Shown: piece by piece, positions 1-64,000 of the stretch | Layout: each line of letters begins with the position of its first letter | Numbering within the stretch: position 1 is the first letter of the stretch | Origin: Tritonibacter litoralis | Lineage (GTDB): Bacteria > Pseudomonadota > Alphaproteobacteria > Rhodobacterales > Rhodobacteraceae | Assembly (NCBI RefSeq): GCF_009496005.1 | Contig: NZ_WIBF01000014.1 | Span: 1-64,000, forward strand | Reading direction: 5' to 3' | Length of the DNA: 64,000 nt | The notes under the pieces: model-generated | Databases searched by the model: none | What the model was told of the DNA's origin: nothing | Seen by the model: the letters and a program-made list of their open reading frames with translations, nothing else | Translations under genes and position numbers: made by a program

Positions 1-126
1 CTCTCATAAGCAGATTTTGACACCTGCACTATGGCGCATTGCGACGCCGGTTGAAGCAGGAGCCATCCACCCCATCAATTTTGTCGTTGGACAATATGAT
101 CTTATGAAGAGCGCCCAGCCATTCTC

Positions 127-645
127 ATGGAAACTTGCATGACCAATACCTACAAACTCGACCGCATAGACGTGAACATCTTGGCTGCGTTGCAACAAAA
201 TGGCCGCATCACCAATGTTGAGCTTTCGGATATTGTGAATTTGTCGCCTTCACCTTGCCTGATGCGCGTAAAGAAGCTGCAGAAAGCCGGTTACATTTCC
301 GGCTACACGGCCTTGATCGACGTCACCAAACTGGGCGAGACCTTAACCGTGTTCACAGAGTTCACCCTCAAGAACCACCGGCAAATCGACTTTGCCCGTT
401 TTCAGGAAACGCTTGAGAAGATCGATAGCTGCGTTGAATGCCACTTGGTGTCCGGAGGGTATGATTACCTCGCCAAATTTGTGACGGCAGGTATTTCCGA
501 CTATCAAAATATCGTCGAAGCCCTGATCGACAAGGACATCGGTATAGACAAGTACTTTAGCTTTGTCGTGATGAAGACGCCCTTTGTGAAAAATCATCTT
601 CCACTAGGGCGCTTGTTTGGAGATCGTTTACAGGAACAGGACTAA
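127..645 (+). CDS. Lrp/AsnC-family transcriptional regulator
   Basis: This is a 172-residue protein of normal Lrp/AsnC length. Residues about 9-60 form the N-terminal winged helix-turn-helix, opening with the classic pattern LDRIDVNILAALQQNGR. Residues about 75-155 form the RAM effector-binding fold, with a SGGYDYLAKF turn where Lrp proteins usually contact an amino acid ligand. It ends tail-to-tail with the ABC transporter ATPase gene, overlapping by 4 bases, so it is convergent with the transport operon and probably its regulator (inference). The start may be the ATG at 127 or the ATG at 139; neither has a strong Shine-Dalgarno sequence. Lrp proteins normally act as dimers or octamers and respond to amino acids or related amines. 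Confidence 0.93.
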   Translation: METCMTNTYKLDRIDVNILAALQQNGRITNVELSDIVNLSPSPCLMRVKKLQKAGYISGYTALIDVTKLGETLTVFTEFTLKNHRQIDFARFQETLEKIDSCVECHLVSGGYDYLAKFVTAGISDYQNIVEALIDKDIGIDKYFSFVVMKTPFVKNHLPLGRLFGDRLQEQD

Positions 646-2303
646 CGACCCATCATCGCTTTTGCGAGCTCCGGGTCGTGTTCAAGATTTGCCAACCAGT
701 CCGGATCAAGTTTGGGCACCGAGGAAATCAACAGACGCGAGTAGGGATGCTGAGCGCTTTGGCTCATATGGGCTGCCGGCAAGGCCTCAACCAAGTTTCC
801 TTTCAGCATGACCAGAACATCGTCGCAAATAGCTTCCACCGTTGACAGATCATGGCTGATGAACATGTAGCTAAGGCCCAGGTCCTTTTGCAGATCCTTC
901 AACAAATCCAGCATTGCAGCCGCCACAACCGTGTCCAAGGCAGACGTAATTTCATCACAAAGGATCAAGTCCGGTTCCGCAGCCAGCGCCCGTGCAAAGT
1001 TCACGCGTTGTTTTTGCCCGCCTGACAATTCGCCCGGCAGCCTGTGCCGCATGGCAGCAGGCAGTTGCACCATGTCCAACAGTTCAATCACACGCTTTTC
1101 CCGCGCCGCGCCTGTCATACCATGGTAAAATTTCAATGGTCTCGAGAGGATAGATTCAATCGGTTGGGAGGGATTTAATGCGGTGTCTGCCAATTGAAAC
1201 ACGATCTGAGTCCGTCTCAATTGATCCTTGGACCGATCTTTCAGGTCAGGTGAAAGCGCCTCTCCTTGTGAGAAAACATCGCCCCTGTAACGCGGCAAAA
1301 TACCAGCTACTGCGCGGGCCAGTGTGGACTTGCCAGATCCGCTTTCCCCGATCACACCAAGGTTCGTGCCCTTTTCCATTTTGAAGCTGATGTTATCCAG
1401 AACTTTGAATTCTGCTTCGCCGGACCGCACCGGCCCATAGCCCGCAGACAAGCCTGTCACTTCCAGAATGGGTGGCACCGCTTTTGCCTCGGCCGTTTTC
1501 ACCGACGCAAACGGAACCGGGTCAAAGGCCGACAACAGGTCTTTGGTATAGCTGTGTTGCGGTTTTTCCAGAATCTCCCGCGTCGGCCCAACCTCTTGTA
1601 TCTGGCCGGCCTTCAACACAATAATACGATCCGCAATTTGCGCCACAACGGCGAGATCATGGCTGACATAAACACCAGCCATACCGCTGGCTTTCATCAC
1701 CGACCGGAAGGCTCGTAGCACTTCAATCTGTGTGGTCACATCAAGCGCAGTAGTAGGCTCATCAAAGATCACCAGTTGCGGATCACCGATAAGGGCCATG
1801 GCCGCCGACAGCCGCTGCAACTGCCCGCCTGACACCTGGTGCGGGTACCGTCGCCCAATAGTTTCAGGCTCTGGCAAAGCCAGCGCCCGAAAAAGCTCCA
1901 CCGCCTTAACCTCGGCCTCAGCACGTGGCATTAAGTTGTGGATATGCGTAACTTCAATCACCTGGTCCATGATGCGTTGGGACGGATTAAACGCGGCAGC
2001 TGCGGATTGTGGGATGTATGCAACCTCGGTGCCGCGCAAACTGGCCCGTTTTGCCTCATTCATTTTGGTGACATCATGATCGGCCAAGCGAATGGACCCG
2101 CCGTTGATCGAACACCCTGGCCGACAATGCCCCATCAGCGACAGGGCAATTGTGGTTTTACCGGAGCCGCTTTCACCAATCAGCGCAACAATCTCACCTG
2201 GCTGAATGTCGAAATCAACCTTTCGAATGATATCAACCTTTCGGCCAGAATCCGTCACCGCTCCGATCACAAGATCCCTTACAGACACTAGGGGCTGGGT
2301 CAT
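642..2303 (-). CDS. Dipeptide/opine-type ABC transporter, fused two-domain ATPase (DppD-DppF type)
   Basis: The 553-residue protein carries two complete ABC nucleotide-binding domains in tandem, as in fused DppD/DppF or YejF proteins. The first half has Walker A GESGSGKTT, signature VSGGQ and Walker B LVIFDEP; the second half has Walker A GESGSGKST, signature LSGGQ and Walker B LILCDE. It should energise import through the two permeases encoded just upstream. The ATG at 2303 overlaps the stop of the preceding permease by one base (TGATG), so translation is probably coupled; a TTG one codon earlier is also possible. It is the last gene of the substrate-binding protein, permease, permease, ATPase operon. 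The substrate is not evident from sequence alone; peptides, opines and other amines are all transported by this family. Confidence 0.93.
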   Translation of the reverse strand: MTQPLVSVRDLVIGAVTDSGRKVDIIRKVDFDIQPGEIVALIGESGSGKTTIALSLMGHCRPGCSINGGSIRLADHDVTKMNEAKRASLRGTEVAYIPQSAAAAFNPSQRIMDQVIEVTHIHNLMPRAEAEVKAVELFRALALPEPETIGRRYPHQVSGGQLQRLSAAMALIGDPQLVIFDEPTTALDVTTQIEVLRAFRSVMKASGMAGVYVSHDLAVVAQIADRIIVLKAGQIQEVGPTREILEKPQHSYTKDLLSAFDPVPFASVKTAEAKAVPPILEVTGLSAGYGPVRSGEAEFKVLDNISFKMEKGTNLGVIGESGSGKSTLARAVAGILPRYRGDVFSQGEALSPDLKDRSKDQLRRTQIVFQLADTALNPSQPIESILSRPLKFYHGMTGAAREKRVIELLDMVQLPAAMRHRLPGELSGGQKQRVNFARALAAEPDLILCDEITSALDTVVAAAMLDLLKDLQKDLGLSYMFISHDLSTVEAICDDVLVMLKGNLVEALPAAHMSQSAQHPYSRLLISSVPKLDPDWLANLEHDPELAKAMMGR

Positions 2304-3163
2304 CAATGGCTCCTGTCGCGGATTTTTTGAGGGAGGTTATCGATGAACATGTTCACCGAAATTGTCAGGGAAGCGATGGCGATGCAGGGAAAGATAACTG
2401 CGGGCGCGCCGAGGCTGAGGCCTTCGATGTTTTCACGAACCAGCCCGCCCCAATCCGCATGCGGAGGCTGTACGCCAATGCCGAGGAAGGACAGACCAGA
2501 CAAAACGAGCACAATGAAGACAAATCGAAGCCCAAGGTCAGCAAGCACCGGACCCAGAATATTCGGCAGGATTTCTGTGCGAATAAGATAGGTGGTTTTC
2601 TCACCGCGGGCCCGCGCGACAGTCACAAAATCCATAGTATTCACATTGACCGCCAGCGCGCGGGCAAACCGATAGCTGCCAGGCAGGTAAATGGCAGCCA
2701 GCGTCAGGATCAACACAGGAATAGAAGAACCAACCGCCGCAACAACCACCAAACCAAACAACAGCGACGGAATACCATTAAACGCATCTAGCAAGCGCGA
2801 TAGGATAGTATCAAACCAGCCCCCGATTACCGCTGCGATCATGCCAAGAACGACGCCGCCCATACAGGCCAAGGTCACGCCAGCCAGCGAAATGCCAACA
2901 GTATATCGTGCACCCATCAAAACGCGGCTCAAAATGTCGCGCCCCAGATAGTCTGTACCCATCCAGTAGCTTTCGCTGATCGGACCAAAATAGTCCCAAT
3001 CAACGATCTTTCCTGGGGGGTAAGGTGTGATGAAAGGCGCAATCACTGCGATTACGGCCCAAAACAGGATCACGGCCAGACCGATTTTCCCTGTTGTATT
3101 AAATGCATATCCAAGACGTTCAGTGGAAAACTTGCGCGGGGTGGATTGGGTGTTCTGCATCAT
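2303..3163 (-). CDS. ABC transporter permease, DppC type
   Basis: A 286-residue inner-membrane permease of the binding-protein-dependent DppC class. It has an N-terminal membrane segment at about residues 25-45, a YWMGTDYLGRDILSRVLMGAR motif-like stretch that is typical of DppC/OppC N-terminal domains, and a cytoplasmic EAA loop (ARARGEKTTYLIRTEILPN). The start is set at the ATG at 3163 because it overlaps the stop of the upstream permease (ATGA); the longer reading frame inside that gene is unlikely. It pairs with the DppB-type permease to form the membrane channel and docks on the fused ATPase encoded downstream. Confidence 0.92.
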   Translation of the reverse strand: MMQNTQSTPRKFSTERLGYAFNTTGKIGLAVILFWAVIAVIAPFITPYPPGKIVDWDYFGPISESYWMGTDYLGRDILSRVLMGARYTVGISLAGVTLACMGGVVLGMIAAVIGGWFDTILSRLLDAFNGIPSLLFGLVVVAAVGSSIPVLILTLAAIYLPGSYRFARALAVNVNTMDFVTVARARGEKTTYLIRTEILPNILGPVLADLGLRFVFIVLVLSGLSFLGIGVQPPHADWGGLVRENIEGLSLGAPAVIFPCIAIASLTISVNMFIDNLPQKIRDRSH

Positions 3164-4119
3164 TTGCGCAATCTCGGGTTGGAAAGGGTCGCGACCACAT
3201 CGGCTAGGGTGATCAAAGAAAGGTAGCTTACGCAAAACACCATTGCACAGGACTGGATGAGCGGGAGATCACGCGTCGCCACAGCATCAACCATCAGCTT
3301 GGCCACACCTGGGTAATTAAAAACGGTTTCAACGATGATCACACCGCCGACAAGGTATGACAGTGACAGCGCAACCGCATTTGCAATAGGTCCCAAAGCA
3401 TTGGGCAAAGCGTGGCGCAAAACCATCCGCCGCCGACTGGCCCCTTTCAAAAGCGCCATTTCGACATACGGCGTGTTTATCGTTTCGATCACCGCAGCGC
3501 GCGTCATGCGGATCATTTGCGCAGAGACCACACAGGTTAGAGTGATGACTGGCATGGCATAGGCTTTTAACAACGCACCAAAGTTGCTGGCATCCGCTCC
3601 GTAGCTCAAAGCTGGCAACCAAGAGAGCCACACCGCAAAGACCAAAACGGCCAAAGTGGCGACCATAAACTCAGGAATGGAAATCACCGAAATGGTCAGG
3701 ATCGATACAAGCCGGTCCAAAATGGATCCCTTCCACATAGCAGCAGCGATCCCACAGGTGAGCGCAAAAGGCACGCAAATCACGGTAACAACCACTGCAA
3801 GGCGCAAAGAGTTGGACAACCGGCGGCCGAGGAGATCAGCGACTTCGATGTCATTGACATAAGACCGCCCCATATCTCCGGTGGCCAGACCGCTGAGCCA
3901 AGACAAAAACCTGGAAATCGCCGGTTCATTCAGGCCCATAGCCTCACGCAATCCTGCCACGGCCTCGGGCGTGGCGGCTTGACCCAACAAAATCTCGGCA
4001 ACATCACCTGGCAAAAGTTCAGTGGCAAAAAAGACCGCGAAAGACACGATAACCAATGTAATTAAAGCAACTCCAAGTCGCTGCGCGACAAGGAGCCAGG
4101 TTTGTAACGATCTATGCAA
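3160..4119 (-). CDS. ABC transporter permease, DppB type
   Basis: A 319-residue permease with the DppB/OppB N-terminal signature: a first membrane segment followed by LLPGDVAEILLGQAATPEAV, where family members carry PGDP and a periplasmic helix. About six hydrophobic segments follow, with an EAA loop near residues 225-245 (LKGASRRRMVLRHALPN). It overlaps the DppC-type permease by four bases. A stable hairpin lies between this gene and the substrate-binding protein gene upstream, so the permeases are probably made at a lower level than the binding protein. Confidence 0.92.
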   Translation of the reverse strand: MHRSLQTWLLVAQRLGVALITLVIVSFAVFFATELLPGDVAEILLGQAATPEAVAGLREAMGLNEPAISRFLSWLSGLATGDMGRSYVNDIEVADLLGRRLSNSLRLAVVVTVICVPFALTCGIAAAMWKGSILDRLVSILTISVISIPEFMVATLAVLVFAVWLSWLPALSYGADASNFGALLKAYAMPVITLTCVVSAQMIRMTRAAVIETINTPYVEMALLKGASRRRMVLRHALPNALGPIANAVALSLSYLVGGVIIVETVFNYPGVAKLMVDAVATRDLPLIQSCAMVFCVSYLSLITLADVVATLSNPRLRK

Positions 4120-4157
4120 CGCGGGCTCTCCGGGTAGGGCTCTGTAAATTATTTACG

Positions 4158-4184
4158 CCCTGCGCAGGGAAAACCTGCACAGGG
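4158..4184 (-). terminator. Intra-operon hairpin between binding protein and permease genes
   Basis: On the minus strand an 11-base-pair stem (CCCTGTGCAGG with CCTGCGCAGGG, one G-T wobble, 5-base loop) follows the stop of the substrate-binding protein gene by about 20 bases and precedes the permease start by about 40. There is no strong U-tract, so it is more likely a partial attenuator or a 3-prime mRNA stabiliser than a full terminator. This arrangement is common in ABC importer operons. Confidence 0.55.
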
Positions 4185-4203
4185 AGAGTTTGATCAGGCT
4201 GAA

Positions 4204-5814
4204 TTACGCGTCAAGCCACACATATTCGGCAAAAGCGTAGCCCATCTGGCCACCCAAGGGGTTAGGCCGCAAGCCTTTCACAGACTTGGACAGCGCGTCG
4301 ACATTCGACAGATAGGCAGGAATGACCGTACCCGCATTGTTTGCGATCATTTCTTGCATGTCCCAGTAGATTTCCTTGCGAAGATCTTCATTCAATGCGC
4401 CACGTGCTTCGATCAGCATCTTGTCGAACTTCTCAGACTTGAACTGGCTCTCATTCCACTTTGCATCTGAAGAGTAGAGCAGCGAGAAGAGAATATCAGG
4501 TGTCGGGCGTGGGTTGATGTTACCGAAATGCACAGGCGCCTTCAGCCAGTATTTGGACCAATAGCCATCAGACGGCACGCGCTGGACATCAAAGTTCATG
4601 CCAATTTCTGAACCCGCTTGCTGTACCACGGTCGCCATGTCAACTGAGGCCGTCGCCGCATCCGACGCCACAATTGGAACCGTTTCACCCAGCAGACCAG
4701 ACTTGGCAAACATCGCTTTTGCCTTCTCTGGATCAAAGGCCTTCGGGGCCAATTCCGAATTGTGATAACGGTTAGCAGCCGAAACCGGTTGGTCGTTGCC
4801 GACGGTTGCCATGCCGCGCAGAACCGACTTTTCAATCGCTTCACGATTGATCAGGTGCTTCATACCCTCAATAAAGCCTTCTTTGGCGCCGGGCTCCATG
4901 TCCAGTCGAATATTCAGGTTCGTATAGTTGCCCGAGCTTGTGACCGAAGACCATACGTGGTCTTGACCCTCCAGCATCCGACGCGACCGGCCCTTGATCG
5001 ATGCGCCCATGTGAATATCACCAGACAGAACCGCATTGACACGCGCATTGTTGTCGGTGATCGCAAAATACTCAAAACTGTCCAGATAAGGACCATCTTT
5101 GAAGTAGTTCGGGTTCTTCACAGCGATCGATTTTACGCCCGGCTCAAAGGTCTCCATCATAAAGGCACCCGTACCGTTGCCTTTGGAGAAATCCGTGGTG
5201 CCGTCTGCGACAATCATAAAGTGGTGCAGTGACAGAATGGTCGGAAGATCCGCATTGGATTCTTCCAACACGATTTCAACCGTCAGATCATCCACCGCCT
5301 TAATTTCGGTCATCTGCTTGGCAATGGAATTCACCTTGGACCCAACAGCAGGGTCAAGATGACGGTTCATGGAGAACACAACATCCGCCGAGGTAAATGG
5401 TTTGCCGTCATGGAAAGACACACCTGATTTCAGCTTCACGGTCCATGTCTTTGCATCCGCAGATTCAATGCTGTCCGCCAGCTCCATTTGCACTTGGCCG
5501 AACTCGTCCAAGAACGTCAGACGGTTGTAGATGGCGCAGCAGCGGACATAATCGGTGGACAACGATGCCTTGGCCGGATCAAGCGTATCTGCGGTGGAGG
5601 ATGACCACCCCGCCGCTTTTAGATGTCCGCCAAATACTGGCGTCTCTGCCACAGCACGTGTGGCGCTCATCATCAGGGACGAGCCCGCGCCGACAGCAAC
5701 ACCAGACGCTGCCAGAAGTTTCAACAAGTCCCGTCGCGTCGCACCGCGCCGGATTGCATTTTCGACCATCGCATCGTCACGACCGGTCCAATTTGTTGGC
5801 TTTTTATTGGTCAT
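4204..5814 (-). CDS. ABC transporter substrate-binding protein, family 5 (DppA/OppA type), Tat-exported
   Basis: A 536-residue periplasmic binding protein of the SBP_bac_5 family. The N-terminus carries a twin-arginine signal (RRGATRRDLLKLLAASGVA, with a second arginine pair in front) ending near AVAETPVFGG. The mature part has the family landmarks: a LDPAKASLSTDYV segment, a KLKSGVSFHDGKPFTSADVVFS segment that is diagnostic of peptide-binding proteins, and a C-terminal YAFAEYVWLD end. The start at 5814 is chosen because it follows a CAGGGG ribosome site; an upstream in-frame start would add 15 unlikely residues. It is the first gene of the transport operon and defines substrate choice, but the ligand cannot be read from sequence. 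Confidence 0.93.
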   Translation of the reverse strand: MTNKKPTNWTGRDDAMVENAIRRGATRRDLLKLLAASGVAVGAGSSLMMSATRAVAETPVFGGHLKAAGWSSSTADTLDPAKASLSTDYVRCCAIYNRLTFLDEFGQVQMELADSIESADAKTWTVKLKSGVSFHDGKPFTSADVVFSMNRHLDPAVGSKVNSIAKQMTEIKAVDDLTVEIVLEESNADLPTILSLHHFMIVADGTTDFSKGNGTGAFMMETFEPGVKSIAVKNPNYFKDGPYLDSFEYFAITDNNARVNAVLSGDIHMGASIKGRSRRMLEGQDHVWSSVTSSGNYTNLNIRLDMEPGAKEGFIEGMKHLINREAIEKSVLRGMATVGNDQPVSAANRYHNSELAPKAFDPEKAKAMFAKSGLLGETVPIVASDAATASVDMATVVQQAGSEIGMNFDVQRVPSDGYWSKYWLKAPVHFGNINPRPTPDILFSLLYSSDAKWNESQFKSEKFDKMLIEARGALNEDLRKEIYWDMQEMIANNAGTVIPAYLSNVDALSKSVKGLRPNPLGGQMGYAFAEYVWLDA

Positions 5815-6105
5815 ATTCAACCCCTGTTGGTAGTTGGGCGCACGCATGTGCACTGGCAAGAAGCTCTTTTGACTGACGGCACCGTTTGCTCATTCAACAA
5901 CATTGCATGTCGCAAAATGGAGATAGCTTTGCCCTTCGTTATTTTTAGACAAGGTGTCAAAGCCCGCTGCCACAGCACTTCCTAAACTCATCATCCGCTA
6001 GAAAACGCCCGCATATTGTTTGATATCCGGGTGTCCTGCGGCAGAATCTTTCAAGTTGCCGAGATGCGCAGAACATCTGGTTGTGCGCATGCTCAAATGT
6101 TTCAT

Positions 6106-7017
6106 TTAATAACCGTTGGCTTGGTTCACCAAACCCGGCGGAATTTCCCCCAGCTTTAACGCGCGAACCACATTCAAAGCATGCTGCGCGCCTTCATGTG
6201 CATCGGTTTGCGCGGCAACATGTGGCGTGACGATCAACTTTGGATGCGACCAGCCCCAATGGTGTTTCGGGAGCGGCTCAGGATTGGTGACATCCAAAAT
6301 GGCCGAACTCAGGTGCTCCGTGTCCAAGGCGGCTTTTAGATCATCCATGTTTAAGTGCGGACCACGCCCGGCATGAACCAAATGCGCTCCTTTTGGCAGC
6401 GCGGCAAAGGTCCGCGCGTGCAAAATTCCCTTTGTTTCCGGTGTTAAAGGCAACAGGCAGACCAAGATGTCTGACTGTGCCAACACCGTTGGCAGCCCTT
6501 CGGCGCCGTAGGTTTTAACACCATCCACGGGGCGACCAGACCGCGACCACCCCACAACAGGGAAGCCCAAAGCGGTCAAGTTTTGCGCCACAAGCGTACC
6601 GATGCGCCCCATGCCAAGCACCCCAATCCGGCGGTCAGCATTTGCCGTGATCTTGAGACTGTTCCAAGTGTCCGACTTTGCCTGGTGCAAATAGGATGGG
6701 ATGTCGCGATGCGCCATCAAACACGCCATGATCACCCAGTCGCGGACCTGGGTTTCTATGCCCGGCGCCAAAGATCGGCACAGCATAAGATGCTGCGGAA
6801 GTTCTCGCATGTGGTCGACGCCTGCCCCAACCGACAATACCAGCTTGAGGTTTGGATAAACCGTCAGATCTTCCGGTAGATCCCAACAGGCCAAAGCGGT
6901 GACCGCTTTGGTATCTGTCACCAATGACGGGTCAGCAAAAAACGGCTCTTCGGCATCTGCAAAGACCTCAGACCAGATCTTTGCGCGGGCGGGAAAGCTT
7001 TTGAGAAGCAACGTCAT
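6106..7017 (-). CDS. D-2-hydroxyacid dehydrogenase, GhrA-like (glyoxylate/hydroxypyruvate reductase)
   Basis: A 303-residue NAD(P)-dependent reductase. The Rossmann motif VLGMGRIGT is near residue 135 and a GWSRS segment follows where NADPH-preferring members carry the phosphate-binding serine/arginine pair. The catalytic arginine lies in HAGRGPHLN and the catalytic histidine in TPHVAAQT, matching the GhrA branch of the D-2-hydroxyacid dehydrogenases. It overlaps the upstream aminotransferase gene by four bases (ATGA), so the two are co-translated. In this setting it would reduce the 2-oxo acid or glyoxylate produced by that aminotransferase (inference). Confidence 0.88.
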   Translation of the reverse strand: MTLLLKSFPARAKIWSEVFADAEEPFFADPSLVTDTKAVTALACWDLPEDLTVYPNLKLVLSVGAGVDHMRELPQHLMLCRSLAPGIETQVRDWVIMACLMAHRDIPSYLHQAKSDTWNSLKITANADRRIGVLGMGRIGTLVAQNLTALGFPVVGWSRSGRPVDGVKTYGAEGLPTVLAQSDILVCLLPLTPETKGILHARTFAALPKGAHLVHAGRGPHLNMDDLKAALDTEHLSSAILDVTNPEPLPKHHWGWSHPKLIVTPHVAAQTDAHEGAQHALNVVRALKLGEIPPGLVNQANGY

Positions 7018-8402
7018 CCGCGCAAAACAGCTCTGATCTCTGGATCTTCCAGCGTCAGGTCCAGAACTTGCTTGGTTCGATCCACAATGGCGTCGATTTC
7101 ATCAGCAGTGCAGCAAAGCGGCGGTGCAAACCCCAAAACACCATGTGGGAAGGATCGGATGATCAGACCTTTTTCCCAAGCACGATCAAACAGCCGTGTC
7201 GCAGCTTGAAGCTCAGCGGGGACAGGTGTCTTCTTTTCCTTGTCCGTGACCATTTCAATCGCGGCCAGCATCCCCCGGCCCCGCACGTCCCCAACCAAGG
7301 GGTGATCAGACAAGCCAGCAAGACCTGCTTGCAAACGCTCACCCATCTTGCGACCGTTTTCAAACAAACCGCCTTCGTACAGCTTTAGGACCTCCAGCGC
7401 GACGGCGGCGCTCACAGGGTGTGCCGAGTAGGTAAACCCATGCCCAACCGCCTTGGGCCCAGCCCCTTCTGCGATGGTCTCATAGACATGATCAGACAGG
7501 AAAACAGCGCCCATCGGTGCATAGCCGGATGTCAGGCCTTTCGCCGTGGTCATCATGTCAGGCACAATGCCCTCTTCTTCGCAGGCAAACATCGGTCCTG
7601 TGCGGCCAAAACCTGTGATGACCTCATCTGCGACAAACAGTATATCCAATTCCCGGCAGGTGTCCCGCATCGCTTTGATCCACCCTTTGGGCGGCACCAA
7701 AACACCGGATGACCCTTGAATAGGCTCAACATAAAATGCGGCAACACGATCCTGTCCGATCGCCTCGACCTTGGCCTTCAATGCGGCGACGGATGCAGCA
7801 ATCACTGTTGCGGCATCTTGCCCAACCGGATTGCGATACAGGTAATGCGACGGAATTTTATGCTGCCAGTTGAACGGCACGCCGAACCCGTCATGAAACG
7901 CTGGCAAGGCGGTCAGCCCAGCCCCTGCAGAAGTGGACCCATGGTAGCCTTGTTCAACCGAGATATACTGGTCCTTGTTCGGTTGCCCCTTTGAATGCCA
8001 ATAATAGCGCACAAACCGAATAGTGCTGTCGACCGCATCTGAGCCGCCCAATGTAAAGAAAACATGGTTCAGATCGCCTGGTGACCGCTCCGCCAGTTCT
8101 GCCGCCAATCGGATTGGCGCTTCGGAGCCAAGGTCAAAGTAACCGGTGGCATAGGGCAGTCGGCGCATTTGCTCGGCCGCGGCTTCGACGACGTTTTCAT
8201 GCCCGTAGCCTGCGTTGACACACCAAAGCCCAGCAAAACCGTCCAATAGCTCACGCCCGTCACTGTCGGTAACCGTCGCCCCTTTGGCGCTCTTCAGGAT
8301 ACGAACACCACGGGCCTCATGCCCTTGCCACGAGGACACTGGATGGACAAAATGCTGGCGGTCCAGCTCATGTAGCGCGTTTGAAATTATTTGATCGTTC
8401 AT
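7014..8402 (-). CDS. Class III (omega) aminotransferase, polyamine/omega-amino acid:pyruvate type
   Basis: A 462-residue fold-type I PLP enzyme. It shows the class III pattern: SGGSDAVDSTIRF-like GGSDAVD for phosphate contact, the aromatic-glycine pair in EQGYHGST, the ring-stacking VADEVITGFGRTG with the aspartate that binds the pyridine nitrogen, and the Schiff-base lysine in TTAKGLTSGYAP. The length and the W-x-VNAGYGH region resemble putrescine or beta-alanine:pyruvate aminotransferases more than ornithine aminotransferases. It lies 3 bases downstream of the GNAT gene and overlaps the hydroxyacid dehydrogenase gene. The amino donor is unknown; a terminal amine is likely. Confidence 0.9.
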   Translation of the reverse strand: MNDQIISNALHELDRQHFVHPVSSWQGHEARGVRILKSAKGATVTDSDGRELLDGFAGLWCVNAGYGHENVVEAAAEQMRRLPYATGYFDLGSEAPIRLAAELAERSPGDLNHVFFTLGGSDAVDSTIRFVRYYWHSKGQPNKDQYISVEQGYHGSTSAGAGLTALPAFHDGFGVPFNWQHKIPSHYLYRNPVGQDAATVIAASVAALKAKVEAIGQDRVAAFYVEPIQGSSGVLVPPKGWIKAMRDTCRELDILFVADEVITGFGRTGPMFACEEEGIVPDMMTTAKGLTSGYAPMGAVFLSDHVYETIAEGAGPKAVGHGFTYSAHPVSAAVALEVLKLYEGGLFENGRKMGERLQAGLAGLSDHPLVGDVRGRGMLAAIEMVTDKEKKTPVPAELQAATRLFDRAWEKGLIIRSFPHGVLGFAPPLCCTADEIDAIVDRTKQVLDLTLEDPEIRAVLRG

Positions 8403-8405
8403 CGT

Positions 8406-9224
8406 TTACCCCAAAGCCTGAGACACCAGACCGAAGGTCTGAAAAGTTGTGTCGCGTTCTACATCACGCGGGTTGAGCTCCATGCAGGTACCGCCGCCAG
8501 CAGGCTCTAGCCCAAGGCTCTGCGCAAATGCGCCGAGTTCTGGCACTGGCGTATCTATGCGTAGAAAGGATCCATCCTGGGCCTGCGCTGCCGTTGCCAA
8601 CAGGGCGCGAGCCGTCTCCAGATTTTCTGCAACAATCGGACCCAAAACAGTGCCGCGCCCAAACTCGCGCAGAATGGCAAAGCCGTGGTCTGCGGTCAGA
8701 ACCTGCCCGTGCTCAGCAATCCGTGCCAACAAATCGCCGCGTTCCAGGCCAGAGGCCGCCGCATCCATCGCAACCATCCGTTCCAAATCATAGCAACCCA
8801 TTTTGACCGTCTGATCAGAGCGCGAGGACCGTGCGATACCTTGGAACTGTTCAACCTTGCCAGTTCGCACAAACCCCAATTTTTCATACAATGGCAATCC
8901 GTCTTGGGTGGCGATCAGGCGCATCTCACGCGTGCCTGCTTGTTCGATCACCGCATCCATCAAGCGCCGCCCAAGCCGACGACCACGCAGGCGCTCATCC
9001 ACGATGATCATATTCAGCGTAGCCACATCACCGAACTTTGAAGCAAGCGCAGTTCCCACGACCTCACCTTCATGGCTCGCCGCAACCCCGGTGGATTGCG
9101 TAAGCGTCAGCGCCCAGTCTTCTTTGCGATGTGGCCAGGCAGCTTGTTGGCTAAGGCGCACAGCACCGGGCAAATGCTCTGTGGTGAAGTCCACCAATTG
9201 GATTGTGTCCAAAGTTGTCGTCAT
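8406..9224 (-). CDS. Tandem-domain GNAT acetyltransferase
   Basis: A 272-residue protein with an N-terminal GNAT domain (residues about 10-125; acetyl-CoA pyrophosphate loop in RLRGRRLGRRLMDAVI) and a C-terminal domain of the Acetyltransf_18 type (about 150-265; REFGRGTVLGPIVA and FLRIDTPV). The same C-terminal pattern is found in the gene at 12643-13590, so the two are paralogues. It is the first gene of the GNAT, aminotransferase, dehydrogenase set, only 3 bases from the aminotransferase. A conserved 18-base motif lies 102 bases upstream of its start. The acetyl acceptor is unknown; an amine in the same pathway is a reasonable guess. Confidence 0.85.
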   Translation of the reverse strand: MTTTLDTIQLVDFTTEHLPGAVRLSQQAAWPHRKEDWALTLTQSTGVAASHEGEVVGTALASKFGDVATLNMIIVDERLRGRRLGRRLMDAVIEQAGTREMRLIATQDGLPLYEKLGFVRTGKVEQFQGIARSSRSDQTVKMGCYDLERMVAMDAAASGLERGDLLARIAEHGQVLTADHGFAILREFGRGTVLGPIVAENLETARALLATAAQAQDGSFLRIDTPVPELGAFAQSLGLEPAGGGTCMELNPRDVERDTTFQTFGLVSQALG

Positions 9225-9325
9225 TCATTCAAATCCATGATTTCTTGAGACCAAGCCTAATGGCTTTGCTCCAAGCGTTTCACTGCGTTCGACATAAGTG
9301 GTGCATCAAAGCAGCTGCAATCGTT

Positions 9326-9343
9326 GGGTTCACGGCATAAAAT
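9326..9343 (-). promoter_or_regulatory. Shared upstream motif, copy 1 (ATTTTATGCCGTGAACCC)
   Basis: The minus-strand 18-mer differs in one base from the copy at 13682-13699. The two copies lie 102 and 92 bases upstream of two paralogous GNAT genes. It is a candidate operator or promoter element. Confidence 0.4.
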
Positions 9344-9352
9344 GCTTCGGCC

Positions 9353-10468
9353 TCAGCTTGCGAGGCTCTGACCAAGGTTTAGAATCATATTCCGCGCTGC
9401 GCTCAGTTCCGCACGTGTCAAATATTCCTCTGGCTTATGCGCCCGCGAAATGTCACCGGGGCCGCAGATAATCGACGGAATGCCTGCTTGCTGAAACAAA
9501 CCCGCTTCGGTGCCAAAACTCACAGCGCCAATGGCCGCAACTCCTGTGAGCGTGGTCATCAATTGCGCCAGACCTGAATCAGCAGGCAAGGCAAGGGCCG
9601 GGTAAGTTGAAATCAACTCAGCCTTAACATTCGGACCCCCACTTTCCACAAGCGGCTCCAGCAACACCTGCGGGTCAACGCCAGGAATACCCCGCACTTC
9701 GATCAGGGCTTGCGCGTGGTCTGGAATGATATTGACCGCTTGCCCTCCCTGAACCACGCCAATTTGCAAGGTCGAATAAGGCGGGGCAAATCGATCATCT
9801 TGGCCGTCAGATTTCAGCGTGTCCGCTTGATGCGCCGCCGCATTCAGTACGGGAAGGAGCGCGTGTATGGCATTTTCGCCCTGGTCCGGCCGTGAACTAT
9901 GACCAGAAACACCGCGCGCCCACAATTTCATTGCCGCCTTGCCCTTATGAGCCAGAACGGGCCGCAGTCCGGTTGGTTCTCCAACAATGCACCCCAGCGG
10001 AGCCGCACATAGTTTTGGAAGCGCCGCGATCATATGCGGCACGCCCTTGCACCCGATTTCTTCATCATATGACAGCGCAATATGAATGGGTGCCGACAGC
10101 GCCATCGTTGCAAGGTCTGGAACTGCAGACAGGACCGCCGCGTCAAAACCTTTCATGTCACAGGTGCCACGCCCAATCAGCCGATCCTCATCGTGGCGCA
10201 TTTCAAACGGATCGTCTTTCCATTCCGGCTCTCCCGCCGGCACCACATCCACATGCCCCGACAAAATGAATCCAGGCACCGAAGGATCACCAATGGTGGC
10301 AAATAGATTGGCACGGTCCCCTTCTGGCCCAGTCATGAGATGCACCTGCGCCCCGAATTGTTCGAGGTAGTCAGCAATGAACTGCATCAAGGCGAGGTTG
10401 GACGTACCTGCAACTGTCGGGTAACTCACCAACCTTGCTAACAATTCTTCCGCATTCAATCGTTGCAT
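9353..10468 (-). CDS. M20-family deacetylase, acetylornithine deacetylase (ArgE)-like
   Basis: A 371-residue metallohydrolase of the M20 family. Metal ligands are visible in LSGHVDVVPAGE (His), GRGTCDMKGFDA (bridging Asp), DEEIGCKG (catalytic Glu pair), VGEPTGL (Glu) and the C-terminal RAHKPEEYL (His). The dimerisation domain is at about 175-285. The ATG at 10468 is preceded by AAGGTGG at good spacing; a GTG four codons upstream is too close to that site. Given its catabolic neighbours it more likely removes an acyl group from an imported or GNAT-acetylated amine than serves arginine synthesis (inference). It is divergent from the HAD gene. Confidence 0.88.
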   Translation of the reverse strand: MQRLNAEELLARLVSYPTVAGTSNLALMQFIADYLEQFGAQVHLMTGPEGDRANLFATIGDPSVPGFILSGHVDVVPAGEPEWKDDPFEMRHDEDRLIGRGTCDMKGFDAAVLSAVPDLATMALSAPIHIALSYDEEIGCKGVPHMIAALPKLCAAPLGCIVGEPTGLRPVLAHKGKAAMKLWARGVSGHSSRPDQGENAIHALLPVLNAAAHQADTLKSDGQDDRFAPPYSTLQIGVVQGGQAVNIIPDHAQALIEVRGIPGVDPQVLLEPLVESGGPNVKAELISTYPALALPADSGLAQLMTTLTGVAAIGAVSFGTEAGLFQQAGIPSIICGPGDISRAHKPEEYLTRAELSAARNMILNLGQSLAS

Positions 10469-10675
10469 ATACTGACCCACCTTTTGACGTTCCTGTTCAT
10501 TCGCAAGTGTGCACTGGTTTAGGAAGACTCATTGTTCATGCCCGTCGTTCACATGGCAGGCTCTGCTGTAGTTCAAATCGATTTCAGAATTTCCTGCCTT
10601 GGTTTTGGCAAACCCGGCACGCAACGATGAAGGGAAAGGGACAAACTGGTCGTAACAACGAACTGGAGATCCCGG

Positions 10676-11341
10676 ATGACCTTTCGCCCCAAGTACATCA
10701 CCTTTGACTGCCACGGCACTATGATCAATTTTGACATGGCTGGTGCAGCGACGGACCACTACAGCCAAACTCTGTCCCCTGAGGCATTGAAGAAATTTAT
10801 CAAAGACTTCTCAGCCTATCGCTTGGATGAAGTTCTCTGGGATTGGAAACCTTATGCTGAGGTCGTACACAACGCCCTTGAACGCACGTGCAAACGCAAC
10901 GGGATTGCCTTTGACACTGCGATCGCACAGGACATTTATAATCGTGTCCCAACCTGGGGTCCGCATGCGGATGTGACTGCAGGTCTGGCCAAAGTGGCTT
11001 CAGACATCCCATTGGTTGCACTGACAAACTCGATGAATTCGCAAATTCCACACAATATCGAAAAATTGGGAGTCCCAATTGCACATGTCTTCACCGCCGA
11101 AGATGCGCAGGCCTATAAGCCCAGAATGCGTGCGTTCGAATATATGTTTGACCAACTCGGTTGCGGGCCAGAGGATGTGCTGCATGTTTCCTCCTCTTTC
11201 CGCTACGACCTGATGACGGCCTATGACATGGGGATCACAAACAAAGTCTGGGTGAACCGTGGTCATGAACCGGCCAACCCATTTTATGGCTACTCCGAAA
11301 TTTCCGATATGTCCGGCTTGGCGAAAGTGGTTGGTTTGTAA
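10676..11341 (+). CDS. HAD-superfamily hydrolase, haloacid dehalogenase type II-like
   Basis: A 221-residue HAD protein with motif I FDCHGTMINFD (nucleophile Asp near residue 10), motif II LTNSMNS, motif III lysine in AYKPRMRAFEYM and motif IV VSSSFRYDLMTAYDMG. The layout matches proteins annotated as type II L-2-haloacid dehalogenases, but motif I and the SSSFRYD stretch differ from the SNxxD seen in proven dehalogenases, so dehalogenation is not established. Its stop overlaps the ATG of the FAD oxidase by one base (TAATG), so the two products probably act together. The start has GGAG about ten bases upstream. Confidence 0.82.
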   Translation: MTFRPKYITFDCHGTMINFDMAGAATDHYSQTLSPEALKKFIKDFSAYRLDEVLWDWKPYAEVVHNALERTCKRNGIAFDTAIAQDIYNRVPTWGPHADVTAGLAKVASDIPLVALTNSMNSQIPHNIEKLGVPIAHVFTAEDAQAYKPRMRAFEYMFDQLGCGPEDVLHVSSSFRYDLMTAYDMGITNKVWVNRGHEPANPFYGYSEISDMSGLAKVVGL

Positions 11342-12630
11342 TGGAATTCGCCTCTTATTGGCACAAAACGGCCCCCTCATTTGCACTGGGATGCCCTGAC
11401 CCAGTGCATGGCCATTTTGACGTCGCCATTATCGGGGCAGGATTTACGGGCCTAAGCGCGGCCCGCAGCCTCGCCAAGGCCGGTGTATCTGTCGCAGTTC
11501 TAGAGGCAGATCACGTCGGCGCTGGTGCATCTGGTCGCAATGGCGGGCATTTGAACAACGGCCTGGCCCATGGCTATGCCTCTGCCAAAGCTCAGTTGGG
11601 TGAGACACGTGCACATGCGTTATATAAGGCCTACGATCATTCCATTGATGTGATCGAAGACATTGTAAAGACAGAGGGAATCCAGTGTGACTTTCGGCGC
11701 GCCGGGAAGTTGAAGCTTGCATCCAAAGCATCACATGTTGAGGGTATGAAAGCAAACTTCGAACTGTTGCACAAAGAGGTCGACCCAGAGACCCGCTGGC
11801 TCAACCGGTCTGACTTAACAAGCCAGGTGGGAAGCGATGGTTTTCATGGTGCCATCCTTTTTGAAAAGTCAGCTATGATTCACATGGGGCGGTATGTCAC
11901 TGGGTTGGCCACTGCCGCGCAACGGCATGGGGCAAAAATCTGGGAGCGAGCCCCGGTAACCGCGCGGGTCAAAACACAGACCGGCTGGCGCCTTGCGACC
12001 TCGCGCGGTGATTTGACCGCAGATCGCATTATTGCGGCCACGGGTGCCTATTCTGGCCAGGTTAAAACAGCGCCTTTGGGGTACTTCCGCAAACGCATCA
12101 TTCCGGTTGGCTCATTCATCATCGCCACACGGCCCCTTTCTGACGCCGAAACCGAAATGGCCATGCCAGGAAACCGCACCTGTGTCACATCGCTGAACAT
12201 CGGGAATTATTTCCGACTGTCTCCGGACAACCGTCTGATCTTTGGCGGGCGCGCCCGTTTTTCCGCCGACAGCAATCAACAGTCTGACGCAAAATCAGGT
12301 GCCATTCTGCGGCAGTCCTTGGCTCAGATTTTTCCGCAGCTCTCTAAAATCGACATTGATTATTGCTGGGGAGGGCTTGTCGGCATGTCCAAAGACCGTT
12401 TCCCACGCGCTGGCGAGGCCGACGGCATGCTCTATGGCATGGGGTATTCTGGACATGGCGCGCAGTTTGCAACGCTACTTGGACAGATGTTGGCCAACAA
12501 AGCATTGGGCATACAAGAAGAGACACCATTGGATGGGCTAACTTGGCCGACAGTTCCGGCCCTTTCGGGGCGGCCATGGTTCCTGCCCCTTGTGGGTCTT
12601 TGGTTTGGACTTAAGGATCGGCTTTCATAA
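11341..12630 (+). CDS. FAD-dependent amine oxidoreductase, PuuB (gamma-glutamylputrescine oxidase)-like
   Basis: A 429-residue DAO-family flavoprotein. The dinucleotide-binding motif VAIIGAGFTGLSAARSLAKAG is at residues about 27-47, followed by GAGASGRNGGHLN, the conserved FAD-contact stretch of PuuB/OrdL proteins. A second conserved block, YGMGYSGHGAQFATLLGQ, lies near residue 380. Family members oxidise the secondary amine of gamma-glutamylputrescine or similar compounds with O2 as acceptor. Translation is coupled to the HAD gene. With the class III aminotransferase and ArgE-like deacetylase nearby, this suggests degradation of a polyamine-like substrate. Confidence 0.86.
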   Translation: MEFASYWHKTAPSFALGCPDPVHGHFDVAIIGAGFTGLSAARSLAKAGVSVAVLEADHVGAGASGRNGGHLNNGLAHGYASAKAQLGETRAHALYKAYDHSIDVIEDIVKTEGIQCDFRRAGKLKLASKASHVEGMKANFELLHKEVDPETRWLNRSDLTSQVGSDGFHGAILFEKSAMIHMGRYVTGLATAAQRHGAKIWERAPVTARVKTQTGWRLATSRGDLTADRIIAATGAYSGQVKTAPLGYFRKRIIPVGSFIIATRPLSDAETEMAMPGNRTCVTSLNIGNYFRLSPDNRLIFGGRARFSADSNQQSDAKSGAILRQSLAQIFPQLSKIDIDYCWGGLVGMSKDRFPRAGEADGMLYGMGYSGHGAQFATLLGQMLANKALGIQEETPLDGLTWPTVPALSGRPWFLPLVGLWFGLKDRLS

Positions 12631-12642
12631 CTGGCAGTAACA

Positions 12643-13590
12643 TCACCCCAAAGAGTGCGCGGCCAGCCCATACATCACAGCTCCCGAGGTCGCGCGCCTT
12701 TGTTTGCCTTTGTACATTTCCGTGACGGTATCAAACAAACCTAGTCCTGCCGCCGACAGAAAAGCTGTCAATTGGCCGTCTTCCACCGGGGTGTCAATAC
12801 GAAGGAATTTGCCCGTTCTCGTTTGAATGAGCGGCGCAATCAACTGCATCGCGAGTTCATCGCAATCGGCCACAACAGGCCCAATCACCTGACCACGCCC
12901 AAAATTGCGGATCATCGCGTAACCTACTATTTTCCCCGCTTTTTCCGCAACAATGCATTCTGATTTAACCTTCAGAGCTTGAATAACGGTCTCACGGCCA
13001 ACACCATAGGCGCCGGTATCAAGTTCAATCAATGTCGCCCAATCCGCCTCTTCAAGCGCACGAACCTCAGTATCAGGCACGGGTTCCGGCAAATAAATTT
13101 CGCGCGCGATCCCCTGTTGTTGGCGGATCGTTGCAACGGGCTGAAACCCTGCGGTCTCGTACAAACGATACCCGGCCCGCGTAGCGCTCAGCCGCAGATC
13201 CCGATTTCCGCAGGCACCCATAATCTGCTGCAACAACCAACGCCCGGTACCCAACGTTTGCAAACGCGGCGCCGTGATCATCATCCCCAACATTGCAAAG
13301 TCAGGTCCCATTTGAAACTTCATTGCTGAGCTCAAGGGACGACCGATTTCATCCAGTGCCAAATATCCTTGACCTAACTGTATAAGGAGTTCGAGATCCC
13401 GGTCGCGATGAGGCCAAAAAACACCAACCGTCAACTCCTGCAACAAAGGCAGATCCGTGAGAGAGATTTCATGCGTCGCGGCCTCAAACACATCCACTTT
13501 CAGATGAAGGTCTGTTTTTTTTCGTTGTGGCATCGCCCCCTCCACCTCTGGAAGCGTTTCGTTCTTATCGCCAAGATCCTTGGACGTCAT
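12643..13590 (-). CDS. Tandem-domain GNAT acetyltransferase, paralogue of 8406-9224
   Basis: A 315-residue protein with an N-terminal GNAT-like domain (residues about 45-170, acetyl-CoA loop near LQTLGTGRWLLQQIM) and a C-terminal Acetyltransf_18-type domain containing RNFGRGQVIGPVVA and FLRIDTPV, matching the paralogue at 8406-9224. It has about 35 extra N-terminal residues that are acidic and polar. The ATG at 13590 has a good AAGAGG site; the TTG 11 codons upstream is less likely. It is convergent with the FAD oxidase gene, 12 bases away, and closes the catabolic island. Confidence 0.82.
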   Translation of the reverse strand: MTSKDLGDKNETLPEVEGAMPQRKKTDLHLKVDVFEAATHEISLTDLPLLQELTVGVFWPHRDRDLELLIQLGQGYLALDEIGRPLSSAMKFQMGPDFAMLGMMITAPRLQTLGTGRWLLQQIMGACGNRDLRLSATRAGYRLYETAGFQPVATIRQQQGIAREIYLPEPVPDTEVRALEEADWATLIELDTGAYGVGRETVIQALKVKSECIVAEKAGKIVGYAMIRNFGRGQVIGPVVADCDELAMQLIAPLIQTRTGKFLRIDTPVEDGQLTAFLSAAGLGLFDTVTEMYKGKQRRATSGAVMYGLAAHSLG

Positions 13591-13967
13591 ACTTACCTCT
13601 TTTACCCTCAGAGCATGGGCCAACGCATGGGTTCATCCTTGACTTTACCAAGATTGCAAAGCGGAATCTGTTGAAGTCACGGGGTTCACGACATAAAATT
13701 TCACTACTTCTGAGCACTAGCCGAACGGTGTTTCAAAATGAGCTTGCGACAATTTCCGCTTCCGGCATTGGTGGCAAAGGACGTAATGCAAGCATTCTTT
13801 GCGAAATCAGATCGCCAATCCGCCTTGGGGTCTGCCATAAAACCCGGCAGCGACACGTGGTGTGGCGTTCCCTAAACCGTTAAAGTCTTTCTCTTTTCAC
13901 GCGTGACCCGTTTCCGAGGCTTGCCCCGCATGGTAAGTTTCAGTGCTTGGTTCGTTCAGTAATCTGT
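13591..13967. other. Intergenic region, 377 bases
   Basis: This stretch separates the GNAT gene from the end of the CynF-like regulator gene, both on the minus strand. It holds the second copy of the GNAT upstream motif at 13682-13699. A minus-strand open frame of about 45 codons near 13710-13840 is present but is not recognised and has no clear ribosome site. No hairpin terminator of note was seen. Confidence 0.5.
13682..13699 (-). promoter_or_regulatory. Shared upstream motif, copy 2 (ATTTTATGTCGTGAACCC)
   Basis: This differs in one of 18 bases from the copy at 9326-9343 and lies 92 bases upstream of the second GNAT gene. The similar distance argues for a regulatory role. Confidence 0.4.
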
Positions 13968-15824
13968 TCATTCCCAATCCGCACTGGTGATCCCAAAGGA
14001 TTTAATGCGGGAATAGACCGTGGTTGGACGCATGTCCAAAAGGGCCGCTGCGCCTGTTGCGCCTGACACCTTGCCCTTGGTCGCCCGCAACGCCGAAATC
14101 AGATTGGCCCGCACAATCGCCTGCAGCTCGGCTTCGGTTTTAATATTGTCCAAGCTTGGGCCACTGTCTGACACGCTGCCTGACAGTTCGATCTGCAACT
14201 TGCTGCCCGTCGACAAGATTGCCGCGCGTTCGATGACATTGCGCAGCTCCCGCACGTTACCGGGCCAGGAATAGTTCTGCAGTTGATACATGACCCGCTC
14301 TGTAATCTTGGGGACCGGGCGGTTCAGCTGCTGGCAGGCCAGTTTAAGCAAATGCAGCGCCAATTGCGGGATATCATCAGGCCGATCACGCAACGGCAGG
14401 CAGGTGATCGGAAAGACGTTGAGATGCATAAAAAGGGACTCGCGCAGTTTGTCTGCAGCGGACGCGCGCCCCTGTGACAGGGTCGTCGCCGAGATCACAC
14501 GGATGTCCAGCGGTCGCTCACGCGTGTCCCCCAGACGTGTCACCGTATTGGTCTGCAGCGCATACAGGAGCTTGCCCTGAATATCATGTGGCAGCTCTTC
14601 GACTTCGTCCAGAAACAGGGTACCACCATGGGCCAGTTCCAGCTTGCCGGGCTTGTCTTCTTTGGCGGCCTGTGGCCCCCCGCGCAGCTGCCCGAACAAT
14701 TCCGCCTCGACCGCTTCGGGGACAACAGAGCTGCAGTTGAACTGGATCAGGGGGCGGCGACGACGCGGACTGCCTTGGTGGATCTCTTTCGCGACCAAGG
14801 ATTTGCCGGTGCCCGGCTCGCCTGAGATCATGACAGTCACATCGGTTTCCGCAACCAGATCCACACGTGCCAGAACCTGTTTGGTAGCGGTCGAGCTTCC
14901 AATAATCGCGTGGTGAGCTCGTTCCGAATTGATCTCTTCCTGCAGATACGCGTTTTCCTGTTCCAACCGATCCCTAAGATCGGCCACCTGTTGCAGCGCG
15001 TTTTTCAGCTTCTTTTCGTTTTCTTTGCGGTCCGTGATGTCGCGAAAGATCACCACAGCCCCAGCCAGGATCTGGTGGTCATAAATCGGCGTCGAGATGT
15101 ATTCGACCCGGATCGGCTTGCCGTCTTTGCGCCAGAACACCTCATCCTCGATGCGGTGGACCTGTTCGAACCGAAAGGACTTATAGATCGGGCAATCCTG
15201 ATGGAAATAGGGCTCGCCGGACAAATGATGGTGGTGGATGATCGAGTGAATGTCCTTGCCCAACAAATCTTCGGTGGTCCAACCCAGCATTTCTTGGGCG
15301 GCGCGGTTAACGAATGTTGTTTTACCTTCGGCGTTTAATCCATAGATCCCTTCGCCGGCGGCATTGAGGATCAATTGGTTGCGCCGCTCCAGCTCGGAAA
15401 AAAAGCTTTCGGCCCGCTTCCATTCATCAAGGCCCGCACGCTGAAGCTCGGCCACTTCGGCCACATGCGCGCGGCGATCCATGGCGTCCAGATCAATAAT
15501 CAACAACAGAACTTCGCCCGGCCGGTCGGCGACCTTGCGGCCGCGCAATTCACAGCGCACCCAAGCGCCGTTTGGACGTTGCAGATCTACGCGGCGTGTC
15601 CAGGCCTCTCCGCGGGTGTCGACCTCATCCATAAACACCATAAACGCGCCGATCTGGCGCCCCAGGAAACGCACGAACGGCGGCAATCGTTCGCGGACCA
15701 GGTCCAACAAGCGACAGGCGTGATCGTTGATCTCTAGGATCTGGTCCGTCTGGGTACACAAAACCAGCGCGGCTTCGGGTAAGGCCGCGGCAATTGAGTC
15801 GGAAGGAAATGCAGTATCAGGCAT
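13968..15824 (-). CDS. cynF: PAS-AAA+-Fis regulator, CynF-like, lacking the GAFTGA loop
   Basis: A 618-residue regulator built as an N-terminal PAS-like region (about 10-115), a second PAS domain (about 145-265, ending FRDITDRKENEKKL), a short coiled coil (265-300), an AAA+ domain (305-535; Walker A GEPGTGKS at 335-342, Walker B GTLFLDEV at 401-408) and a Fis-type helix-turn-helix (about 570-610). The position of the sigma54-contacting GAFTGA loop reads GGPQAA (382-387), and the usual arginine-finger region reads RESLFMHLNV, with His where YYRLNV carries Arg. It is divergent from cynABD-cynS, as cynF is in the Pseudomonas cynFABDS cluster. The ATG at 15824 is preferred over an upstream frame that would translate the tandem palindromes. 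Confidence 0.85.
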   Translation of the reverse strand: MPDTAFPSDSIAAALPEAALVLCTQTDQILEINDHACRLLDLVRERLPPFVRFLGRQIGAFMVFMDEVDTRGEAWTRRVDLQRPNGAWVRCELRGRKVADRPGEVLLLIIDLDAMDRRAHVAEVAELQRAGLDEWKRAESFFSELERRNQLILNAAGEGIYGLNAEGKTTFVNRAAQEMLGWTTEDLLGKDIHSIIHHHHLSGEPYFHQDCPIYKSFRFEQVHRIEDEVFWRKDGKPIRVEYISTPIYDHQILAGAVVIFRDITDRKENEKKLKNALQQVADLRDRLEQENAYLQEEINSERAHHAIIGSSTATKQVLARVDLVAETDVTVMISGEPGTGKSLVAKEIHQGSPRRRRPLIQFNCSSVVPEAVEAELFGQLRGGPQAAKEDKPGKLELAHGGTLFLDEVEELPHDIQGKLLYALQTNTVTRLGDTRERPLDIRVISATTLSQGRASAADKLRESLFMHLNVFPITCLPLRDRPDDIPQLALHLLKLACQQLNRPVPKITERVMYQLQNYSWPGNVRELRNVIERAAILSTGSKLQIELSGSVSDSGPSLDNIKTEAELQAIVRANLISALRATKGKVSGATGAAALLDMRPTTVYSRIKSFGITSADWE

Positions 15825-15859
15825 GGCGAAACGGTACGCCCTGCCCTGAGCGACACGTA

Positions 15860-15892
15860 GCGAAATTTCGTAATTTGCGAAATTTCGTAATT
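15860..15892. promoter_or_regulatory. Tandem palindromic operator-like repeats between cynF and cynA
   Basis: A 16-base unit, GCGAAATTTCGTAATT, occurs twice (15860-15875 and 15877-15892). Each unit contains the perfect 10-base palindrome CGAAATTTCG, and the palindrome centres are 17 bases apart. They lie 36-68 bases upstream of cynF and about 220 bases upstream of cynA. A degenerate third copy, GCGAATTTTAG, is at 15950-15960. Binding by CynF or another regulator is inferred from position. Confidence 0.6.
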
Positions 15893-16109
15893 CTAAAAAC
15901 CCCGTAAACACCCATTAACAATTGATTTCAAATAACTTTTTCAAAGTGAGCGAATTTTAGGCGGGCGCTTTTTTTACCTCCTGCTGTCCCGCATGCTTTT
16001 GCCAGTGCGGTTCGACCATTGTGTTTTGGGTGTTTGAGCCGCTGCAACAACCAGCCTGGGGCACAACGCCTTGGGGGACACTCATAAAACACAGAGACAG
16101 GGGTATTTT

Positions 16110-17534
16110 ATGACGCACTTTAAAGACCCGTTTAACCCAAACATCGACGTTTGGAACGAATGTGGCGAGGCTTCTGGTGAGCCTGCGGATCCGTATGCGG
16201 GCCTGACGGCCGAAGATGCAGAGCTTCTGACACGCCGCGCAAAGCAATCCTTGAATCCTGAGGTTGGCATGACCCGCACGCTGGAAAGCGCGGTGATGCA
16301 GGGCCTCTTTAAAACCGACGTTTCGCGCCGTGCCTTCCTGAAGAGCGCAGGCGTCACCGGCGCGTTGGCGGCGGTGGCCACGGTCTTCCCGCTGTCCTCG
16401 CTACAGCTGATGGCCGAAGAAGCGATCAAGAATCTGGAAAAAACCAAACTGACGCTTGGCTTTGTTCCGATCACATGCGCCACTCCAATCATTGGCGGCC
16501 ACGCTTTGGGCTTTTATGAGCGCTATGGTCTGGACGTGGACATTGTAAAGACCGCCGGTTGGGCGGTATCGCGCGACAAATGCCTGAACGGCGAATATGA
16601 CGGCTCCCACCTGCTGTTCCCGATGCCGATGGCAATGTCTCTGGGATTGGGCTCCACTGCACAGCCGTGGAAAGTGGTGTCCAACGTGAACACCAACGGT
16701 CAGGCGATCGTTCTGGCCAACCAGCATATCGATAACCAGGATCCCAAAAACTGGAAAGGTTTCAAATTCGGCGTGCCGTTCGAGTACTCGATGCACAACC
16801 TGCTGCTGCGGAACTATGTGGCGGATGCGGGACTGGACCCGGATCGCGATATCCAGATCCGCGTGGTTCCACCGCCAGAAATGGTTGCAAACCTGCGTGC
16901 AGGCAACGTCGACGGCTATCTTGCACCGGACCCATTCTGTCAGCGTGCGGTCTATGATCAAGTTGGCTTCATTCACAAATTGACCCTGGATCTGTGGAAA
17001 CAGCACCCTTGCTGCGTCTTTGGCCTGTCCGAGAAATTCATCTCGGAAAACCCGAACACCACCATTGCGCTGACCACCTCTATCCTTGAGGCGACAGCGG
17101 CTGCGGAAACCTCTTCGGGGCGTGTGGCCTTTGCGGAATCCATGGCACCGGCCAATTATCTGAACCAGCCTGTTGAGATCCTGAAACAGATCCTGACCGG
17201 CGTATTCCCCGATGGCCAAGGCAACATCAAGAACGTTCCTGACCGGATCTCGTTCATGCCACTGCCGACCCAGACCATGGGCACCTGGGTTCTGGCGCAG
17301 CTGCGTCGCTGGAACTACATCGACGATGACACCAACTATGCAACTCTGGCCGAAGATCTGGTTCTGACAACCACCACCCGTGAGCACATGCGCACGATGA
17401 TGATTGCCGATCAGAACCTGAGTTTCGCTGACGCTGAACAGGACGTTTATGCACCGGTGGATATTCAGGGCCAGACTTTCGACCCTGCAGCGGCGCAAGA
17501 CTTCATCGACAGCCAGCCGTTCACCCACAGTTAA
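16110..17534 (+). CDS. cynA: Cyanate ABC transporter substrate-binding protein, NrtA/CmpA family
   Basis: A 474-residue binding protein of the NrtA/CmpA nitrate-bicarbonate-cyanate family. The conserved core begins LTLGFVPITCATPIIGGHALGF and continues through KFGVPFEYSMHNLLLR, both typical of the family. The twin-arginine signal VSRRAFLKSAGVTGA sits unusually far in, with the arginines at residues 73-74, behind an acidic extension that contains TRRAKQSLNPE. The ATG at 16110 follows ACAGGGG at good spacing. It delivers the anion to CynB/CynD, and cyanase encoded in the same operon makes cyanate the best guess over nitrate. No nitrate reductase gene is nearby. Confidence 0.88.
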   Translation: MTHFKDPFNPNIDVWNECGEASGEPADPYAGLTAEDAELLTRRAKQSLNPEVGMTRTLESAVMQGLFKTDVSRRAFLKSAGVTGALAAVATVFPLSSLQLMAEEAIKNLEKTKLTLGFVPITCATPIIGGHALGFYERYGLDVDIVKTAGWAVSRDKCLNGEYDGSHLLFPMPMAMSLGLGSTAQPWKVVSNVNTNGQAIVLANQHIDNQDPKNWKGFKFGVPFEYSMHNLLLRNYVADAGLDPDRDIQIRVVPPPEMVANLRAGNVDGYLAPDPFCQRAVYDQVGFIHKLTLDLWKQHPCCVFGLSEKFISENPNTTIALTTSILEATAAAETSSGRVAFAESMAPANYLNQPVEILKQILTGVFPDGQGNIKNVPDRISFMPLPTQTMGTWVLAQLRRWNYIDDDTNYATLAEDLVLTTTTREHMRTMMIADQNLSFADAEQDVYAPVDIQGQTFDPAAAQDFIDSQPFTHS

Positions 17535-17557
17535 GGCACGGATGAACACACCATTGT

Positions 17558-17585
17558 GCGGGGCAATCCGTTGCCCCGCTCCCCC
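17558..17585 (+). terminator. Intra-operon hairpin between cynA and cynB
   Basis: A perfect 9-base-pair stem (GCGGGGCAA with TTGCCCCGC, loop TCCG) is followed by TCCCCC and five T residues. It probably works as a leaky terminator or mRNA stabiliser that keeps the binding protein in excess over the membrane components. Confidence 0.6.
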
Positions 17586-17610
17586 TTTTTGATGCCCCAG
17601 GAGTGACGGA

Positions 17611-18612
17611 ATGATCCGAAACCTCGATATGCGTAGCTCTTTGTTATCTTTGGTTATTCTAATTGCTGGCCTGTTCATCTGGCAGGTCACGACCTATGTG
17701 CCGGATACAGGTCCAATTGGCGTGGAGCTGTCACAGGCCGAAGAAGACGCATTGCTGGCCAACAACATGTTGCCCGAAGATATTGAGTTTTATGCAAGCC
17801 AGGGCGTTGAGTTTGCCCAGCTGGAACAGATCGCCTCATTGAACCTCTCGCGCGATATGATCGAGGCGGCGGGCGGCATACGTGCGCTTGGCATCAGCGT
17901 ACCGGACCAGGATTCAGCGCCTGCGCCCGGATCGCTGTTCCCCTCGCCTACCTTGGTGGGCAAAGAGCTGTGGGCCACCGTCACCGACCCGTTTTATGTC
18001 AACGGGACCAATGACATGGGATACGGCATCCAGATGGGGTATTCGCTGTTACGTGTTGTGATCGGCTATGCGCTGGCGGCATTGGTTGCGATCCCCTTGG
18101 GTTTCTTGATCGGCATGTCGCCGATGGTCTACAAGGCGTTGGACCCCTTTATCCAAGTTCTGAAACCAATTTCACCGCTGGCATGGATGCCAATTGCGCT
18201 GTTCACCATTGGCGACAGCGAGCTGTCGTCGCTGTTTGTGATTTTCATCTGCTCGTTGTGGCCGATGCTAACCAATACGGCCTTTGGCGTGGCAAACGTG
18301 CGCGCCGATTGGGTAAATGTTGCCCGCACCCATGAGCTGAGCGCGCTGCGCACTGCGGTCACCGTGATCCTGCCAGCTGCGGCCCCCACCATTATCACCG
18401 GCATGCGGATTTCCATTGGCATCGCCTGGCTGGTCATTGTGGCGGCTGAAATGCTCGTTGGCGGCACTGGCATTGGCTACGTCGTCTGGAACGAATGGAA
18501 CGGCTTGCGGCTGGACCGAATGATCGTTGCCATCCTGTTGATCGGCGTTGTGGGCATGTTGCTGGACGCAGCCTTTGCCCGTCTGCAACGCGCCGTCGAA
18601 TACGCGGAATAA
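17611..18612 (+). CDS. cynB: Cyanate ABC transporter permease
   Basis: A 333-residue permease. One membrane segment (residues about 7-27) is followed by an approximately 95-residue extracytoplasmic region, then a BPD_transp_1 domain with five or so membrane segments. The EAA loop reads HELSALRTAVTVILPAAAP, close to the NrtB/SsuC consensus. The long loop after the first membrane segment is seen in the nitrate/cyanate permease group of proteobacteria. A GGAG site precedes the ATG. It lies 76 bases after cynA, with a hairpin between, and 11 bases before cynD. Confidence 0.88.
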   Translation: MIRNLDMRSSLLSLVILIAGLFIWQVTTYVPDTGPIGVELSQAEEDALLANNMLPEDIEFYASQGVEFAQLEQIASLNLSRDMIEAAGGIRALGISVPDQDSAPAPGSLFPSPTLVGKELWATVTDPFYVNGTNDMGYGIQMGYSLLRVVIGYALAALVAIPLGFLIGMSPMVYKALDPFIQVLKPISPLAWMPIALFTIGDSELSSLFVIFICSLWPMLTNTAFGVANVRADWVNVARTHELSALRTAVTVILPAAAPTIITGMRISIGIAWLVIVAAEMLVGGTGIGYVVWNEWNGLRLDRMIVAILLIGVVGMLLDAAFARLQRAVEYAE

Positions 18613-18623
18613 GGAGCGCTGTC

Positions 18624-19532
18624 ATGGCAAAACCATTTCTTTCCATTGAACGTCTGACCCAACAATTCCCCGACGGCGCGGGCGGCACGTTGACCGTGTT
18701 TGAAAACAGCACCTTTGGCGTGGAAAAGGGCGAATTCGTCTGCATCCTGGGCCATTCGGGCTGTGGCAAATCCACCATTATGAACATTCTTGCCGGTCTT
18801 GCTGAACCCACGTCTGGCGTGGTCAAGATGGACGGCAAACATGTCTCGGGCCCGTCATTGGACCGGGGTGTGGTGTTTCAGAACTATTCCCTGTTGCCCT
18901 GGCTGTCGGCGTTGAAGAACGTGACCTTTGGCGTCAAAGCGCGCTATCCGGGTTGGAGCAAGGACAAGGTCGAGGCCCATGCCAAAGAGTATCTGGCGAT
19001 GGTGGGGCTGGACGGCGAGGTGATCAACCGCAAGCCAAGCCAACTGTCAGGCGGCATGCGCCAACGGGTGTCGATTGCGCGGGCCTTTGCCAATCAGCCC
19101 AAACTGCTTTTGCTGGATGAACCCTTTGGCGCGTTGGATGCGTTGACCCGAGGCACCATTCAGGATGAGCTGATCAAAGTCTGGAGCCAGACCGAGCAGA
19201 CCGTGTTCATGATCACCCATGACATTGATGAGGCGATCTTGCTGGCGGACCGGATCTTATTGATGACCAACGGCCCCTTTGCCCGTGTGGCAGAGTCGGT
19301 AGAGATCACCATCCCGCGCCCGCGCAATCGGACCGAGATTGTGGAACATCCCAATTACTATGCGATCCGCAACCATCTGGTTCAGTTCCTCGGCCAGCGT
19401 TCAAAAGAGCTGGCAGGACAGCAGTCCCATGGCGACGATCAATCGCCGGAATCCGTAGTGATCGACAAAACGGCAACCCCGCCCGAGGCTCAATCTGAAC
19501 CCGCGACGCTGCGTGCGGTTAGCAACGAATAA
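18624..19532 (+). CDS. cynD: Cyanate ABC transporter ATP-binding protein
   Basis: A 302-residue single-domain ATPase of the NrtD/SsuB group: Walker A GHSGCGKST, Q-loop FQNYSLLPW, signature LSGGMRQR, Walker B LLLLDEPFGALD and H-loop THDIDEA. A C-terminal tail of about 60 residues, rich in Asp, Gln and Pro, extends beyond the usual end at VEHPNYYAIR. The ATG at 18624 has AAGGAG upstream; the longer frame overlaps cynB out of frame and is not used. It powers CynB import. Confidence 0.9.
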   Translation: MAKPFLSIERLTQQFPDGAGGTLTVFENSTFGVEKGEFVCILGHSGCGKSTIMNILAGLAEPTSGVVKMDGKHVSGPSLDRGVVFQNYSLLPWLSALKNVTFGVKARYPGWSKDKVEAHAKEYLAMVGLDGEVINRKPSQLSGGMRQRVSIARAFANQPKLLLLDEPFGALDALTRGTIQDELIKVWSQTEQTVFMITHDIDEAILLADRILLMTNGPFARVAESVEITIPRPRNRTEIVEHPNYYAIRNHLVQFLGQRSKELAGQQSHGDDQSPESVVIDKTATPPEAQSEPATLRAVSNE

Positions 19533-19607
19533 ACCCACGCCGTTTTCATCCATTTTCACAGGGCCAGACAAGGATTTGCGCCCAACCATCCAAGAGGAGG
19601 ATACCCC

Positions 19608-20078
19608 ATGAAAGACGCATTTGAGGTGCCGACCATGATGACAAAAGAAGACGTAACCATGATGATCCTGTCTGCCAAAAAGCAGGCCGGTCTGACCTGG
19701 GAAGGCATCGCCGAGCAGATCGACATGTCTCCTGTGTGGACCCATTCGGCCTGTATGGGCATGAACGGCTTCCCCGAAGAGAAGGCCGAGGCTCTGGTGG
19801 CTGCACTGGCCCTGCCACAGGAAGCCGCAAGCGTTCTGGCCGAGCCGCCCACCAAGGTTTGGGAACAGGCGGTTCCAACGGATCCGTGCATTTATCGCTT
19901 TTATGAGATCGTTGGCGTTTATGGCCCGACCCTGAAAGCGCTGATCGAAGAGAAATTCGGAACCGGCATCATGTCCGCGATTGATTTTGACATGTCCGTG
20001 ACCAAGGTTCCCCACGAGAAGGGCGACCGGGTCAAGGTGGAAATGTCTGGCAAATTCCTGTCCTACAATTCCTGGTAA
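19608..20078 (+). CDS. cynS: Cyanate hydratase (cyanase)
   Basis: The 156-residue length equals that of E. coli CynS. An N-terminal helical domain (about residues 10-80) precedes the compact catalytic domain. The active-site residues are in place: Arg and Glu in YRFYEIVGVYG (E. coli Arg96 and Glu99) and Ser in GIMSAIDFD (Ser122). Cyanase condenses cyanate with bicarbonate to give ammonia and two CO2, as a decamer. A strong GAGGAGG site precedes the ATG. Its place as last gene of the transporter operon identifies the whole operon as a cyanate nitrogen-supply or detoxification system. Confidence 0.96.
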   Translation: MKDAFEVPTMMTKEDVTMMILSAKKQAGLTWEGIAEQIDMSPVWTHSACMGMNGFPEEKAEALVAALALPQEAASVLAEPPTKVWEQAVPTDPCIYRFYEIVGVYGPTLKALIEEKFGTGIMSAIDFDMSVTKVPHEKGDRVKVEMSGKFLSYNSW

Positions 20079-20394
20079 GACACACCCAATCACCGGCCGT
20101 CGCATGTCTCACATGAAACACTGCGGCGGCCGTTTTCTTAGACACCCTGCGGACCTGCACCTCTGCCTTCTTCATGATGGGAAAGACCACTGCAGGCGAT
20201 GAACCAGCGGACGCCACGACGTGCCAAAGTTTAGCATTTGGTTGGAAACCGCTAGCGATTATTTGAATGATCAGGGGCTGGGTTACTTCACAAATGTAAC
20301 TGCGATCTTCGCGCGCTTGCCGAGGGCATCACAGCCATGTCACAGCGGCCTCATATGCTGCAGTGCAGAAATTCAATGTGATAGGTGAGGTCGA
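20079..20394. other. Intergenic region with terminator, 316 bases
   Basis: The first 60 bases hold the terminator of the cyn operon. The remainder up to the fabI-like gene shows no open frame, repeat or structure that I can recognise; it presumably carries the fabI promoter. Confidence 0.5.
20094..20138 (+). terminator. Rho-independent terminator after cynS
   Basis: A 10-base-pair stem (CGGCCGTCGC with GCGGCGGCCG, one wobble pair) encloses a small ATGT/ACAT inner stem and is followed by TTTTCTT. It ends the cynABDS transcript. Confidence 0.75.
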
Positions 20395-21150
20395 ATGTCC
20401 CAAAAGCGTGCATTGATTGTTGGCGTGGCCAACGCGGAGTCCATCGCCTATGGCTGTGCAAAAGCCTTAAAAGACAGCGGGCATGCGCTGGCGATCACCT
20501 ATTTGAACGCCAAGGCGGAACGGTTTGTACGTCCGCTTGCCGAAGACTTGGGTGCGGAGATTATTGCGCCGCTTGATGTCTCGGTCCCTGGCGAATTGGA
20601 CACGGTCTTTGGTCAGATCCACGCGCAATGGGGCGGGTTGGACACGCTCTTGCATTCGATTGCCTTCTGCCCCAAAGAGGACCTGCACGGTCGGGTCATC
20701 GACTGCTCCGCCCAAGGGTTCACACAAGCGATGGATGTGTCCGTGCACTCCTTTTTGCGGATGATCCAGCAGGCTGAACCTTTGATGGCACAAGGTGGCA
20801 CCTGTATGAGCGTGTCTTTTTATGGCTCGGAAAAAGTGGTGGAGCATTACAACGTCATGGGCCCTGTCAAAGCGGCGCTGGAAAGCGCCACCCGTTATGC
20901 TGCGGCTGAGCTGGGCGGCCAAGGCATCCGGGTCCACTGTCTGTCACCGGGTCCATTGCAAACGCGTGCGGCCTCAGGAATTGCGCATTTTGATGACATG
21001 CTGGCGGAGGCGGCCGAACGCGCGCCGACCCACCACCTTGCAACCATTGACGATGTTGGCGCCTATGCCGCTTTTTTGGCCAGCGACGGTGCGCGCAATG
21101 TCACGGGCGGCGTCCATATGATCGACGGCGGATTTTCAATTGTCGGGTGA
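20395..21150 (+). CDS. Enoyl-ACP reductase FabI-like (FabI2 type) SDR protein
   Basis: A 251-residue short-chain dehydrogenase of the FabI branch: the N-terminal nucleotide site reads VGVANAESIAYGCAKAL, as in FabI rather than classical SDRs, and the catalytic pair is Tyr152 and Lys159 in HYNVMGPVK (Y-x6-K). The first tyrosine of the E. coli FabI triad (Tyr146) is replaced by Phe142 in SFYGSEKV, a pattern I associate with the second FabI copy of rhizobia. It may therefore be an accessory enoyl reductase or a reductase with another substrate. It stands alone, convergent with the methyltransferase gene 4 bases away. Confidence 0.85.
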   Translation: MSQKRALIVGVANAESIAYGCAKALKDSGHALAITYLNAKAERFVRPLAEDLGAEIIAPLDVSVPGELDTVFGQIHAQWGGLDTLLHSIAFCPKEDLHGRVIDCSAQGFTQAMDVSVHSFLRMIQQAEPLMAQGGTCMSVSFYGSEKVVEHYNVMGPVKAALESATRYAAAELGGQGIRVHCLSPGPLQTRAASGIAHFDDMLAEAAERAPTHHLATIDDVGAYAAFLASDGARNVTGGVHMIDGGFSIVG

Positions 21151-21154
21151 TGGA

Positions 21155-21898
21155 TCAGGCCTCTGGCGCTGACATCCATTCCCGTCGGCGGGGCGATTGA
21201 CGTTTGACCACGGCAACGGATTTGCGGGTGACAAATATGGCGTCGATCCAGGACGCTATACGGTTTTCCTCGATGCTCAACGTGGGGCCGTGGCGTTGTG
21301 CACAGACCACGGCGGATTGTAGCCTGTTGAAGTAAGACCAGAAGCTCTCTGAATAATCAGCGTATTGCGAGCCTTCTGTCTGGGCCAGAAAACTGGTGTG
21401 GACATCTTCAACGATATAGACGCCGCCGGGCGGCAACATCGGGAACAATGTCTGGAACCCGATGATCTGATGCGACCAGAAATGCGATGCGTCGTCCAAG
21501 ATGATCGAGGGCTGATAGCTGCGAAACACCCGTTTCAAAAACCGCGGGCGTGCGGCATTGCCGATCTCGATATGGATGCGGTCTTCTTCAAAGTCGCGCG
21601 CGCCCGGTCGGATATCGACGCCGATGATCCGCGCTTTGGGAAAGTAAGCTTTCCAGGTGCGCAAGGACGGGGCACGACGGCTTGGCAAGCCGACACCCAG
21701 TTCCAGGAATGAGAATTCTTGATTGCGATACGGGGCCAGCAGATGCTCGTAAAACCGCATGTAATCGTGCCGTTTCGAGCTCTTGTCGGTTTCTGTGTCC
21801 TGCGCCAGCTGGTCCAGCTCTCCTGCGGGCAGCAGGTTCACGACCGCTCCGACCTCATTTGGGGTCTCATCCGTGTCTTTGGGCGACAAATCTTGCAT
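21155..21898 (-). CDS. Class I SAM-dependent methyltransferase-like protein
   Basis: A 247-residue protein with a Rossmann-like methyltransferase core: SAM motif I FLELGVGLPSRR, a second acidic strand end IIGVDIRPGARDFEEDR, and IILDDASHFWSHQI followed by GGVYIVEDVHTS. The DDASH and EDVHTS stretches resemble the metal-dependent MycE/CmcI-like sugar or macrolide methyltransferase group. The first 40 residues are acidic and disordered-looking. No biosynthetic cluster surrounds it, so the substrate is unknown. It is divergent from the LysR gene. Confidence 0.75.
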   Translation of the reverse strand: MQDLSPKDTDETPNEVGAVVNLLPAGELDQLAQDTETDKSSKRHDYMRFYEHLLAPYRNQEFSFLELGVGLPSRRAPSLRTWKAYFPKARIIGVDIRPGARDFEEDRIHIEIGNAARPRFLKRVFRSYQPSIILDDASHFWSHQIIGFQTLFPMLPPGGVYIVEDVHTSFLAQTEGSQYADYSESFWSYFNRLQSAVVCAQRHGPTLSIEENRIASWIDAIFVTRKSVAVVKRQSPRRREWMSAPEA

Positions 21899-22099
21899 TT
21901 CGACCTCTCCTTCAAACGAGATTGGAGCCGTGGCATAGCAGCTTTGAAGTATTTTAGAAAACGAATATTGTGCTGACCATCCATAGTGTTAACGGATGGC
22001 AGACCGCGACAATTGTGCCGCAGTCCCTGGACACAACAGGTACGTGACCCCAGCGGCATACCCCTGCTAGAGTGTTCAAAATCAGCATGTGGGGGTTTT

Positions 22100-23017
22100 G
22101 TGCAGCTGGATTGGGATGACATCCGGGTCTTTTTAGAGATCGAACGAACCGGTCGGCTGAGCCAGGCCGGAAAACGCTTGGGCGTCAGCCACACAACTGT
22201 TGCGCGGCGTTTGCGTCAGCTTGAAGATGAAGCCGGATGCACCCTGTTCGAACCTTCACAAGACGGTTTGGTGCTGACAGAGGCCGGGGCGCTGATCCTG
22301 GAAAAGGCTCAGGACATGGAAAACGCCGCCAGTGCTGTGGCAGATATGCTGGGACGTTACAACAACAGTCATACTGGCCGCGTCCGTGTGGGTGCGCCCG
22401 ATGGGTTTGGCAATGCAGTCTTGTCCCATGTTCTGCCAGAGCTGATCCGCAGCGCACCGGGATATGAGGTCGAGCTGGTGCCGGTCCCCGCGCATCACAA
22501 GCTGTGGCGCCGGGATGTGGACATTGCCGTCAGCCTGGACCGCCCGCAAACCGGGCGCGTGGTGATGCGCAAACTCATCGATTATGATCTGCGCCTTTAT
22601 GCCCACCCCGATCTGTTGCCAGATCAACCGCTTGGGCGCGGGGATCTGATTGATTTCCCCTTTGTAGGCTACATCGATGCGCTGCTTTACACTGCCGAAC
22701 TGGATTTCAACCGCCACATCTCGGACGAGCTGCGGGTGGTCTACAAAGGGGCGACGGTCAAGGCGCAACTGGATGCAGTGCGGGCGGGCATCGGCATGGG
22801 GGTCTTGCCCTGCTTTATCGCCCGCAACCATGGGTTGGTTCCAGTGCTGCCGGATGAGATCACCTTTTGCCGCAGCTACTGGCTGCTCTACCCCGAGGAT
22901 TACAAACACTTGGAGCGGATCCGCACGGTCAGTGGTTTTATCTATGACCAGACGCAGAAGATAGCGGATCTGTTTCGGTTCTCACCAGATGGCGAAGCAA
23001 CGGCTGCCAAAAAATAA
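22100..23017 (+). CDS. LysR-family transcriptional regulator
   Basis: A 305-residue LysR regulator, taking the GTG at 22100. The winged helix-turn-helix occupies about residues 1-60, reading WDDIRVFLEIERTGRLSQAG then KRLGVSHTTVARRLRQLE, and the effector domain about 90-290. The GRLSQAG pattern belongs to the LysR subgroup that represses or activates nearby catabolic or efflux genes. The gene on its left (methyltransferase) is divergent and the MFS gene on its right is convergent; either may be the target. Longer in-frame starts would add 38 implausible residues. Confidence 0.87.
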   Translation: MQLDWDDIRVFLEIERTGRLSQAGKRLGVSHTTVARRLRQLEDEAGCTLFEPSQDGLVLTEAGALILEKAQDMENAASAVADMLGRYNNSHTGRVRVGAPDGFGNAVLSHVLPELIRSAPGYEVELVPVPAHHKLWRRDVDIAVSLDRPQTGRVVMRKLIDYDLRLYAHPDLLPDQPLGRGDLIDFPFVGYIDALLYTAELDFNRHISDELRVVYKGATVKAQLDAVRAGIGMGVLPCFIARNHGLVPVLPDEITFCRSYWLLYPEDYKHLERIRTVSGFIYDQTQKIADLFRFSPDGEATAAKK

Positions 23018-23040
23018 GGCGCGGACACCGCCCGCGCCTT
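23016..23040. terminator. Bidirectional hairpin terminator
   Basis: A perfect 9-base-pair stem (AAGGCGCGG with CCGCGCCTT) starts at the LysR stop codon, between the convergent LysR and MFS genes. Confidence 0.6.
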
Positions 23041-23062
23041 CCACTGCTTGATGACCCTAAAG

Positions 23063-24325
23063 TCAGGTTGCTGCTTCGCTGTTGGAGAGAATGCGCAGCG
23101 CGACAAAGGTCACCACAGCCCCAGACAGCAAATAGATCGCCGCAGCCCAGAGGCCGAAGCCCGCAACCAGTGCCAAACCAACCAGCGGCGCAAAGGCTGC
23201 GCCCAGGATCCAGCTGAGATTGGTTGCCAAGGCCGTGCCGGAATAGCGGTACTTGCGCTCAAACCGGCGTGGCACAATGGCGCTGGCCTGCCCATAGGTC
23301 AGACCCAGAACGACAAAGCCAAAGACAATGAACACCGCAGGATTGGTGACCAAAGTGCCGATCAGCAGGCACAGCACCAGGATCAATACCGTTGACACTC
23401 CCAGCACATAGCGACGTCCAAAACGATCTGCCAAAACACCGGTTGCAATAACTGCGAACACCGCCAGTGTGCCACCGATCAGCTGCAGAAACAGAATGTC
23501 CGACACGTCCCGGCCCGTGAACAAATTGGTAATGCCCAAGGGGAACACCGTCACCATGTGGAACAACGCATAGCTGGCCAGCGGCAAAAAGGCCGACAGC
23601 AGAATCGGACGCCATTGGTTGGTGATCAGCTCGCGCATCGGGGCCGAGGTCACCAGCTCTTCCTCTACGCCCCAATCCGCGTTTAACAGGCGCAGGCGGG
23701 CAAACAGCGACACCACATTCACGGCCAGCACGGCAAAGAAGGTGAAGCGCCAGCCAAAGGTGAAAAACTCTTCTTCGGTCAGGAACCCTGTCAGCACATA
23801 AAACAGCGAAGCCGCGACAACGAATCCAATCGGGCCACCCAGTTGGGGCACCATTGCATAAAATCCTTGGCGATTTTCTGGCGCACTGTGTTGCAGCTGC
23901 AACGTCAGACCATCCCAGGCGCCTCCTAGCCCAAGACCCTGACAAATGCGCAGAACCGCCAGCAGGACCGGTGCCCACCAGCCGATGCTGTCATAGCCCG
24001 GCAACATGCCGATCGCCATTGTCGCAGTGCCTAAAATCACCAGCGCCAACGTCACCTTGCCCGCGCGGCCGATCTTGCGCTGGATCACACGTCCCGACAT
24101 CGAGGCCACAGGGCGGGCCAAAAACGCCAGGGAAAAGATCGCAAACGACAAAAGCGTGCCGGTTACGGGGTCAAATGTTGGAAAAAACAATCTGGGAAAG
24201 ACCAGAGCCGATGCAATTGCGTAGACAAAAAATCCGAAGAAATCTGTGACGCGGGCCATGACGACGGTGATCACGATCTCGTCGATCGTAGCCTCATGCA
24301 TGTGCGTATGGTTCACGCTGTTCAT
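23063..24325 (-). CDS. MFS transporter, metabolite:H+ symporter (MHS)-like
   Basis: A 420-residue membrane protein with about 12 hydrophobic segments. It has the MHS landmarks: an N-terminal TDFFGFFVYAIASALVFPRLFF stretch in segment 1, a conserved ARPVASMSGRVIQRKIGRAG loop between segments 2 and 3, and ADRFGRRYVL between segments 8 and 9. Family members import carboxylates, shikimate, proline or betaine with protons. A GAGGAG site precedes the ATG. It is divergent from cyoA. The substrate cannot be assigned. Confidence 0.85.
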   Translation of the reverse strand: MNSVNHTHMHEATIDEIVITVVMARVTDFFGFFVYAIASALVFPRLFFPTFDPVTGTLLSFAIFSLAFLARPVASMSGRVIQRKIGRAGKVTLALVILGTATMAIGMLPGYDSIGWWAPVLLAVLRICQGLGLGGAWDGLTLQLQHSAPENRQGFYAMVPQLGGPIGFVVAASLFYVLTGFLTEEEFFTFGWRFTFFAVLAVNVVSLFARLRLLNADWGVEEELVTSAPMRELITNQWRPILLSAFLPLASYALFHMVTVFPLGITNLFTGRDVSDILFLQLIGGTLAVFAVIATGVLADRFGRRYVLGVSTVLILVLCLLIGTLVTNPAVFIVFGFVVLGLTYGQASAIVPRRFERKYRYSGTALATNLSWILGAAFAPLVGLALVAGFGLWAAAIYLLSGAVVTFVALRILSNSEAAT

Positions 24326-24459
24326 TTAATACTCCTCTTCTCCATAAGAGGATCATGCATGCCCACCTGCTAGGCATCAAGCAAAAGCCCATCCACGAGA
24401 CATCATTTGTCGCATTGCAACTGGCAAAAAGTTGGCGCAAAAGGGCGCCGCTGGCCGCC

Positions 24460-24510
24460 TGAGACTGACGTGCAAGCTTCCTCCTCCTCCCTCAGTCTCA
24501 CTTCGTGAGA
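24460..24510 (+). promoter_or_regulatory. cyoA leader with two mutually exclusive hairpins
   Basis: TGAGACTGA (24460-24468) pairs with TCAGTCTCA (24492-24500). The 3-prime arm of that stem is also the start of a second hairpin, TCTCAC (24496-24501) with GTGAGA (24505-24510), which overlaps the probable ribosome site just before the cyoA ATG at 24519. The loop of the long hairpin contains CCTCCTCCTCC, which is complementary to Shine-Dalgarno sequences. A regulatory RNA role is inferred. Confidence 0.45.
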
Positions 24511-24518
24511 AAGACTAA

Positions 24519-25580
24519 ATGAAACGCGCACTTATTGCATCGACACTTTTGTCGACCTTCCTCCTATCTGGGTGCAATCTGGTTGTTATGAATCCTTCGG
24601 GCGACGTTGCTGTCCAACAGGCGAACCTGATTGTCTACTCCACCATATTGATGTTGATTGTCATCGTTCCTGTTCTGGCGCTGACCGTCTTCTTTGCTTA
24701 TCGCTACCGCGCCTCCAACAAAAACGCGGCTTACGAGCCCGATTGGCACCATTCCACCACGCTTGAGATCATTATCTGGTCCGTACCGCTGGCGATCATC
24801 ATCTGCCTTGCCGGTCTCACCTATGTGGCGACTCACCGTTTGGATCCCTATAAACCGCTGTCGCGCATCTCGGCGGACCAGGCCATCGACGAATCTGTCG
24901 AGCCCATGGTCATCCAGGTTGCCGCGATGGACTGGAAATGGCTGTTTATCTATCCGGAACTGGGCATTGCCTCGGTGAACGAAGTGGCGGCCATTGTTGA
25001 TCGCCCGATCGAGTTCCAACTGACCTCGACCACGGTGATGAACTCTTTCTATGTTCCGGCGCTGGCGGGTCAGATCTATGCCATGTCCGGCATGCAGACC
25101 GAACTGAATGCGGTGATCAACGAACCTGGCATCTACAAAGGGTTCTCGGCCAACTATTCGGGCGAGGGTTTCTCGCAGATGCGGTTCAAGTTCCACGGTC
25201 TGAATGAGGCTGACTTTGATGCTTGGGTCGAAAAGGTCCGTGGCGATGACAAAGTGCTGGATACTGACACACTGGAAGCCCTGAACCAAAAGAGCATCGC
25301 GCATCCGGTGACCTACTACGGTCGTCTGGATGACAGCCTTTGGGAACGTATCGTCAACACCTGTGTCAACGGCGAAGATCTGTGCCGTCATGACATGATG
25401 ATGGTGGATGCCCTTGGCGGCGGCGGCCTGGAAGGTCTGTGGAACCGCGATATGTTCCGCGGCATCTGCTCGGCTGACGATCCTGGCGCTCTGATGGCTC
25501 TGATCCGTCCTGAACTGCGTATCAAAAAGGATGACCTGGTAACAGCGATGACGCTGACCGCTCCTTTGAACGCAAACTGA
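24519..25580 (+). CDS. cyoA: Cytochrome bo3 ubiquinol oxidase subunit II
   Basis: A 353-residue lipoprotein: signal peptide with lipobox LLSGC, two membrane segments (about residues 38-60 and 82-105) and a periplasmic cupredoxin-like domain (about 120-280). It lacks the CuA-binding Cys pair and His ligands of cytochrome c oxidase, as expected for a quinol oxidase. The stretch [17 protein letters not shown] is characteristic of CyoA. The C-terminal tail after residue 280 is longer than in E. coli (315 residues in total there). It is the first gene of the cyo operon. Confidence 0.94.
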
Positions 25581-25603
25581 AACGAACAAAGATAGAGACC
25601 GTT

Positions 25604-27634
25604 ATGGCTTCTTCAGCTCATCATGGCACGAGTGCTTCGGCACTTGACGTGCATCCCTTTTGGGGAAAGCTGTCCTGGGACGCATTCCCTTTTCACGAAC
25701 CAATCGTTCTGGTGACCTTCATTGGCGTTATCCTGGGCGGGCTCGCCCTGGTTGGCGCGCTGACCTACTTCCGCCTGTGGGGCTACCTCTGGAAGAACTG
25801 GTTCACCTCAATTGACCACAAGAAAATCGGGATCATGTATATGATCCTTGGCCTTGTCATGCTGCTGCGCGGTTTTGCCGACGCACTGCTGATGCGGGGC
25901 CATCAGGCTCTCGCGGCTTCGGGCGGGGAAGGTTACCTGAACGCCCACCACTACGATCAGATCTTTACCGCACATGGTGTGATCATGATCTTCTTTGTCG
26001 CGATGCCCTTCGTCACCGGTTTCATGAACTATGTGATGCCGCTGCAAATCGGCGCGCGCGACGTGGCCTTCCCCTTCCTCAACAACTTCAGCTTCTGGCT
26101 GACAGTGTCCGGCGCCATCCTGATCATGATCTCGCTCTTTGTGGGTGAGTTCTCAACTGCGGGCTGGCTGGCCTATGCGCCGTTCTCCGGTCTGGATTAC
26201 AGCCCCTCTGTCGGGATGGACTATTACCTTTGGGCGCTGAACATTGCCGGGATCGGGACAACCCTGTCCGGTATCAACCTGGTGGTTACCATCGTCAAGA
26301 TGCGCGCACCGGGCATGGATTACATGAAGATGCCGGTCTTTGTCTGGACCACGCTGTGTACCAACGTTCTAATTGTGGCGACCTTCCCGGTACTGGCCGC
26401 AACTCTGGCGCTGTTGACTGCGGACCGTTATCTGGGCACCCATTTCTTCACCAATGATCTGGGCGGTAGCCCGATGATGTATGTGAACCTGATCTGGATC
26501 TGGGGTCACCCAGAAGTTTACATTCTGGTTCTGCCAGTCTTTGGTATCTTTTCCGAGATCGTGCCGACCTTCACCGGCAAACGCCTGTTTGGTTACACCT
26601 CGATGGTTTATGCGACCTGCGTGATCATGGTTCTGTCTTACATCGTTTGGCTACACCACTTCTTCACCATGGGGGCCGGTGCCAATGTGAACGCCTTCTT
26701 TGGCATCACAACCATGATCATCTCGATCCCAACTGGGGCCAAGCTGTTTAACTGGCTGTTCACCATGTACAAGGGTCGCGTGCGGTTTGACGTGCCGATG
26801 CTGTGGGTCATGGGCTTTATGATCACCTTTGTGATCGGTGGCATGACCGGTGTTCTGCTGGCGGTTCCGCCTGCGGACTATGTTCTGCACAACTCGCTGT
26901 TCCTGATCGCGCACTTCCACAATGTGATCATCGGTGGCGTGGTCTTCGGGATCTTTGCCGGTATCGTCTACTGGTGGCCCAAGGCGTTTGGTTTCAGCCT
27001 GGATCCGTTCTGGGGCAAGGTCAGCTTCTGGTGCTGGATCATCGGCTTCTACCTCGCGTTTATGCCGCTTTATGTGCTGGGCCTGATGGGTGTGACACGC
27101 CGTCTGAGCCAGTTTGAGGACACGTTCTACTCGGTCTACTTCATCGTAGCTCTGGTCGGGGCGTTGTTCATCGCAGCAGGCATCGGTGCCTTTGTCCTGC
27201 AGATCATCGTTTCCATCATGCGCCGCAAAGAGCTGGCGGATGAGACCGGCGATCCCTGGAATGGCCGTACGCTGGAGTGGGCGACCTCTTCACCGCCGCC
27301 CTACTATAACTTTGCCTTCACTCCGAAAGTGCATGAAATCGACGCCTTCACCCATATGAAGCGCGAAGGTTACGAGCGCCCGACCGATGGCTTCATGCCG
27401 ATCCACATGCCCCATTACACCGCAACCGGTGTTGTGCTGGCGGGTCTGCTGACCGTTATGGGATTTGCTCTGATCTGGCACATCTGGTGGCTTGCAGCCG
27501 CAAGCTTTGTCATGGCCGTGGTTTACGGCATTGGGCACACCTTCAACTACAACCGCGACTATTACATCCCAGCCGCGGAAGTGCGTGAGATCGAAAATCA
27601 GCGTACTCAGCAGCTGGCAAAGGCGGCGGACTAA
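25604..27634 (+). CDS. cyoB: Cytochrome bo3 ubiquinol oxidase subunit I
   Basis: A 676-residue haem-copper oxidase subunit with about 15 membrane segments. Haem and CuB ligands are visible: [10 protein letters not shown] (haem b His), [12 protein letters not shown] (CuB His and the cross-linked Tyr), WLHHFFTMG (CuB His pair) and [10 protein letters not shown] (haem ligands). The K- and D-channel residues of the A family are consistent with these motifs. It reduces O2 to water with quinol electrons and pumps protons. Its stop overlaps the cyoC start by one base. Confidence 0.97.
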
Positions 27635-28278
27635 TGACTGACACAACTGTAAAAGAACCCGTTCAGTTTTTCGTCACGGAAGATCCCCATCATCACGATG
27701 GGGACCACGGCGAACACCATCATGAAACCGGCACCATGCTGGGTTTCTGGATCTACCTCATGAGCGATTGCCTGATCTTTGGCATCCTCTTTGCGGTCTA
27801 CGCTGTGTTGGGCGGCAATTATGCGGCTGGCCCGGCTCCGGTGGACCTGTTTGAACTGGACATGATCCTGGTTTCGACCTTCATGCTCCTGTTCTCCTCG
27901 ATCACATATGGCTTTGCCGTGCTGCGGATGGATCGCAATGATCTGAAGGGCACATTGCTGTGGCTGGTGATCACCGGCGGTTTTGGCGTGGCCTTCCTGT
28001 ATCTGGAAGTCCTTGAGTTCAGCCACCTGATCCACCTGGGCGCAACCCCGCAGGCCAGTGCCTTCCTGTCGTCCTTCTTCTTCCTGGTCGGCACCCACGG
28101 GATGCACGTCCTGGGCGGCAGCATCTGGTTGGTGGTTCTGCTGATCCAGCTGTCCCAGCGGGGCCTCACCCATGAGAACAAGCGCCGGGTCATGTGCCTC
28201 AGCCTGTTCTGGCACTTCCTCGATCTGATCTGGATCGGCGTCTTTTCACTGGTTTACCTGACAGGAGTTCTGCTGTGA
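27634..28278 (+). CDS. cyoC: Cytochrome bo3 ubiquinol oxidase subunit III
   Basis: A 214-residue CoxC-family subunit with five membrane segments after a His- and Asp-rich N-terminal stretch (HHHDGDHGEHHHE). Typical family patterns are GFWIYLMSDCLIFG in segment 1 and FLVGTHGMHVLGG in segment 4. Start and stop overlap cyoB (TAATG) and cyoD (GTGA), so the operon is translationally coupled. Confidence 0.95.
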   Translation: MTDTTVKEPVQFFVTEDPHHHDGDHGEHHHETGTMLGFWIYLMSDCLIFGILFAVYAVLGGNYAAGPAPVDLFELDMILVSTFMLLFSSITYGFAVLRMDRNDLKGTLLWLVITGGFGVAFLYLEVLEFSHLIHLGATPQASAFLSSFFFLVGTHGMHVLGGSIWLVVLLIQLSQRGLTHENKRRVMCLSLFWHFLDLIWIGVFSLVYLTGVLL

Positions 28279-28631
28279 GCGATCATGCAAAGGGCGGCCA
28301 CGGGTCGCTGAAATCCTATCTTATCGGTTTTGTTCTGTCCGTCATCCTGACCGTGATCCCGTTCTGGGTAGTCATGGGTGAACCCTTGGACAACAAAGGT
28401 GTTGCAGTGGCCATCATCTTCATTCTGGGCGGTGCTCAGATGCTGGTGCATATCCACTACTTCCTGCATGTGACCATCAAGGCCGAACAAGGCTGGCAGG
28501 CCATGTCCATGGGTCTGACCATTCTGTTGCTGGTTATTGTCCTGTCGGGCTCGATCTGGGTCATGTTCAACCTGGAAGAAAACATGATGCCAGCCCATGA
28601 ACAGATCGAACGGGTCCGCAACCTGCCATGA
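28275..28631 (+). CDS. cyoD: Cytochrome bo3 ubiquinol oxidase subunit IV
   Basis: A 118-residue protein with three membrane segments (about residues 13-35, 45-67 and 78-100). The GTG at 28275 overlaps the cyoC stop (GTGA) and gives the normal CyoD length; the longer ATG frame lies inside cyoC. LVHIHYFLH in segment 2 is conserved in CyoD. Confidence 0.92.
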   Translation: MSDHAKGGHGSLKSYLIGFVLSVILTVIPFWVVMGEPLDNKGVAVAIIFILGGAQMLVHIHYFLHVTIKAEQGWQAMSMGLTILLLVIVLSGSIWVMFNLEENMMPAHEQIERVRNLP

Positions 28632-29338
28632 CCCAAAAAGGCCACGACCGTCGCCCCGGATGGGGAACAGCCCTGTTGGTGCTGATCTCCGCTGTGATGG
28701 TCGTGACCTTTGTGCTTTTGGGCAATTGGCAGATGCGCCGATTGGCCTGGAAGCTGGATCTGATTGAAACTGTCGAAGCGCGCGCCTTTGGAGAGGCTGA
28801 GGCCTTGCCTGCGCGCTTTGACGCTGAGGCGCATCCCTATTTGCGGGTGGGTTTCACTGGAACGCCCATGCCCCAGCATATCCTGGTCAAAGCGGTGACC
28901 GAGCTTGGCCCCGGATATTGGGTGATGCAGCCTTATGAGGTTGAAATTGGCCTGATCTGGGTGAACCGCGGCTTTGTCCCCAATGACAAGAAATCATCGG
29001 ATCAATGGGTGCCCGCACCAGCGGAGATTACAGGCTTGATCCGCCCCAGTGAGCCCAAAGGCACCTTGCTGGAGACCAATGACCCTGCAAGCAACCGCTG
29101 GGTTGCGCGGGACACGATGCAGATGTCGGCGGCCCTGAACCTGCCTGAAGCGCTGCCGTATTTCGTAGACGCCGATTACCTGTCACCTGCTGGCACTGCA
29201 CCGCGCGGTGGGCTGACCATTGTGCGTTTCCGAAACTCACATTTGTCCTATGCGCTGACGTGGTACGCGATGGCCGTGTTGTTTCTGGCCGCCCTCATCT
29301 GGGTCGCGTTGCGGTATCGCAAACTGTTGGACAGCTGA
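28628..29338 (+). CDS. SURF1-family oxidase assembly protein
   Basis: A 236-residue protein with the SURF1 plan: an N-terminal membrane segment (about residues 10-32), LGNWQMRRLAWK just after it, a large extracytoplasmic domain with WVMQPYEVEIGLIWVNRGFVP (the conserved RGWVP-like block), and a C-terminal membrane segment preceded by NSHLSYALTWYAMA. It overlaps cyoD by four bases, so it probably helps insert haem into CyoB. A weak CACAGGC/GCCTGTG hairpin follows at 29339-29358. Confidence 0.92.
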   Translation: MTQKGHDRRPGWGTALLVLISAVMVVTFVLLGNWQMRRLAWKLDLIETVEARAFGEAEALPARFDAEAHPYLRVGFTGTPMPQHILVKAVTELGPGYWVMQPYEVEIGLIWVNRGFVPNDKKSSDQWVPAPAEITGLIRPSEPKGTLLETNDPASNRWVARDTMQMSAALNLPEALPYFVDADYLSPAGTAPRGGLTIVRFRNSHLSYALTWYAMAVLFLAALIWVALRYRKLLDS

Positions 29339-29516
29339 CACAGGCCTGATCGCCTGTGACAATCGTACCCGTTTGGGCAGGGTGGGACCTATGGTAGGGT
29401 CACCGTGGACGCGCCCCTGGACTTTGCAATTGTAACCTGCCGAACCTTTCCCCTTGGACCGCGAAACGGCTTGGCACTCACAGCAAACGCATGCTGCACC
29501 CAGAGGGGGAAATGAC

Positions 29517-30206
29517 ATGATCCAAGCAACAACAATCGACGCCATCTACATCGGCAGTGTCAAAGCTTTGTGGCCCGGCCGCCCAGCCTCTGCCATCGAC
29601 AAGAAAGAAACCCTGGCCCGGTTGACCCTGTCTCACACTGGTTTTGATCGCGACCGGCAGGCGGATATGGGCGTACATGGCGGCGCAGACAAAGCCGTCC
29701 ATCACTATGCCGCAGACCATTACGCAGATTGGCAACAGAAGCTGGACCGCCCGGATTTGGTTCCCGGTTCTTTTGGCGAGAATATCTCGACCAAAGGTCT
29801 GGTGGAGACCGAGGTCTGTATCGGCGATATCTTTCGCCTGGGTGAGGCGCTGGTTCAAATCAGCCAGGGGCGGCAACCCTGCTGGAAGCTGAACGCCCAT
29901 ACAAATGAACCACGCATGGCCTTTTCTTTTCAAAAGACCGGCCGCACCGGATGGTATTATCGCGTGCTGGAAAACGGCGAGGTGCAGGCCGGTGATGAGA
30001 TCCATTTGGTCGACCGCCCCTGCCCCAACTGGACCGTTGCTGACGTGACACGCGCCCGGCTGACCCGCAAGGTTTCCGCGGTCGATGCCAAAACCCTGGC
30101 CTCATTGGAACAGCTGTCCGAGGATTGGCGGGCGGCCTTTGCCCAGATGGCCGTTGGAGCATTGGATGAGGATACCTCAGCCCGGCTGGAAGGCAGCTCT
30201 GTCTGA
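29517..30206 (+). CDS. MOSC-domain protein, YiiM-like
   Basis: A 229-residue protein with an N-terminal beta-barrel MOSC domain (about residues 1-155) and a C-terminal three-helix YiiM-type domain (about 165-215). Conserved features are DMGVHGGADKAVHHYAADHY and the candidate molybdenum-cofactor cysteine in GRQPCWKLN. YiiM proteins reduce N-hydroxylated compounds such as 6-hydroxylaminopurine with the molybdenum cofactor. The ATG at 29517 has an AGAGGGGG site; the earlier frame is not supported. Confidence 0.85.
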   Translation: MIQATTIDAIYIGSVKALWPGRPASAIDKKETLARLTLSHTGFDRDRQADMGVHGGADKAVHHYAADHYADWQQKLDRPDLVPGSFGENISTKGLVETEVCIGDIFRLGEALVQISQGRQPCWKLNAHTNEPRMAFSFQKTGRTGWYYRVLENGEVQAGDEIHLVDRPCPNWTVADVTRARLTRKVSAVDAKTLASLEQLSEDWRAAFAQMAVGALDEDTSARLEGSSV

Positions 30207-30224
30207 TCTGCCCGATGGGGTCGC

Positions 30225-30827
30225 TCAGGGCGCGTAACGGCTCATGATCATATCGACGGTATGCTGCACCAGGTCTGACATTTGGTCCTCAGTCAGCATC
30301 GGGCCGCCCAGAATAACGGGCCAGAAGGCTTTGGCCTTGATCAGGGCAATGAATTCATTTGCTGCACGGTCCGGGTCATCAATCACCAGATGGCCCGCCG
30401 CGTCCGCATCCCGCATCATGTGGAAAAACACGCTGTGCGAATCGACCCTGTCCTGTACCAGCGCGCCGAGCTCCGGTGACAACAGCACCTGACTGATCAC
30501 CATGCGGGCCATTGCCATCACATCCGCGGAGATCAGCAATCGGCCTTCGGCCCAGGCCAGTTCCGTAAGCTGTTCGCGAATATCCCTGTCTGGATTAAAT
30601 TTTTGCGTCAGCGCATCAGCAAAGCGGTCCGCCATCAAACCCACGATGGATTGGAACAGGTTATCCTTGCTTTCGAAGTACTTATAGAGCGTGCGCTTGG
30701 ACACTTCGGCCTCGGCGCAGATACGGTCCATGCTGGTCGCGGCGAACCCCCGATCCTGGAATTCCGCCACGGCCGCTCTAATTATCTGGTCGTACTTCGA
30801 CCTGTTTACTGCTCCGCCTGCCTTCAT
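30225..30827 (-). CDS. TetR/AcrR-family transcriptional regulator
   Basis: A 200-residue TetR regulator. The N-terminal helix-turn-helix (about residues 10-60) reads ATSMDRICAEAEVSKRTLYKYFESKDNLF. The C-terminal ligand domain resembles the AefR type. The ATG at 30827 is preferred; a TTG twelve codons upstream gives a longer version. It is divergent from iorA, and GTTTAC/GTAAAC repeats lie in the shared promoter region, so it probably represses iorAB and itself. Confidence 0.88.
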   Translation of the reverse strand: MKAGGAVNRSKYDQIIRAAVAEFQDRGFAATSMDRICAEAEVSKRTLYKYFESKDNLFQSIVGLMADRFADALTQKFNPDRDIREQLTELAWAEGRLLISADVMAMARMVISQVLLSPELGALVQDRVDSHSVFFHMMRDADAAGHLVIDDPDRAANEFIALIKAKAFWPVILGGPMLTEDQMSDLVQHTVDMIMSRYAP

Positions 30828-30885
30828 ATCCACAGCTATAGTGCCTTTCACGCGATGGGGCAAATGACCTGAAGTACACTCCAGA

Positions 30886-30932
30886 GTTTACAAGCGCCGT
30901 GATCTGAGCCTACAGTAAACGAGCCAGTTTAC
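30886..30932. promoter_or_regulatory. Probable TetR operator between the tetR and iorA genes
   Basis: The hexamer GTTTAC and its complement occur three times: GTTTAC at 30886, GTAAAC at 30915 and GTTTAC at 30927. The last two form an 18-base palindrome, GTAAACGAGCCAGTTTAC, of the size usual for TetR dimers. It lies 39 bases upstream of the iorA ATG. Confidence 0.55.
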
Positions 30933-30970
30933 CAAATCCTTTGGATGCAAGCGCGAATGGGAGATTTCCA

Positions 30971-31435
30971 ATGACTCTGAAGTTGACGTTGAACGGCACC
31001 ACACATGACGTGGTGGCCGAACCGGGCACGCCGCTTTTGTGGGTGATCCGGGATGAGTTGAAATTGACGGGTACAAAATTTGGCTGCGGTGTGGCGTCCT
31101 GCGGGGCGTGCACGGTTCATGTGGATGGGGAACCGGTTCGCTCCTGCCAGACCTATGTGGAAGACGTCGAAGGCGCCGAGATCACTACCATTGAAGCCAT
31201 GAGCGAGAACAAGATCGGCGCTGCGGTTCAGCAAGCCTGGGTCGAATTGGACGTCGTACAATGCGGCTATTGCCAATCCGGGCAGATCATGTCCGCAGTT
31301 GGCCTGCTGAGCGAAAACCCCAAACCAACCGCCGAAGAAATCGACGATTACATGAGCGGCAATGCCTGCCGATGCGCCACCTATCAGCGCATCCGCAAGG
31401 GCATTCAACGCGCATCCGAAATCCTGGAGGCCTGA
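30971..31435 (+). CDS. iorA: Isoquinoline 1-oxidoreductase-type small subunit, 2x[2Fe-2S]
   Basis: A 154-residue iron-sulfur subunit of the xanthine oxidase family. The plant-type [2Fe-2S] site is FGCGVASCGACTVHVDG plus SCQT (residues about 40-62), and the second cluster has QCGYCQSGQ and NACRCATYQRI (about 97-140). The start at 30971 is chosen from reading frame and homology; the upstream frame runs through the operator. It transfers electrons from the molybdenum subunit encoded 3 bases downstream. The true substrate is unknown; many IorAB-like pairs oxidise aldehydes or N-heterocycles. Confidence 0.9.
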   Translation: MTLKLTLNGTTHDVVAEPGTPLLWVIRDELKLTGTKFGCGVASCGACTVHVDGEPVRSCQTYVEDVEGAEITTIEAMSENKIGAAVQQAWVELDVVQCGYCQSGQIMSAVGLLSENPKPTAEEIDDYMSGNACRCATYQRIRKGIQRASEILEA

Positions 31436-31438
31436 TCC

Positions 31439-33619
31439 ATGACACTTACCACTTCTCGCCGGGGCTTTTTGAAAACTGCGGCAGCGGCATCCGCCGTTCT
31501 TCTGATCGGTGCACGCGACGATGGTGTTCTGGCAGCGGGTTCTGAAGGCAGCAGCCCGTTCAACCCGTTTGTAAAAATCGACGCTGACGGCACCGTGACA
31601 GCCATCGTCAAACACTTTGAAAAGGGACAAGGCCCGGCAACCGGCCTGCCCACATTGATTGCCGAAGAAATCGGGCTCAGGATGGATCAGATCGAATATG
31701 AATTCGCTCCTTCTGACCCCAAGCTTTACAACAACCTCGCCTTTGGCCCGTTTCAGGGCACCGGCGGGTCAACGGCAATGGCGAACTCCTGGGCGCAGTA
31801 TCGCCAGGCGGGTGCTGCTGCACGCGAGATGCTGATTGCGGCGGCGGCAGAAACCTGGGGTGTGTCGGCAGAAGTTATCAGCATTGAAGAGGGCATTGTA
31901 AAAGGGGGCGAACGGGAAGCGCCTCTTGCTGAGTTTGTCGCCCTCGCCGCAACACTGGAGGCGCCTGCAGAACCGCGCCTGAAAGATCCCGCTGAATTCA
32001 AGCTGATCGGCAACCCCCATGTGCGGCGCAAGGATTCCCCGATCAAGACCAACGGGCATGCACAATATGCAATGGACATGCATCTGCCCAACCAGATGGT
32101 TGTTCTGATTGCCCGCCCCGAAGCCCGCGGGGGCATTGCCACCGCCTTTGATGACAGCGCATCCCGTGATGTCAAAGGGTTTGTCAACGCGGCCATTCTG
32201 CCAAACAAGGCCGGAGTCGCGGTCTATGCTGAAAACACCTGGGCCGCAATTCAGGCGCGGGATGCATTGGATGTGACCTGGGATATGTCAAACGCGGAAA
32301 CGCGCAGCTCTGACCAGATCGAAGCTGAGATCCGCGCCGCGCTTGAGACGTCCCCGCAGTATAACGCCAACGACGGCGATGCTGCCGCTGCGGCGCAGGC
32401 CATCGACGGGGCCGCAACGGTGGTGGAAAAAACCTTCTACTTCCCGCTTTTGGCCCATGCGCCCATGGAGCCGCTGAACTGTACCATCGAACAGACCGCA
32501 GATGGCGACATCGTCCTGCATGATGGAATACAGATCCCAACGGGACCGCATATGGCCTATCAGCAGATCTTTGACCTTCCGGCTGAGAAGATCCATATCA
32601 AGACGATGCTGGCCGGTGGCTCCTTTGGTCGACGCGCGACACCAGACGCCGATTACCAGGTGGAGGCAGCACTGGCCTTTGTCATGACGGACCGCAGCAG
32701 ACCTGTGAAACTGGTCTGGACGCGCGAAGATGACATTCGCGGCGGATATTATCGTCCCGCCTTTGGTCACAAGGTGCGCGTGGGCCTGGATGCTGATGGT
32801 AACATTGTCGGCTGGCACCACCAGATCGCCGGGCAACCCGTTGTCAAAGGCACCGCCTTTGAACCCATGCTGGTCCATGATGGCGTTGACCATACCTCTA
32901 TTGAAGGGGTGGCTGACAGCCCCTATCAGATCCCTGGAATGGCGGTGGGCCTCACCGATACGCCCAAAGCAACCTCGGTTCTGTGGTGGCGTTCGGTCGG
33001 GCATACCCACACGGCCTATGTGATGGAGACCATGATGGATCTGGTTGCACAGGCCGCTGGTCGTGATCCGCTTGAATTCCGTCTGGCGCATCTGACAGGC
33101 AGCAAAGATGCCGATCGCAACGCGGGTGTTCTGAAACTGGTTGCCGAAAAAGCAGGTTGGGGTCAGGCACCGTCCGGTCGCACACAGGGGCTGGCGGTTC
33201 ACAAATCCTTTGGCTCCTATGTGGCGGAAGTTGTCGAAATCTCAGGGGATGTGGACAGCGGCATTGTGGTTGAGAAAGTCACATGTGCCGTCGATTGCGG
33301 GATTGCCGTGAACCCGGATGTGGTGGTCGCGCAGATGGAAGGCGGCATCGGCTATGGTATCGGCCACGCGATGCGCGATCACATTACGCTGACCGACGGC
33401 GCAGTGGATCAGTCCAATTTCCCGGACTATGAGCCGCTGCGGATCGGCGATATCAAGGCGATCGAAGTTCACATAATGCCGTCTGCCGAAGCGCCGACAG
33501 GGGTTGGCGAACCCGGTGTTCCCCCTGCTGCACCCGCTTTGGCAAATGCAATTGCTGCGGCTGCCGGACCTTTGGTGACGGCGCTTCCGATGGAGATGAA
33601 TGGAGTTTCCTTCGCCTGA
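31439..33619 (+). CDS. iorB: Isoquinoline 1-oxidoreductase-type molybdopterin subunit
   Basis: A 726-residue molybdopterin-binding subunit with a Tat signal (TSRRGFLKTAAAASAVLL) directly at the N-terminus, so the mature complex is probably periplasmic. Cofactor-binding landmarks include GGSFGRRATPDADYQ and a C-terminal VGEPGVPPAAPALANA, where the active-site glutamate resides in this family. A single large subunit with IorA, and no FAD subunit, marks the IorAB type, which passes electrons to a cytochrome or quinone. No dedicated chaperone or cytochrome gene is adjacent. Confidence 0.9.
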   Translation: MTLTTSRRGFLKTAAAASAVLLIGARDDGVLAAGSEGSSPFNPFVKIDADGTVTAIVKHFEKGQGPATGLPTLIAEEIGLRMDQIEYEFAPSDPKLYNNLAFGPFQGTGGSTAMANSWAQYRQAGAAAREMLIAAAAETWGVSAEVISIEEGIVKGGEREAPLAEFVALAATLEAPAEPRLKDPAEFKLIGNPHVRRKDSPIKTNGHAQYAMDMHLPNQMVVLIARPEARGGIATAFDDSASRDVKGFVNAAILPNKAGVAVYAENTWAAIQARDALDVTWDMSNAETRSSDQIEAEIRAALETSPQYNANDGDAAAAAQAIDGAATVVEKTFYFPLLAHAPMEPLNCTIEQTADGDIVLHDGIQIPTGPHMAYQQIFDLPAEKIHIKTMLAGGSFGRRATPDADYQVEAALAFVMTDRSRPVKLVWTREDDIRGGYYRPAFGHKVRVGLDADGNIVGWHHQIAGQPVVKGTAFEPMLVHDGVDHTSIEGVADSPYQIPGMAVGLTDTPKATSVLWWRSVGHTHTAYVMETMMDLVAQAAGRDPLEFRLAHLTGSKDADRNAGVLKLVAEKAGWGQAPSGRTQGLAVHKSFGSYVAEVVEISGDVDSGIVVEKVTCAVDCGIAVNPDVVVAQMEGGIGYGIGHAMRDHITLTDGAVDQSNFPDYEPLRIGDIKAIEVHIMPSAEAPTGVGEPGVPPAAPALANAIAAAAGPLVTALPMEMNGVSFA

Positions 33620-33639
33620 TCCGCGGTGATATGAAAAAC

Positions 33640-33676
33640 AAAGCGCCCCGCTCACATCTGTGACGGGGCGCTTTTT
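33640..33676. terminator. Strong bidirectional terminator after iorB
   Basis: An 11-base-pair stem (AAAGCGCCCCG with CGGGGCGCTTT) continues into TCACA/TGTGA and is followed by a T-run on both strands. It separates the convergent iorB and purU genes. Confidence 0.85.
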
Positions 33677-33697
33677 CGTTTCGACCTTTCAGGCGGC

Positions 33698-34582
33698 TTA
33701 GCCCATGCGTTCTGACGCATAGCTGCCGGGCGACGCCGGGAACACAACGGTCTTGTTTCCGTTCAGGAACGCACGGTGGTTGGCATGCGCATGGATCGCG
33801 CGCGCCAGCGCTTGGCTTTCGACGTCACGGCCCAGGGACACGTAATCCGATGCGGATTGCGCATGGGTGATGCGTACGATGTCCTGTTCGATGATTGGTC
33901 CTTCGTCCAGATCCGCAGTCACATAATGCGAGGTCGCGCCAATCAGCTTTACGCCCTTCTCAAACGCTTGCTTGTAAGGGTTGGCCCCTTTGAAGGACGG
34001 CAGGAATGAGTGGTGAATATTGATGATCCGACCAGACATTTTGGTGCACATCTCATCCGACAGCACCTGCATGTAACGGGCCAAGACCACCAGCTCTGCA
34101 CCGGTTTCCTCAATCACACGCATCTGCGCGGCTTCGGCCTCGGGCTTATTCTCTTTGGTCACCTTGATGTAGTGGAACGGAATATCCGCATTCACCACGA
34201 CCTTTTGGTAGTCCATGTGGTTCGAGATCACGCCAACAATTTCAATCGGCAGCGCGCCAATGCGCGAACGATAAAGAAGATCGTTCAGGCAGTGACCAAA
34301 GCGGCTGACCATAATCAGCACTTTCATTTTGGTGCCTTGCGCATGAAAGCCAAACTGCATGTCAAAGGGCGCGGCCACGGGAGCAAAGTTTTCGTTGAAC
34401 CCTTCAAGGGTTTCGCTCTCAGGTGCTTCAAAGGCCAGACGCGCAAAAAAGCGACCCGTTTCCTTGTCGTCGAATTGTGCCGCATCGGTGATATTGCAGC
34501 CCCGATCGGACAAGAAGGTGGACACCGCAGCCACCAATCCACGCTGCGACGTACATTGAACAGTAAGGACAAAATTCGACAT
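33698..34582 (-). CDS. purU: Formyltetrahydrofolate deformylase
   Basis: A 294-residue protein with an N-terminal ACT domain (about residues 4-80, VLTVQCTSQRGLVAAVSTFL) and a C-terminal formyltransferase-like hydrolase domain. The active site is in NIHHSFLPSFKGANPYKQA, and the folate-binding VLARYMQVLSDE precedes it. It releases formate from 10-formyl-tetrahydrofolate, which balances the folate pool during one-carbon flux. The ATG at 34582 gives the correct ACT start. It is divergent from tpa. Confidence 0.94.
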   Translation of the reverse strand: MSNFVLTVQCTSQRGLVAAVSTFLSDRGCNITDAAQFDDKETGRFFARLAFEAPESETLEGFNENFAPVAAPFDMQFGFHAQGTKMKVLIMVSRFGHCLNDLLYRSRIGALPIEIVGVISNHMDYQKVVVNADIPFHYIKVTKENKPEAEAAQMRVIEETGAELVVLARYMQVLSDEMCTKMSGRIINIHHSFLPSFKGANPYKQAFEKGVKLIGATSHYVTADLDEGPIIEQDIVRITHAQSASDYVSLGRDVESQALARAIHAHANHRAFLNGNKTVVFPASPGSYASERMG

Positions 34583-35041
34583 AGCTCTGTCTTTCTTTGG
34601 AGTGGAACAGCGGCAGAGCCGCCCGGCCTCGACCGAATTGGCCAAGCATTTATCAACACCCGGTCCTTAGCACGCGCAAAATCCGGCGCTGTGGCCGATA
34701 ACGTCAAATTGCAGATCACCAGCGTCACCGCAGGGTTCAGTTCCACGCCCGAATGTCCACAATACCGGACGATGTTGCCGATAGAGATCAAAGTTTCCGG
34801 AATCACATTTGGCCGCCCAAGATTGAAAACCGGACCCATCCTGCGGCACAGTGATTAAAAAATAGGCGCCCCGCTTGGATCACACAAAGGTTGGGGCAAG
34901 AAAGCCGTTTCAAACCGGTCTGGATATAAACAGGTCCAGAAACTGGCCCTGTCAAAGGCGGAAAAGATCGGTCACTGGATGGAAAACACCCCCCAAATCG
35001 CAGGGGGACATCGAGAAACTCCGCTGGAAAGGAACAATAAT
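34583..35041. other. Intergenic region between purU and tpa, 459 bases
   Basis: This divergent region has no credible gene. It holds the candidate TauR-type site at 34920-34929 close to tpa. No known riboswitch consensus was recognised. Confidence 0.5.
34920..34929 (+). promoter_or_regulatory. TauR-like site upstream of tpa (CTGGATATAA)
   Basis: TCTGGATATAA occurs here 113 bases upstream of the tpa start and again, inverted, upstream of the MocR gene at 42290-42300. The site is followed by ACAGGTCCAG, giving a partial inverted repeat, and by ACTGGCCCTG 23 bases on. It resembles the CTGGACYTAA direct repeats I recall for Rhodobacter capsulatus TauR. Confidence 0.45.
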
Positions 35042-36439
35042 ATGCAAGGCGCGTTTTCTGAGAATGACCTCAGCCATGTTGTCGAAGCCGACAAAGCCCA
35101 TCTGTGGCATCATCTTTTGCAGCATAAACCTTTGGAAACCACAGATCCGCGCGTGATCGTCGAAGGCAAAGGCATGCGCGTCTGGGACCAAAACGGCAAA
35201 GAGTTTCTGGATGCAGTGTCCGGCGGCGTTTGGACCGTGAACGTGGGCTATGGCCGCGAATCCATCGCCAAGGCGGTCTATGACCAGATGATGAAAGTCT
35301 GCTATTTCGCCAATTCCGCAGGCTCTATCCCAGGTTCTCTTTATGCCGAGAAGCTGATCAGCAAGATGCCAGGCATGAGCCGCGTTTATTATGTGAACTC
35401 CGGTTCTGAGGCGAATGAGAAAGCCTTTAAAATGGTGCGTCAGATCGCGCACAAGAAATATGGCGGCAAGAAAACCAAGATCCTGTACCGTGACCGCGAC
35501 TACCACGGCTCGACCCTGGCAGCGATGTCCGCAGGTGGTCAGGACGAGCGCAACGTGCAATACGGCCCCTTTGCGCCGGATTTTGTCAAAGTCCCACATT
35601 GCATGGAATACCGTAAGCATGAGCTGGGACTGGAGCATCTGTCCGGCGAAGAATTTGGCATTGCCGCCGCTAATCAGATCGAAGAGGTGATCCTGCGGGA
35701 AGGCCCCGAAACCGTCGGTGCCCTGTGTCTGGAGCCGGTGACCGCAGGTGGCGGTGTGATTGAACCTCCCGTTGGCTACTGGCCGCGCGTGCAGGAAATC
35801 TGCAAGAAATATGACGTGCTTTTGCACATTGACGAAGTGGTCTGCGGCATTGGCCGCACCGGCACCTGGTTTGGCTATCAGCACTACGGCATCAAACCGG
35901 ATTTTGTGACCATGGCCAAAGGTGTTGCTTCGGGCTATGCGGCGATTGCCTGCATGGTCACAACCGAGGAAGTCTTTGAAATGTTCAAAGACGATTCTTC
36001 TGATCCGCTGAACTACTTCCGCGATATCTCCACCTTTGGAGGCTGCACCGCAGGCCCGGCGGCTGCGCTGGAGAACATGCGCATCATCGAGGACGAGGAC
36101 CTTTTGGACAATTGCGCCAAAATGGGTGACCTGATGCGCGCCAAACTGGAAGGGCTGATGGAGAAGCACAGCGTCATTGGCGACGTGCGCGGCAAAGGCC
36201 TGTTCCTGGGTGCCGAGCTGGTTGCAGATCGGGACAGCAAAACCCCGGTGGATGAGAAACTGGCCCAACAAGTGGTCGGTGAGATGGGTGCACAAGGCGT
36301 GCTGATCGGTGTGACCAACCGCTCGATCCCGGGCAAGAACAACACCCTGTGTTTCAGCCCTGCTCTGATTATTACCGAAGATGACGTCAACAAAATCATC
36401 GATACCTTGGATGCGGCACTGAGCAAAGTCTTCGCCTAA
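35042..36439 (+). CDS. tpa: Taurine-pyruvate aminotransferase
   Basis: A 465-residue class III PLP aminotransferase, equal in length to known Tpa enzymes. Landmarks are VNSGSEANEKAFKMVRQI, the RDYHGST aromatic site, LHIDEVVCGIGRTG with the pyridine-binding aspartate, and the Schiff-base lysine in TMAKGVASGYAAI. Tpa transfers the amino group of taurine to pyruvate, giving sulfoacetaldehyde and alanine. The assignment to Tpa over other omega-aminotransferases rests on overall resemblance and on the TauR-like site and soeABC nearby; xsc, the next enzyme, is not in the window. A terminator follows. Confidence 0.8.
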   Translation: MQGAFSENDLSHVVEADKAHLWHHLLQHKPLETTDPRVIVEGKGMRVWDQNGKEFLDAVSGGVWTVNVGYGRESIAKAVYDQMMKVCYFANSAGSIPGSLYAEKLISKMPGMSRVYYVNSGSEANEKAFKMVRQIAHKKYGGKKTKILYRDRDYHGSTLAAMSAGGQDERNVQYGPFAPDFVKVPHCMEYRKHELGLEHLSGEEFGIAAANQIEEVILREGPETVGALCLEPVTAGGGVIEPPVGYWPRVQEICKKYDVLLHIDEVVCGIGRTGTWFGYQHYGIKPDFVTMAKGVASGYAAIACMVTTEEVFEMFKDDSSDPLNYFRDISTFGGCTAGPAAALENMRIIEDEDLLDNCAKMGDLMRAKLEGLMEKHSVIGDVRGKGLFLGAELVADRDSKTPVDEKLAQQVVGEMGAQGVLIGVTNRSIPGKNNTLCFSPALIITEDDVNKIIDTLDAALSKVFA

Positions 36440-36466
36440 CTCAAATTGGCCTGACTAAATCATCAG

Positions 36467-36497
36467 AAAGCGGCCCTTTTGCGGGGGCCGCTTTTCT
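36467..36497 (+). terminator. Rho-independent terminator after tpa
   Basis: A 10-base-pair stem (AAAGCGGCCC with GGGCCGCTTT) is followed by TTCTTTC, 28 bases after the tpa stop. Confidence 0.8.
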
Positions 36498-36535
36498 TTC
36501 ATTGATACGCTCTGTCAAAAAGAAGAGAGCGTAAC

Positions 36536-37107
36536 ATGTGGCTTGAACCCATCGAATTGAAACGTCAGACCGTGACGCTGGTGCCCCTGCACAAGGATCA
36601 TGCATCTGACCTGGCCGCAGCCGTTGCAGACGGGGACCTGCACAAACTGTGGTACACAAATGTGCCAGAGCCAGAAGGCGTCCCAGCGGAAATCAATCGC
36701 CGTCTGACGCTGTTGGCCAAGGGCAGCATGGTGCCTTTTGCGGTGGTAGACGGTTCTGGAACGACCGTGGGCATGACCACGTTTGTAAACATTGACGCAG
36801 CCCATCAGCGGGTTGAGAGCGGCTCAACCTGATTTCGGAAATCGACGCAGCGCACTGGTCTTAACACGCTTTGCAAGGCGTTGATGCTGAAACATGTGTT
36901 TGAGGACAAAGGCGCGATTGCAGTTTAGTTTCGGACCCATGTGATGAACCGGCAAAGTCGCCAAGCGATTGAACGGCTGGGGGCGAAACTGGATGGCGTG
37001 TTGCGGTCGCATATGGTGATGGCAAATGGGACACGGCGGTTTATTCCATTGTCGCCGCCGAATGGCCCGCTGTGCGCGCCAACTTGGAACATTTTCTTCA
37101 CACGTAA
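36536..37107 (+). pseudogene. Decayed GNAT acetyltransferase (RimJ/RimL-like)
   Basis: The frame opens normally for 98 codons (WLEPIELKRQTVTLVPLHKD onward). The same reading frame continues through a TGA at 36830, where relatives have Trp, into FRKSTQRTGLNTLCKALMLK, then a TAG at 36926, then FRTHVMNRQSRQAIERLGAK and HMVMANG. Near 37026 about 10 bases are missing, after which the shifted frame gives VYSIVAAEWPAVRANLEHFL and a stop at 37105. The expected full-length GNAT of about 195 residues can thus be followed end to end through two nonsense changes and one deletion. The gene is probably dead unless the 98-residue fragment is used. Confidence 0.85.
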
Positions 37108-37113
37108 ACGGGT

Positions 37114-37260
37114 CGGGGCCCTCCCGTGCCCGCAGACGCCTTGGCTGCGCCAAAGCGCCTTCTGTGCGGCCTTGGGCCTGGCACCGCGCGCAGCGCGGTG
37201 CCAGGCCCAAGGGGCGAGGGTCATTCTGTGAATGGCCAGAGCTGCGCGGGAGCCGCCCCT
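37114..37260. repeat. Multi-stem palindromic intergenic element, copy A
   Basis: The core is a perfect 20-base-pair inverted repeat (37170-37189 with 37193-37212, loop GCA). It is flanked by a smaller right hairpin, GGTCATTC/GAATGGCC (37219-37237), and an interrupted outer stem, CTCCCG and CGCAG (37121-37134) with CTGCGCGGGAG (37242-37252). The same plan recurs at 62771-62912. It lies between the pseudogene and the convergent permease gene. Confidence 0.7.
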
Positions 37261-37285
37261 TGTTGCCTAAGGTGTCGTCCAGACA

Positions 37286-38317
37286 TCAAACGAGCTGGAA
37301 CAGGAGTCCTGCCAAGATCGCGCCGCTGACGCCAAGGCCAAGGTAGGCTGCAAACACCTGTGGTTTGACCAGGGACCAGACCGCCGCCATGGCTGGAATG
37401 GAGCTCACGGCACCTGCGACCATGAAGGCCATCGCGCTGCCTGCGCTCATACCTTGGGTCATCAAGCCCGCCAACAGCGGCGGCGCGACATATGAGTTCA
37501 GGTAAGCCGGCATGCCAACCAAAGCGGCCGTTGCGATTGGCAGAATACCTTCGCCGCCCACCAGGGTGGCGATTGTCTCAGCCTTGACGTAGTGGACCAG
37601 CAGCGCTTCCAGAACATAGGCCAAAGCCAGCCATTTCAGCAGGAAGATCCCGTTGGACACCGCTTCCTTGCGGAACGTCTGCACGCGCTCTTGTTCGGTC
37701 CAGAATTTCCACACCGGTTTTGCATCCATTTTGGGTGTGCCACATCCACAGCACCCGGTTGCCTGTTTTTGTTTCAGCGGGCTGGCAAAGACACCCCAGT
37801 TGCGGGCCATTTTGATTGCAAACCCACCAAACAGTCCCAAGCCGACAGCGGCCAAGGCTTTGCCCACAGCAAATGGCCAGCCAAGTGCCGCAGCCGTGAT
37901 CAACAGGGTTGGCGGATCAATCAACGGTGACGACAGCCAGAAGGCCATGACAGCCGACAAAGGCGCGCCCAGCGCCAGAAGGCCTGCGATAAACGGAATC
38001 ACTTCGCAGGAGCAAAACGGCGCGAGCCCACCAAACATTGCGGCCAGAAAGATCATCCGCACTTCACGCCCTTCAAACGCGCGGGCGACCATGGTTTCTG
38101 CGCCGGTTGCCTTGAGATAGGCCAGCAAGAGCACCGCAAAAACCACATAGCGCAGCGTATGCAGCAGCGCATTGAGCGCAAATTCAAATACCGAGCCGAA
38201 TTGGGCAACATCCAGCATCGCAACGGCCAACAGCAAGCCCGCACTTACGGCCCAGGGCGTTGCCAGCCATTTCCATTGAGGGCGCGGCCAGACCGGCCCC
38301 TGGGTTAGATCCGTCAT
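37286..38317 (-). CDS. ArsP-type permease (DUF318 family)
   Basis: A 343-residue membrane protein with about ten hydrophobic segments. The GGLAPFCSCEVIPFIAGLLALG block contains the CSCE motif typical of the ArsP/YraQ permeases, and a second half-repeat carries ALVGMPAYLNSYVAPPLLAGL. A cytoplasmic loop includes a CCGCG cluster that could bind a soft metal(loid). Family members export organoarsenicals, and others have been linked to metals. It overlaps the upstream arsR-like gene by four bases, which supports metal(loid)-induced efflux. Confidence 0.85.
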   Translation of the reverse strand: MTDLTQGPVWPRPQWKWLATPWAVSAGLLLAVAMLDVAQFGSVFEFALNALLHTLRYVVFAVLLLAYLKATGAETMVARAFEGREVRMIFLAAMFGGLAPFCSCEVIPFIAGLLALGAPLSAVMAFWLSSPLIDPPTLLITAAALGWPFAVGKALAAVGLGLFGGFAIKMARNWGVFASPLKQKQATGCCGCGTPKMDAKPVWKFWTEQERVQTFRKEAVSNGIFLLKWLALAYVLEALLVHYVKAETIATLVGGEGILPIATAALVGMPAYLNSYVAPPLLAGLMTQGMSAGSAMAFMVAGAVSSIPAMAAVWSLVKPQVFAAYLGLGVSGAILAGLLFQLV

Positions 38318-38637
38318 TGTTCTACCTCGTTCTCAATCTGGTTCAAAAAGACCTGATCCGCACAGCATTCGCTGAGGATAAAGGCCGCTAAGCTTTCCAA
38401 TTTGTCAAAACAGGCGCGATTGATGGTCGTCCGACCTTGCCGCTCTTGGGCGACAACACCAGCGCCTGCCAGAAATTTCATGTGATGGGCCAAGGTCGAC
38501 GGTGCGATCTCGGTTCGGTCCTGAAGATCACCGATTGTCAGCCCCGCACCACCCGCGCGGATGAGCGCGCGCAACACCTGTAACCGCGCCTCTGAACCCA
38601 TCGCAGCAAAGCCTTGAGCCGCTTCTTCCCATTGCAT
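38314..38637 (-). CDS. ArsR-family metalloregulator
   Basis: A 107-residue winged helix-turn-helix repressor with the ArsR pattern ARLQVLRALIRAGGAGLTIGD and LAHHMKFLAGAGVV. The usual alpha-3 ELCVCDL metal box is replaced by TIGDLQDRTEIAPS, but Cys residues occur in the C-terminal part (CFDKL, ECCAD), as in CC-type ArsR proteins of alphaproteobacteria. Translation is coupled to the permease gene. An AACTAGTT palindrome lies in its leader. Confidence 0.88.
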   Translation of the reverse strand: MQWEEAAQGFAAMGSEARLQVLRALIRAGGAGLTIGDLQDRTEIAPSTLAHHMKFLAGAGVVAQERQGRTTINRACFDKLESLAAFILSECCADQVFLNQIENEVEQ

Positions 38638-38658
38638 CGTCCACTCTCCATCGATTCG

Positions 38659-38674
38659 ATATAACTAGTTTTAT
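38659..38674. promoter_or_regulatory. Candidate ArsR operator
   Basis: ATATAACTAGTTTTAT is a 16-base near-perfect palindrome, with only the 38662/38671 pair mismatched, centred on AACTAGTT. It lies 22 bases upstream of the arsR-like start. Confidence 0.5.
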
Positions 38675-38740
38675 AGTTTTATTTGCGTCGATCAAGCCCT
38701 ATTCTTTAACCCCTCACTGGGATAGCTTTCCTAGACACAA

Positions 38741-38772
38741 AAAAGGGCCGTACTGCTTTGCACGGCCCCTTT
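38741..38772 (-). terminator. Terminator of the FAH-acyl-CoA synthetase-hydratase operon
   Basis: On the minus strand GGGGCCGT pairs with ACGGCCC across a 10-base loop and is followed by TTTTTT, 44 bases after the FAH-family stop codon. Confidence 0.8.
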
Positions 38773-38815
38773 CAGGGTCTCATCCGTTGTGTAAACACAT
38801 TTATGCAGGGTAATC

Positions 38816-39658
38816 TCAGCCGTCCGTCACGACCGTCTGTATCTGGGTGCCCAAGCCCGCAATCGTCGTCTCGACCACATCGCCCGGCCGCAAAAACACC
38901 TTAGGGTCCATGCCAAAGCCGACACCTGCAGGCGTGCCCGTTGTGATGATATCGCCGGGTTCCAAAGTCATAAACTCGGACAGATGCACGATCACCGTCG
39001 CGAGATCAAAGATGAAATCCGCTGTGCTACCTGACTGCATTGTTGTCCCATTGACTTTGAGGCTCAGATCGAAGGCATTGATGTCGTGAACTTGATCGGC
39101 AGGCACCAAATAAGGGCCGATGGGCGCAAAACCGTCATGGCTCTTGGCTTTTGCCCATTGGCCTCCGCGGTTAAACTGCCAGTTCCGTTCAGAGACATCA
39201 TTGAGCACCGTAAAGCCTGCAATCGCCTGCAACGCATTTGCTTGTGTGGCGCGTTTGGTTCGTTTGCCGATTACAAACGCCAGCTCCACCTCCCAGTCCA
39301 GCATGGTAGCGCCTTTGGGAAAGGGGATCGGATCATTAGCGCCCGACAGACTGGATGGCGCTTTGAAGAAGACCACCGGCTCTTGCGGGATCGCCATTCC
39401 CGCTTCTTTGGCATGGTCATGGTAATTCAGACCGATACACAGAAGCTTGGACGGTTTTGTCACACAAGGGGCAAAGCCATCATGTTCGACAACCACCGGC
39501 AGACCTGTAATATCCACGCCCGTCAAACAGTCCAGACCCCCGGCTGCAAAGAATTCCGCATCAAAATCGCCGATCTTGGACGACAAATCATAAAAGGCGT
39601 CGTTCACAACAGCACAAGGCAGGACAGAAGTTCCCTGGCGTAGGCGGCACAGTTTCAT
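38816..39658 (-). CDS. Fumarylacetoacetate hydrolase (FAH)-family protein
   Basis: A 280-residue FAH-fold protein. The metal-binding and catalytic region is present: CIGLNYHDHAKEAG, VVFFKAPSSLSG, MLDWEVELAFVIGK (acidic ligands) and ITTGTPAGVGFG near the C-terminus. Members hydrolyse or decarboxylate acylpyruvates and related diketo acids. It is the last gene of the operon, one base after the acyl-CoA synthetase gene. The exact substrate is not evident. Confidence 0.88.
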   Translation of the reverse strand: MKLCRLRQGTSVLPCAVVNDAFYDLSSKIGDFDAEFFAAGGLDCLTGVDITGLPVVVEHDGFAPCVTKPSKLLCIGLNYHDHAKEAGMAIPQEPVVFFKAPSSLSGANDPIPFPKGATMLDWEVELAFVIGKRTKRATQANALQAIAGFTVLNDVSERNWQFNRGGQWAKAKSHDGFAPIGPYLVPADQVHDINAFDLSLKVNGTTMQSGSTADFIFDLATVIVHLSEFMTLEPGDIITTGTPAGVGFGMDPKVFLRPGDVVETTIAGLGTQIQTVVTDG

Positions 39659-39659
39659 T

Positions 39660-41306
39660 CTAATCTCCTAGGTTTTCCAAATCCGGAGCCTCGGCCTTTG
39701 CCAGATCCCGCAGCAGATGTTTCAGGATTTTACCGGTCGATGTCTTGGGTAACATGCCCTGCACCACCAGTTTAGGCCGCATATAGCCCGCCAGTTTGCT
39801 GCGACAGTGTTCAATCACATCATCCTGGGTCAGTTCTGCACCTGGTTTCAGCTCGACAAAGGCACAGGGCACCTCGCCCCATTTATCATCAGGACGCGCC
39901 ACAACGGCCGCAAAGGCCACAGCCTCCATTTCAACAATCACGTTTTCCACCTCAATCGACGAGATATTCTCACCGCCTGAAATAATGATATCCTTGGCCC
40001 TGTCCCTGATTTCCACATAGCCATCTGGATGCTGCACCGCGAGGTCGCCAGACCAGAACCAGCCGTCCTTGAACGCTTTTGCCGTCTGTTCAGGCGATTT
40101 CAGATATCCTTTCATGATGATATTACCGCGAAAGACGATTTCTCCTTGGGTCTGGCCATCCCGCGGCACCGCCTTTCCGGTTTCCGGATCTAACACCTGC
40201 ACGTCTTCCTGCAACTCATAGGGCACGCCTTGGCGGGCTTTTTTACGAGCGCGGTCCGCAACCGGCAACGCATCCCACTCCGGTTTCCAAGCGCAGACAA
40301 CGGCCGGCCCATAGACCTCAGTCAGCCCATAGACATGGGTGATGTGAAACCCTTTGCCCTCAATCCCCGCGATCACGCTGGCCGGCGGCGGCGCTGCTGC
40401 TGTCATGAATTCGACAGTATGGTCGAAGGCGCGCGTCTCTTCTGACGTGGCGTCGGAAATCAACGACATAATGATCGGCGCGCCGCACATATGGGTGACT
40501 TTATGGTCCGCGATTGCGTCAAAAATCGGCTTGGCCCTTGGCGCTCGCAGGAACACATGGGTTCCGGCCAACAGGGTGATCGTCCAAGGGAAACACCAGC
40601 CGTTGCAGTGAAACATCGGCAGAGTCCACAAATAGACCGGAAAATGCGGCATCGCCCAGGTGATCGTATTATTGACCGCATTGATATAGGCACCGCGATG
40701 GGAATAAACGACGCCTTTGGGTCGGCCTGTGGTGCCGGAGGTATAGTTCAGCGACAGCGTGTCCCATTCGTCCTGCGGCGGGGAAAATTCAAACTGTGGA
40801 TCCCCCTCTGCCAGCAGGTCTTCATATTCGACCGATCCAATTCGTTCGCCCGGCGTGGTTGGGTCACAAATGTCGATGACCAAGGGAGGGCTGTCAAGCT
40901 GAGCCACGGCATCCTTGGCAATGCCGGACAATTCGGTATCAACCAGCAGCGCCTTGGCGTCACCATGCTCCAAGATGTAAGCAATGGTGCCTGCATCCAG
41001 ACGCGTGTTATTAGCATTCAGAACGGCACCGATCATTGGCACGCCCAAGGCACATTCCAATGCTTCTGGGATGTTCGGCGCCAGAAGCGCGACAGTATCT
41101 CCTTTGCCGATCCCACGTTGCGCTAAAGCTGAAGCCAACCGACGGCATCGCGCGTCGACTTCTCCCCATGTGCGACGCAGCTCTCCATAGATTACCGCCG
41201 TGCGCTCTGGATGCACCAATGCCGTACGGCTGAGGGTGGAAACCGGCGACAGCGCCACATGGTTGGCGGCGTTTTTTGCCAACTCTGAACCTTCGTAAAT
41301 CGACAT
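39660..41306 (-). CDS. Acyl-CoA synthetase (AMP-forming)
   Basis: A 548-residue ANL-superfamily ligase: P-loop YTSGTTGRPKGVVYSH, adenine site YGLTEVYGP, hinge-region GWFWSGDLAVQHPDGYVEIRD, KDIIISGGENIS, and the catalytic lysine in PKTSTGKILKH. It resembles medium-chain and methylmercaptopropionate ligases of the DmdB/AlkK branch that are common in roseobacters. The enoyl-CoA hydratase gene is 5 bases upstream, so product flow through a CoA ester is likely. DmdB activity would need testing, since the dmdC and dmdD partners are not obvious here. Confidence 0.88.
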   Translation of the reverse strand: MSIYEGSELAKNAANHVALSPVSTLSRTALVHPERTAVIYGELRRTWGEVDARCRRLASALAQRGIGKGDTVALLAPNIPEALECALGVPMIGAVLNANNTRLDAGTIAYILEHGDAKALLVDTELSGIAKDAVAQLDSPPLVIDICDPTTPGERIGSVEYEDLLAEGDPQFEFSPPQDEWDTLSLNYTSGTTGRPKGVVYSHRGAYINAVNNTITWAMPHFPVYLWTLPMFHCNGWCFPWTITLLAGTHVFLRAPRAKPIFDAIADHKVTHMCGAPIIMSLISDATSEETRAFDHTVEFMTAAAPPPASVIAGIEGKGFHITHVYGLTEVYGPAVVCAWKPEWDALPVADRARKKARQGVPYELQEDVQVLDPETGKAVPRDGQTQGEIVFRGNIIMKGYLKSPEQTAKAFKDGWFWSGDLAVQHPDGYVEIRDRAKDIIISGGENISSIEVENVIVEMEAVAFAAVVARPDDKWGEVPCAFVELKPGAELTQDDVIEHCRSKLAGYMRPKLVVQGMLPKTSTGKILKHLLRDLAKAEAPDLENLGD

Positions 41307-41311
41307 AACCC

Positions 41312-42127
41312 TTACTCCCCTTTCCAGCCCGGCATTGGCTGTTTGCTGACAAAGGCCCCTATTCCGGCCTCTGCATCCTGCGCCATCATGTTTTCCGCCA
41401 TTGTCTGACCGGCAAACGCATAGGCGGCCGCCAGCTCCATTTCTGCCTGCGCATAAAACGCACGCTTCCCCAGCTTCACGGCAACCGGGGATTTGCCCAC
41501 AATGGCCGCAGCCATCTCCTGGGCAGAGACCGCCACCTGATCCTGCGGCACAACCCGGTTCACCAATCCCATAGACAGTGCACGATCTGCAGAGATGAAC
41601 TCCCCCAAAAGAAGCATTTCCATTGCCGCCTTTCGCGACACCACACGGCTCAGCGCAACCATTGGGGTCGAGCAGAACAGACCGATATTGACGCCTGAGG
41701 TGGCAAATTTTGCGTTATCGGCCGCTACTGCCAGATCACAAGTGGCCACCAGCTGGCAGCCCGCAGCAGTAGCAATGCCCGTGACCTCAGCAATCACCGG
41801 CTGTGGCAAATTCACCATCGACATCATCATCTTGGAACAGGTCGCAAACAGCGTGTTAAAGTACTGATGCCCGCCGTCCGGATCCTGACGCCGCGCTGTC
41901 ATCTCTTTCAGATTGTGACCAGCACAGAAGTGATCGCCTGCCCCCCGCAGGATCACCGCTTTGACATCTCGGTTTTCAGCCAAGGCATCCCACGTCCCTT
42001 GAAGCGCGTCCAACATATCCTCAGACAGGGCATTAATCGTTTTGGGGCGGTTCAAAGTAACTGTCGCCACACCATTGTGAACCTCCAGCAAGACCGGCGG
42101 ATCCTGCTGCATGTCAGCGTCTTTCAT
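41312..42127 (-). CDS. Enoyl-CoA hydratase/isomerase family protein
   Basis: A 271-residue crotonase-fold protein. The first oxyanion-hole segment is FCAGHNLKEM and the second region lies near FATSGVNIGLFCSTP, where the usual catalytic Glu positions are not conserved, so a hydratase role is not assured. The N-terminus is MKDADMQQDP; the ATG at 42112 is an alternative start. It is the first gene of the three-gene acyl-CoA operon and is divergent from the MocR gene. Confidence 0.85.
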   Translation of the reverse strand: MKDADMQQDPPVLLEVHNGVATVTLNRPKTINALSEDMLDALQGTWDALAENRDVKAVILRGAGDHFCAGHNLKEMTARRQDPDGGHQYFNTLFATCSKMMMSMVNLPQPVIAEVTGIATAAGCQLVATCDLAVAADNAKFATSGVNIGLFCSTPMVALSRVVSRKAAMEMLLLGEFISADRALSMGLVNRVVPQDQVAVSAQEMAAAIVGKSPVAVKLGKRAFYAQAEMELAAAYAFAGQTMAENMMAQDAEAGIGAFVSKQPMPGWKGE

Positions 42128-42289
42128 TGATTTTCCTCCAGTGGGTCTCCCAGCCCGCGCCCAGTTAAGAACAACCGAAACGAGATTTCAATTTGGAAGA
42201 CGCCAGCCGGTAGTTCTACTGCGCGTTTTCAGTATATGGCCAATACACTCCGGTTAAATCTGCCACTTGCCAGTTTCCACGGACCACAC

Positions 42290-42320
42290 TTATATCCAGA
42301 TCTCAAGGAAATAAGTCCAA
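42290..42320 (-). promoter_or_regulatory. Pair of TauR-like sites upstream of the MocR gene
   Basis: On the minus strand CTGGATATAA (42290-42299) and TTGGACTTAT (42311-42320) are direct repeats 21 bases apart, two helical turns, which suits a MocR dimer. They lie 32-62 bases upstream of the MocR start. TCTGGATATAA is identical to the site near tpa. Confidence 0.5.
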
Positions 42321-42351
42321 AATCCTCAACCGAACCCCACAAAGGCCTGCC

Positions 42352-43821
42352 ATGGCAATCGCGCTTGATACATTCTTTCTGAAACCCGATGCGACCGGAT
42401 CCTTGCAAGCGCAGGTTCAGGAACTGGTGGCCGAAGGCATCTTATCGGGACGGTTCAAACAGGGTGAAAAACTGCCCTCGTCGCGCAAACTGGCACAGCA
42501 CCTTGGAGTGAGCCGTATCACCGTGACGCTGGCTTTCACCGAATTGGTCGCCAACGACTATTTGTCTTCGCGGGGGCGGTCTGGGTATTTCGTCTCGGAC
42601 TCTGCGCCGGTGCCGCCGGCCTATACGCCGCGGCCAACCCGCGGACCGGTCAAGGATTGGGGCCAGGCCATTGCACGGGACTTTACCGGCGGAGACACGC
42701 CCCGCCGCCCGCAGAACTGGCGTGAGTATCAATATACTTTTATCTACGGGCAGGCCGATCCCTCGCTGTTTGATCACACCAATTGGCGTCAATGTGCGCT
42801 GCGCGCGCTGGGGGCGCGGGATTTTGCGGCGCTGGCCAATGATCAATATGACAATGACGATCCGCTGTTAGTGGAATACATTGCCCGCCATTCTTTGCCA
42901 CGCCGTGGAGTAATCGCCCGTCCCGAGGAGATCCTGATCACCATGGGCGCACAGAACGCCTTGTGGCTGACGGCGCAGGTACTCTTGTCATCCGGCCGCA
43001 AGGCAACCGTGGAAGACCCGACCTATTACACCCTGCGCGATCAGCTGATGCGCACCGGCTGCGACCTGAATATGGTCCCGATTGACCAAGACGGGCTGCC
43101 CCCCGATCGCATCTCAGCCAACACAGATGTGATCTTTGTCACTCCAAGCCACCACAGCCCCACAACGGTCAACATGCCCCACGGGCGTCGTCAGGCATTG
43201 TTGGAGCGTGCGGAGCAGATCGATGCCGTCGTGGTCGAAGATGACTATGAGTTTGAGATGTCCTTTTTGCGCGCACCGGCCCCTGCGCTCAAATCCTTGG
43301 ACAGCGAAGGGCGTGTGATCTATGTGGGCTCGTTTTCCAAATCTCTGTTTCCCGGTCTGCGGCTTGGGTATCTAGTTGGACCGGAACCCTTTATCCGCCA
43401 GGCCCGTGCCCTGCGCGCCAGTGTCTTGCGCCACCCGCCCGGTCATATTCAACGCACTGTCGCTTACTTCCTGTCCCTTGGCCATTATGACGCCCAGATC
43501 CGCCGCATTGCCCAAGTGCTGCATGACAGACGCACAGAGCTGGATGCGGCCATCGCCACAAATGGTCTGACGATCGCAGGCGGCGGACTATATGGCGGAT
43601 CTGCCTTGTGGATGCAGGCCCCGGAACAGGTGGACATGGCCCAGGTTGCAGCAGATTTGCTTCCCAAAAGCGTTTTGATCGAACCGGGCGCGCCGTTCTT
43701 TGCACCTGAAAACCGGCGCCACAATTTCTATCGGATCGGCTATTCCTCGATTGAATCCAATCGGATTGGCCCCGGAATGGCCTTGCTGGCCGAGGTCCTG
43801 AACCAGCGCGCGCAGCAATAA
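42352..43821 (+). CDS. MocR-type (GntR-aminotransferase fusion) regulator, TauR-like
   Basis: A 489-residue fusion: an N-terminal GntR winged helix (about residues 15-80, LPSSRKLAQHLGVSRITVTLAF), a linker, and a fold-type I aminotransferase-like domain (about 120-480) with the PLP lysine in YVGSFSKSLFPGLRLGY. MocR proteins bind PLP as a sensor. Its place upstream of soeABC and the site shared with tpa suggest it is a TauR orthologue that activates taurine or sulfonate genes (inference). It is divergent from the enoyl-CoA hydratase gene. Confidence 0.88.
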   Translation: MAIALDTFFLKPDATGSLQAQVQELVAEGILSGRFKQGEKLPSSRKLAQHLGVSRITVTLAFTELVANDYLSSRGRSGYFVSDSAPVPPAYTPRPTRGPVKDWGQAIARDFTGGDTPRRPQNWREYQYTFIYGQADPSLFDHTNWRQCALRALGARDFAALANDQYDNDDPLLVEYIARHSLPRRGVIARPEEILITMGAQNALWLTAQVLLSSGRKATVEDPTYYTLRDQLMRTGCDLNMVPIDQDGLPPDRISANTDVIFVTPSHHSPTTVNMPHGRRQALLERAEQIDAVVVEDDYEFEMSFLRAPAPALKSLDSEGRVIYVGSFSKSLFPGLRLGYLVGPEPFIRQARALRASVLRHPPGHIQRTVAYFLSLGHYDAQIRRIAQVLHDRRTELDAAIATNGLTIAGGGLYGGSALWMQAPEQVDMAQVAADLLPKSVLIEPGAPFFAPENRRHNFYRIGYSSIESNRIGPGMALLAEVLNQRAQQ

Positions 43822-43834
43822 TACCTGTCCTTGG

Positions 43835-43885
43835 TGTCGCTTGCGAACAACAAATGTCGCTTTTGGCCAATGATTTCGCGACATG
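43835..43885. promoter_or_regulatory. TGTCGCTT repeats upstream of soeA
   Basis: TGTCGCTT occurs at 43835-43842 and 43855-43862, exactly 20 bases apart, and an inverted GCGACATG follows at 43878-43885. This is the kind of direct-repeat array used by MocR and similar regulators. It lies 90-140 bases before soeA. Confidence 0.4.
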
Positions 43886-43974
43886 TTCCCACTAACCTCA
43901 CTTAAGTTGGAAAAAATTTCCGGACCCGGGCGAAATTCCAAAACCGGAGTGTGAACAACAGCGGGATCAGCCAG

Positions 43975-46779
43975 ATGACATCGAGCCAACCCTTTGTGGA
44001 TCTCTCTCCCAAAGTCTCGGACGAAATCCGCAAGACCACCTGTTACATGTGCGCCTGCCGCTGTGGCATCAACGTGCATATGAAAGACGGCAAGGTCGCC
44101 TATATCGAGGGCAATCGCGATCATCCGGTGAACAAGGGTATTCTGTGCGCCAAAGGGTCAGCTGGCATTATGCAGCACAATGCGCCCTCACGCTTGCGGG
44201 CTCCCCTGAAACGGGTTGGGCCACGTGGCTCGGGCGAGTTTGAGGAAATCTCCTGGGACGAAGCACTGGAGATGGCCGCCGGATGGCTGGAGCCAATCCG
44301 TAAATCCGCACCTGAAAAGCTCGTGTTTTTCACCGGGCGTGACCAGTCGCAAAGTTTCACCAGCTTTTGGGCACAATCCTTTGGCACGCCAAATTATGCC
44401 GCCCACGGTGGTTTCTGCTCGGTCAATATGGCGGCTGCCGGGATCTATACCATGGGCGGGGCCTTCTGGGAGTTTGGCCAGCCCGATTGGGACCATACCA
44501 AGCTGTTTATGTTGTTTGGCGTGGCCGAAGATCATGACAGTAACCCAATCAAAGCAGGTCTCGGCAAAATCAAATCCCGCGGCGCCCATGTCATCGCCGT
44601 CAATCCAATCCGCACTGGCTACAACGCTGTTGCGGATGATTGGATTGGTATCACACCCGGCACAGACGGGCTGTTCATCCTGTCCCTGATCCATGTGCTG
44701 ATGGCGGCGGGCAAAATTGATCTGGACTACCTTGCCCGCTATACCAACGCGCCGTTTCTGGTGAACCAATCCGAAGGCACCGATCAATCCGGTCTGTTTC
44801 TGCGTGACCCCGAAGGACGCCCTTTGGTGGTGGACCGGCGCACCGGCAAGCTTGCCCCCTTTGACGAACCCGGTGTGGAACCCGATCTGGCGGCCAGCTT
44901 TGACTGGGAAGGCGTGACCCACCGCCCCGTGTTTCATTTGATGGCAGACCGGTATCTGGACCCCGCTTACGCGCCAGAGACGGTCGCGAACCACTGCGGC
45001 ATTCCCGCCACGCGCATTCGCGCCATTGCGGCCGAAATTGCCCGCGTGGCCTTTGACGAAGCCATTGAGATCAAACAAGAGTGGACAGATTTCCGCGGCG
45101 TCCAGCACAAGACCATGACGGGGCGACCGGTGTCCTTTCACGCGATGCGCGGCATTTCGGCCCATGCCAACGGCTTTCAGACCTGTCGCGCCCTCCATGT
45201 TTTGCAGATCCTTTTGGGCACGGTTGAAACCCCCGGCGGTTTTCGCTTCAAACCACCCTACCCAAAACCGCTGGAGGCGCATCCCACCCCGCATTGCAAA
45301 TCCAAGGCGGACTGCCCCTTGGACGGGCCGCATCTGGGCTTTGTCCACAGCCCTGATGATCTGGCCCTCAAGGACGACGGCAGCCCCGCGCGCATAGACA
45401 AGGCCTTTACCTGGGAAAACCCAATGTCGGCCCATGGGCTGATGCATATGGTGATCTCAAACGCCCATGCAGGTGATCCGTATAAGATCGACACGCTGTT
45501 TCTCTATATGGCGAATATGGCCTGGAACTCGTCGATGAACACCCAATCGGTGATGGAGATGCTGACGGATCAGGACGCCGCAGGCAATTACGTGATCCCG
45601 CATATTATCTACTCGGACGCCTATTCCTCGGAAATGGTGGCCTATGCGGATCTGATCCTGCCCGACACCACCTATCTGGAACGTCACGATTGCATCTCTT
45701 TGTTGGATCGCCCCATCTGCGAAGCCGACGCCGCCGCCGATGCTATCCGCTGGCCGGTGGTGGAACCGGACCGCGATGTGCGCGGTTTTCAAACCGTTCT
45801 AGTACAATTGGCCAACAGGCTGAAACTGCCCGGCTTTTTGGATAACACAGGCGCGCCAAAGTATCAGGATTATGCGGACTATATTGTGAACCACGAACGC
45901 CGCCTGGGTATCGGCCCCCTGTCAGGCTTTCGCGGACCACAGGGCAACCAAACCGGACGTGGCACGCCAAACTCGGACCAGCTGAACCGCTATATCGAAA
46001 ACGGTGGTTTCCACATCTCTCATATCCCGCAAGAGGCACTGTATTACAAACCGTGGAACCGCGCCTATCAGGACTGGGCTGTGGACATGGGGCTGTTTGA
46101 CAAACCCGCGCCATATGTCTTCCAACTTTATGTCGAGCCGATGCGCCGGTTCCAACTGGCCGCCGAAGGCTTTGGCACACCTCAACCACCCAACCACCTG
46201 CGCGCGCAGCTGAAAACCGCAATGGACCCGCTGCCGGTTTGCCATGCGCCCGCCCCTGACAGATACCCGATCCATGCGCTGACCCAACGCCCGATGGCCA
46301 TGTATCATTCCTGGGGCACCCAGAACGCCTGGCTGCGTCAGATCCACGGGCACAACCCGCTTTATGTTCCGACCAAACTGATGCGCACGCATGAATTATG
46401 CGACGGCGACTGGGTGCGCGTCACATCCCACAGCGGCAGCATTACGATCCCGGTTCTGGAAATGGCCGCGCTGAATGAACACACCGTCTGGACCTGGAAT
46501 GCTATCGGCAAACGCCAGGGGGCCTGGGCCCTCACCCCAGACGCGCCCGAGGCCACCCGGGGGGTCCTTCTGAACCATCTGATCCACGAACTCTTGCCGC
46601 CAAAAGGTGACGGACTCAGGTGGAGCAACTCTGATCCGGTGACCGGCCAGGCGGCCTGGTTTGACCTGAAAGTGCGCATTGAAAAGGTGGACCCACCAGA
46701 GCGCAGCACACCCGAATTCCCGCCCCTCATCTCCCCCGTAGGCCAGGGCCCCAAAGCGCTCAAATGGAAAATTGGTTAA
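43975..46779 (+). CDS. soeA: Sulfite dehydrogenase (quinone), molybdopterin subunit SoeA
   Basis: A 934-residue DMSO-reductase-family enzyme. The N-terminal [4Fe-4S] site is CYMCACRCG with the last cysteine in GILCAKG; molybdopterin-binding blocks include HGGFCSVNMAAAG and, near the C-terminus, HGHNPLYVPTKLM. There is no Tat signal, so the enzyme faces the cytoplasm, which separates SoeA from DmsA and periplasmic polysulfide reductases. With SoeB and SoeC it oxidises sulfite to sulfate and passes electrons to quinone. The ATG at 43975 is preferred over a GTG at 43951 that lies too close to its GGAG. Confidence 0.85.
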   Translation: MTSSQPFVDLSPKVSDEIRKTTCYMCACRCGINVHMKDGKVAYIEGNRDHPVNKGILCAKGSAGIMQHNAPSRLRAPLKRVGPRGSGEFEEISWDEALEMAAGWLEPIRKSAPEKLVFFTGRDQSQSFTSFWAQSFGTPNYAAHGGFCSVNMAAAGIYTMGGAFWEFGQPDWDHTKLFMLFGVAEDHDSNPIKAGLGKIKSRGAHVIAVNPIRTGYNAVADDWIGITPGTDGLFILSLIHVLMAAGKIDLDYLARYTNAPFLVNQSEGTDQSGLFLRDPEGRPLVVDRRTGKLAPFDEPGVEPDLAASFDWEGVTHRPVFHLMADRYLDPAYAPETVANHCGIPATRIRAIAAEIARVAFDEAIEIKQEWTDFRGVQHKTMTGRPVSFHAMRGISAHANGFQTCRALHVLQILLGTVETPGGFRFKPPYPKPLEAHPTPHCKSKADCPLDGPHLGFVHSPDDLALKDDGSPARIDKAFTWENPMSAHGLMHMVISNAHAGDPYKIDTLFLYMANMAWNSSMNTQSVMEMLTDQDAAGNYVIPHIIYSDAYSSEMVAYADLILPDTTYLERHDCISLLDRPICEADAAADAIRWPVVEPDRDVRGFQTVLVQLANRLKLPGFLDNTGAPKYQDYADYIVNHERRLGIGPLSGFRGPQGNQTGRGTPNSDQLNRYIENGGFHISHIPQEALYYKPWNRAYQDWAVDMGLFDKPAPYVFQLYVEPMRRFQLAAEGFGTPQPPNHLRAQLKTAMDPLPVCHAPAPDRYPIHALTQRPMAMYHSWGTQNAWLRQIHGHNPLYVPTKLMRTHELCDGDWVRVTSHSGSITIPVLEMAALNEHTVWTWNAIGKRQGAWALTPDAPEATRGVLLNHLIHELLPPKGDGLRWSNSDPVTGQAAWFDLKVRIEKVDPPERSTPEFPPLISPVGQGPKALKWKIG

Positions 46780-46826
46780 TGATCCAGCCTGAGCTTTCAT
46801 CTTTTCCCAAATACTCCTGGGGTGAA

Positions 46827-46860
46827 TTGAGCCGCAGGCTCAAGCGGGGGCTGGCCCCCG
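46827..46860. repeat. Double hairpin in the soeA-soeB spacer
   Basis: TTGAGCC-GCA-GGCTCAA (46827-46843) is followed directly by the stem CGGGGGC/GCCCCCG (46845-46860). The surrounding text (CCCAAATACTCCTGGGG) is a short intergenic sequence that I associate with roseobacter genomes. It may limit read-through from soeA. Confidence 0.55.
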
Positions 46861-46909
46861 TCTCTCCACATGCCTGCACCACCGCCCCGATAAAAGGTGC
46901 ACAAACCCC

Positions 46910-47665
46910 ATGACCACACTCCCAGCCAAATCCCAGAAAAAGCTCGGTCTGGTCATCGACCTCGACATCTGCGTCGGATGCCATGCCTGTGTGATTGCCT
47001 GCAAGGGCTGGAATACCGAAAACTATGGGGCGCCACTTTCCGACCAAGATCCCTATGGCGCGGATCCATCCGGCACTTTTCTAAACCGGGTCCATTCCTA
47101 TGAGATCCAGCCAGATCAAGGCGACGCGCAGCTGGTTCATTTCCCCAAGTCCTGCCTCCACTGCGAAGACGCGCCCTGTGTCACTGTCTGCCCAACCGGT
47201 GCCAGCTACAAGCGGGACAAAGATGGCATTGTTCTGGTCAACGAAGACCACTGCATCGGCTGCGGCCTCTGTGCCTGGTCCTGCCCTTACGGCGCCCGTG
47301 AACTTGATCTGGCCGCAGGGGTGATGAAGAAATGTACCTTATGTGTCGATCGGATCTACAATGAAAATCTTCCGCAGGAAGATCAAATACCTGCCTGCGT
47401 CAGAACCTGCCCCGCTGGCGCACGTCATTTTGGTGACCTGGGCGATGCAACATCCGACGTCTCGCAATTGGTGGCGGACCGGGGCGGCGTAGATTTGATG
47501 CCCGAGATGGGCACAAAACCCGTCAACAAATACCTGCCACCTCGACCCAAGGACCAAACCACAACAGCGCCATCCCCTGCGCTTGATCAACCCCATACCA
47601 CGCCCCAGGGGTTTATGGCCTGGCTGGACCGAGCGCTTGATCAATTGCCAGGGGGAGCCAAGTAA
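46910..47665 (+). CDS. soeB: Sulfite dehydrogenase iron-sulfur subunit SoeB
   Basis: A 251-residue ferredoxin-like electron-transfer subunit with four [4Fe-4S] motifs: CVGCHACVIAC, CLHCEDAPCVTVCP, CIGCGLCAWSCP and CTLCVDR with CVRTCP. The pattern is that of DmsB/NrfC proteins. A proline-rich tail follows residue 200. It connects SoeA with the membrane subunit. The stop overlaps the soeC start by one base (TAATG). Confidence 0.9.
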   Translation: MTTLPAKSQKKLGLVIDLDICVGCHACVIACKGWNTENYGAPLSDQDPYGADPSGTFLNRVHSYEIQPDQGDAQLVHFPKSCLHCEDAPCVTVCPTGASYKRDKDGIVLVNEDHCIGCGLCAWSCPYGARELDLAAGVMKKCTLCVDRIYNENLPQEDQIPACVRTCPAGARHFGDLGDATSDVSQLVADRGGVDLMPEMGTKPVNKYLPPRPKDQTTTAPSPALDQPHTTPQGFMAWLDRALDQLPGGAK

Positions 47666-48552
47666 TGCATCCCGCCCCTTCTGTCATTGTATTCACCACT
47701 TTGTCCGGTCTTGGCTTTGGCCTGTTGGCGTTTCTTGGCCTTGGCCTGCCAGCGGTCACTGGCTGGGTGGCCTTTGTGTTCTATGGCCTGGCCTTTGGCC
47801 TGGCGGTTGGTGGTCTTGTCGCCTCAACCTTTCACCTGGGCCAACCCAAACGCGCCTGGCGCGCCTTTAGCCAGTGGCGCAGCAGTTGGCTCAGCTGTGA
47901 AGGCTGCGCGGCGGTGGCAGCGCTGAGTGTTATGGGGATCTTTGCCATTGGCGCGGTGTTTTTTCGCAGCCATTGGCAGGTCTTGGGCGCATTGGGGGCG
48001 GCGTTGTCACTGGCAACTGTTTTCACCACCTCGATGATTTACACCCAGCTGAAAACCGTGCCGCGCTGGCACGCGCCGCTGACGCCTGCGCTGTTCCTCA
48101 GCTATTGTGCAACCGGCGGTGCGCTGTTGGCGGGGCAGATCACCGTGGCGCAGATCCTGCTGCCTCTGGCCGCTTTGATCCAGCTTTTCAGTTGGCTGCA
48201 GGGGGATCAGGCCTTTGCCTCCTCTGGCACTACGCTGGCCACGGCAACACGTCTGGGTGGCAACGGGCATGTGCGCGCGTTTGAACCGCCACATACCGGC
48301 AGCAACTACCTGCTGCGTGAGTTTGTCTTTGTCGTGGGCCGCAAACACGCGCTGAAGCTGCGCGTGATCGGCTTTGCACTGGCTTTTGTGCTGCCTTTTG
48401 CGTTGATTGTTGTGCCCGTGGACAGCACCGTGCTTAAACATCTGTTTGCGGGGCTTGCGGTCCTTGTGCACGCGGCAGGTGTGGTCACCACCCGGTGGCT
48501 GTTCTTTGCCGAGGCAGAGCATGTGGTCGGGCTTTATTACGGGAAACGATAA
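47665..48552 (+). CDS. soeC: Sulfite dehydrogenase membrane anchor SoeC
   Basis: A 295-residue DmsC-family anchor with about eight hydrophobic segments and no signal peptide. It contains a conserved STFHLGQPKRAWRAFSQWRSSWLS-type loop (HLGQP and SSWLS), where DmsC proteins carry HLG and RAW, and should bind the quinone. It closes the operon. The spacer before the next gene holds an ECF promoter. Confidence 0.88.
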   Translation: MHPAPSVIVFTTLSGLGFGLLAFLGLGLPAVTGWVAFVFYGLAFGLAVGGLVASTFHLGQPKRAWRAFSQWRSSWLSCEGCAAVAALSVMGIFAIGAVFFRSHWQVLGALGAALSLATVFTTSMIYTQLKTVPRWHAPLTPALFLSYCATGGALLAGQITVAQILLPLAALIQLFSWLQGDQAFASSGTTLATATRLGGNGHVRAFEPPHTGSNYLLREFVFVVGRKHALKLRVIGFALAFVLPFALIVVPVDSTVLKHLFAGLAVLVHAAGVVTTRWLFFAEAEHVVGLYYGKR

Positions 48553-48575
48553 TTTTAAAAAAAACGTAGGGGCGA

Positions 48576-48602
48576 TGTCACAAACTGGCAGGCTGTCTCG
48601 TC
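48576..48602 (+). promoter_or_regulatory. ECF41-type sigma-factor promoter
   Basis: The -35 element TGTCACA (48576-48582) and the -10 element CGTC (48599-48602) are separated by 16 bases, the arrangement I recall for ECF41 sigma factors. It lies 34 bases upstream of the carboxymuconolactone-decarboxylase-like gene and just upstream of an ECF41-type sigma gene. Confidence 0.75.
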
Positions 48603-48635
48603 TTTGTTCCAGACACACCAAAAAAGGAGACTGTT

Positions 48636-49088
48636 ATGTCCCAACGTCTGGATCACTTTGCCATCGCACCGGAACTTTTTGGCCCGATGCTGTCACAGGA
48701 AGATGTGCTGAAAACCGCAGGTCTGGAACACAGCCTAGTGGAATTGGTGAAACTGCGCGCCTCACAAATCAATGGTTGTGCGTTTTGCATCCACATGCAC
48801 ACTCATGACGCCCGCGCTCATGGTGAGACCGAAGACCGGATGCATCTGCTGAACGCCTGGCGTGAATCCTCGCTTTATTCCCCACGTGAACGCGCCGCAT
48901 TGGGCTGGACCGAGGCCTTGACCCGCCTGGCAGATACAGGCGCGCCGGATGCGGATTATGCCGCCATTGCAGAAGAGTTTACCGAGCGCGAACAAATCGC
49001 CTTGAGCCTGCTGATCGCCGCGATCAACAGTTGGAACCGCATTGCAGTTGGCTTCCGCACGCCCCATCCTGTGGCCAGCAGCAGCTGA
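48636..49088 (+). CDS. Carboxymuconolactone decarboxylase/AhpD-like protein
   Basis: A 150-residue all-helical protein with the AhpD core: LVELVKLRASQINGCAFCIHMHTHDAR, where CAFC is the peroxidatic-type CxxC and a following His completes the proton relay. The AIAEEFTEREQIALSLLIAAINSWNRIA segment matches the C-terminal half. ECF41 sigma factors are usually encoded with such a protein. A good AAGGAG site precedes the ATG. It may reduce a peroxide or another stress metabolite. Confidence 0.9.
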   Translation: MSQRLDHFAIAPELFGPMLSQEDVLKTAGLEHSLVELVKLRASQINGCAFCIHMHTHDARAHGETEDRMHLLNAWRESSLYSPRERAALGWTEALTRLADTGAPDADYAAIAEEFTEREQIALSLLIAAINSWNRIAVGFRTPHPVASSS

Positions 49089-49099
49089 TCGAGGCCAAA

Positions 49100-49996
49100 A
49101 TGACATCGCCCCAGTCCAGCGACAACGTCACGGACCAAACAACGGACGCGTTTGTAACAGCGCGTCCCCAATTGTTTGCCATCGCCTATCGCATGCTTGG
49201 CAGTGTCAGCGATGCCGAAGACATCTTGCAAGATGTCTTTGAACGTTGGCTTGGCGTTGAACAGGGCGACGTTAAAGCCCCAACCGGATACCTTGTACGG
49301 ATCACCACACGCGCCTGCCTTGATGAGCTGAAGTCGGCCCGACGCCGACGCGAGACCTATCCGGGCGAATGGCTGCCCGAACCAATCTGGATGGAGGATC
49401 CGGTTGGCGCGGACCACAGCGTCTCGGTTGCGCTGTTATGCGCGATGGAGCGCCTGTCGCCATTGGAACGCGCGGCGTTTTTGCTGCATGATGTGTTTGA
49501 CGCCGATTATGAAGAGATCGCCACAGCCTTGAACCGTAGCCCCGAGGCCTGTCGCCAGCTGGCTTCGCGTGGGCGCAAACATATTCAATCCAACCGTCCA
49601 AGGTTTGCCGCCCCGGATGCAGAAGCCCAAGCGCTAACCGAAGCGTTTTTTGTAGCCTCCAAATCAGGTGATACCGAAGCTCTGACAAAGCTGTTGGCGC
49701 AAGAGGCCGTCTTGGTCTCGGACGGCGGTGGGAAGGCGGCGGCGGCAATCAACCCGATATTGGGCCAAGACCGGGTGATCCGCCTGTGCACCGGCCTGGC
49801 ACGCAAGGCCAATTACACCATCCCGCACACCTGGCGATATGGCGTGTTAAACGGCCAGCCAGGGATCCTGAGCCTGGAACGGGACGGGATACTGCAAGCG
49901 ACGTTGCTGACGGTTCAAGACGGCCAGATCACCCGGATCGACGTGGTCAGAAACCCAGAAAAGACCCGCCATTTGGAATGCCATCTGCCGATGTAG
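49100..49996 (+). CDS. ECF41-type (SigJ-like) RNA polymerase sigma factor
   Basis: A 298-residue sigma factor: sigma-2 region (about residues 15-80, AIAYRMLGSVSDAEDILQDVF), sigma-4 region (about 115-165, LSPLERAAFLLHDVFDADYEEIA) and a C-terminal SnoaL-like domain (about 185-295). The linker has the DGGGK motif, and NPEKT near the C-terminus matches the NPDKL-like ECF41 signature. No anti-sigma factor is nearby; in ECF41 proteins the C-terminal domain controls activity. The ATG at 49100 is 11 bases after the CMD gene stop. Confidence 0.92.
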   Translation: MTSPQSSDNVTDQTTDAFVTARPQLFAIAYRMLGSVSDAEDILQDVFERWLGVEQGDVKAPTGYLVRITTRACLDELKSARRRRETYPGEWLPEPIWMEDPVGADHSVSVALLCAMERLSPLERAAFLLHDVFDADYEEIATALNRSPEACRQLASRGRKHIQSNRPRFAAPDAEAQALTEAFFVASKSGDTEALTKLLAQEAVLVSDGGGKAAAAINPILGQDRVIRLCTGLARKANYTIPHTWRYGVLNGQPGILSLERDGILQATLLTVQDGQITRIDVVRNPEKTRHLECHLPM

Positions 49997-50040
49997 TTTT
50001 TCGACGGGGTCTCTAGTCCCCCATCGATGATCCCCGCATA

Positions 50041-50075
50041 AAAAAGCCCCACCGGTTGCCACGGTGGGGCCTTTT
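50041..50075. terminator. Bidirectional terminator between sigma factor and dapA
   Basis: A 9-base-pair stem (GCCCCACCG with CGGTGGGGC) is flanked by A- and T-runs, so it works for both converging genes. Confidence 0.8.
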
Positions 50076-50098
50076 CAAATTCAAATTGCGTGACGCGA

Positions 50099-50971
50099 TT
50101 ACAGCAGACCCGCATGTGCCATTGCGGCGTCAATGGCGGCTTTGGTGCTGTCTTCCAGACCAGTCAGCGGTGAGCGGACTTCCTCGGAACACAGGCCCAA
50201 CTTCGCGAGCGCATATTTTGCCCCCACCAGACCCGGCTCGATAAAGATCGCTTCGTGCAGCGGCATCAGGCGGTCCTGATAGTCCAGCGCGGTTTTGTAA
50301 TCGCCTGCCAAAGTTGCCGCCTGGAACTCGGCACACAGTTTTGGTGCGACATTCGCAGTGACCGAGATGCAGCCAACCCCGCCGTGGGCGTTAAAGCCCA
50401 GCGCAGTTGCGTCTTCACCTGACAGCTGAACAAAGTCCGGCCCGCAGGTTCCACGCTGTTGGCTAACACGTGCCAGATCGCCAGTTGCGTCCTTGACCCC
50501 AACAATGCGCGGCAGTTTGGCCAGCTCACCCATGGTCTCAGGTGTCATATCCACGACCGAGCGTCCCGGAATATTGTAGATCACAATCGGAATATCCGCA
50601 CAGTCGTGCAGCGCTGTGAAATGCGCGACCATCCCACGTTGGGTCGGCTTGTTGTAATAGGGCGTCACAACCAGTGCGGCATCGGCACCAACCTTGGCAG
50701 AGAACTCAACAAAGCGGATGGCTTCAACGGTGTTGTTGGACCCAGCGCCCGCAATGACCGGAACGCGGCCTGCGGCAGCCTTGACCACTTCGGCCACAAC
50801 AGTTTCGTGTTCTTCGTGGCTCAGCGTTGGGCTTTCACCGGTGGTGCCAACGGGAACCAAACCGGTTGACCCTTCGCCGATCTGCCATTCGACCAAGTGT
50901 TTGAGCGCGTCCAGATCCAATTCACCGTTGCGAAACGGGGTGACGAGGGCTGGCATAGAGCCTTTGAACAT
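50099..50971 (-). CDS. dapA: 4-Hydroxy-tetrahydrodipicolinate synthase
   Basis: A 290-residue class I aldolase of normal DapA length. Landmarks are [14 protein letters not shown] for pyruvate binding, [13 protein letters not shown] with the catalytic Tyr, and the Schiff-base lysine in [14 protein letters not shown]. It catalyses the first committed step of lysine and diaminopimelate synthesis. It stands alone, divergent from the lytic transglycosylase gene. Confidence 0.94.
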
Positions 50972-51123
50972 GGTGCACGCTCCCTTACTTGCGAGTGTAT
51001 CTTAATTTAGTCGGCGAGAATTCGCCCTGATGTCGTCCGAATGCTTCTGTTTCGCACGGATTTGATTTGATACCTGCGACCCAGAAACTATCGTCACAGG
51101 CTCTATCCCCGAGTCGCTGGAAA

Positions 51124-53103
51124 ATGCAAGTGAAGACACACACACTCCGCCGGATCGCAGCCATTTCGGCCCTCGTTTTTGGTCTGACACTGCCACAGTC
51201 TGGGTTTGCCAAAGGGCTGGGTGATGCCATGGCCGCCGCCCAGTCCCAGGATTGGGACACCGCCCGGCGCGAGGCCGGTCGCCAGGATCCGCTGGCGCAG
51301 GATTTGGTGGAATGGCACCGCCTGCGCGCGGGCGAAGGGAGCGCGTCCGAGGTGATGCGCTTTTTGGAACGGCGCAGCGATTGGCCGGGGCTGGCGCTGT
51401 TGCGTCGTCGCAGTGAAGCGCAGATTGCCGCCTCTAACACACGCGCCATCTTGCAATTCTTTGGCCAAGCCGACCCGCAGACGGGTGCAGGTGCCCTGGC
51501 TTATGGCAATGCTTTGCGTGCCAGCGGGCGCCAAGGCGAAGGCAAAGCTGTCCTTTTGAAAGCCTGGCAAACCATGGCCATGCCCGAATCGGTGCATCAG
51601 GCCTTTTTGAGCCAGCACAAGACCCTGCTCAAAGATCACCATGCAGCGCGCACTGATGCGTTGTTGTGGGAGGGGCATACCCAAAGCGCAGGCCGTATGT
51701 TGCCCTTGCTGAGCGATGCGCAGCGCGCCTTGGCCACAGCGCGGATTGCCTTGCAAGAGGTCGAACCGGGTGTTGATGCCAAGATTGAGGCGGTGCCCGA
51801 ACGGCTGCGCGCATCACCGGGTCTGTCTTATGACCGATTTGCCTGGCGCGATGGCAAACGCCGCCAAGCGGATGCCATTGATCTGATGCTCACCCAAAGC
51901 ACCAGCGCCAAGGCATTGGGAGAACCCGCAAAATGGCTGCGCAGACGGCGTGACTTTGCGCGCCAAGAGATGCGGGACAAGAATTATGAACGTGCCTACC
52001 AACTGGCGGCCTTCCATTTCAGCACGCCCGAGGATGGGTATGGCTATGCCGATTGTGAATGGATTGCGGGCTATGTCGCGCTGCGGTTCCTCAAGGATCC
52101 GGAACTGGCCGCCTTCCACTTTGAGCGTTTTATGGAAGCGGTCGAAACCCCCATTTCCATCGGCCGCGGCGGCTATTGGCTGGGACGGGCTTACACGGCT
52201 TTGGGTGAAGCTGAGAAAGCCCATGCCGCCTTTGACCAAGGCGCGCAGTTCCAGACGTCGTTCTATGGGCTTCTGGCCGCCGAAGCCTTGGGCCGTCCCT
52301 TTGATCCAGATCTGGCCAAGCCACAGGTCACGGGATCCTGGCGTGACGCAGCCTTTATGCAATCGTCTGTCGCGCAAGCAGGGATTGCCCTGTTGGAAGC
52401 CGGTGAATTGACCCTGGCCGAACGGTTTTTGACACATCTGGTGGAGAGCCTGCCGGCAGATCAGGCCGCCTTGGTCGGGCAGATGGCCGTGGACCTAAAG
52501 GAGCCGCATCTGGCAGTCATGGTTTCAAAACGCGCCGCGCGCCAGGGTATCGAGCTGAAGAACGCCTATTTCCCCCTGCACCCGGTGGCCGGACGCGATC
52601 TGCCGATGGCGGAAGAGATGACATTGGCAATCTCACGCCGCGAAAGCGAATTTGACCCATCCGTCATCAGCCACGCAGGCGCGCGCGGGTTGATGCAGCT
52701 GATGCCTGCAACCGCCAATCTGGTGGCCGGTGAGCTGGGCATCCAGGACAAACACCGCACCGCCCGCCTGACCCAGGAATGGCGCTATAACGCTCAGCTT
52801 GGTGCGCAATATCTGGTCGGGCTTGCGGATGAGTTTAACGGCAATGTCATCATGATGGCCGCAGGTTACAACGCAGGCCCTCACCGCCCACAGGCCTGGA
52901 TGGAACGCTATGGCGATCCCCGTGACGGTAATCCCGATATTGTTGACTGGATCGAGCATATTCCGTTTAACGAGACCCGCAATTACGTGATGCGGGTCAC
53001 CGAAAGCCTGCCGGTCTATCGCGCGCGTCTGGGCAAGCCCCCCTTGCCCATCGCGTTTTCCAAAGAGCTTGCGGGTTCAACCCTTGAGGCGTTCGCGCCA
53101 TAG
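51124..53103 (+). CDS. Soluble lytic murein transglycosylase (Slt70-like)
   Basis: A 659-residue periplasmic enzyme. A signal peptide (RRIAAISALVFGLTLPQSGFA) is followed by a long alpha-helical U-shaped region (about residues 30-470) and a C-terminal SLT domain (about 480-620). The catalytic glutamate lies in SRRESEFDPSVISHAGARGL, followed by MQLMPATA and AAGYNAGPHRPQAW. It cleaves peptidoglycan to anhydromuropeptides. The ATG at 51124 gives a proper signal peptide; an upstream TTG would not. Its 3-prime end overlaps the convergent DMT gene by 27 bases. Confidence 0.9.
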   Translation: MQVKTHTLRRIAAISALVFGLTLPQSGFAKGLGDAMAAAQSQDWDTARREAGRQDPLAQDLVEWHRLRAGEGSASEVMRFLERRSDWPGLALLRRRSEAQIAASNTRAILQFFGQADPQTGAGALAYGNALRASGRQGEGKAVLLKAWQTMAMPESVHQAFLSQHKTLLKDHHAARTDALLWEGHTQSAGRMLPLLSDAQRALATARIALQEVEPGVDAKIEAVPERLRASPGLSYDRFAWRDGKRRQADAIDLMLTQSTSAKALGEPAKWLRRRRDFARQEMRDKNYERAYQLAAFHFSTPEDGYGYADCEWIAGYVALRFLKDPELAAFHFERFMEAVETPISIGRGGYWLGRAYTALGEAEKAHAAFDQGAQFQTSFYGLLAAEALGRPFDPDLAKPQVTGSWRDAAFMQSSVAQAGIALLEAGELTLAERFLTHLVESLPADQAALVGQMAVDLKEPHLAVMVSKRAARQGIELKNAYFPLHPVAGRDLPMAEEMTLAISRRESEFDPSVISHAGARGLMQLMPATANLVAGELGIQDKHRTARLTQEWRYNAQLGAQYLVGLADEFNGNVIMMAAGYNAGPHRPQAWMERYGDPRDGNPDIVDWIEHIPFNETRNYVMRVTESLPVYRARLGKPPLPIAFSKELAGSTLEAFAP

Positions 53104-53943
53104 GGTAAACAGCCCCGCACCCACGACAATCGCTGTGCCGATCATCACATTGGTGCGCAGTGTTTCCTCAAACACAAACACACCGATGATCGCCGCAAAC
53201 ACCAGCTGTAAATAGGCAAAGGGCTGCACTGTGCTGGCCTCTGCCGCCTCATAGCATTTGATCAGACACCAATGACCGCAGCCGCCAAACACGGTCAACA
53301 ACGCCATCCAAACGTAATCCGTGCGGGTCATGATTTCCCAGTTCCACAGGCCAAAGGGGGTCATAAACAACATCCCCATCACGCCCACATAAAAGAACGA
53401 GGTATCCGGGCTGTCATATCGCGCCACATATCGCGTCAAAAGGCCGTACAAGGCGAACATCAATGCGCCGACGACAGCCACCAGCGCCGCCGGTTGGAAC
53501 ACACCAAATCCGGGCTCCAAGATAACAATCACCCCCAGAAACCCAATACCAATAGCGCTCCATCGCCGCCAGCCGACGCTCTCTCCCAAGATCGGCCCCG
53601 ACAGCGCGGCAATCAGCAGCGGATAACAGGCAAAGACCGCATGGCTTTCGAGCAGCCCCAACAGCGTGAACGCATAGACAAAGACGCAGATCTCTGTCGC
53701 CAGCAGCAGGCCGCGAAAGATTTGCAGCCCCAAACGCTGGCTTTGCATCGTTTTCCGGACACCGCCCGACTTGCGCGCCGCCAGTGTCAGGACAAAGACC
53801 GCCAGAAACCAATAGCGGATCGTTACAACCATCCAGACGTTATATTCCGACGCCAAATGGCGGGAAATCCCATCCTGAACCGCAAAAATCGCGGTGGTCA
53901 AAATCATTAAGGTAATACCACGGCGTGGGTCATTCTGGGCCAT
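53077..53943 (-). CDS. DMT-superfamily (EamA) transporter
   Basis: A 288-residue membrane protein with ten predicted segments arranged as two EamA repeats. The repeats carry ISRHLASEYNVWMVVTIRYW in the first half and EASTVQPFAYLQLVFAAIIGVFVF, typical of EamA, in the second. Such proteins export amino acids, nucleosides or drugs. Its end overlaps the transglycosylase gene. The substrate is unknown. Confidence 0.88.
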   Translation of the reverse strand: MAQNDPRRGITLMILTTAIFAVQDGISRHLASEYNVWMVVTIRYWFLAVFVLTLAARKSGGVRKTMQSQRLGLQIFRGLLLATEICVFVYAFTLLGLLESHAVFACYPLLIAALSGPILGESVGWRRWSAIGIGFLGVIVILEPGFGVFQPAALVAVVGALMFALYGLLTRYVARYDSPDTSFFYVGVMGMLFMTPFGLWNWEIMTRTDYVWMALLTVFGGCGHWCLIKCYEAAEASTVQPFAYLQLVFAAIIGVFVFEETLRTNVMIGTAIVVGAGLFTLWRERLKG

Positions 53944-53960
53944 TTCTTATCCTTTGACCA

Positions 53961-54653
53961 TTATTCTTTTCGAGCACGCGTCATATGACGTTTGCGCCCA
54001 TATCCAGGGCAGCGTTCAACCGTAAACCCTGCATTTTCCAATCCCCGGCGCACAAAACCAGCAGCGGTGTAGGTGGCGGCGGTCCCCTGATCCAACGTGT
54101 GCTCCGCCACATCACGCATCAGATCGCTCTGCCACAGTTCAGGGTTTTTCGCGGGAGAGAACCCGTCCAGAAACCAGGCATCGGCTTGCCCTTCCCAACG
54201 CGGCAGTTCTTCGCGTGCATCGCCTATAACAACGTCCAGGTGCAATGTCTCCAGCTTCACGACACCACCGCCGGTCCAATTCTCCAGAAACCGCGTGGCC
54301 CAAGGCGCAACCTCGGGAAAGGCCTCAAGCGCCCGTGCCATTTCATCGGGTGCCATCGGAAAGGCTTCAAAACTGGTAAAGTGCAACGGTGTCGTGTGCC
54401 CGGCGGTCTCCCAGGCGCGCCAGGCCGCCAGCATGTTCAACCCGGTGCCAAAACCCAGTTCCGCGATATGAAACCCAGGGCCAAAGCGTGCGGGCAGGTC
54501 ATTGCCGGTCAGAAACACATGTTCCGTCTCTGCCAATCCGTTATGGATCGAGAAATAGGGGTCATCGAATTGTTCAGACACCGGGATGACATCGTCCCGC
54601 CAGCTCAGACGTGCACCCGGTGCTTTTGGATCAGTCGCCTTCTGGTCTGACAT
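53961..54653 (-). CDS. mnmD: tRNA 5-aminomethyl-2-thiouridine methyltransferase domain protein
   Basis: A 230-residue SAM-dependent methyltransferase matching the N-terminal half of MnmC. The SAM site is ELGFGTGLN; FDDPYFSIHNGLAETEHVFL opens the domain and WFLDGFSPAKNPELW is its diagnostic active-site loop. It makes mnm5s2U34 from nm5s2U34 in tRNA. The ATG at 54653 is chosen because the longer frame adds 44 unrelated residues. The oxidase half of MnmC is a separate divergent gene. Confidence 0.9.
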   Translation of the reverse strand: MSDQKATDPKAPGARLSWRDDVIPVSEQFDDPYFSIHNGLAETEHVFLTGNDLPARFGPGFHIAELGFGTGLNMLAAWRAWETAGHTTPLHFTSFEAFPMAPDEMARALEAFPEVAPWATRFLENWTGGGVVKLETLHLDVVIGDAREELPRWEGQADAWFLDGFSPAKNPELWQSDLMRDVAEHTLDQGTAATYTAAGFVRRGLENAGFTVERCPGYGRKRHMTRARKE

Positions 54654-54713
54654 GGAATTCTCCCTTAAAGGACATGCAGTGGAACGGCGCGACACTGACG
54701 AAAGGGACCAAAA

Positions 54714-55754
54714 ATGGCAATGGCAGATGTAACTGTGCGCGGCGCAGGGATCTTTGGCCTCTCGATCGCCTGGCGGTGCGTGCAAATCGGCGCGCGGGTG
54801 CAGATCATCGACCCTTTTGGTGCGGGCGCAGGTTCAAGCGGCGGATTGGTTGGTGCCTTGGCGCCCCATGTGCCGGAAAACTGGAACCCGAAAAAAGCCT
54901 TCCAGCTCGACAGCCTTCTGATGGCCGAACGGTTCTGGCATGAGGTCGAGGCGGTGGGCGGCACATCGGCCGGATATGGGCGCACCGGACGTCTGCAACC
55001 CATTCAGGACGCACGCACATTGGAGCTGGCCCACGCCCGCGCCACAAGTGCCAAGGCGCTGTGGCAAGATCATGCGACCTGGTCCGTCATTCCAGTTACA
55101 GAGGTCGGCGACTGGGCCCCGCCCAGCGCCACAGGATATCTCATCCACGACACCCTCAGCGCGCGTATGTTCCCCCGCCGCGCCGGTGCAGCCCTGGTGG
55201 CCGCTTTGGCCGCCAAAGGGGTCGCGGTGTCCCCGGACGGAGACGACCAGGGCAATGTGGTCCACGCAACCGGCTACCTCGGTCTACAGGCGCTGTCGGA
55301 AGATCTGGAAAAACCGGTTGGCAATGGCGTCAAAGGTCAGTCGTTGCTGCTGGACTTTGACGCCCATGACAAGCCACAGCTATATGCCGACAGCCTGCAC
55401 ATCATTCCGCACGCCGATGGGACCACCGCGATTGGCTCCACCAGCGAACGCGCGTTTGATGATCCCGCCAGCACAGACGCGCAGCTTGACGACATCCACG
55501 CCCGCGCCATTGCTGCCATGCCCCAATTGGCCACAGCGCGGGTTCTGGAACGCTGGGCCGGGGTGCGGCCACGGGCCAAAACGCGCGCGCCGATGATTGG
55601 CCCCTGGCCCGATCGCGCCGGTCATTTTGTTGCCAACGGCGGCTTCAAAATTGGCTTTGGCATGGCGCCAAAGATCGCAGATGTCATGGCCGATCTGATC
55701 CTGAATTCCCACGACACGATTCCACAAGGGTTCCGAGTGACGGATAACCTTTGA
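54714..55754 (+). CDS. FAD-dependent oxidoreductase, MnmC C-terminal-domain-like
   Basis: A 346-residue DAO-family flavoprotein with VRGAGIFGLSIAWR as nucleotide-binding motif near residue 8, SSGGLVGALAPHVPE as the next FAD-contact block, and WAGVRPRAKTRAPMIGPWP near the C-terminus, as in MnmC oxidase domains and ThiO/glycine oxidase. Its start lies 60 bases from the divergent mnmD start, so it probably provides the cmnm5-to-nm5 oxidation step of MnmC as a separate protein (inference). An AAAGGGACC site precedes the ATG. Confidence 0.75.
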   Translation: MAMADVTVRGAGIFGLSIAWRCVQIGARVQIIDPFGAGAGSSGGLVGALAPHVPENWNPKKAFQLDSLLMAERFWHEVEAVGGTSAGYGRTGRLQPIQDARTLELAHARATSAKALWQDHATWSVIPVTEVGDWAPPSATGYLIHDTLSARMFPRRAGAALVAALAAKGVAVSPDGDDQGNVVHATGYLGLQALSEDLEKPVGNGVKGQSLLLDFDAHDKPQLYADSLHIIPHADGTTAIGSTSERAFDDPASTDAQLDDIHARAIAAMPQLATARVLERWAGVRPRAKTRAPMIGPWPDRAGHFVANGGFKIGFGMAPKIADVMADLILNSHDTIPQGFRVTDNL

Positions 55755-55756
55755 CC

Positions 55757-55845
55757 AGGACGCGCCCGCGCCGTGCTCCGCACGGCGCTTGGCCCAAGGC
55801 CGTTTGGATGCCCGGTAGGGCGATCCACGGGCGCGGGAGCGCTTG
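55757..55845. repeat. Palindromic intergenic element, degenerate copy C
   Basis: A perfect 9-base-pair hairpin, GCGCCGTGC-TCC-GCACGGCGC (55768-55788), is followed by TTGGCCCAAGGCCG and by GGGCGCGGGAGCGC near 55838. The outer GC-rich stem and the TTGG/CCAAGG core recall copies A and B, but the central palindrome is decayed. It lies between convergent genes. Confidence 0.45.
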
Positions 55846-55854
55846 CCTTTTGGC

Positions 55855-56397
55855 TCAGCGGTCGATCTCGGTCCGCAGCTTGTCCATCAATTGACCCAGC
55901 GTCTCGCTGTAGCGTTCGCTTTTCAACTGACCTGCGTCATCAAACTCTTGGTAGGAGGCCGCCAAATGGATCGCAGGACCCGCCAGAACGCGTGGGCCAA
56001 AAGGTTGCAAATAGCCACGCAGGATGGATTGCGCCACTTCACCACCCGCACGTCCAGCCGCCGCCGACAGGACAGCAACCGGCTTATCTGCCCAGGGTGC
56101 GCCCTCTACCCGGCTCACCCAGTCCAAGGCGTTTTTCAAAACACCCGACGGCGCTTTGTTGTACTCCGGGGTCGAGATCACAATCGCATCCGCCGCTGCA
56201 ATCTGCGCTGCAAGCGTCTTTACCACATCCGGGATTCCCGCGCTTTCTTCCAGGTCCCCATCATAAAGCGGCATTTGCAGGTCACCTTCGACAACCTCGG
56301 CCGGACCAAACAGGCGGGCTGCCTCTGCCAGCAACAAACGGTTCGTAGAAGCTTTGCGCAGCGCGCCCGAAATCAACAGTAAATTTGGTTGGGTCAT
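55855..56397 (-). CDS. NADPH-dependent FMN reductase-family protein
   Basis: A 180-residue flavodoxin-fold reductase with the FMN phosphate loop LISGALRKASTNRLLLAEA near the N-terminus, the TPEYNKAPSGVLKNALDW signature at about residues 75-95, and the SAAAGRAGG loop. Such proteins reduce FMN, quinones or azo dyes with NAD(P)H. The ATG at 56397 gives the proper first strand. It is convergent with the MnmC-like gene. Confidence 0.9.
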   Translation of the reverse strand: MTQPNLLLISGALRKASTNRLLLAEAARLFGPAEVVEGDLQMPLYDGDLEESAGIPDVVKTLAAQIAAADAIVISTPEYNKAPSGVLKNALDWVSRVEGAPWADKPVAVLSAAAGRAGGEVAQSILRGYLQPFGPRVLAGPAIHLAASYQEFDDAGQLKSERYSETLGQLMDKLRTEIDR

Positions 56398-56510
56398 TGT
56401 TACTCTCACAGGTTTGGGTTTCGTTGACCCCAATCTAACATAGCAGCTCACGAACAAAACACGTGTTGAAGCGCAGCTTTTGTGCAAAATCACACAAGTT
56501 TTCGCGGTTA

Positions 56511-56546
56511 AAAAAAGACCGCCCGAACACCATCGGACGGTCTTTT
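56511..56546 (-). terminator. Terminator after the OmpA-family lipoprotein gene
   Basis: A 13-base-pair stem with one mismatch (AAAAGACCGCCCG with CGGACGGTCTTTT) runs into a T-run on the minus strand. Confidence 0.75.
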
Positions 56547-56568
56547 GCGTTCAGTCCAGACCCAGCGG

Positions 56569-57234
56569 TTATGCCGCGTTTGGAATCACCACAATCTCAA
56601 CCCGGCGGTTACGCTGCTTGCCTTCCGGCGTCAGGTTGCTGGCCACAGGTTGCTCTTCACCGCGCCCAGTGGTGATGATCCGGTTATAGGGCACGCCACC
56701 CGCCTGGATCAGATCCGCAACCGCATTGGCGCGGCGCACGGACAGGCCGTGGTTATAGGCCGCATCACCATCGCTGTCCGTATGACCAATCACCTGGACC
56801 GAGCTATTAGGATACCGCACAAGACTGTCCGCCACTTTCAGCAGATCAGCGCGCACTGCGTTTGACACTTGTGAACTGTCAGTGGCAAAGGTCAAATCGT
56901 TTGGCAGCGAGACAATCAACCGGTCACCGGTGTTCACGATAGAGATATCATTGGAGAGGGTCTGGCGCAGCTCGGCCTCTTGCTTATCCAGCTCATGACC
57001 GATGACACCACCCACCAATGCGCCTGCGGCACCAGACAGGACAGCGGTTTCCAGCTTGTCATCATCCGATGTCAACGCACCAACGGTTGCCCCCACCAGG
57101 CCACCAATAATGGCGCCGCGCTGGGTTTTGTTGGCCTGCCCATTTTCGTCCTGGAAAGTCACCGGATCGGTACAGGCCGATACTGCAACTGCGCCCAGAA
57201 GCCCAGCGGCCAAAGTCAATTTCGAGCGGTTCAT
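56569..57234 (-). CDS. OmpA-family lipoprotein (YiaD-like)
   Basis: A 221-residue outer-membrane lipoprotein: signal peptide with lipobox VSAC (Cys21), a Gly-rich helical hairpin region of the YMGG/glycine-zipper type (about residues 38-80, AIIGGLVGATVGAL and AGALVGGVIGHE), and a C-terminal OmpA peptidoglycan-binding domain (about 100-215) with VIGHTDSDGDAAYNHGLSVRRA and NRRVEIVV. The NHGLSVRRA block contains the Asn and Arg that contact diaminopimelate in this family. It likely tethers the outer membrane to the wall. Confidence 0.92.
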   Translation of the reverse strand: MNRSKLTLAAGLLGAVAVSACTDPVTFQDENGQANKTQRGAIIGGLVGATVGALTSDDDKLETAVLSGAAGALVGGVIGHELDKQEAELRQTLSNDISIVNTGDRLIVSLPNDLTFATDSSQVSNAVRADLLKVADSLVRYPNSSVQVIGHTDSDGDAAYNHGLSVRRANAVADLIQAGGVPYNRIITTGRGEEQPVASNLTPEGKQRNRRVEIVVIPNAA

Positions 57235-57384
57235 ATCAACGTCCTTTACTGCTCAAGTCGGCCCTAATTTGCTGGGCCTTACGCCTATTGTTTCCTCTCT
57301 TATATCATGTGCGTTGATGAAAGGCTCAAGTGAACGGGGGGAATTCTCGGCGAAATACCGCCACAAAAGCAAAGATACCGCTGG

Positions 57385-58257
57385 TTATGGCCCTGCCTCT
57401 CCACATTGTGCAGCTTCATATGCCAGCATGGCGCGTTTGACGGGCAACCCCCAATGATAACCGCCCAAAGCCCCGGATTTACGCAACGCGCGGTGGCAGG
57501 GGATCAACCAGCTGATGGGGTTGCGCCCTACCGCAGTGCCCACCGCCCGTACGGCCTTGGGCGCGCCAACGGCCAGGGCAAGTTCAGAATAAGTGGTCAC
57601 ATGACCTGATGGGATCCGCAACAAGGCCTCCCAGACTTTGATCTGCAAAGGTGCGCCAATCAGATAAAGCTGCGTCTCCCCCTTTTGTGCAAAGGCCGCC
57701 TCTACCCAGCCCCGCAGGCGCATTGGAGCTTCCGTAAACTGCGCCTTTGGCCAGCGTGCGCGCATATCTGCCATGGCCGTTTCGGCCCCGGTTTCCGCCG
57801 CAAAAGCCAAACCACAGAGGCCGCGCTCTGTGCCCATCGCCAACGTCAGGCCAAATGGGCTGTCAAACCATCCCCAGAAAATCTCTAACCCCGCACCGTG
57901 GCGCGCATAATCACCGGGGCTCATGGCTTCCCAGCGCAGAAACAGATCGTGCAGCCGCCCGGACCCTGTGAGCCCCACGGCCAAGGCCGTATCCAGCGTT
58001 GTAAACCGCTCTCGCAACAGAGACTTGGCATGGCCCAGGCGCAGATACTGCTGATACCGTTTTGGCGAGACCCCAACCCAGGCTGAAAAAACCCGCTGAA
58101 AATGAGCCGGGCTCATGCCCAGCTGGGACGCCAGATCCTCGAGCGACAGGGAGGCGTCTGCCGCATCAATAATCTCCATCGCGCGCCGCATCACGCCATA
58201 ATGATAGGCCCGTTCCGGGTCTGTCTCACTCATCAACTCCACACCTGCCATTGTCAT
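57385..58257 (-). CDS. AraC-type HTH plus O6-methylguanine-DNA methyltransferase fusion (Ada-like, no N-terminal domain)
   Basis: A 290-residue protein. The N-terminal AraC-family DNA-binding domain (about residues 20-115, LASQLGMSPAHFQRVFSAWVGVSPKRYQQ) is joined to a methyltransferase domain (about 125-285) with the acceptor cysteine in IPCHRALRKSG and the GHVTTYSELA helix. The N-terminal zinc domain of E. coli Ada, which repairs phosphotriesters and activates transcription, is absent. The ATG at 58257 is preferred; the longer frame adds 58 atypical residues. It is divergent from nth, a second DNA-repair gene. Confidence 0.9.
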   Translation of the reverse strand: MTMAGVELMSETDPERAYHYGVMRRAMEIIDAADASLSLEDLASQLGMSPAHFQRVFSAWVGVSPKRYQQYLRLGHAKSLLRERFTTLDTALAVGLTGSGRLHDLFLRWEAMSPGDYARHGAGLEIFWGWFDSPFGLTLAMGTERGLCGLAFAAETGAETAMADMRARWPKAQFTEAPMRLRGWVEAAFAQKGETQLYLIGAPLQIKVWEALLRIPSGHVTTYSELALAVGAPKAVRAVGTAVGRNPISWLIPCHRALRKSGALGGYHWGLPVKRAMLAYEAAQCGEAGP

Positions 58258-58394
58258 TGGTTCTCCCCTGTCGCGGCCCAGTTTACCGGGGTTTGCCCAT
58301 GCTGCGACCCGAAACCTGCGGGAAGCGTAAGAACCGCACCGCTCCCCGCCTTTGCCGTTGCCAGCGCCCGCCCAACAGGTCATTAAAGGCCGCG

Positions 58395-59039
58395 ATGGCA
58401 AAGCAACTCGATTATCATACGCTCCGCGCAATTTTCACCCGGTTTCAGGACGCCGAACCTGAGCCCAAGGGCGAATTGGACCACGTCAACGTCTATACGT
58501 TGGTGGTGGCCGTTGCCCTGTCGGCACAAGCAACCGATGCGGGCGTCAACCGCGCGACCAAAGAGCTGTTTAAGATCGCCGACACGCCCCAAAAGATGCT
58601 AGATCTGGGCGAAGAGGGATTGATCGAACATATCAAGACCATCGGCCTTTATCGCAACAAGGCCAAAAACGTTATCAAACTGTCGCGGATCCTCGTTGAG
58701 GATTACGGCGGTGAGGTTCCAAATTCGCGCGCTGCCCTGCAGTCGTTGCCGGGTGTTGGACGCAAGACCGCCAATGTTGTGCTCAATATGTGGTGGCGCC
58801 AGCCAGCACAGGCGGTGGACACCCATATCTTTCGCGTTGGCAACCGGTCTGGCATTGCGCCGGGCAAGGATGTGGATGCAGTCGAACGCGCGATCGAAGA
58901 CCATATTCCCGCGGATTTTCAGCTCCATGCTCATCATTGGTTAATTCTGCATGGGCGATACCATTGCAAAGCCCGCAAACCCATGTGTGGCACCTGCATC
59001 ATCCGCGATCTCTGTAAATTCGAGGACAAGAACCTATGA
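58395..59039 (+). CDS. nth: Endonuclease III
   Basis: A 214-residue bifunctional DNA glycosylase/AP lyase. The helix-hairpin-helix LPGVGRKTANVVLN contains the catalytic Lys, and VDTHIFRVGNR the catalytic Asp. The C-terminal [4Fe-4S] cluster has Cys spacing 6-2-5 (CKARKPMCGTCIIRDLC). It removes oxidised pyrimidines in base-excision repair. The ATG at 58395 gives normal length; its stop overlaps the kinase gene by four bases. Confidence 0.95.
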   Translation: MAKQLDYHTLRAIFTRFQDAEPEPKGELDHVNVYTLVVAVALSAQATDAGVNRATKELFKIADTPQKMLDLGEEGLIEHIKTIGLYRNKAKNVIKLSRILVEDYGGEVPNSRAALQSLPGVGRKTANVVLNMWWRQPAQAVDTHIFRVGNRSGIAPGKDVDAVERAIEDHIPADFQLHAHHWLILHGRYHCKARKPMCGTCIIRDLCKFEDKNL

Positions 59040-60025
59040 AGACCTATCAGCTTGTTGGCATCGGCAACGCCGTTGTGGACGTGATCAGCCAATGTGACGA
59101 CAGCTTTCTGGAGCATATGGGCATTGAAAAAGGCATCATGCAGCTGATCGAACGCGATCGCGGCGAAGTGCTTTATGCTGCAATGAATGACCGGGTGCAG
59201 ACTCCCGGTGGCTCGGTTGCCAACACGATTGCAGGCGCCGGTGCGCTGGGTCTGGACGCGGCCTTTATCGGTCGTGTGCACGATGACGCGCTGGGGCAGT
59301 TTTATGCCAAGGCGATGCAGGACGATGGCGTTGATTTTGTGAACCCGCCAGTTGCCGGTGGTGAGCTGCCGACCTCACGCTCGATGATCTTTGTGTCGCC
59401 CGATGGTGAGCGATCGATGAACACCTATCTTGGTATCTCGTCCGAGGTCAGCTCGGCCGACGTTCCTGCTGGCGTTGCGGAAAATGCGCAGATCGTCTTC
59501 CTCGAAGGCTATCTCTTTGACAAGGACAAAGGGAAATCCGCCTTTCGCGAGGCGGCACGCGCGGCCAAAGCCGGCGGCGGCAAAGCAGGCATCGCCATTT
59601 CGGACCCCTTCTGTGTGGAGCGTCACCGGGACGATTTCCTGTCGCTGATCGAACATGATCTGGATTATGTGATCGGCAATGAGGATGAGATCAAATCCCT
59701 GTTTGAGAGCGACGATCTGGAAGCCGCGCTGACCAAAACCGCAGCGATTTGCCCGCTGGTGGTCTGCAACCGTTCGGGTGACGGTGTCATCGTATTGAGC
59801 GAAGGTGCACGGGTTGAGGTTCCGGTTGAAAAGATCACACCGGTGGATGCCACCGGCGCGGGTGATCAGTTTGCCGCTGGTTTCCTGTTCGGCATGGCCA
59901 CAGGTCGCGATCTGGAAACATCTGCCCGCATCGGCTGCATCTGCGCAGGCGAAGTGATCCGCCACATCGGCCCGCGCCCGCAGACAAATGTGCGCGACCT
60001 GCTCACCGCCGCTGGCCTGCTGTAA
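59036..60025 (+). CDS. PfkB-family carbohydrate/nucleoside kinase (adenosine kinase-like)
   Basis: A 329-residue ribokinase-fold enzyme. The N-terminal region has GIGNAVVDVISQCDDSFL and GGSVANTIAGAG, the PfkB signature 1 area; the catalytic base and anion hole lie in DATGAGDQFAAGFLFG near residue 275. It phosphorylates a sugar or adenosine at the 5-prime hydroxyl; adenosine is the usual annotation for this alphaproteobacterial group. Translation is coupled to nth. Confidence 0.88.
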   Translation: MKTYQLVGIGNAVVDVISQCDDSFLEHMGIEKGIMQLIERDRGEVLYAAMNDRVQTPGGSVANTIAGAGALGLDAAFIGRVHDDALGQFYAKAMQDDGVDFVNPPVAGGELPTSRSMIFVSPDGERSMNTYLGISSEVSSADVPAGVAENAQIVFLEGYLFDKDKGKSAFREAARAAKAGGGKAGIAISDPFCVERHRDDFLSLIEHDLDYVIGNEDEIKSLFESDDLEAALTKTAAICPLVVCNRSGDGVIVLSEGARVEVPVEKITPVDATGAGDQFAAGFLFGMATGRDLETSARIGCICAGEVIRHIGPRPQTNVRDLLTAAGLL

Positions 60026-60049
60026 TCCAGCCCGCCATCTGACAATTTG

Positions 60050-60079
60050 AAAGCCCCCGTGTGATGCGGGGGCTTTTTT
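60050..60079. terminator. Bidirectional terminator between the kinase gene and rppH
   Basis: A perfect 10-base-pair stem (AAAGCCCCCG with CGGGGGCTTT, 7-base loop) is followed by TTT on the plus strand and an A-rich start on the other. It separates convergent genes. Confidence 0.85.
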
Positions 60080-60081
60080 GA

Positions 60082-60564
60082 TTACAAATGGCCCTCGAAC
60101 TCAGCCAGAACCCGTACATAGACCTCGCGCTTGAACGGCACAATATTGTCAACCAGCTGATCCACCGGCAACCACTGCCAGGCGGAGAACTCGGGATGTT
60201 CGGTGTCGATTTTCACCTGCGTGTCCTCGCCCAGAAACCGCATCAGATACCATTTCTGCTCCTGACCGCGGTATTTGCCACCCCAGAAGTGCGGCACCAC
60301 ATCGTGTGGCAGATCATAAGGAAGCCAGCCGTCGCTTTCAGCAATGATTTCCACCAATTCCGGCAAAACGCCGGTTTCCTCCTCCAGCTCGCGCAAAGCG
60401 GCTGTTTTGGGATCTTCGCCCGCGTCAATCCCCCCCTGGGGCATCTGCCAGGCATCCTTGTGGCGATCCATGCGTTGGCCCACAAAGACTGCGCCGTCTG
60501 CATTGATCAGCATTACGCCAACATTCGGCCGATACGGCAGGTTCTTGATCTCTTCCGGTGTCAT
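60082..60564 (-). CDS. rppH: RNA pyrophosphohydrolase
   Basis: A 160-residue Nudix hydrolase. The Nudix box [20 protein letters not shown] fits the consensus exactly, with TG following. [20 protein letters not shown] opens the protein and [13 protein letters not shown] is typical of RppH. It removes pyrophosphate from 5-prime triphosphate RNA, which starts mRNA decay. It is divergent from the FadH-like gene. Confidence 0.92.
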
Positions 60565-60678
60565 AATCCGTAGCCCCTTTTATACTGACGCAAGGTTAGA
60601 CCCGCTGCCGCCACGACACGCAAGGGGGTGACGCCGCGTCGCCCCGTGACAGCGCAAGGTGACGCGCGCAGAACATAG

Positions 60679-62736
<2,058 letters not shown>

Positions 62737-62770
62737 ACCGTTGGACCCAAAACACCCTGACATCAAGCTG

Positions 62771-62912
62771 GAGCGCTCCCGCGCCCGCAGGTGCACGCCT
62801 CTTTGAGGCGCACCCCTTGGCGGCCTTGGGCGTGGCACCGCGCATGCGCGGTGCCACGCCCAACGGGCGAGGATGCTTTTTTCAAAGCATCCAAGACGGG
62901 CGGGAGCTCCCC
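62771..62912. repeat. Multi-stem palindromic intergenic element, copy B
   Basis: The core is a perfect 38-base palindrome (62826-62863). Flanking hairpins are CGCCTC/GAGGCG near 62796-62810 and GGATGCTTT/AAAGCATCC (62871-62892). An outer stem pairs GCTCCCGCGCCCG (62775-62787) with CGGGCGGGAGC (62897-62907). The plan matches copy A at 37114-37260, including GGCCTTGGGC at the core. The rest of the 343-base gap to the LysR gene (62913-63079) has no other feature seen. Confidence 0.7.
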
Positions 62913-63079
62913 CTTAAGGCGCATCTCACACCTAACCAGTTGACACACTTATTGTTTCTCTGTTTCCAGAGATTCAACGATAACCAAGAAACCCTGCAAT
63001 TATCCCACAGAGGCCGTGAAGTTGCCGCAATCTCCATGCACTTATGGCTCAACGCATAGGACGGATTGAGGAGACTAAG

Positions 63080-63985
63080 ATGGATCGGCTGACCGAAATG
63101 GAAGCCTTTGCCAATGTTGTGGACCAGGGTGGGTTTACGGATGCGGCCAAGAAAATGGGCATCTCAAAATCTGCTGTGTCCAAACATGTCTCCAGCCTTG
63201 AGGCGCGGCTTGGGGCGCGGCTTTTGAACCGCACAACGCGCCGGGTTTCACCAACCGAGATTGGACTGGCCTATTATGACCGCGCCCGGCGGGTGCTGAA
63301 TGATGCAGGTGAAGCCGATGCGTTGGTCACCTCTATGCAATCCGCGCCATCTGGTCTGTTGCGGATTTCGGTTGCCACCGATTTTGGCGTGAACCACCTG
63401 TCTCCTGTGCTCTCGGACTTCCTGCGCGACTTCCCCGATATCACCGTCAATATGGTGCTCAACAACCGCTATGTGGAACTCATCTCGGAAGGGTTTGACA
63501 TGGCCGTGCGTATCGGCGAACTGGAAGACAGTTCGCTGCGGGCGCGCAAATTGGCGGAAACCTCCAAACGTATGATCGCCTCCCGGGCCTATCTTGAAGA
63601 ATACGGACGTCCGCAGAAAATCGATGATCTGAACAACCACAAGCTTCTGCATTATTCGAACCAATCCAGCGGCAGCGTCTGGCGTTTGACCGCTCCGTCC
63701 GGTGAAAAACGTCAGGTCCGCACCAGCGGATGGCTGTCTGTTAACGACGGGCAATCCCTGCTGACCGCAGCCATCTCGGGCCTCGGCATCGCCTATCTGC
63801 CCAGCTACCTTTATGCGGACGCCATGTCCGAAGGGCTGGTCGAAGACGTTATGCCAAGCCTGCCGATGGAGACCCAAGGGATCTATGCGGTTTATCCGCC
63901 CGGCAAATTTACCCAGCCCAAGGTCCGCGCATTTATTGATTTCTTGGCGCATGCGTTTGCGAACAAGGATCCCTCGGTCTGGTGA
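63080..63985 (+). CDS. LysR-family transcriptional regulator
   Basis: A 301-residue LysR protein. The DNA-binding part (about residues 1-60) reads MEAFANVVDQGGFTDAAKKM and SKSAVSKHVSSLEARLGARL, the CrgA/AaeR-like subgroup, and the effector domain (about 90-295) includes the GLGIAYLPSYLYAD loop. The ATG at 63080 has a GAGGAG site. No target gene can be named: the right-hand neighbour lies outside the window and the left-hand gene is the FadH-like reductase in the same direction. Confidence 0.9.
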   Translation: MDRLTEMEAFANVVDQGGFTDAAKKMGISKSAVSKHVSSLEARLGARLLNRTTRRVSPTEIGLAYYDRARRVLNDAGEADALVTSMQSAPSGLLRISVATDFGVNHLSPVLSDFLRDFPDITVNMVLNNRYVELISEGFDMAVRIGELEDSSLRARKLAETSKRMIASRAYLEEYGRPQKIDDLNNHKLLHYSNQSSGSVWRLTAPSGEKRQVRTSGWLSVNDGQSLLTAAISGLGIAYLPSYLYADAMSEGLVEDVMPSLPMETQGIYAVYPPGKFTQPKVRAFIDFLAHAFANKDPSVW

Positions 63986-64000
63986 TCCGCCTTCCCTCAT

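Follow-up and report, generated by a model that had tools for sequence, protein, structure and literature searches.

A clade of CynF cyanate regulators, mainly in Rhodobacterales, has probably changed from sigma-54 to the housekeeping RNA polymerase

The CynF-like regulator of the cyanate genes of Tritonibacter litoralis is probably a bacterial enhancer-binding protein (bEBP) that has left sigma-54, binds ATP and aids the housekeeping RNA polymerase from a distal site, a state that its clade would have reached in a single move. Read directly from the DNA, the GAFTGA loop, the second arginine finger, the -24/-12 promoter and rpoN have been lost, the upstream site is shared with outgroup loci, and 60 of 78 loci in the first set have a -10-like element at a fixed distance from that site; activation, the use of sigma-70, the role of ATP, the start site and the order of steps are what we infer from these features. 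From an ancestral tandem-palindrome site, some 130 bp upstream of the predicted start of cynA, CynF would support transcription by the housekeeping RNA polymerase; the promoter would be a weak one of the sigma-70 type (-35 CTTY-like, 17 bp, -10 CANNAT), and ATP would be bound by CynF but probably little hydrolysed. The second arginine finger and the -24/-12 element would have been lost once, on the stem of the mainly Rhodobacterales CynF clade, and the GAFTGA loop, freed of its contact with sigma-54, would then have drifted to many forms.

The window, the whole stretch of 64,000 nucleotides that was analysed, carries a cyanate cluster. The cynF-like gene (13968..15824, minus strand; ATG at 15824, stop at 13968) encodes 618 amino acids and, as expected of a cynF orthologue, is divergent from cynABDS. 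These are all on the plus strand: cynA, substrate-binding protein (16110..17534), cynB, permease (17611..18612), cynD, ATP-binding protein (18624..19532, a start that is our choice within the ORF 18495-19532), and cynS, cyanase (19608..20078; TIGR00673 above cut-off). In the regulator, a PAS domain was found together with a Sigma54_activat AAA+ domain (PF00158, E=1.3e-50) that carries both Walker motifs, A and B, and the C-terminal end aligned with NifA up to residue 612. A GTG at 15911 was considered as the cynF start and rejected; a conserved DNA site falls inside that longer reading. In the available text of PMC6627978, Pseudomonas pseudoalcaligenes CECT5344 has the same divergent cynFABDS order and a putative sigma-54 promoter before cynA, and its CynF is essential for cynABDS expression and required for cyanate use. 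Compared by description rather than by alignment, the window differs from CECT5344 as presented there in having no sigma-54 promoter, GAFTGA loop, second arginine finger or rpoN.

The sequence-only reading had described an AAA+ domain with a lost GAFTGA loop, an altered arginine-finger region and intact Walker motifs, and each of these points was borne out. GGPQAA replaces GAFTGA at residues 382-387, counted from the ATG at 15824 (14664..14681, encoded from 14681 to 14664 on the minus strand); the substitution keeps the full length of the loop. Alignment of the arginine-finger stretch RESLFMHLNV (14415..14444, minus strand), which reads LRESLFMHLNVF, showed that R461 is retained and that the second Arg is H467 (14424-14426). 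In our assignment of the numbering these residues are equated with R162 and R168 of PspF, both of which are termed finger residues in the available text of PMC4132715. Walker A (GEPGTGKS, 14799..14822) and Walker B (GTLFLDE, 14604..14624), also on the minus strand, are intact, and since the switch Asn and the Walker B Glu remain as well, ATP hydrolysis is possible in the window protein. A sigma-54-dependent bEBP is expected to carry GAFTGA and both arginine fingers, and the window CynF has GGPQAA and H467 in these places. With the loop lost and the nucleotide-binding residues kept, it resembles in these two respects the GAFTGA-less bEBPs that work with sigma-70.

These changes were followed across related proteins. 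The clade set consisted of the window protein and the best 80 of at least 576 candidates, hence the relatives nearest to the window; nearly all of the 80 are Rhodobacterales, with Oricola and Zhengella (L077, L088) belonging to Hyphomicrobiales. Eighteen full-length matches (L107-L124) served as outgroup, shorter ones (L125-L130) being excluded. Three outgroup members (L119, L120, L124) have neither cynA nor cynS in the stretch examined and were assigned to CynF by their sequence only, and the L108 match carries one TGA and gave a partial row. The loop alignment proposed in the sequence-only reading gave a clear division: Thr or Ser at loop position 4 is found in 10/81 clade proteins, the residue being changed in the other 71, as against 18/18 in the outgroup (GAFTGA or GAFSGA; Thr in 16, Ser in 2). 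The second arginine finger is present in none of the 81 and in all 18 outgroup proteins. Residues linked to hydrolysis vary in the clade, namely the sensor I Asn (kept in 8/81), the switch Asn (9/81) and the Walker B Glu (33/81), and the Glu after the Walker A Lys is found in 0/81. Residues for nucleotide binding are kept there: the Walker A Lys, the sensor I Arg and the first finger in 81/81 each, and the sensor II Arg in 78/81. Every one of these residues is found in 18/18 outgroup proteins.

A quick tree, built with no mixture model and with the catalytic columns left out, separated clade and outgroup with a support of 100. It required one change for the second Arg, at least five for GAF[TS]GA and 20 for rpoN. 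On this tree the GAFTGA loop has decayed repeatedly within the clade, where the column entropy of loop position 4 reaches the 99th percentile for the AAA+ domain. Loops of the form GGP[QHN]AA make up one subclade of five that includes the window; the GGPNAA and GGPHAA of these neighbouring orthologues, together with the absence of the second Arg from 81/81, exclude chance. A loop mutation specific to the strain was likewise rejected, since the second finger is changed in 81/81 and loop position 4 in 71/81. Five of the 80 relatives read GAFTGA yet have no second Arg, no -24/-12 element and no detectable rpoN, so loss of the arginine finger and of the promoter seems to have preceded that of the loop.

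Drift of the loop and of catalytic residues is also what would be seen if CynF were decaying and inert, with the cyn genes run by NtrC or constitutively. We consider this improbable, for the cynF reading frame is intact and dN/dS is low (0.087-0.125 on three pairs, at a saturated dS of 1.8-2.4; two further pairs yielded no dS). Moreover, every one of the 78 clade loci that have cynA in reach keeps the upstream site described below and has cynF divergent from cynA.

Searches for sigma-54 itself gave a consistent result in the genus. PF04963 had no match in the organism's own genome (99.8% complete), nor in any of the 18 genus genomes, own included, of which one is only 67% complete and one is in 3 contigs at 100% completeness; of all 61 genomes searched with it, 26 matched, as did 4/14 controls. 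The sole PF04552 match in the own genome scored 23 bits over 42/160 positions and lies inside another protein, which we take to be a LacI-type regulator. Because no rpoN was found, it is close to certain that sigma-54 does not control cyn in this organism, and the sigma54-independent cyanate control suggested earlier is thereby supported.

Beyond the genus, rpoN was present in 18/18 outgroup genomes and in 23 of those of the best 80 relatives (14/40 and 9/40), with none found in 57, several of the negatives being MAGs; Tateyamaria sp. (L038) and Ruegeria lacuscaerulensis (L031) are examples of environmental Rhodobacterales that carry a clade CynF and gave no rpoN match. These 23 genomes could be taken to mean that sigma-54 was overlooked elsewhere and that CynF still uses it through a variant loop. 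Such a reading is hardly credible in view of the genus genomes (0/18, the 3-contig one among them) and of the loss of the second Arg throughout the clade. Retention of a -24/-12 element in the clade loci whose genomes have rpoN was considered and rejected, since none of the 22 that could be scanned exceeded 10.9. Nor does loss of the loop track rpoN genome by genome: the 23 with rpoN show the same finger loss, and none was found for the five GAFTGA readers.

Ten bEBP-like AAA+ proteins (loci L001-L012, two matched twice) persist in the own genome, in which sigma-54 was not detectable. GAFTGA or a close form was found in none of the ten, nor in six weaker matches (L013-L018). By our reading the second Arg is kept in 8/9 of the proteins other than CynF, so CynF is unusual among them; the NtrC-like protein keeps its arginine finger. 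L005, presumably HupR-like, has also lost the second arginine finger, along with Walker B.

The promoter region of cynA was scanned with sigma-54 weights and sigma-70 frequencies entered by hand and compared with single-base shuffles. Counts omit loci without cynA in reach (L069, L089 and L103 in the clade; L111, L119, L120, L121, L123 and L124 in the outgroup). A -24/-12 element precedes cynA in 12/12 outgroup loci, with scores of 12.0-14.9 out of a possible 14.9, and none of the 78 clade loci exceeded 10.9. The best-scoring candidate of the window's cynF-cynA interval reached 10.6 of 14.9, a value not above shuffles (p=0.11), and falls within cynA, in keeping with the earlier remark that the divergent cyn promoter has no clear -24/-12 element.

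A predicted upstream activating site (15860..15888, no strand assigned) is common to both groups. It is a 29-bp tandem palindrome, near ACGAAATNTCGTAAATTACGAAATNTCGT, in which two CGAAATTTCG palindromes stand 17 bp apart; a search of the own genome that allowed up to 3 mismatches found no second copy. The site was found in 78/78 clade loci, which were the training set of the matrix (scores of 10.9 and above, against at most 3.7 for 390 shuffles), and in 11/12 outgroup loci, which were not used in training (20.7-40.8; L122 fails with 2.4). By these scores the enhancer appears to have been kept while the sigma-54 promoter was lost.

Relative to cynA, a position near -130 is far for ordinary sigma-70 activation. 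The site could also serve cynF: it is 35 bp upstream of that gene's ATG in the window, and many loci have it 34-37 bp from where the cynF match starts. Clade CynF might be a repressor or autoregulator acting at a site by its own start, on cynF or through looping on cynA, with cyanate relieving it. This closeness to cynF and the failure of the core promoter spacing in 17/26 loci of a second sample (below) would agree with such a role. We regard it as unlikely, because a -10 element is found at a fixed distance from the site in 60/78 loci of the first set and, in outgroup loci, this site is accompanied by a -24/-12 element ahead of cynA. In addition, the Pseudomonas CynF is needed for cynABDS expression, according to the available text of PMC6627978. 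The AT-rich block beyond the upstream site was also considered as a cynF promoter, which led nowhere.

Activation of cynA by CynF, the reading that we prefer, calls for a core promoter, and a candidate of the sigma-70 type was found. In the window it would consist of a predicted -10 element, CATGCT (15992..15997, plus strand), with a start near A16004, and a predicted -35 region, TTTTTT (15969..15974, plus strand); both are weak. AGGCGG (15959..15964, plus strand), about 72 bp past the upstream site, is possibly a relic of the -24 element. Across the clade, the hexamer [CT]ANN[AC]T was found within 3 bp of +105 from the end of the site in 60/78 loci (19 at the next best place), and in 27 of 37 divergent representatives with less than 75% CynF identity (at most 8 elsewhere). 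When the representatives were anchored on the -10 hexamer alone, T stood at -23 in 26/27 and A at +12 in 67%, the latter rising to 81% in the 60 loci; these two positions indicate sigma-70 promoter geometry with a 17-bp spacer. Further upstream, CTT occurs near +81 in 22/37 representatives (next 10) and GGC[AG] at +70..76 in 14/37 (next 6). L107 and L108, which resemble the window most among the outgroup loci, have the -24 element at +72 and +69 and the -12 element at about +83 and +80, roughly where the predicted -35 region of the window lies. The other ten outgroup loci have the -24 element at +58 to +60, apart from one at +83.

This coincidence suggests that the -35 box derives from the old -12 box, and the new sigma-70 promoter may have arisen when a -10 element was gained 17 bp further downstream. 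The complete scenario, a family-wide change of partner in one step that kept the signal domain, the enhancer and the operon, turned the -12 TTGC into a -35 box and left an ATP-binding, non-hydrolysing ring, is put forward tentatively, as one somewhat likelier to fail as a whole than to hold. Transcription of cynA may start elsewhere, since the averaged sigma-70 matrix scan gave its top peaks in AT-rich DNA at +44..48, followed by +104 and then +62..64; for the group of six to which the window belongs, the maximum was at +62..65. Conservation across the clade extends to AT-rich blocks that lie between the upstream site and the predicted core promoter, in the window at 15913-15939 and 15952-15956 (about +25..51 and +64..68); perhaps they are part of a promoter, of cynF or cynA, or the site of a bending protein.

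A second sample was drawn from the order: 27/244 genomes had CynF at E<=1e-110, 26 of them besides the window's own. Several of the 26 loci appear to come from the same species as loci of the first set, with the same site or best motif, so that the two samples are not independent. In this sample rpoN was found in 1/26, the second Arg was absent from 25/25 readable rows (that of L156 being unreadable), no -24/-12 element was detected in 26/26 loci (highest 10.9) and the upstream site was present in 25/26. The -10 pattern was at the expected distance in 9/26, and in none of the six most distant loci (L157-L162). Loss of the sigma-54 features is thus general in both samples, and the particular core promoter is not shared throughout the clade. 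The same sample showed the cyn cluster to be patchy in the genus, with no CynF at E<=1e-110 in three of its genomes, G007, G009 and G011.

That bEBPs without GAFTGA can act with sigma-70 had been pointed out in the sequence-only reading for Rhodobacter capsulatus NtrC and TyrR, and the literature agrees. In the available text of PMC10274813, activation with sigma-70 is reported for R. capsulatus NtrC, for which ATP binding rather than hydrolysis is essential, and Caulobacter NtrC and Vibrio VpsR are GAFTGA-defective bEBPs tied to sigma-70 promoters. TyrR, DhaR and HupR are placed in the same class in that of PMC3162934. The sigma-70 role of CynF is proposed by analogy with R. capsulatus NtrC, which, as described in PMC10274813, differs in that its loop is deleted rather than substituted at full length, and in its signal and domain order. 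Caulobacter NtrC, VpsR, TyrR, DhaR and HupR are not CynF orthologues, and in what is available of these sources no enhancer kept across a sigma switch is described for them. The original report on R. capsulatus NtrC is said to be that of Bowman and Kranz in 1998.

A bEBP of Jannaschia sp. CCS1 with Glu at loop position 4 is listed in a genome without sigma-54, and a sigma-70 dependency was suggested for it (Francke et al. 2011, PMC3162934); the available text gives it no CynF name and no promoter or finger analysis. GAFEGA loops are found in three clade CynFs (L074, L079, L151), and the Jannaschia protein may, at a guess, be another CynF. An activator other than CynF, AprX, is described for Cereibacter and its relatives, where its presence goes together with that of rpoN and a sigma-54 promoter (available text of PMC11999139). 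No paper on a sigma switch of CynF was found in our literature search, which had most subscription papers outside its coverage. GAFTGA-less sigma-70 bEBPs are thus known, and the new element would be an orthologous family that switches with its enhancer retained. The transfer of a sigma-54 activator to the housekeeping polymerase with its target retained is difficult to study, and CynF offers a natural case: living bacteria on either side of the switch share the regulator, the enhancer and the operon, and intermediates that still read GAFTGA exist too, so the order of steps is testable. If the proposed explanation is true, the loss of rpoN in many Rhodobacterales may have been made possible by such moves of nitrogen regulators. 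Sigma-54 dependence should not be read from GAFTGA alone, and a label of sigma-54-dependent on the clade CynFs would mislead.

The cynA genes of L026, L027, L038, L059 and L071 are 87-91% identical to that of the window, the value for other relative loci being about 48-54%. These five loci and the window (16004-16110) also have their cynA start at a greater distance from the upstream site, by about 60-110 bp. In L059 a window-type cynA stands beside a distant CynF (62%), and cynABD thus seems to have been exchanged independently of cynF.
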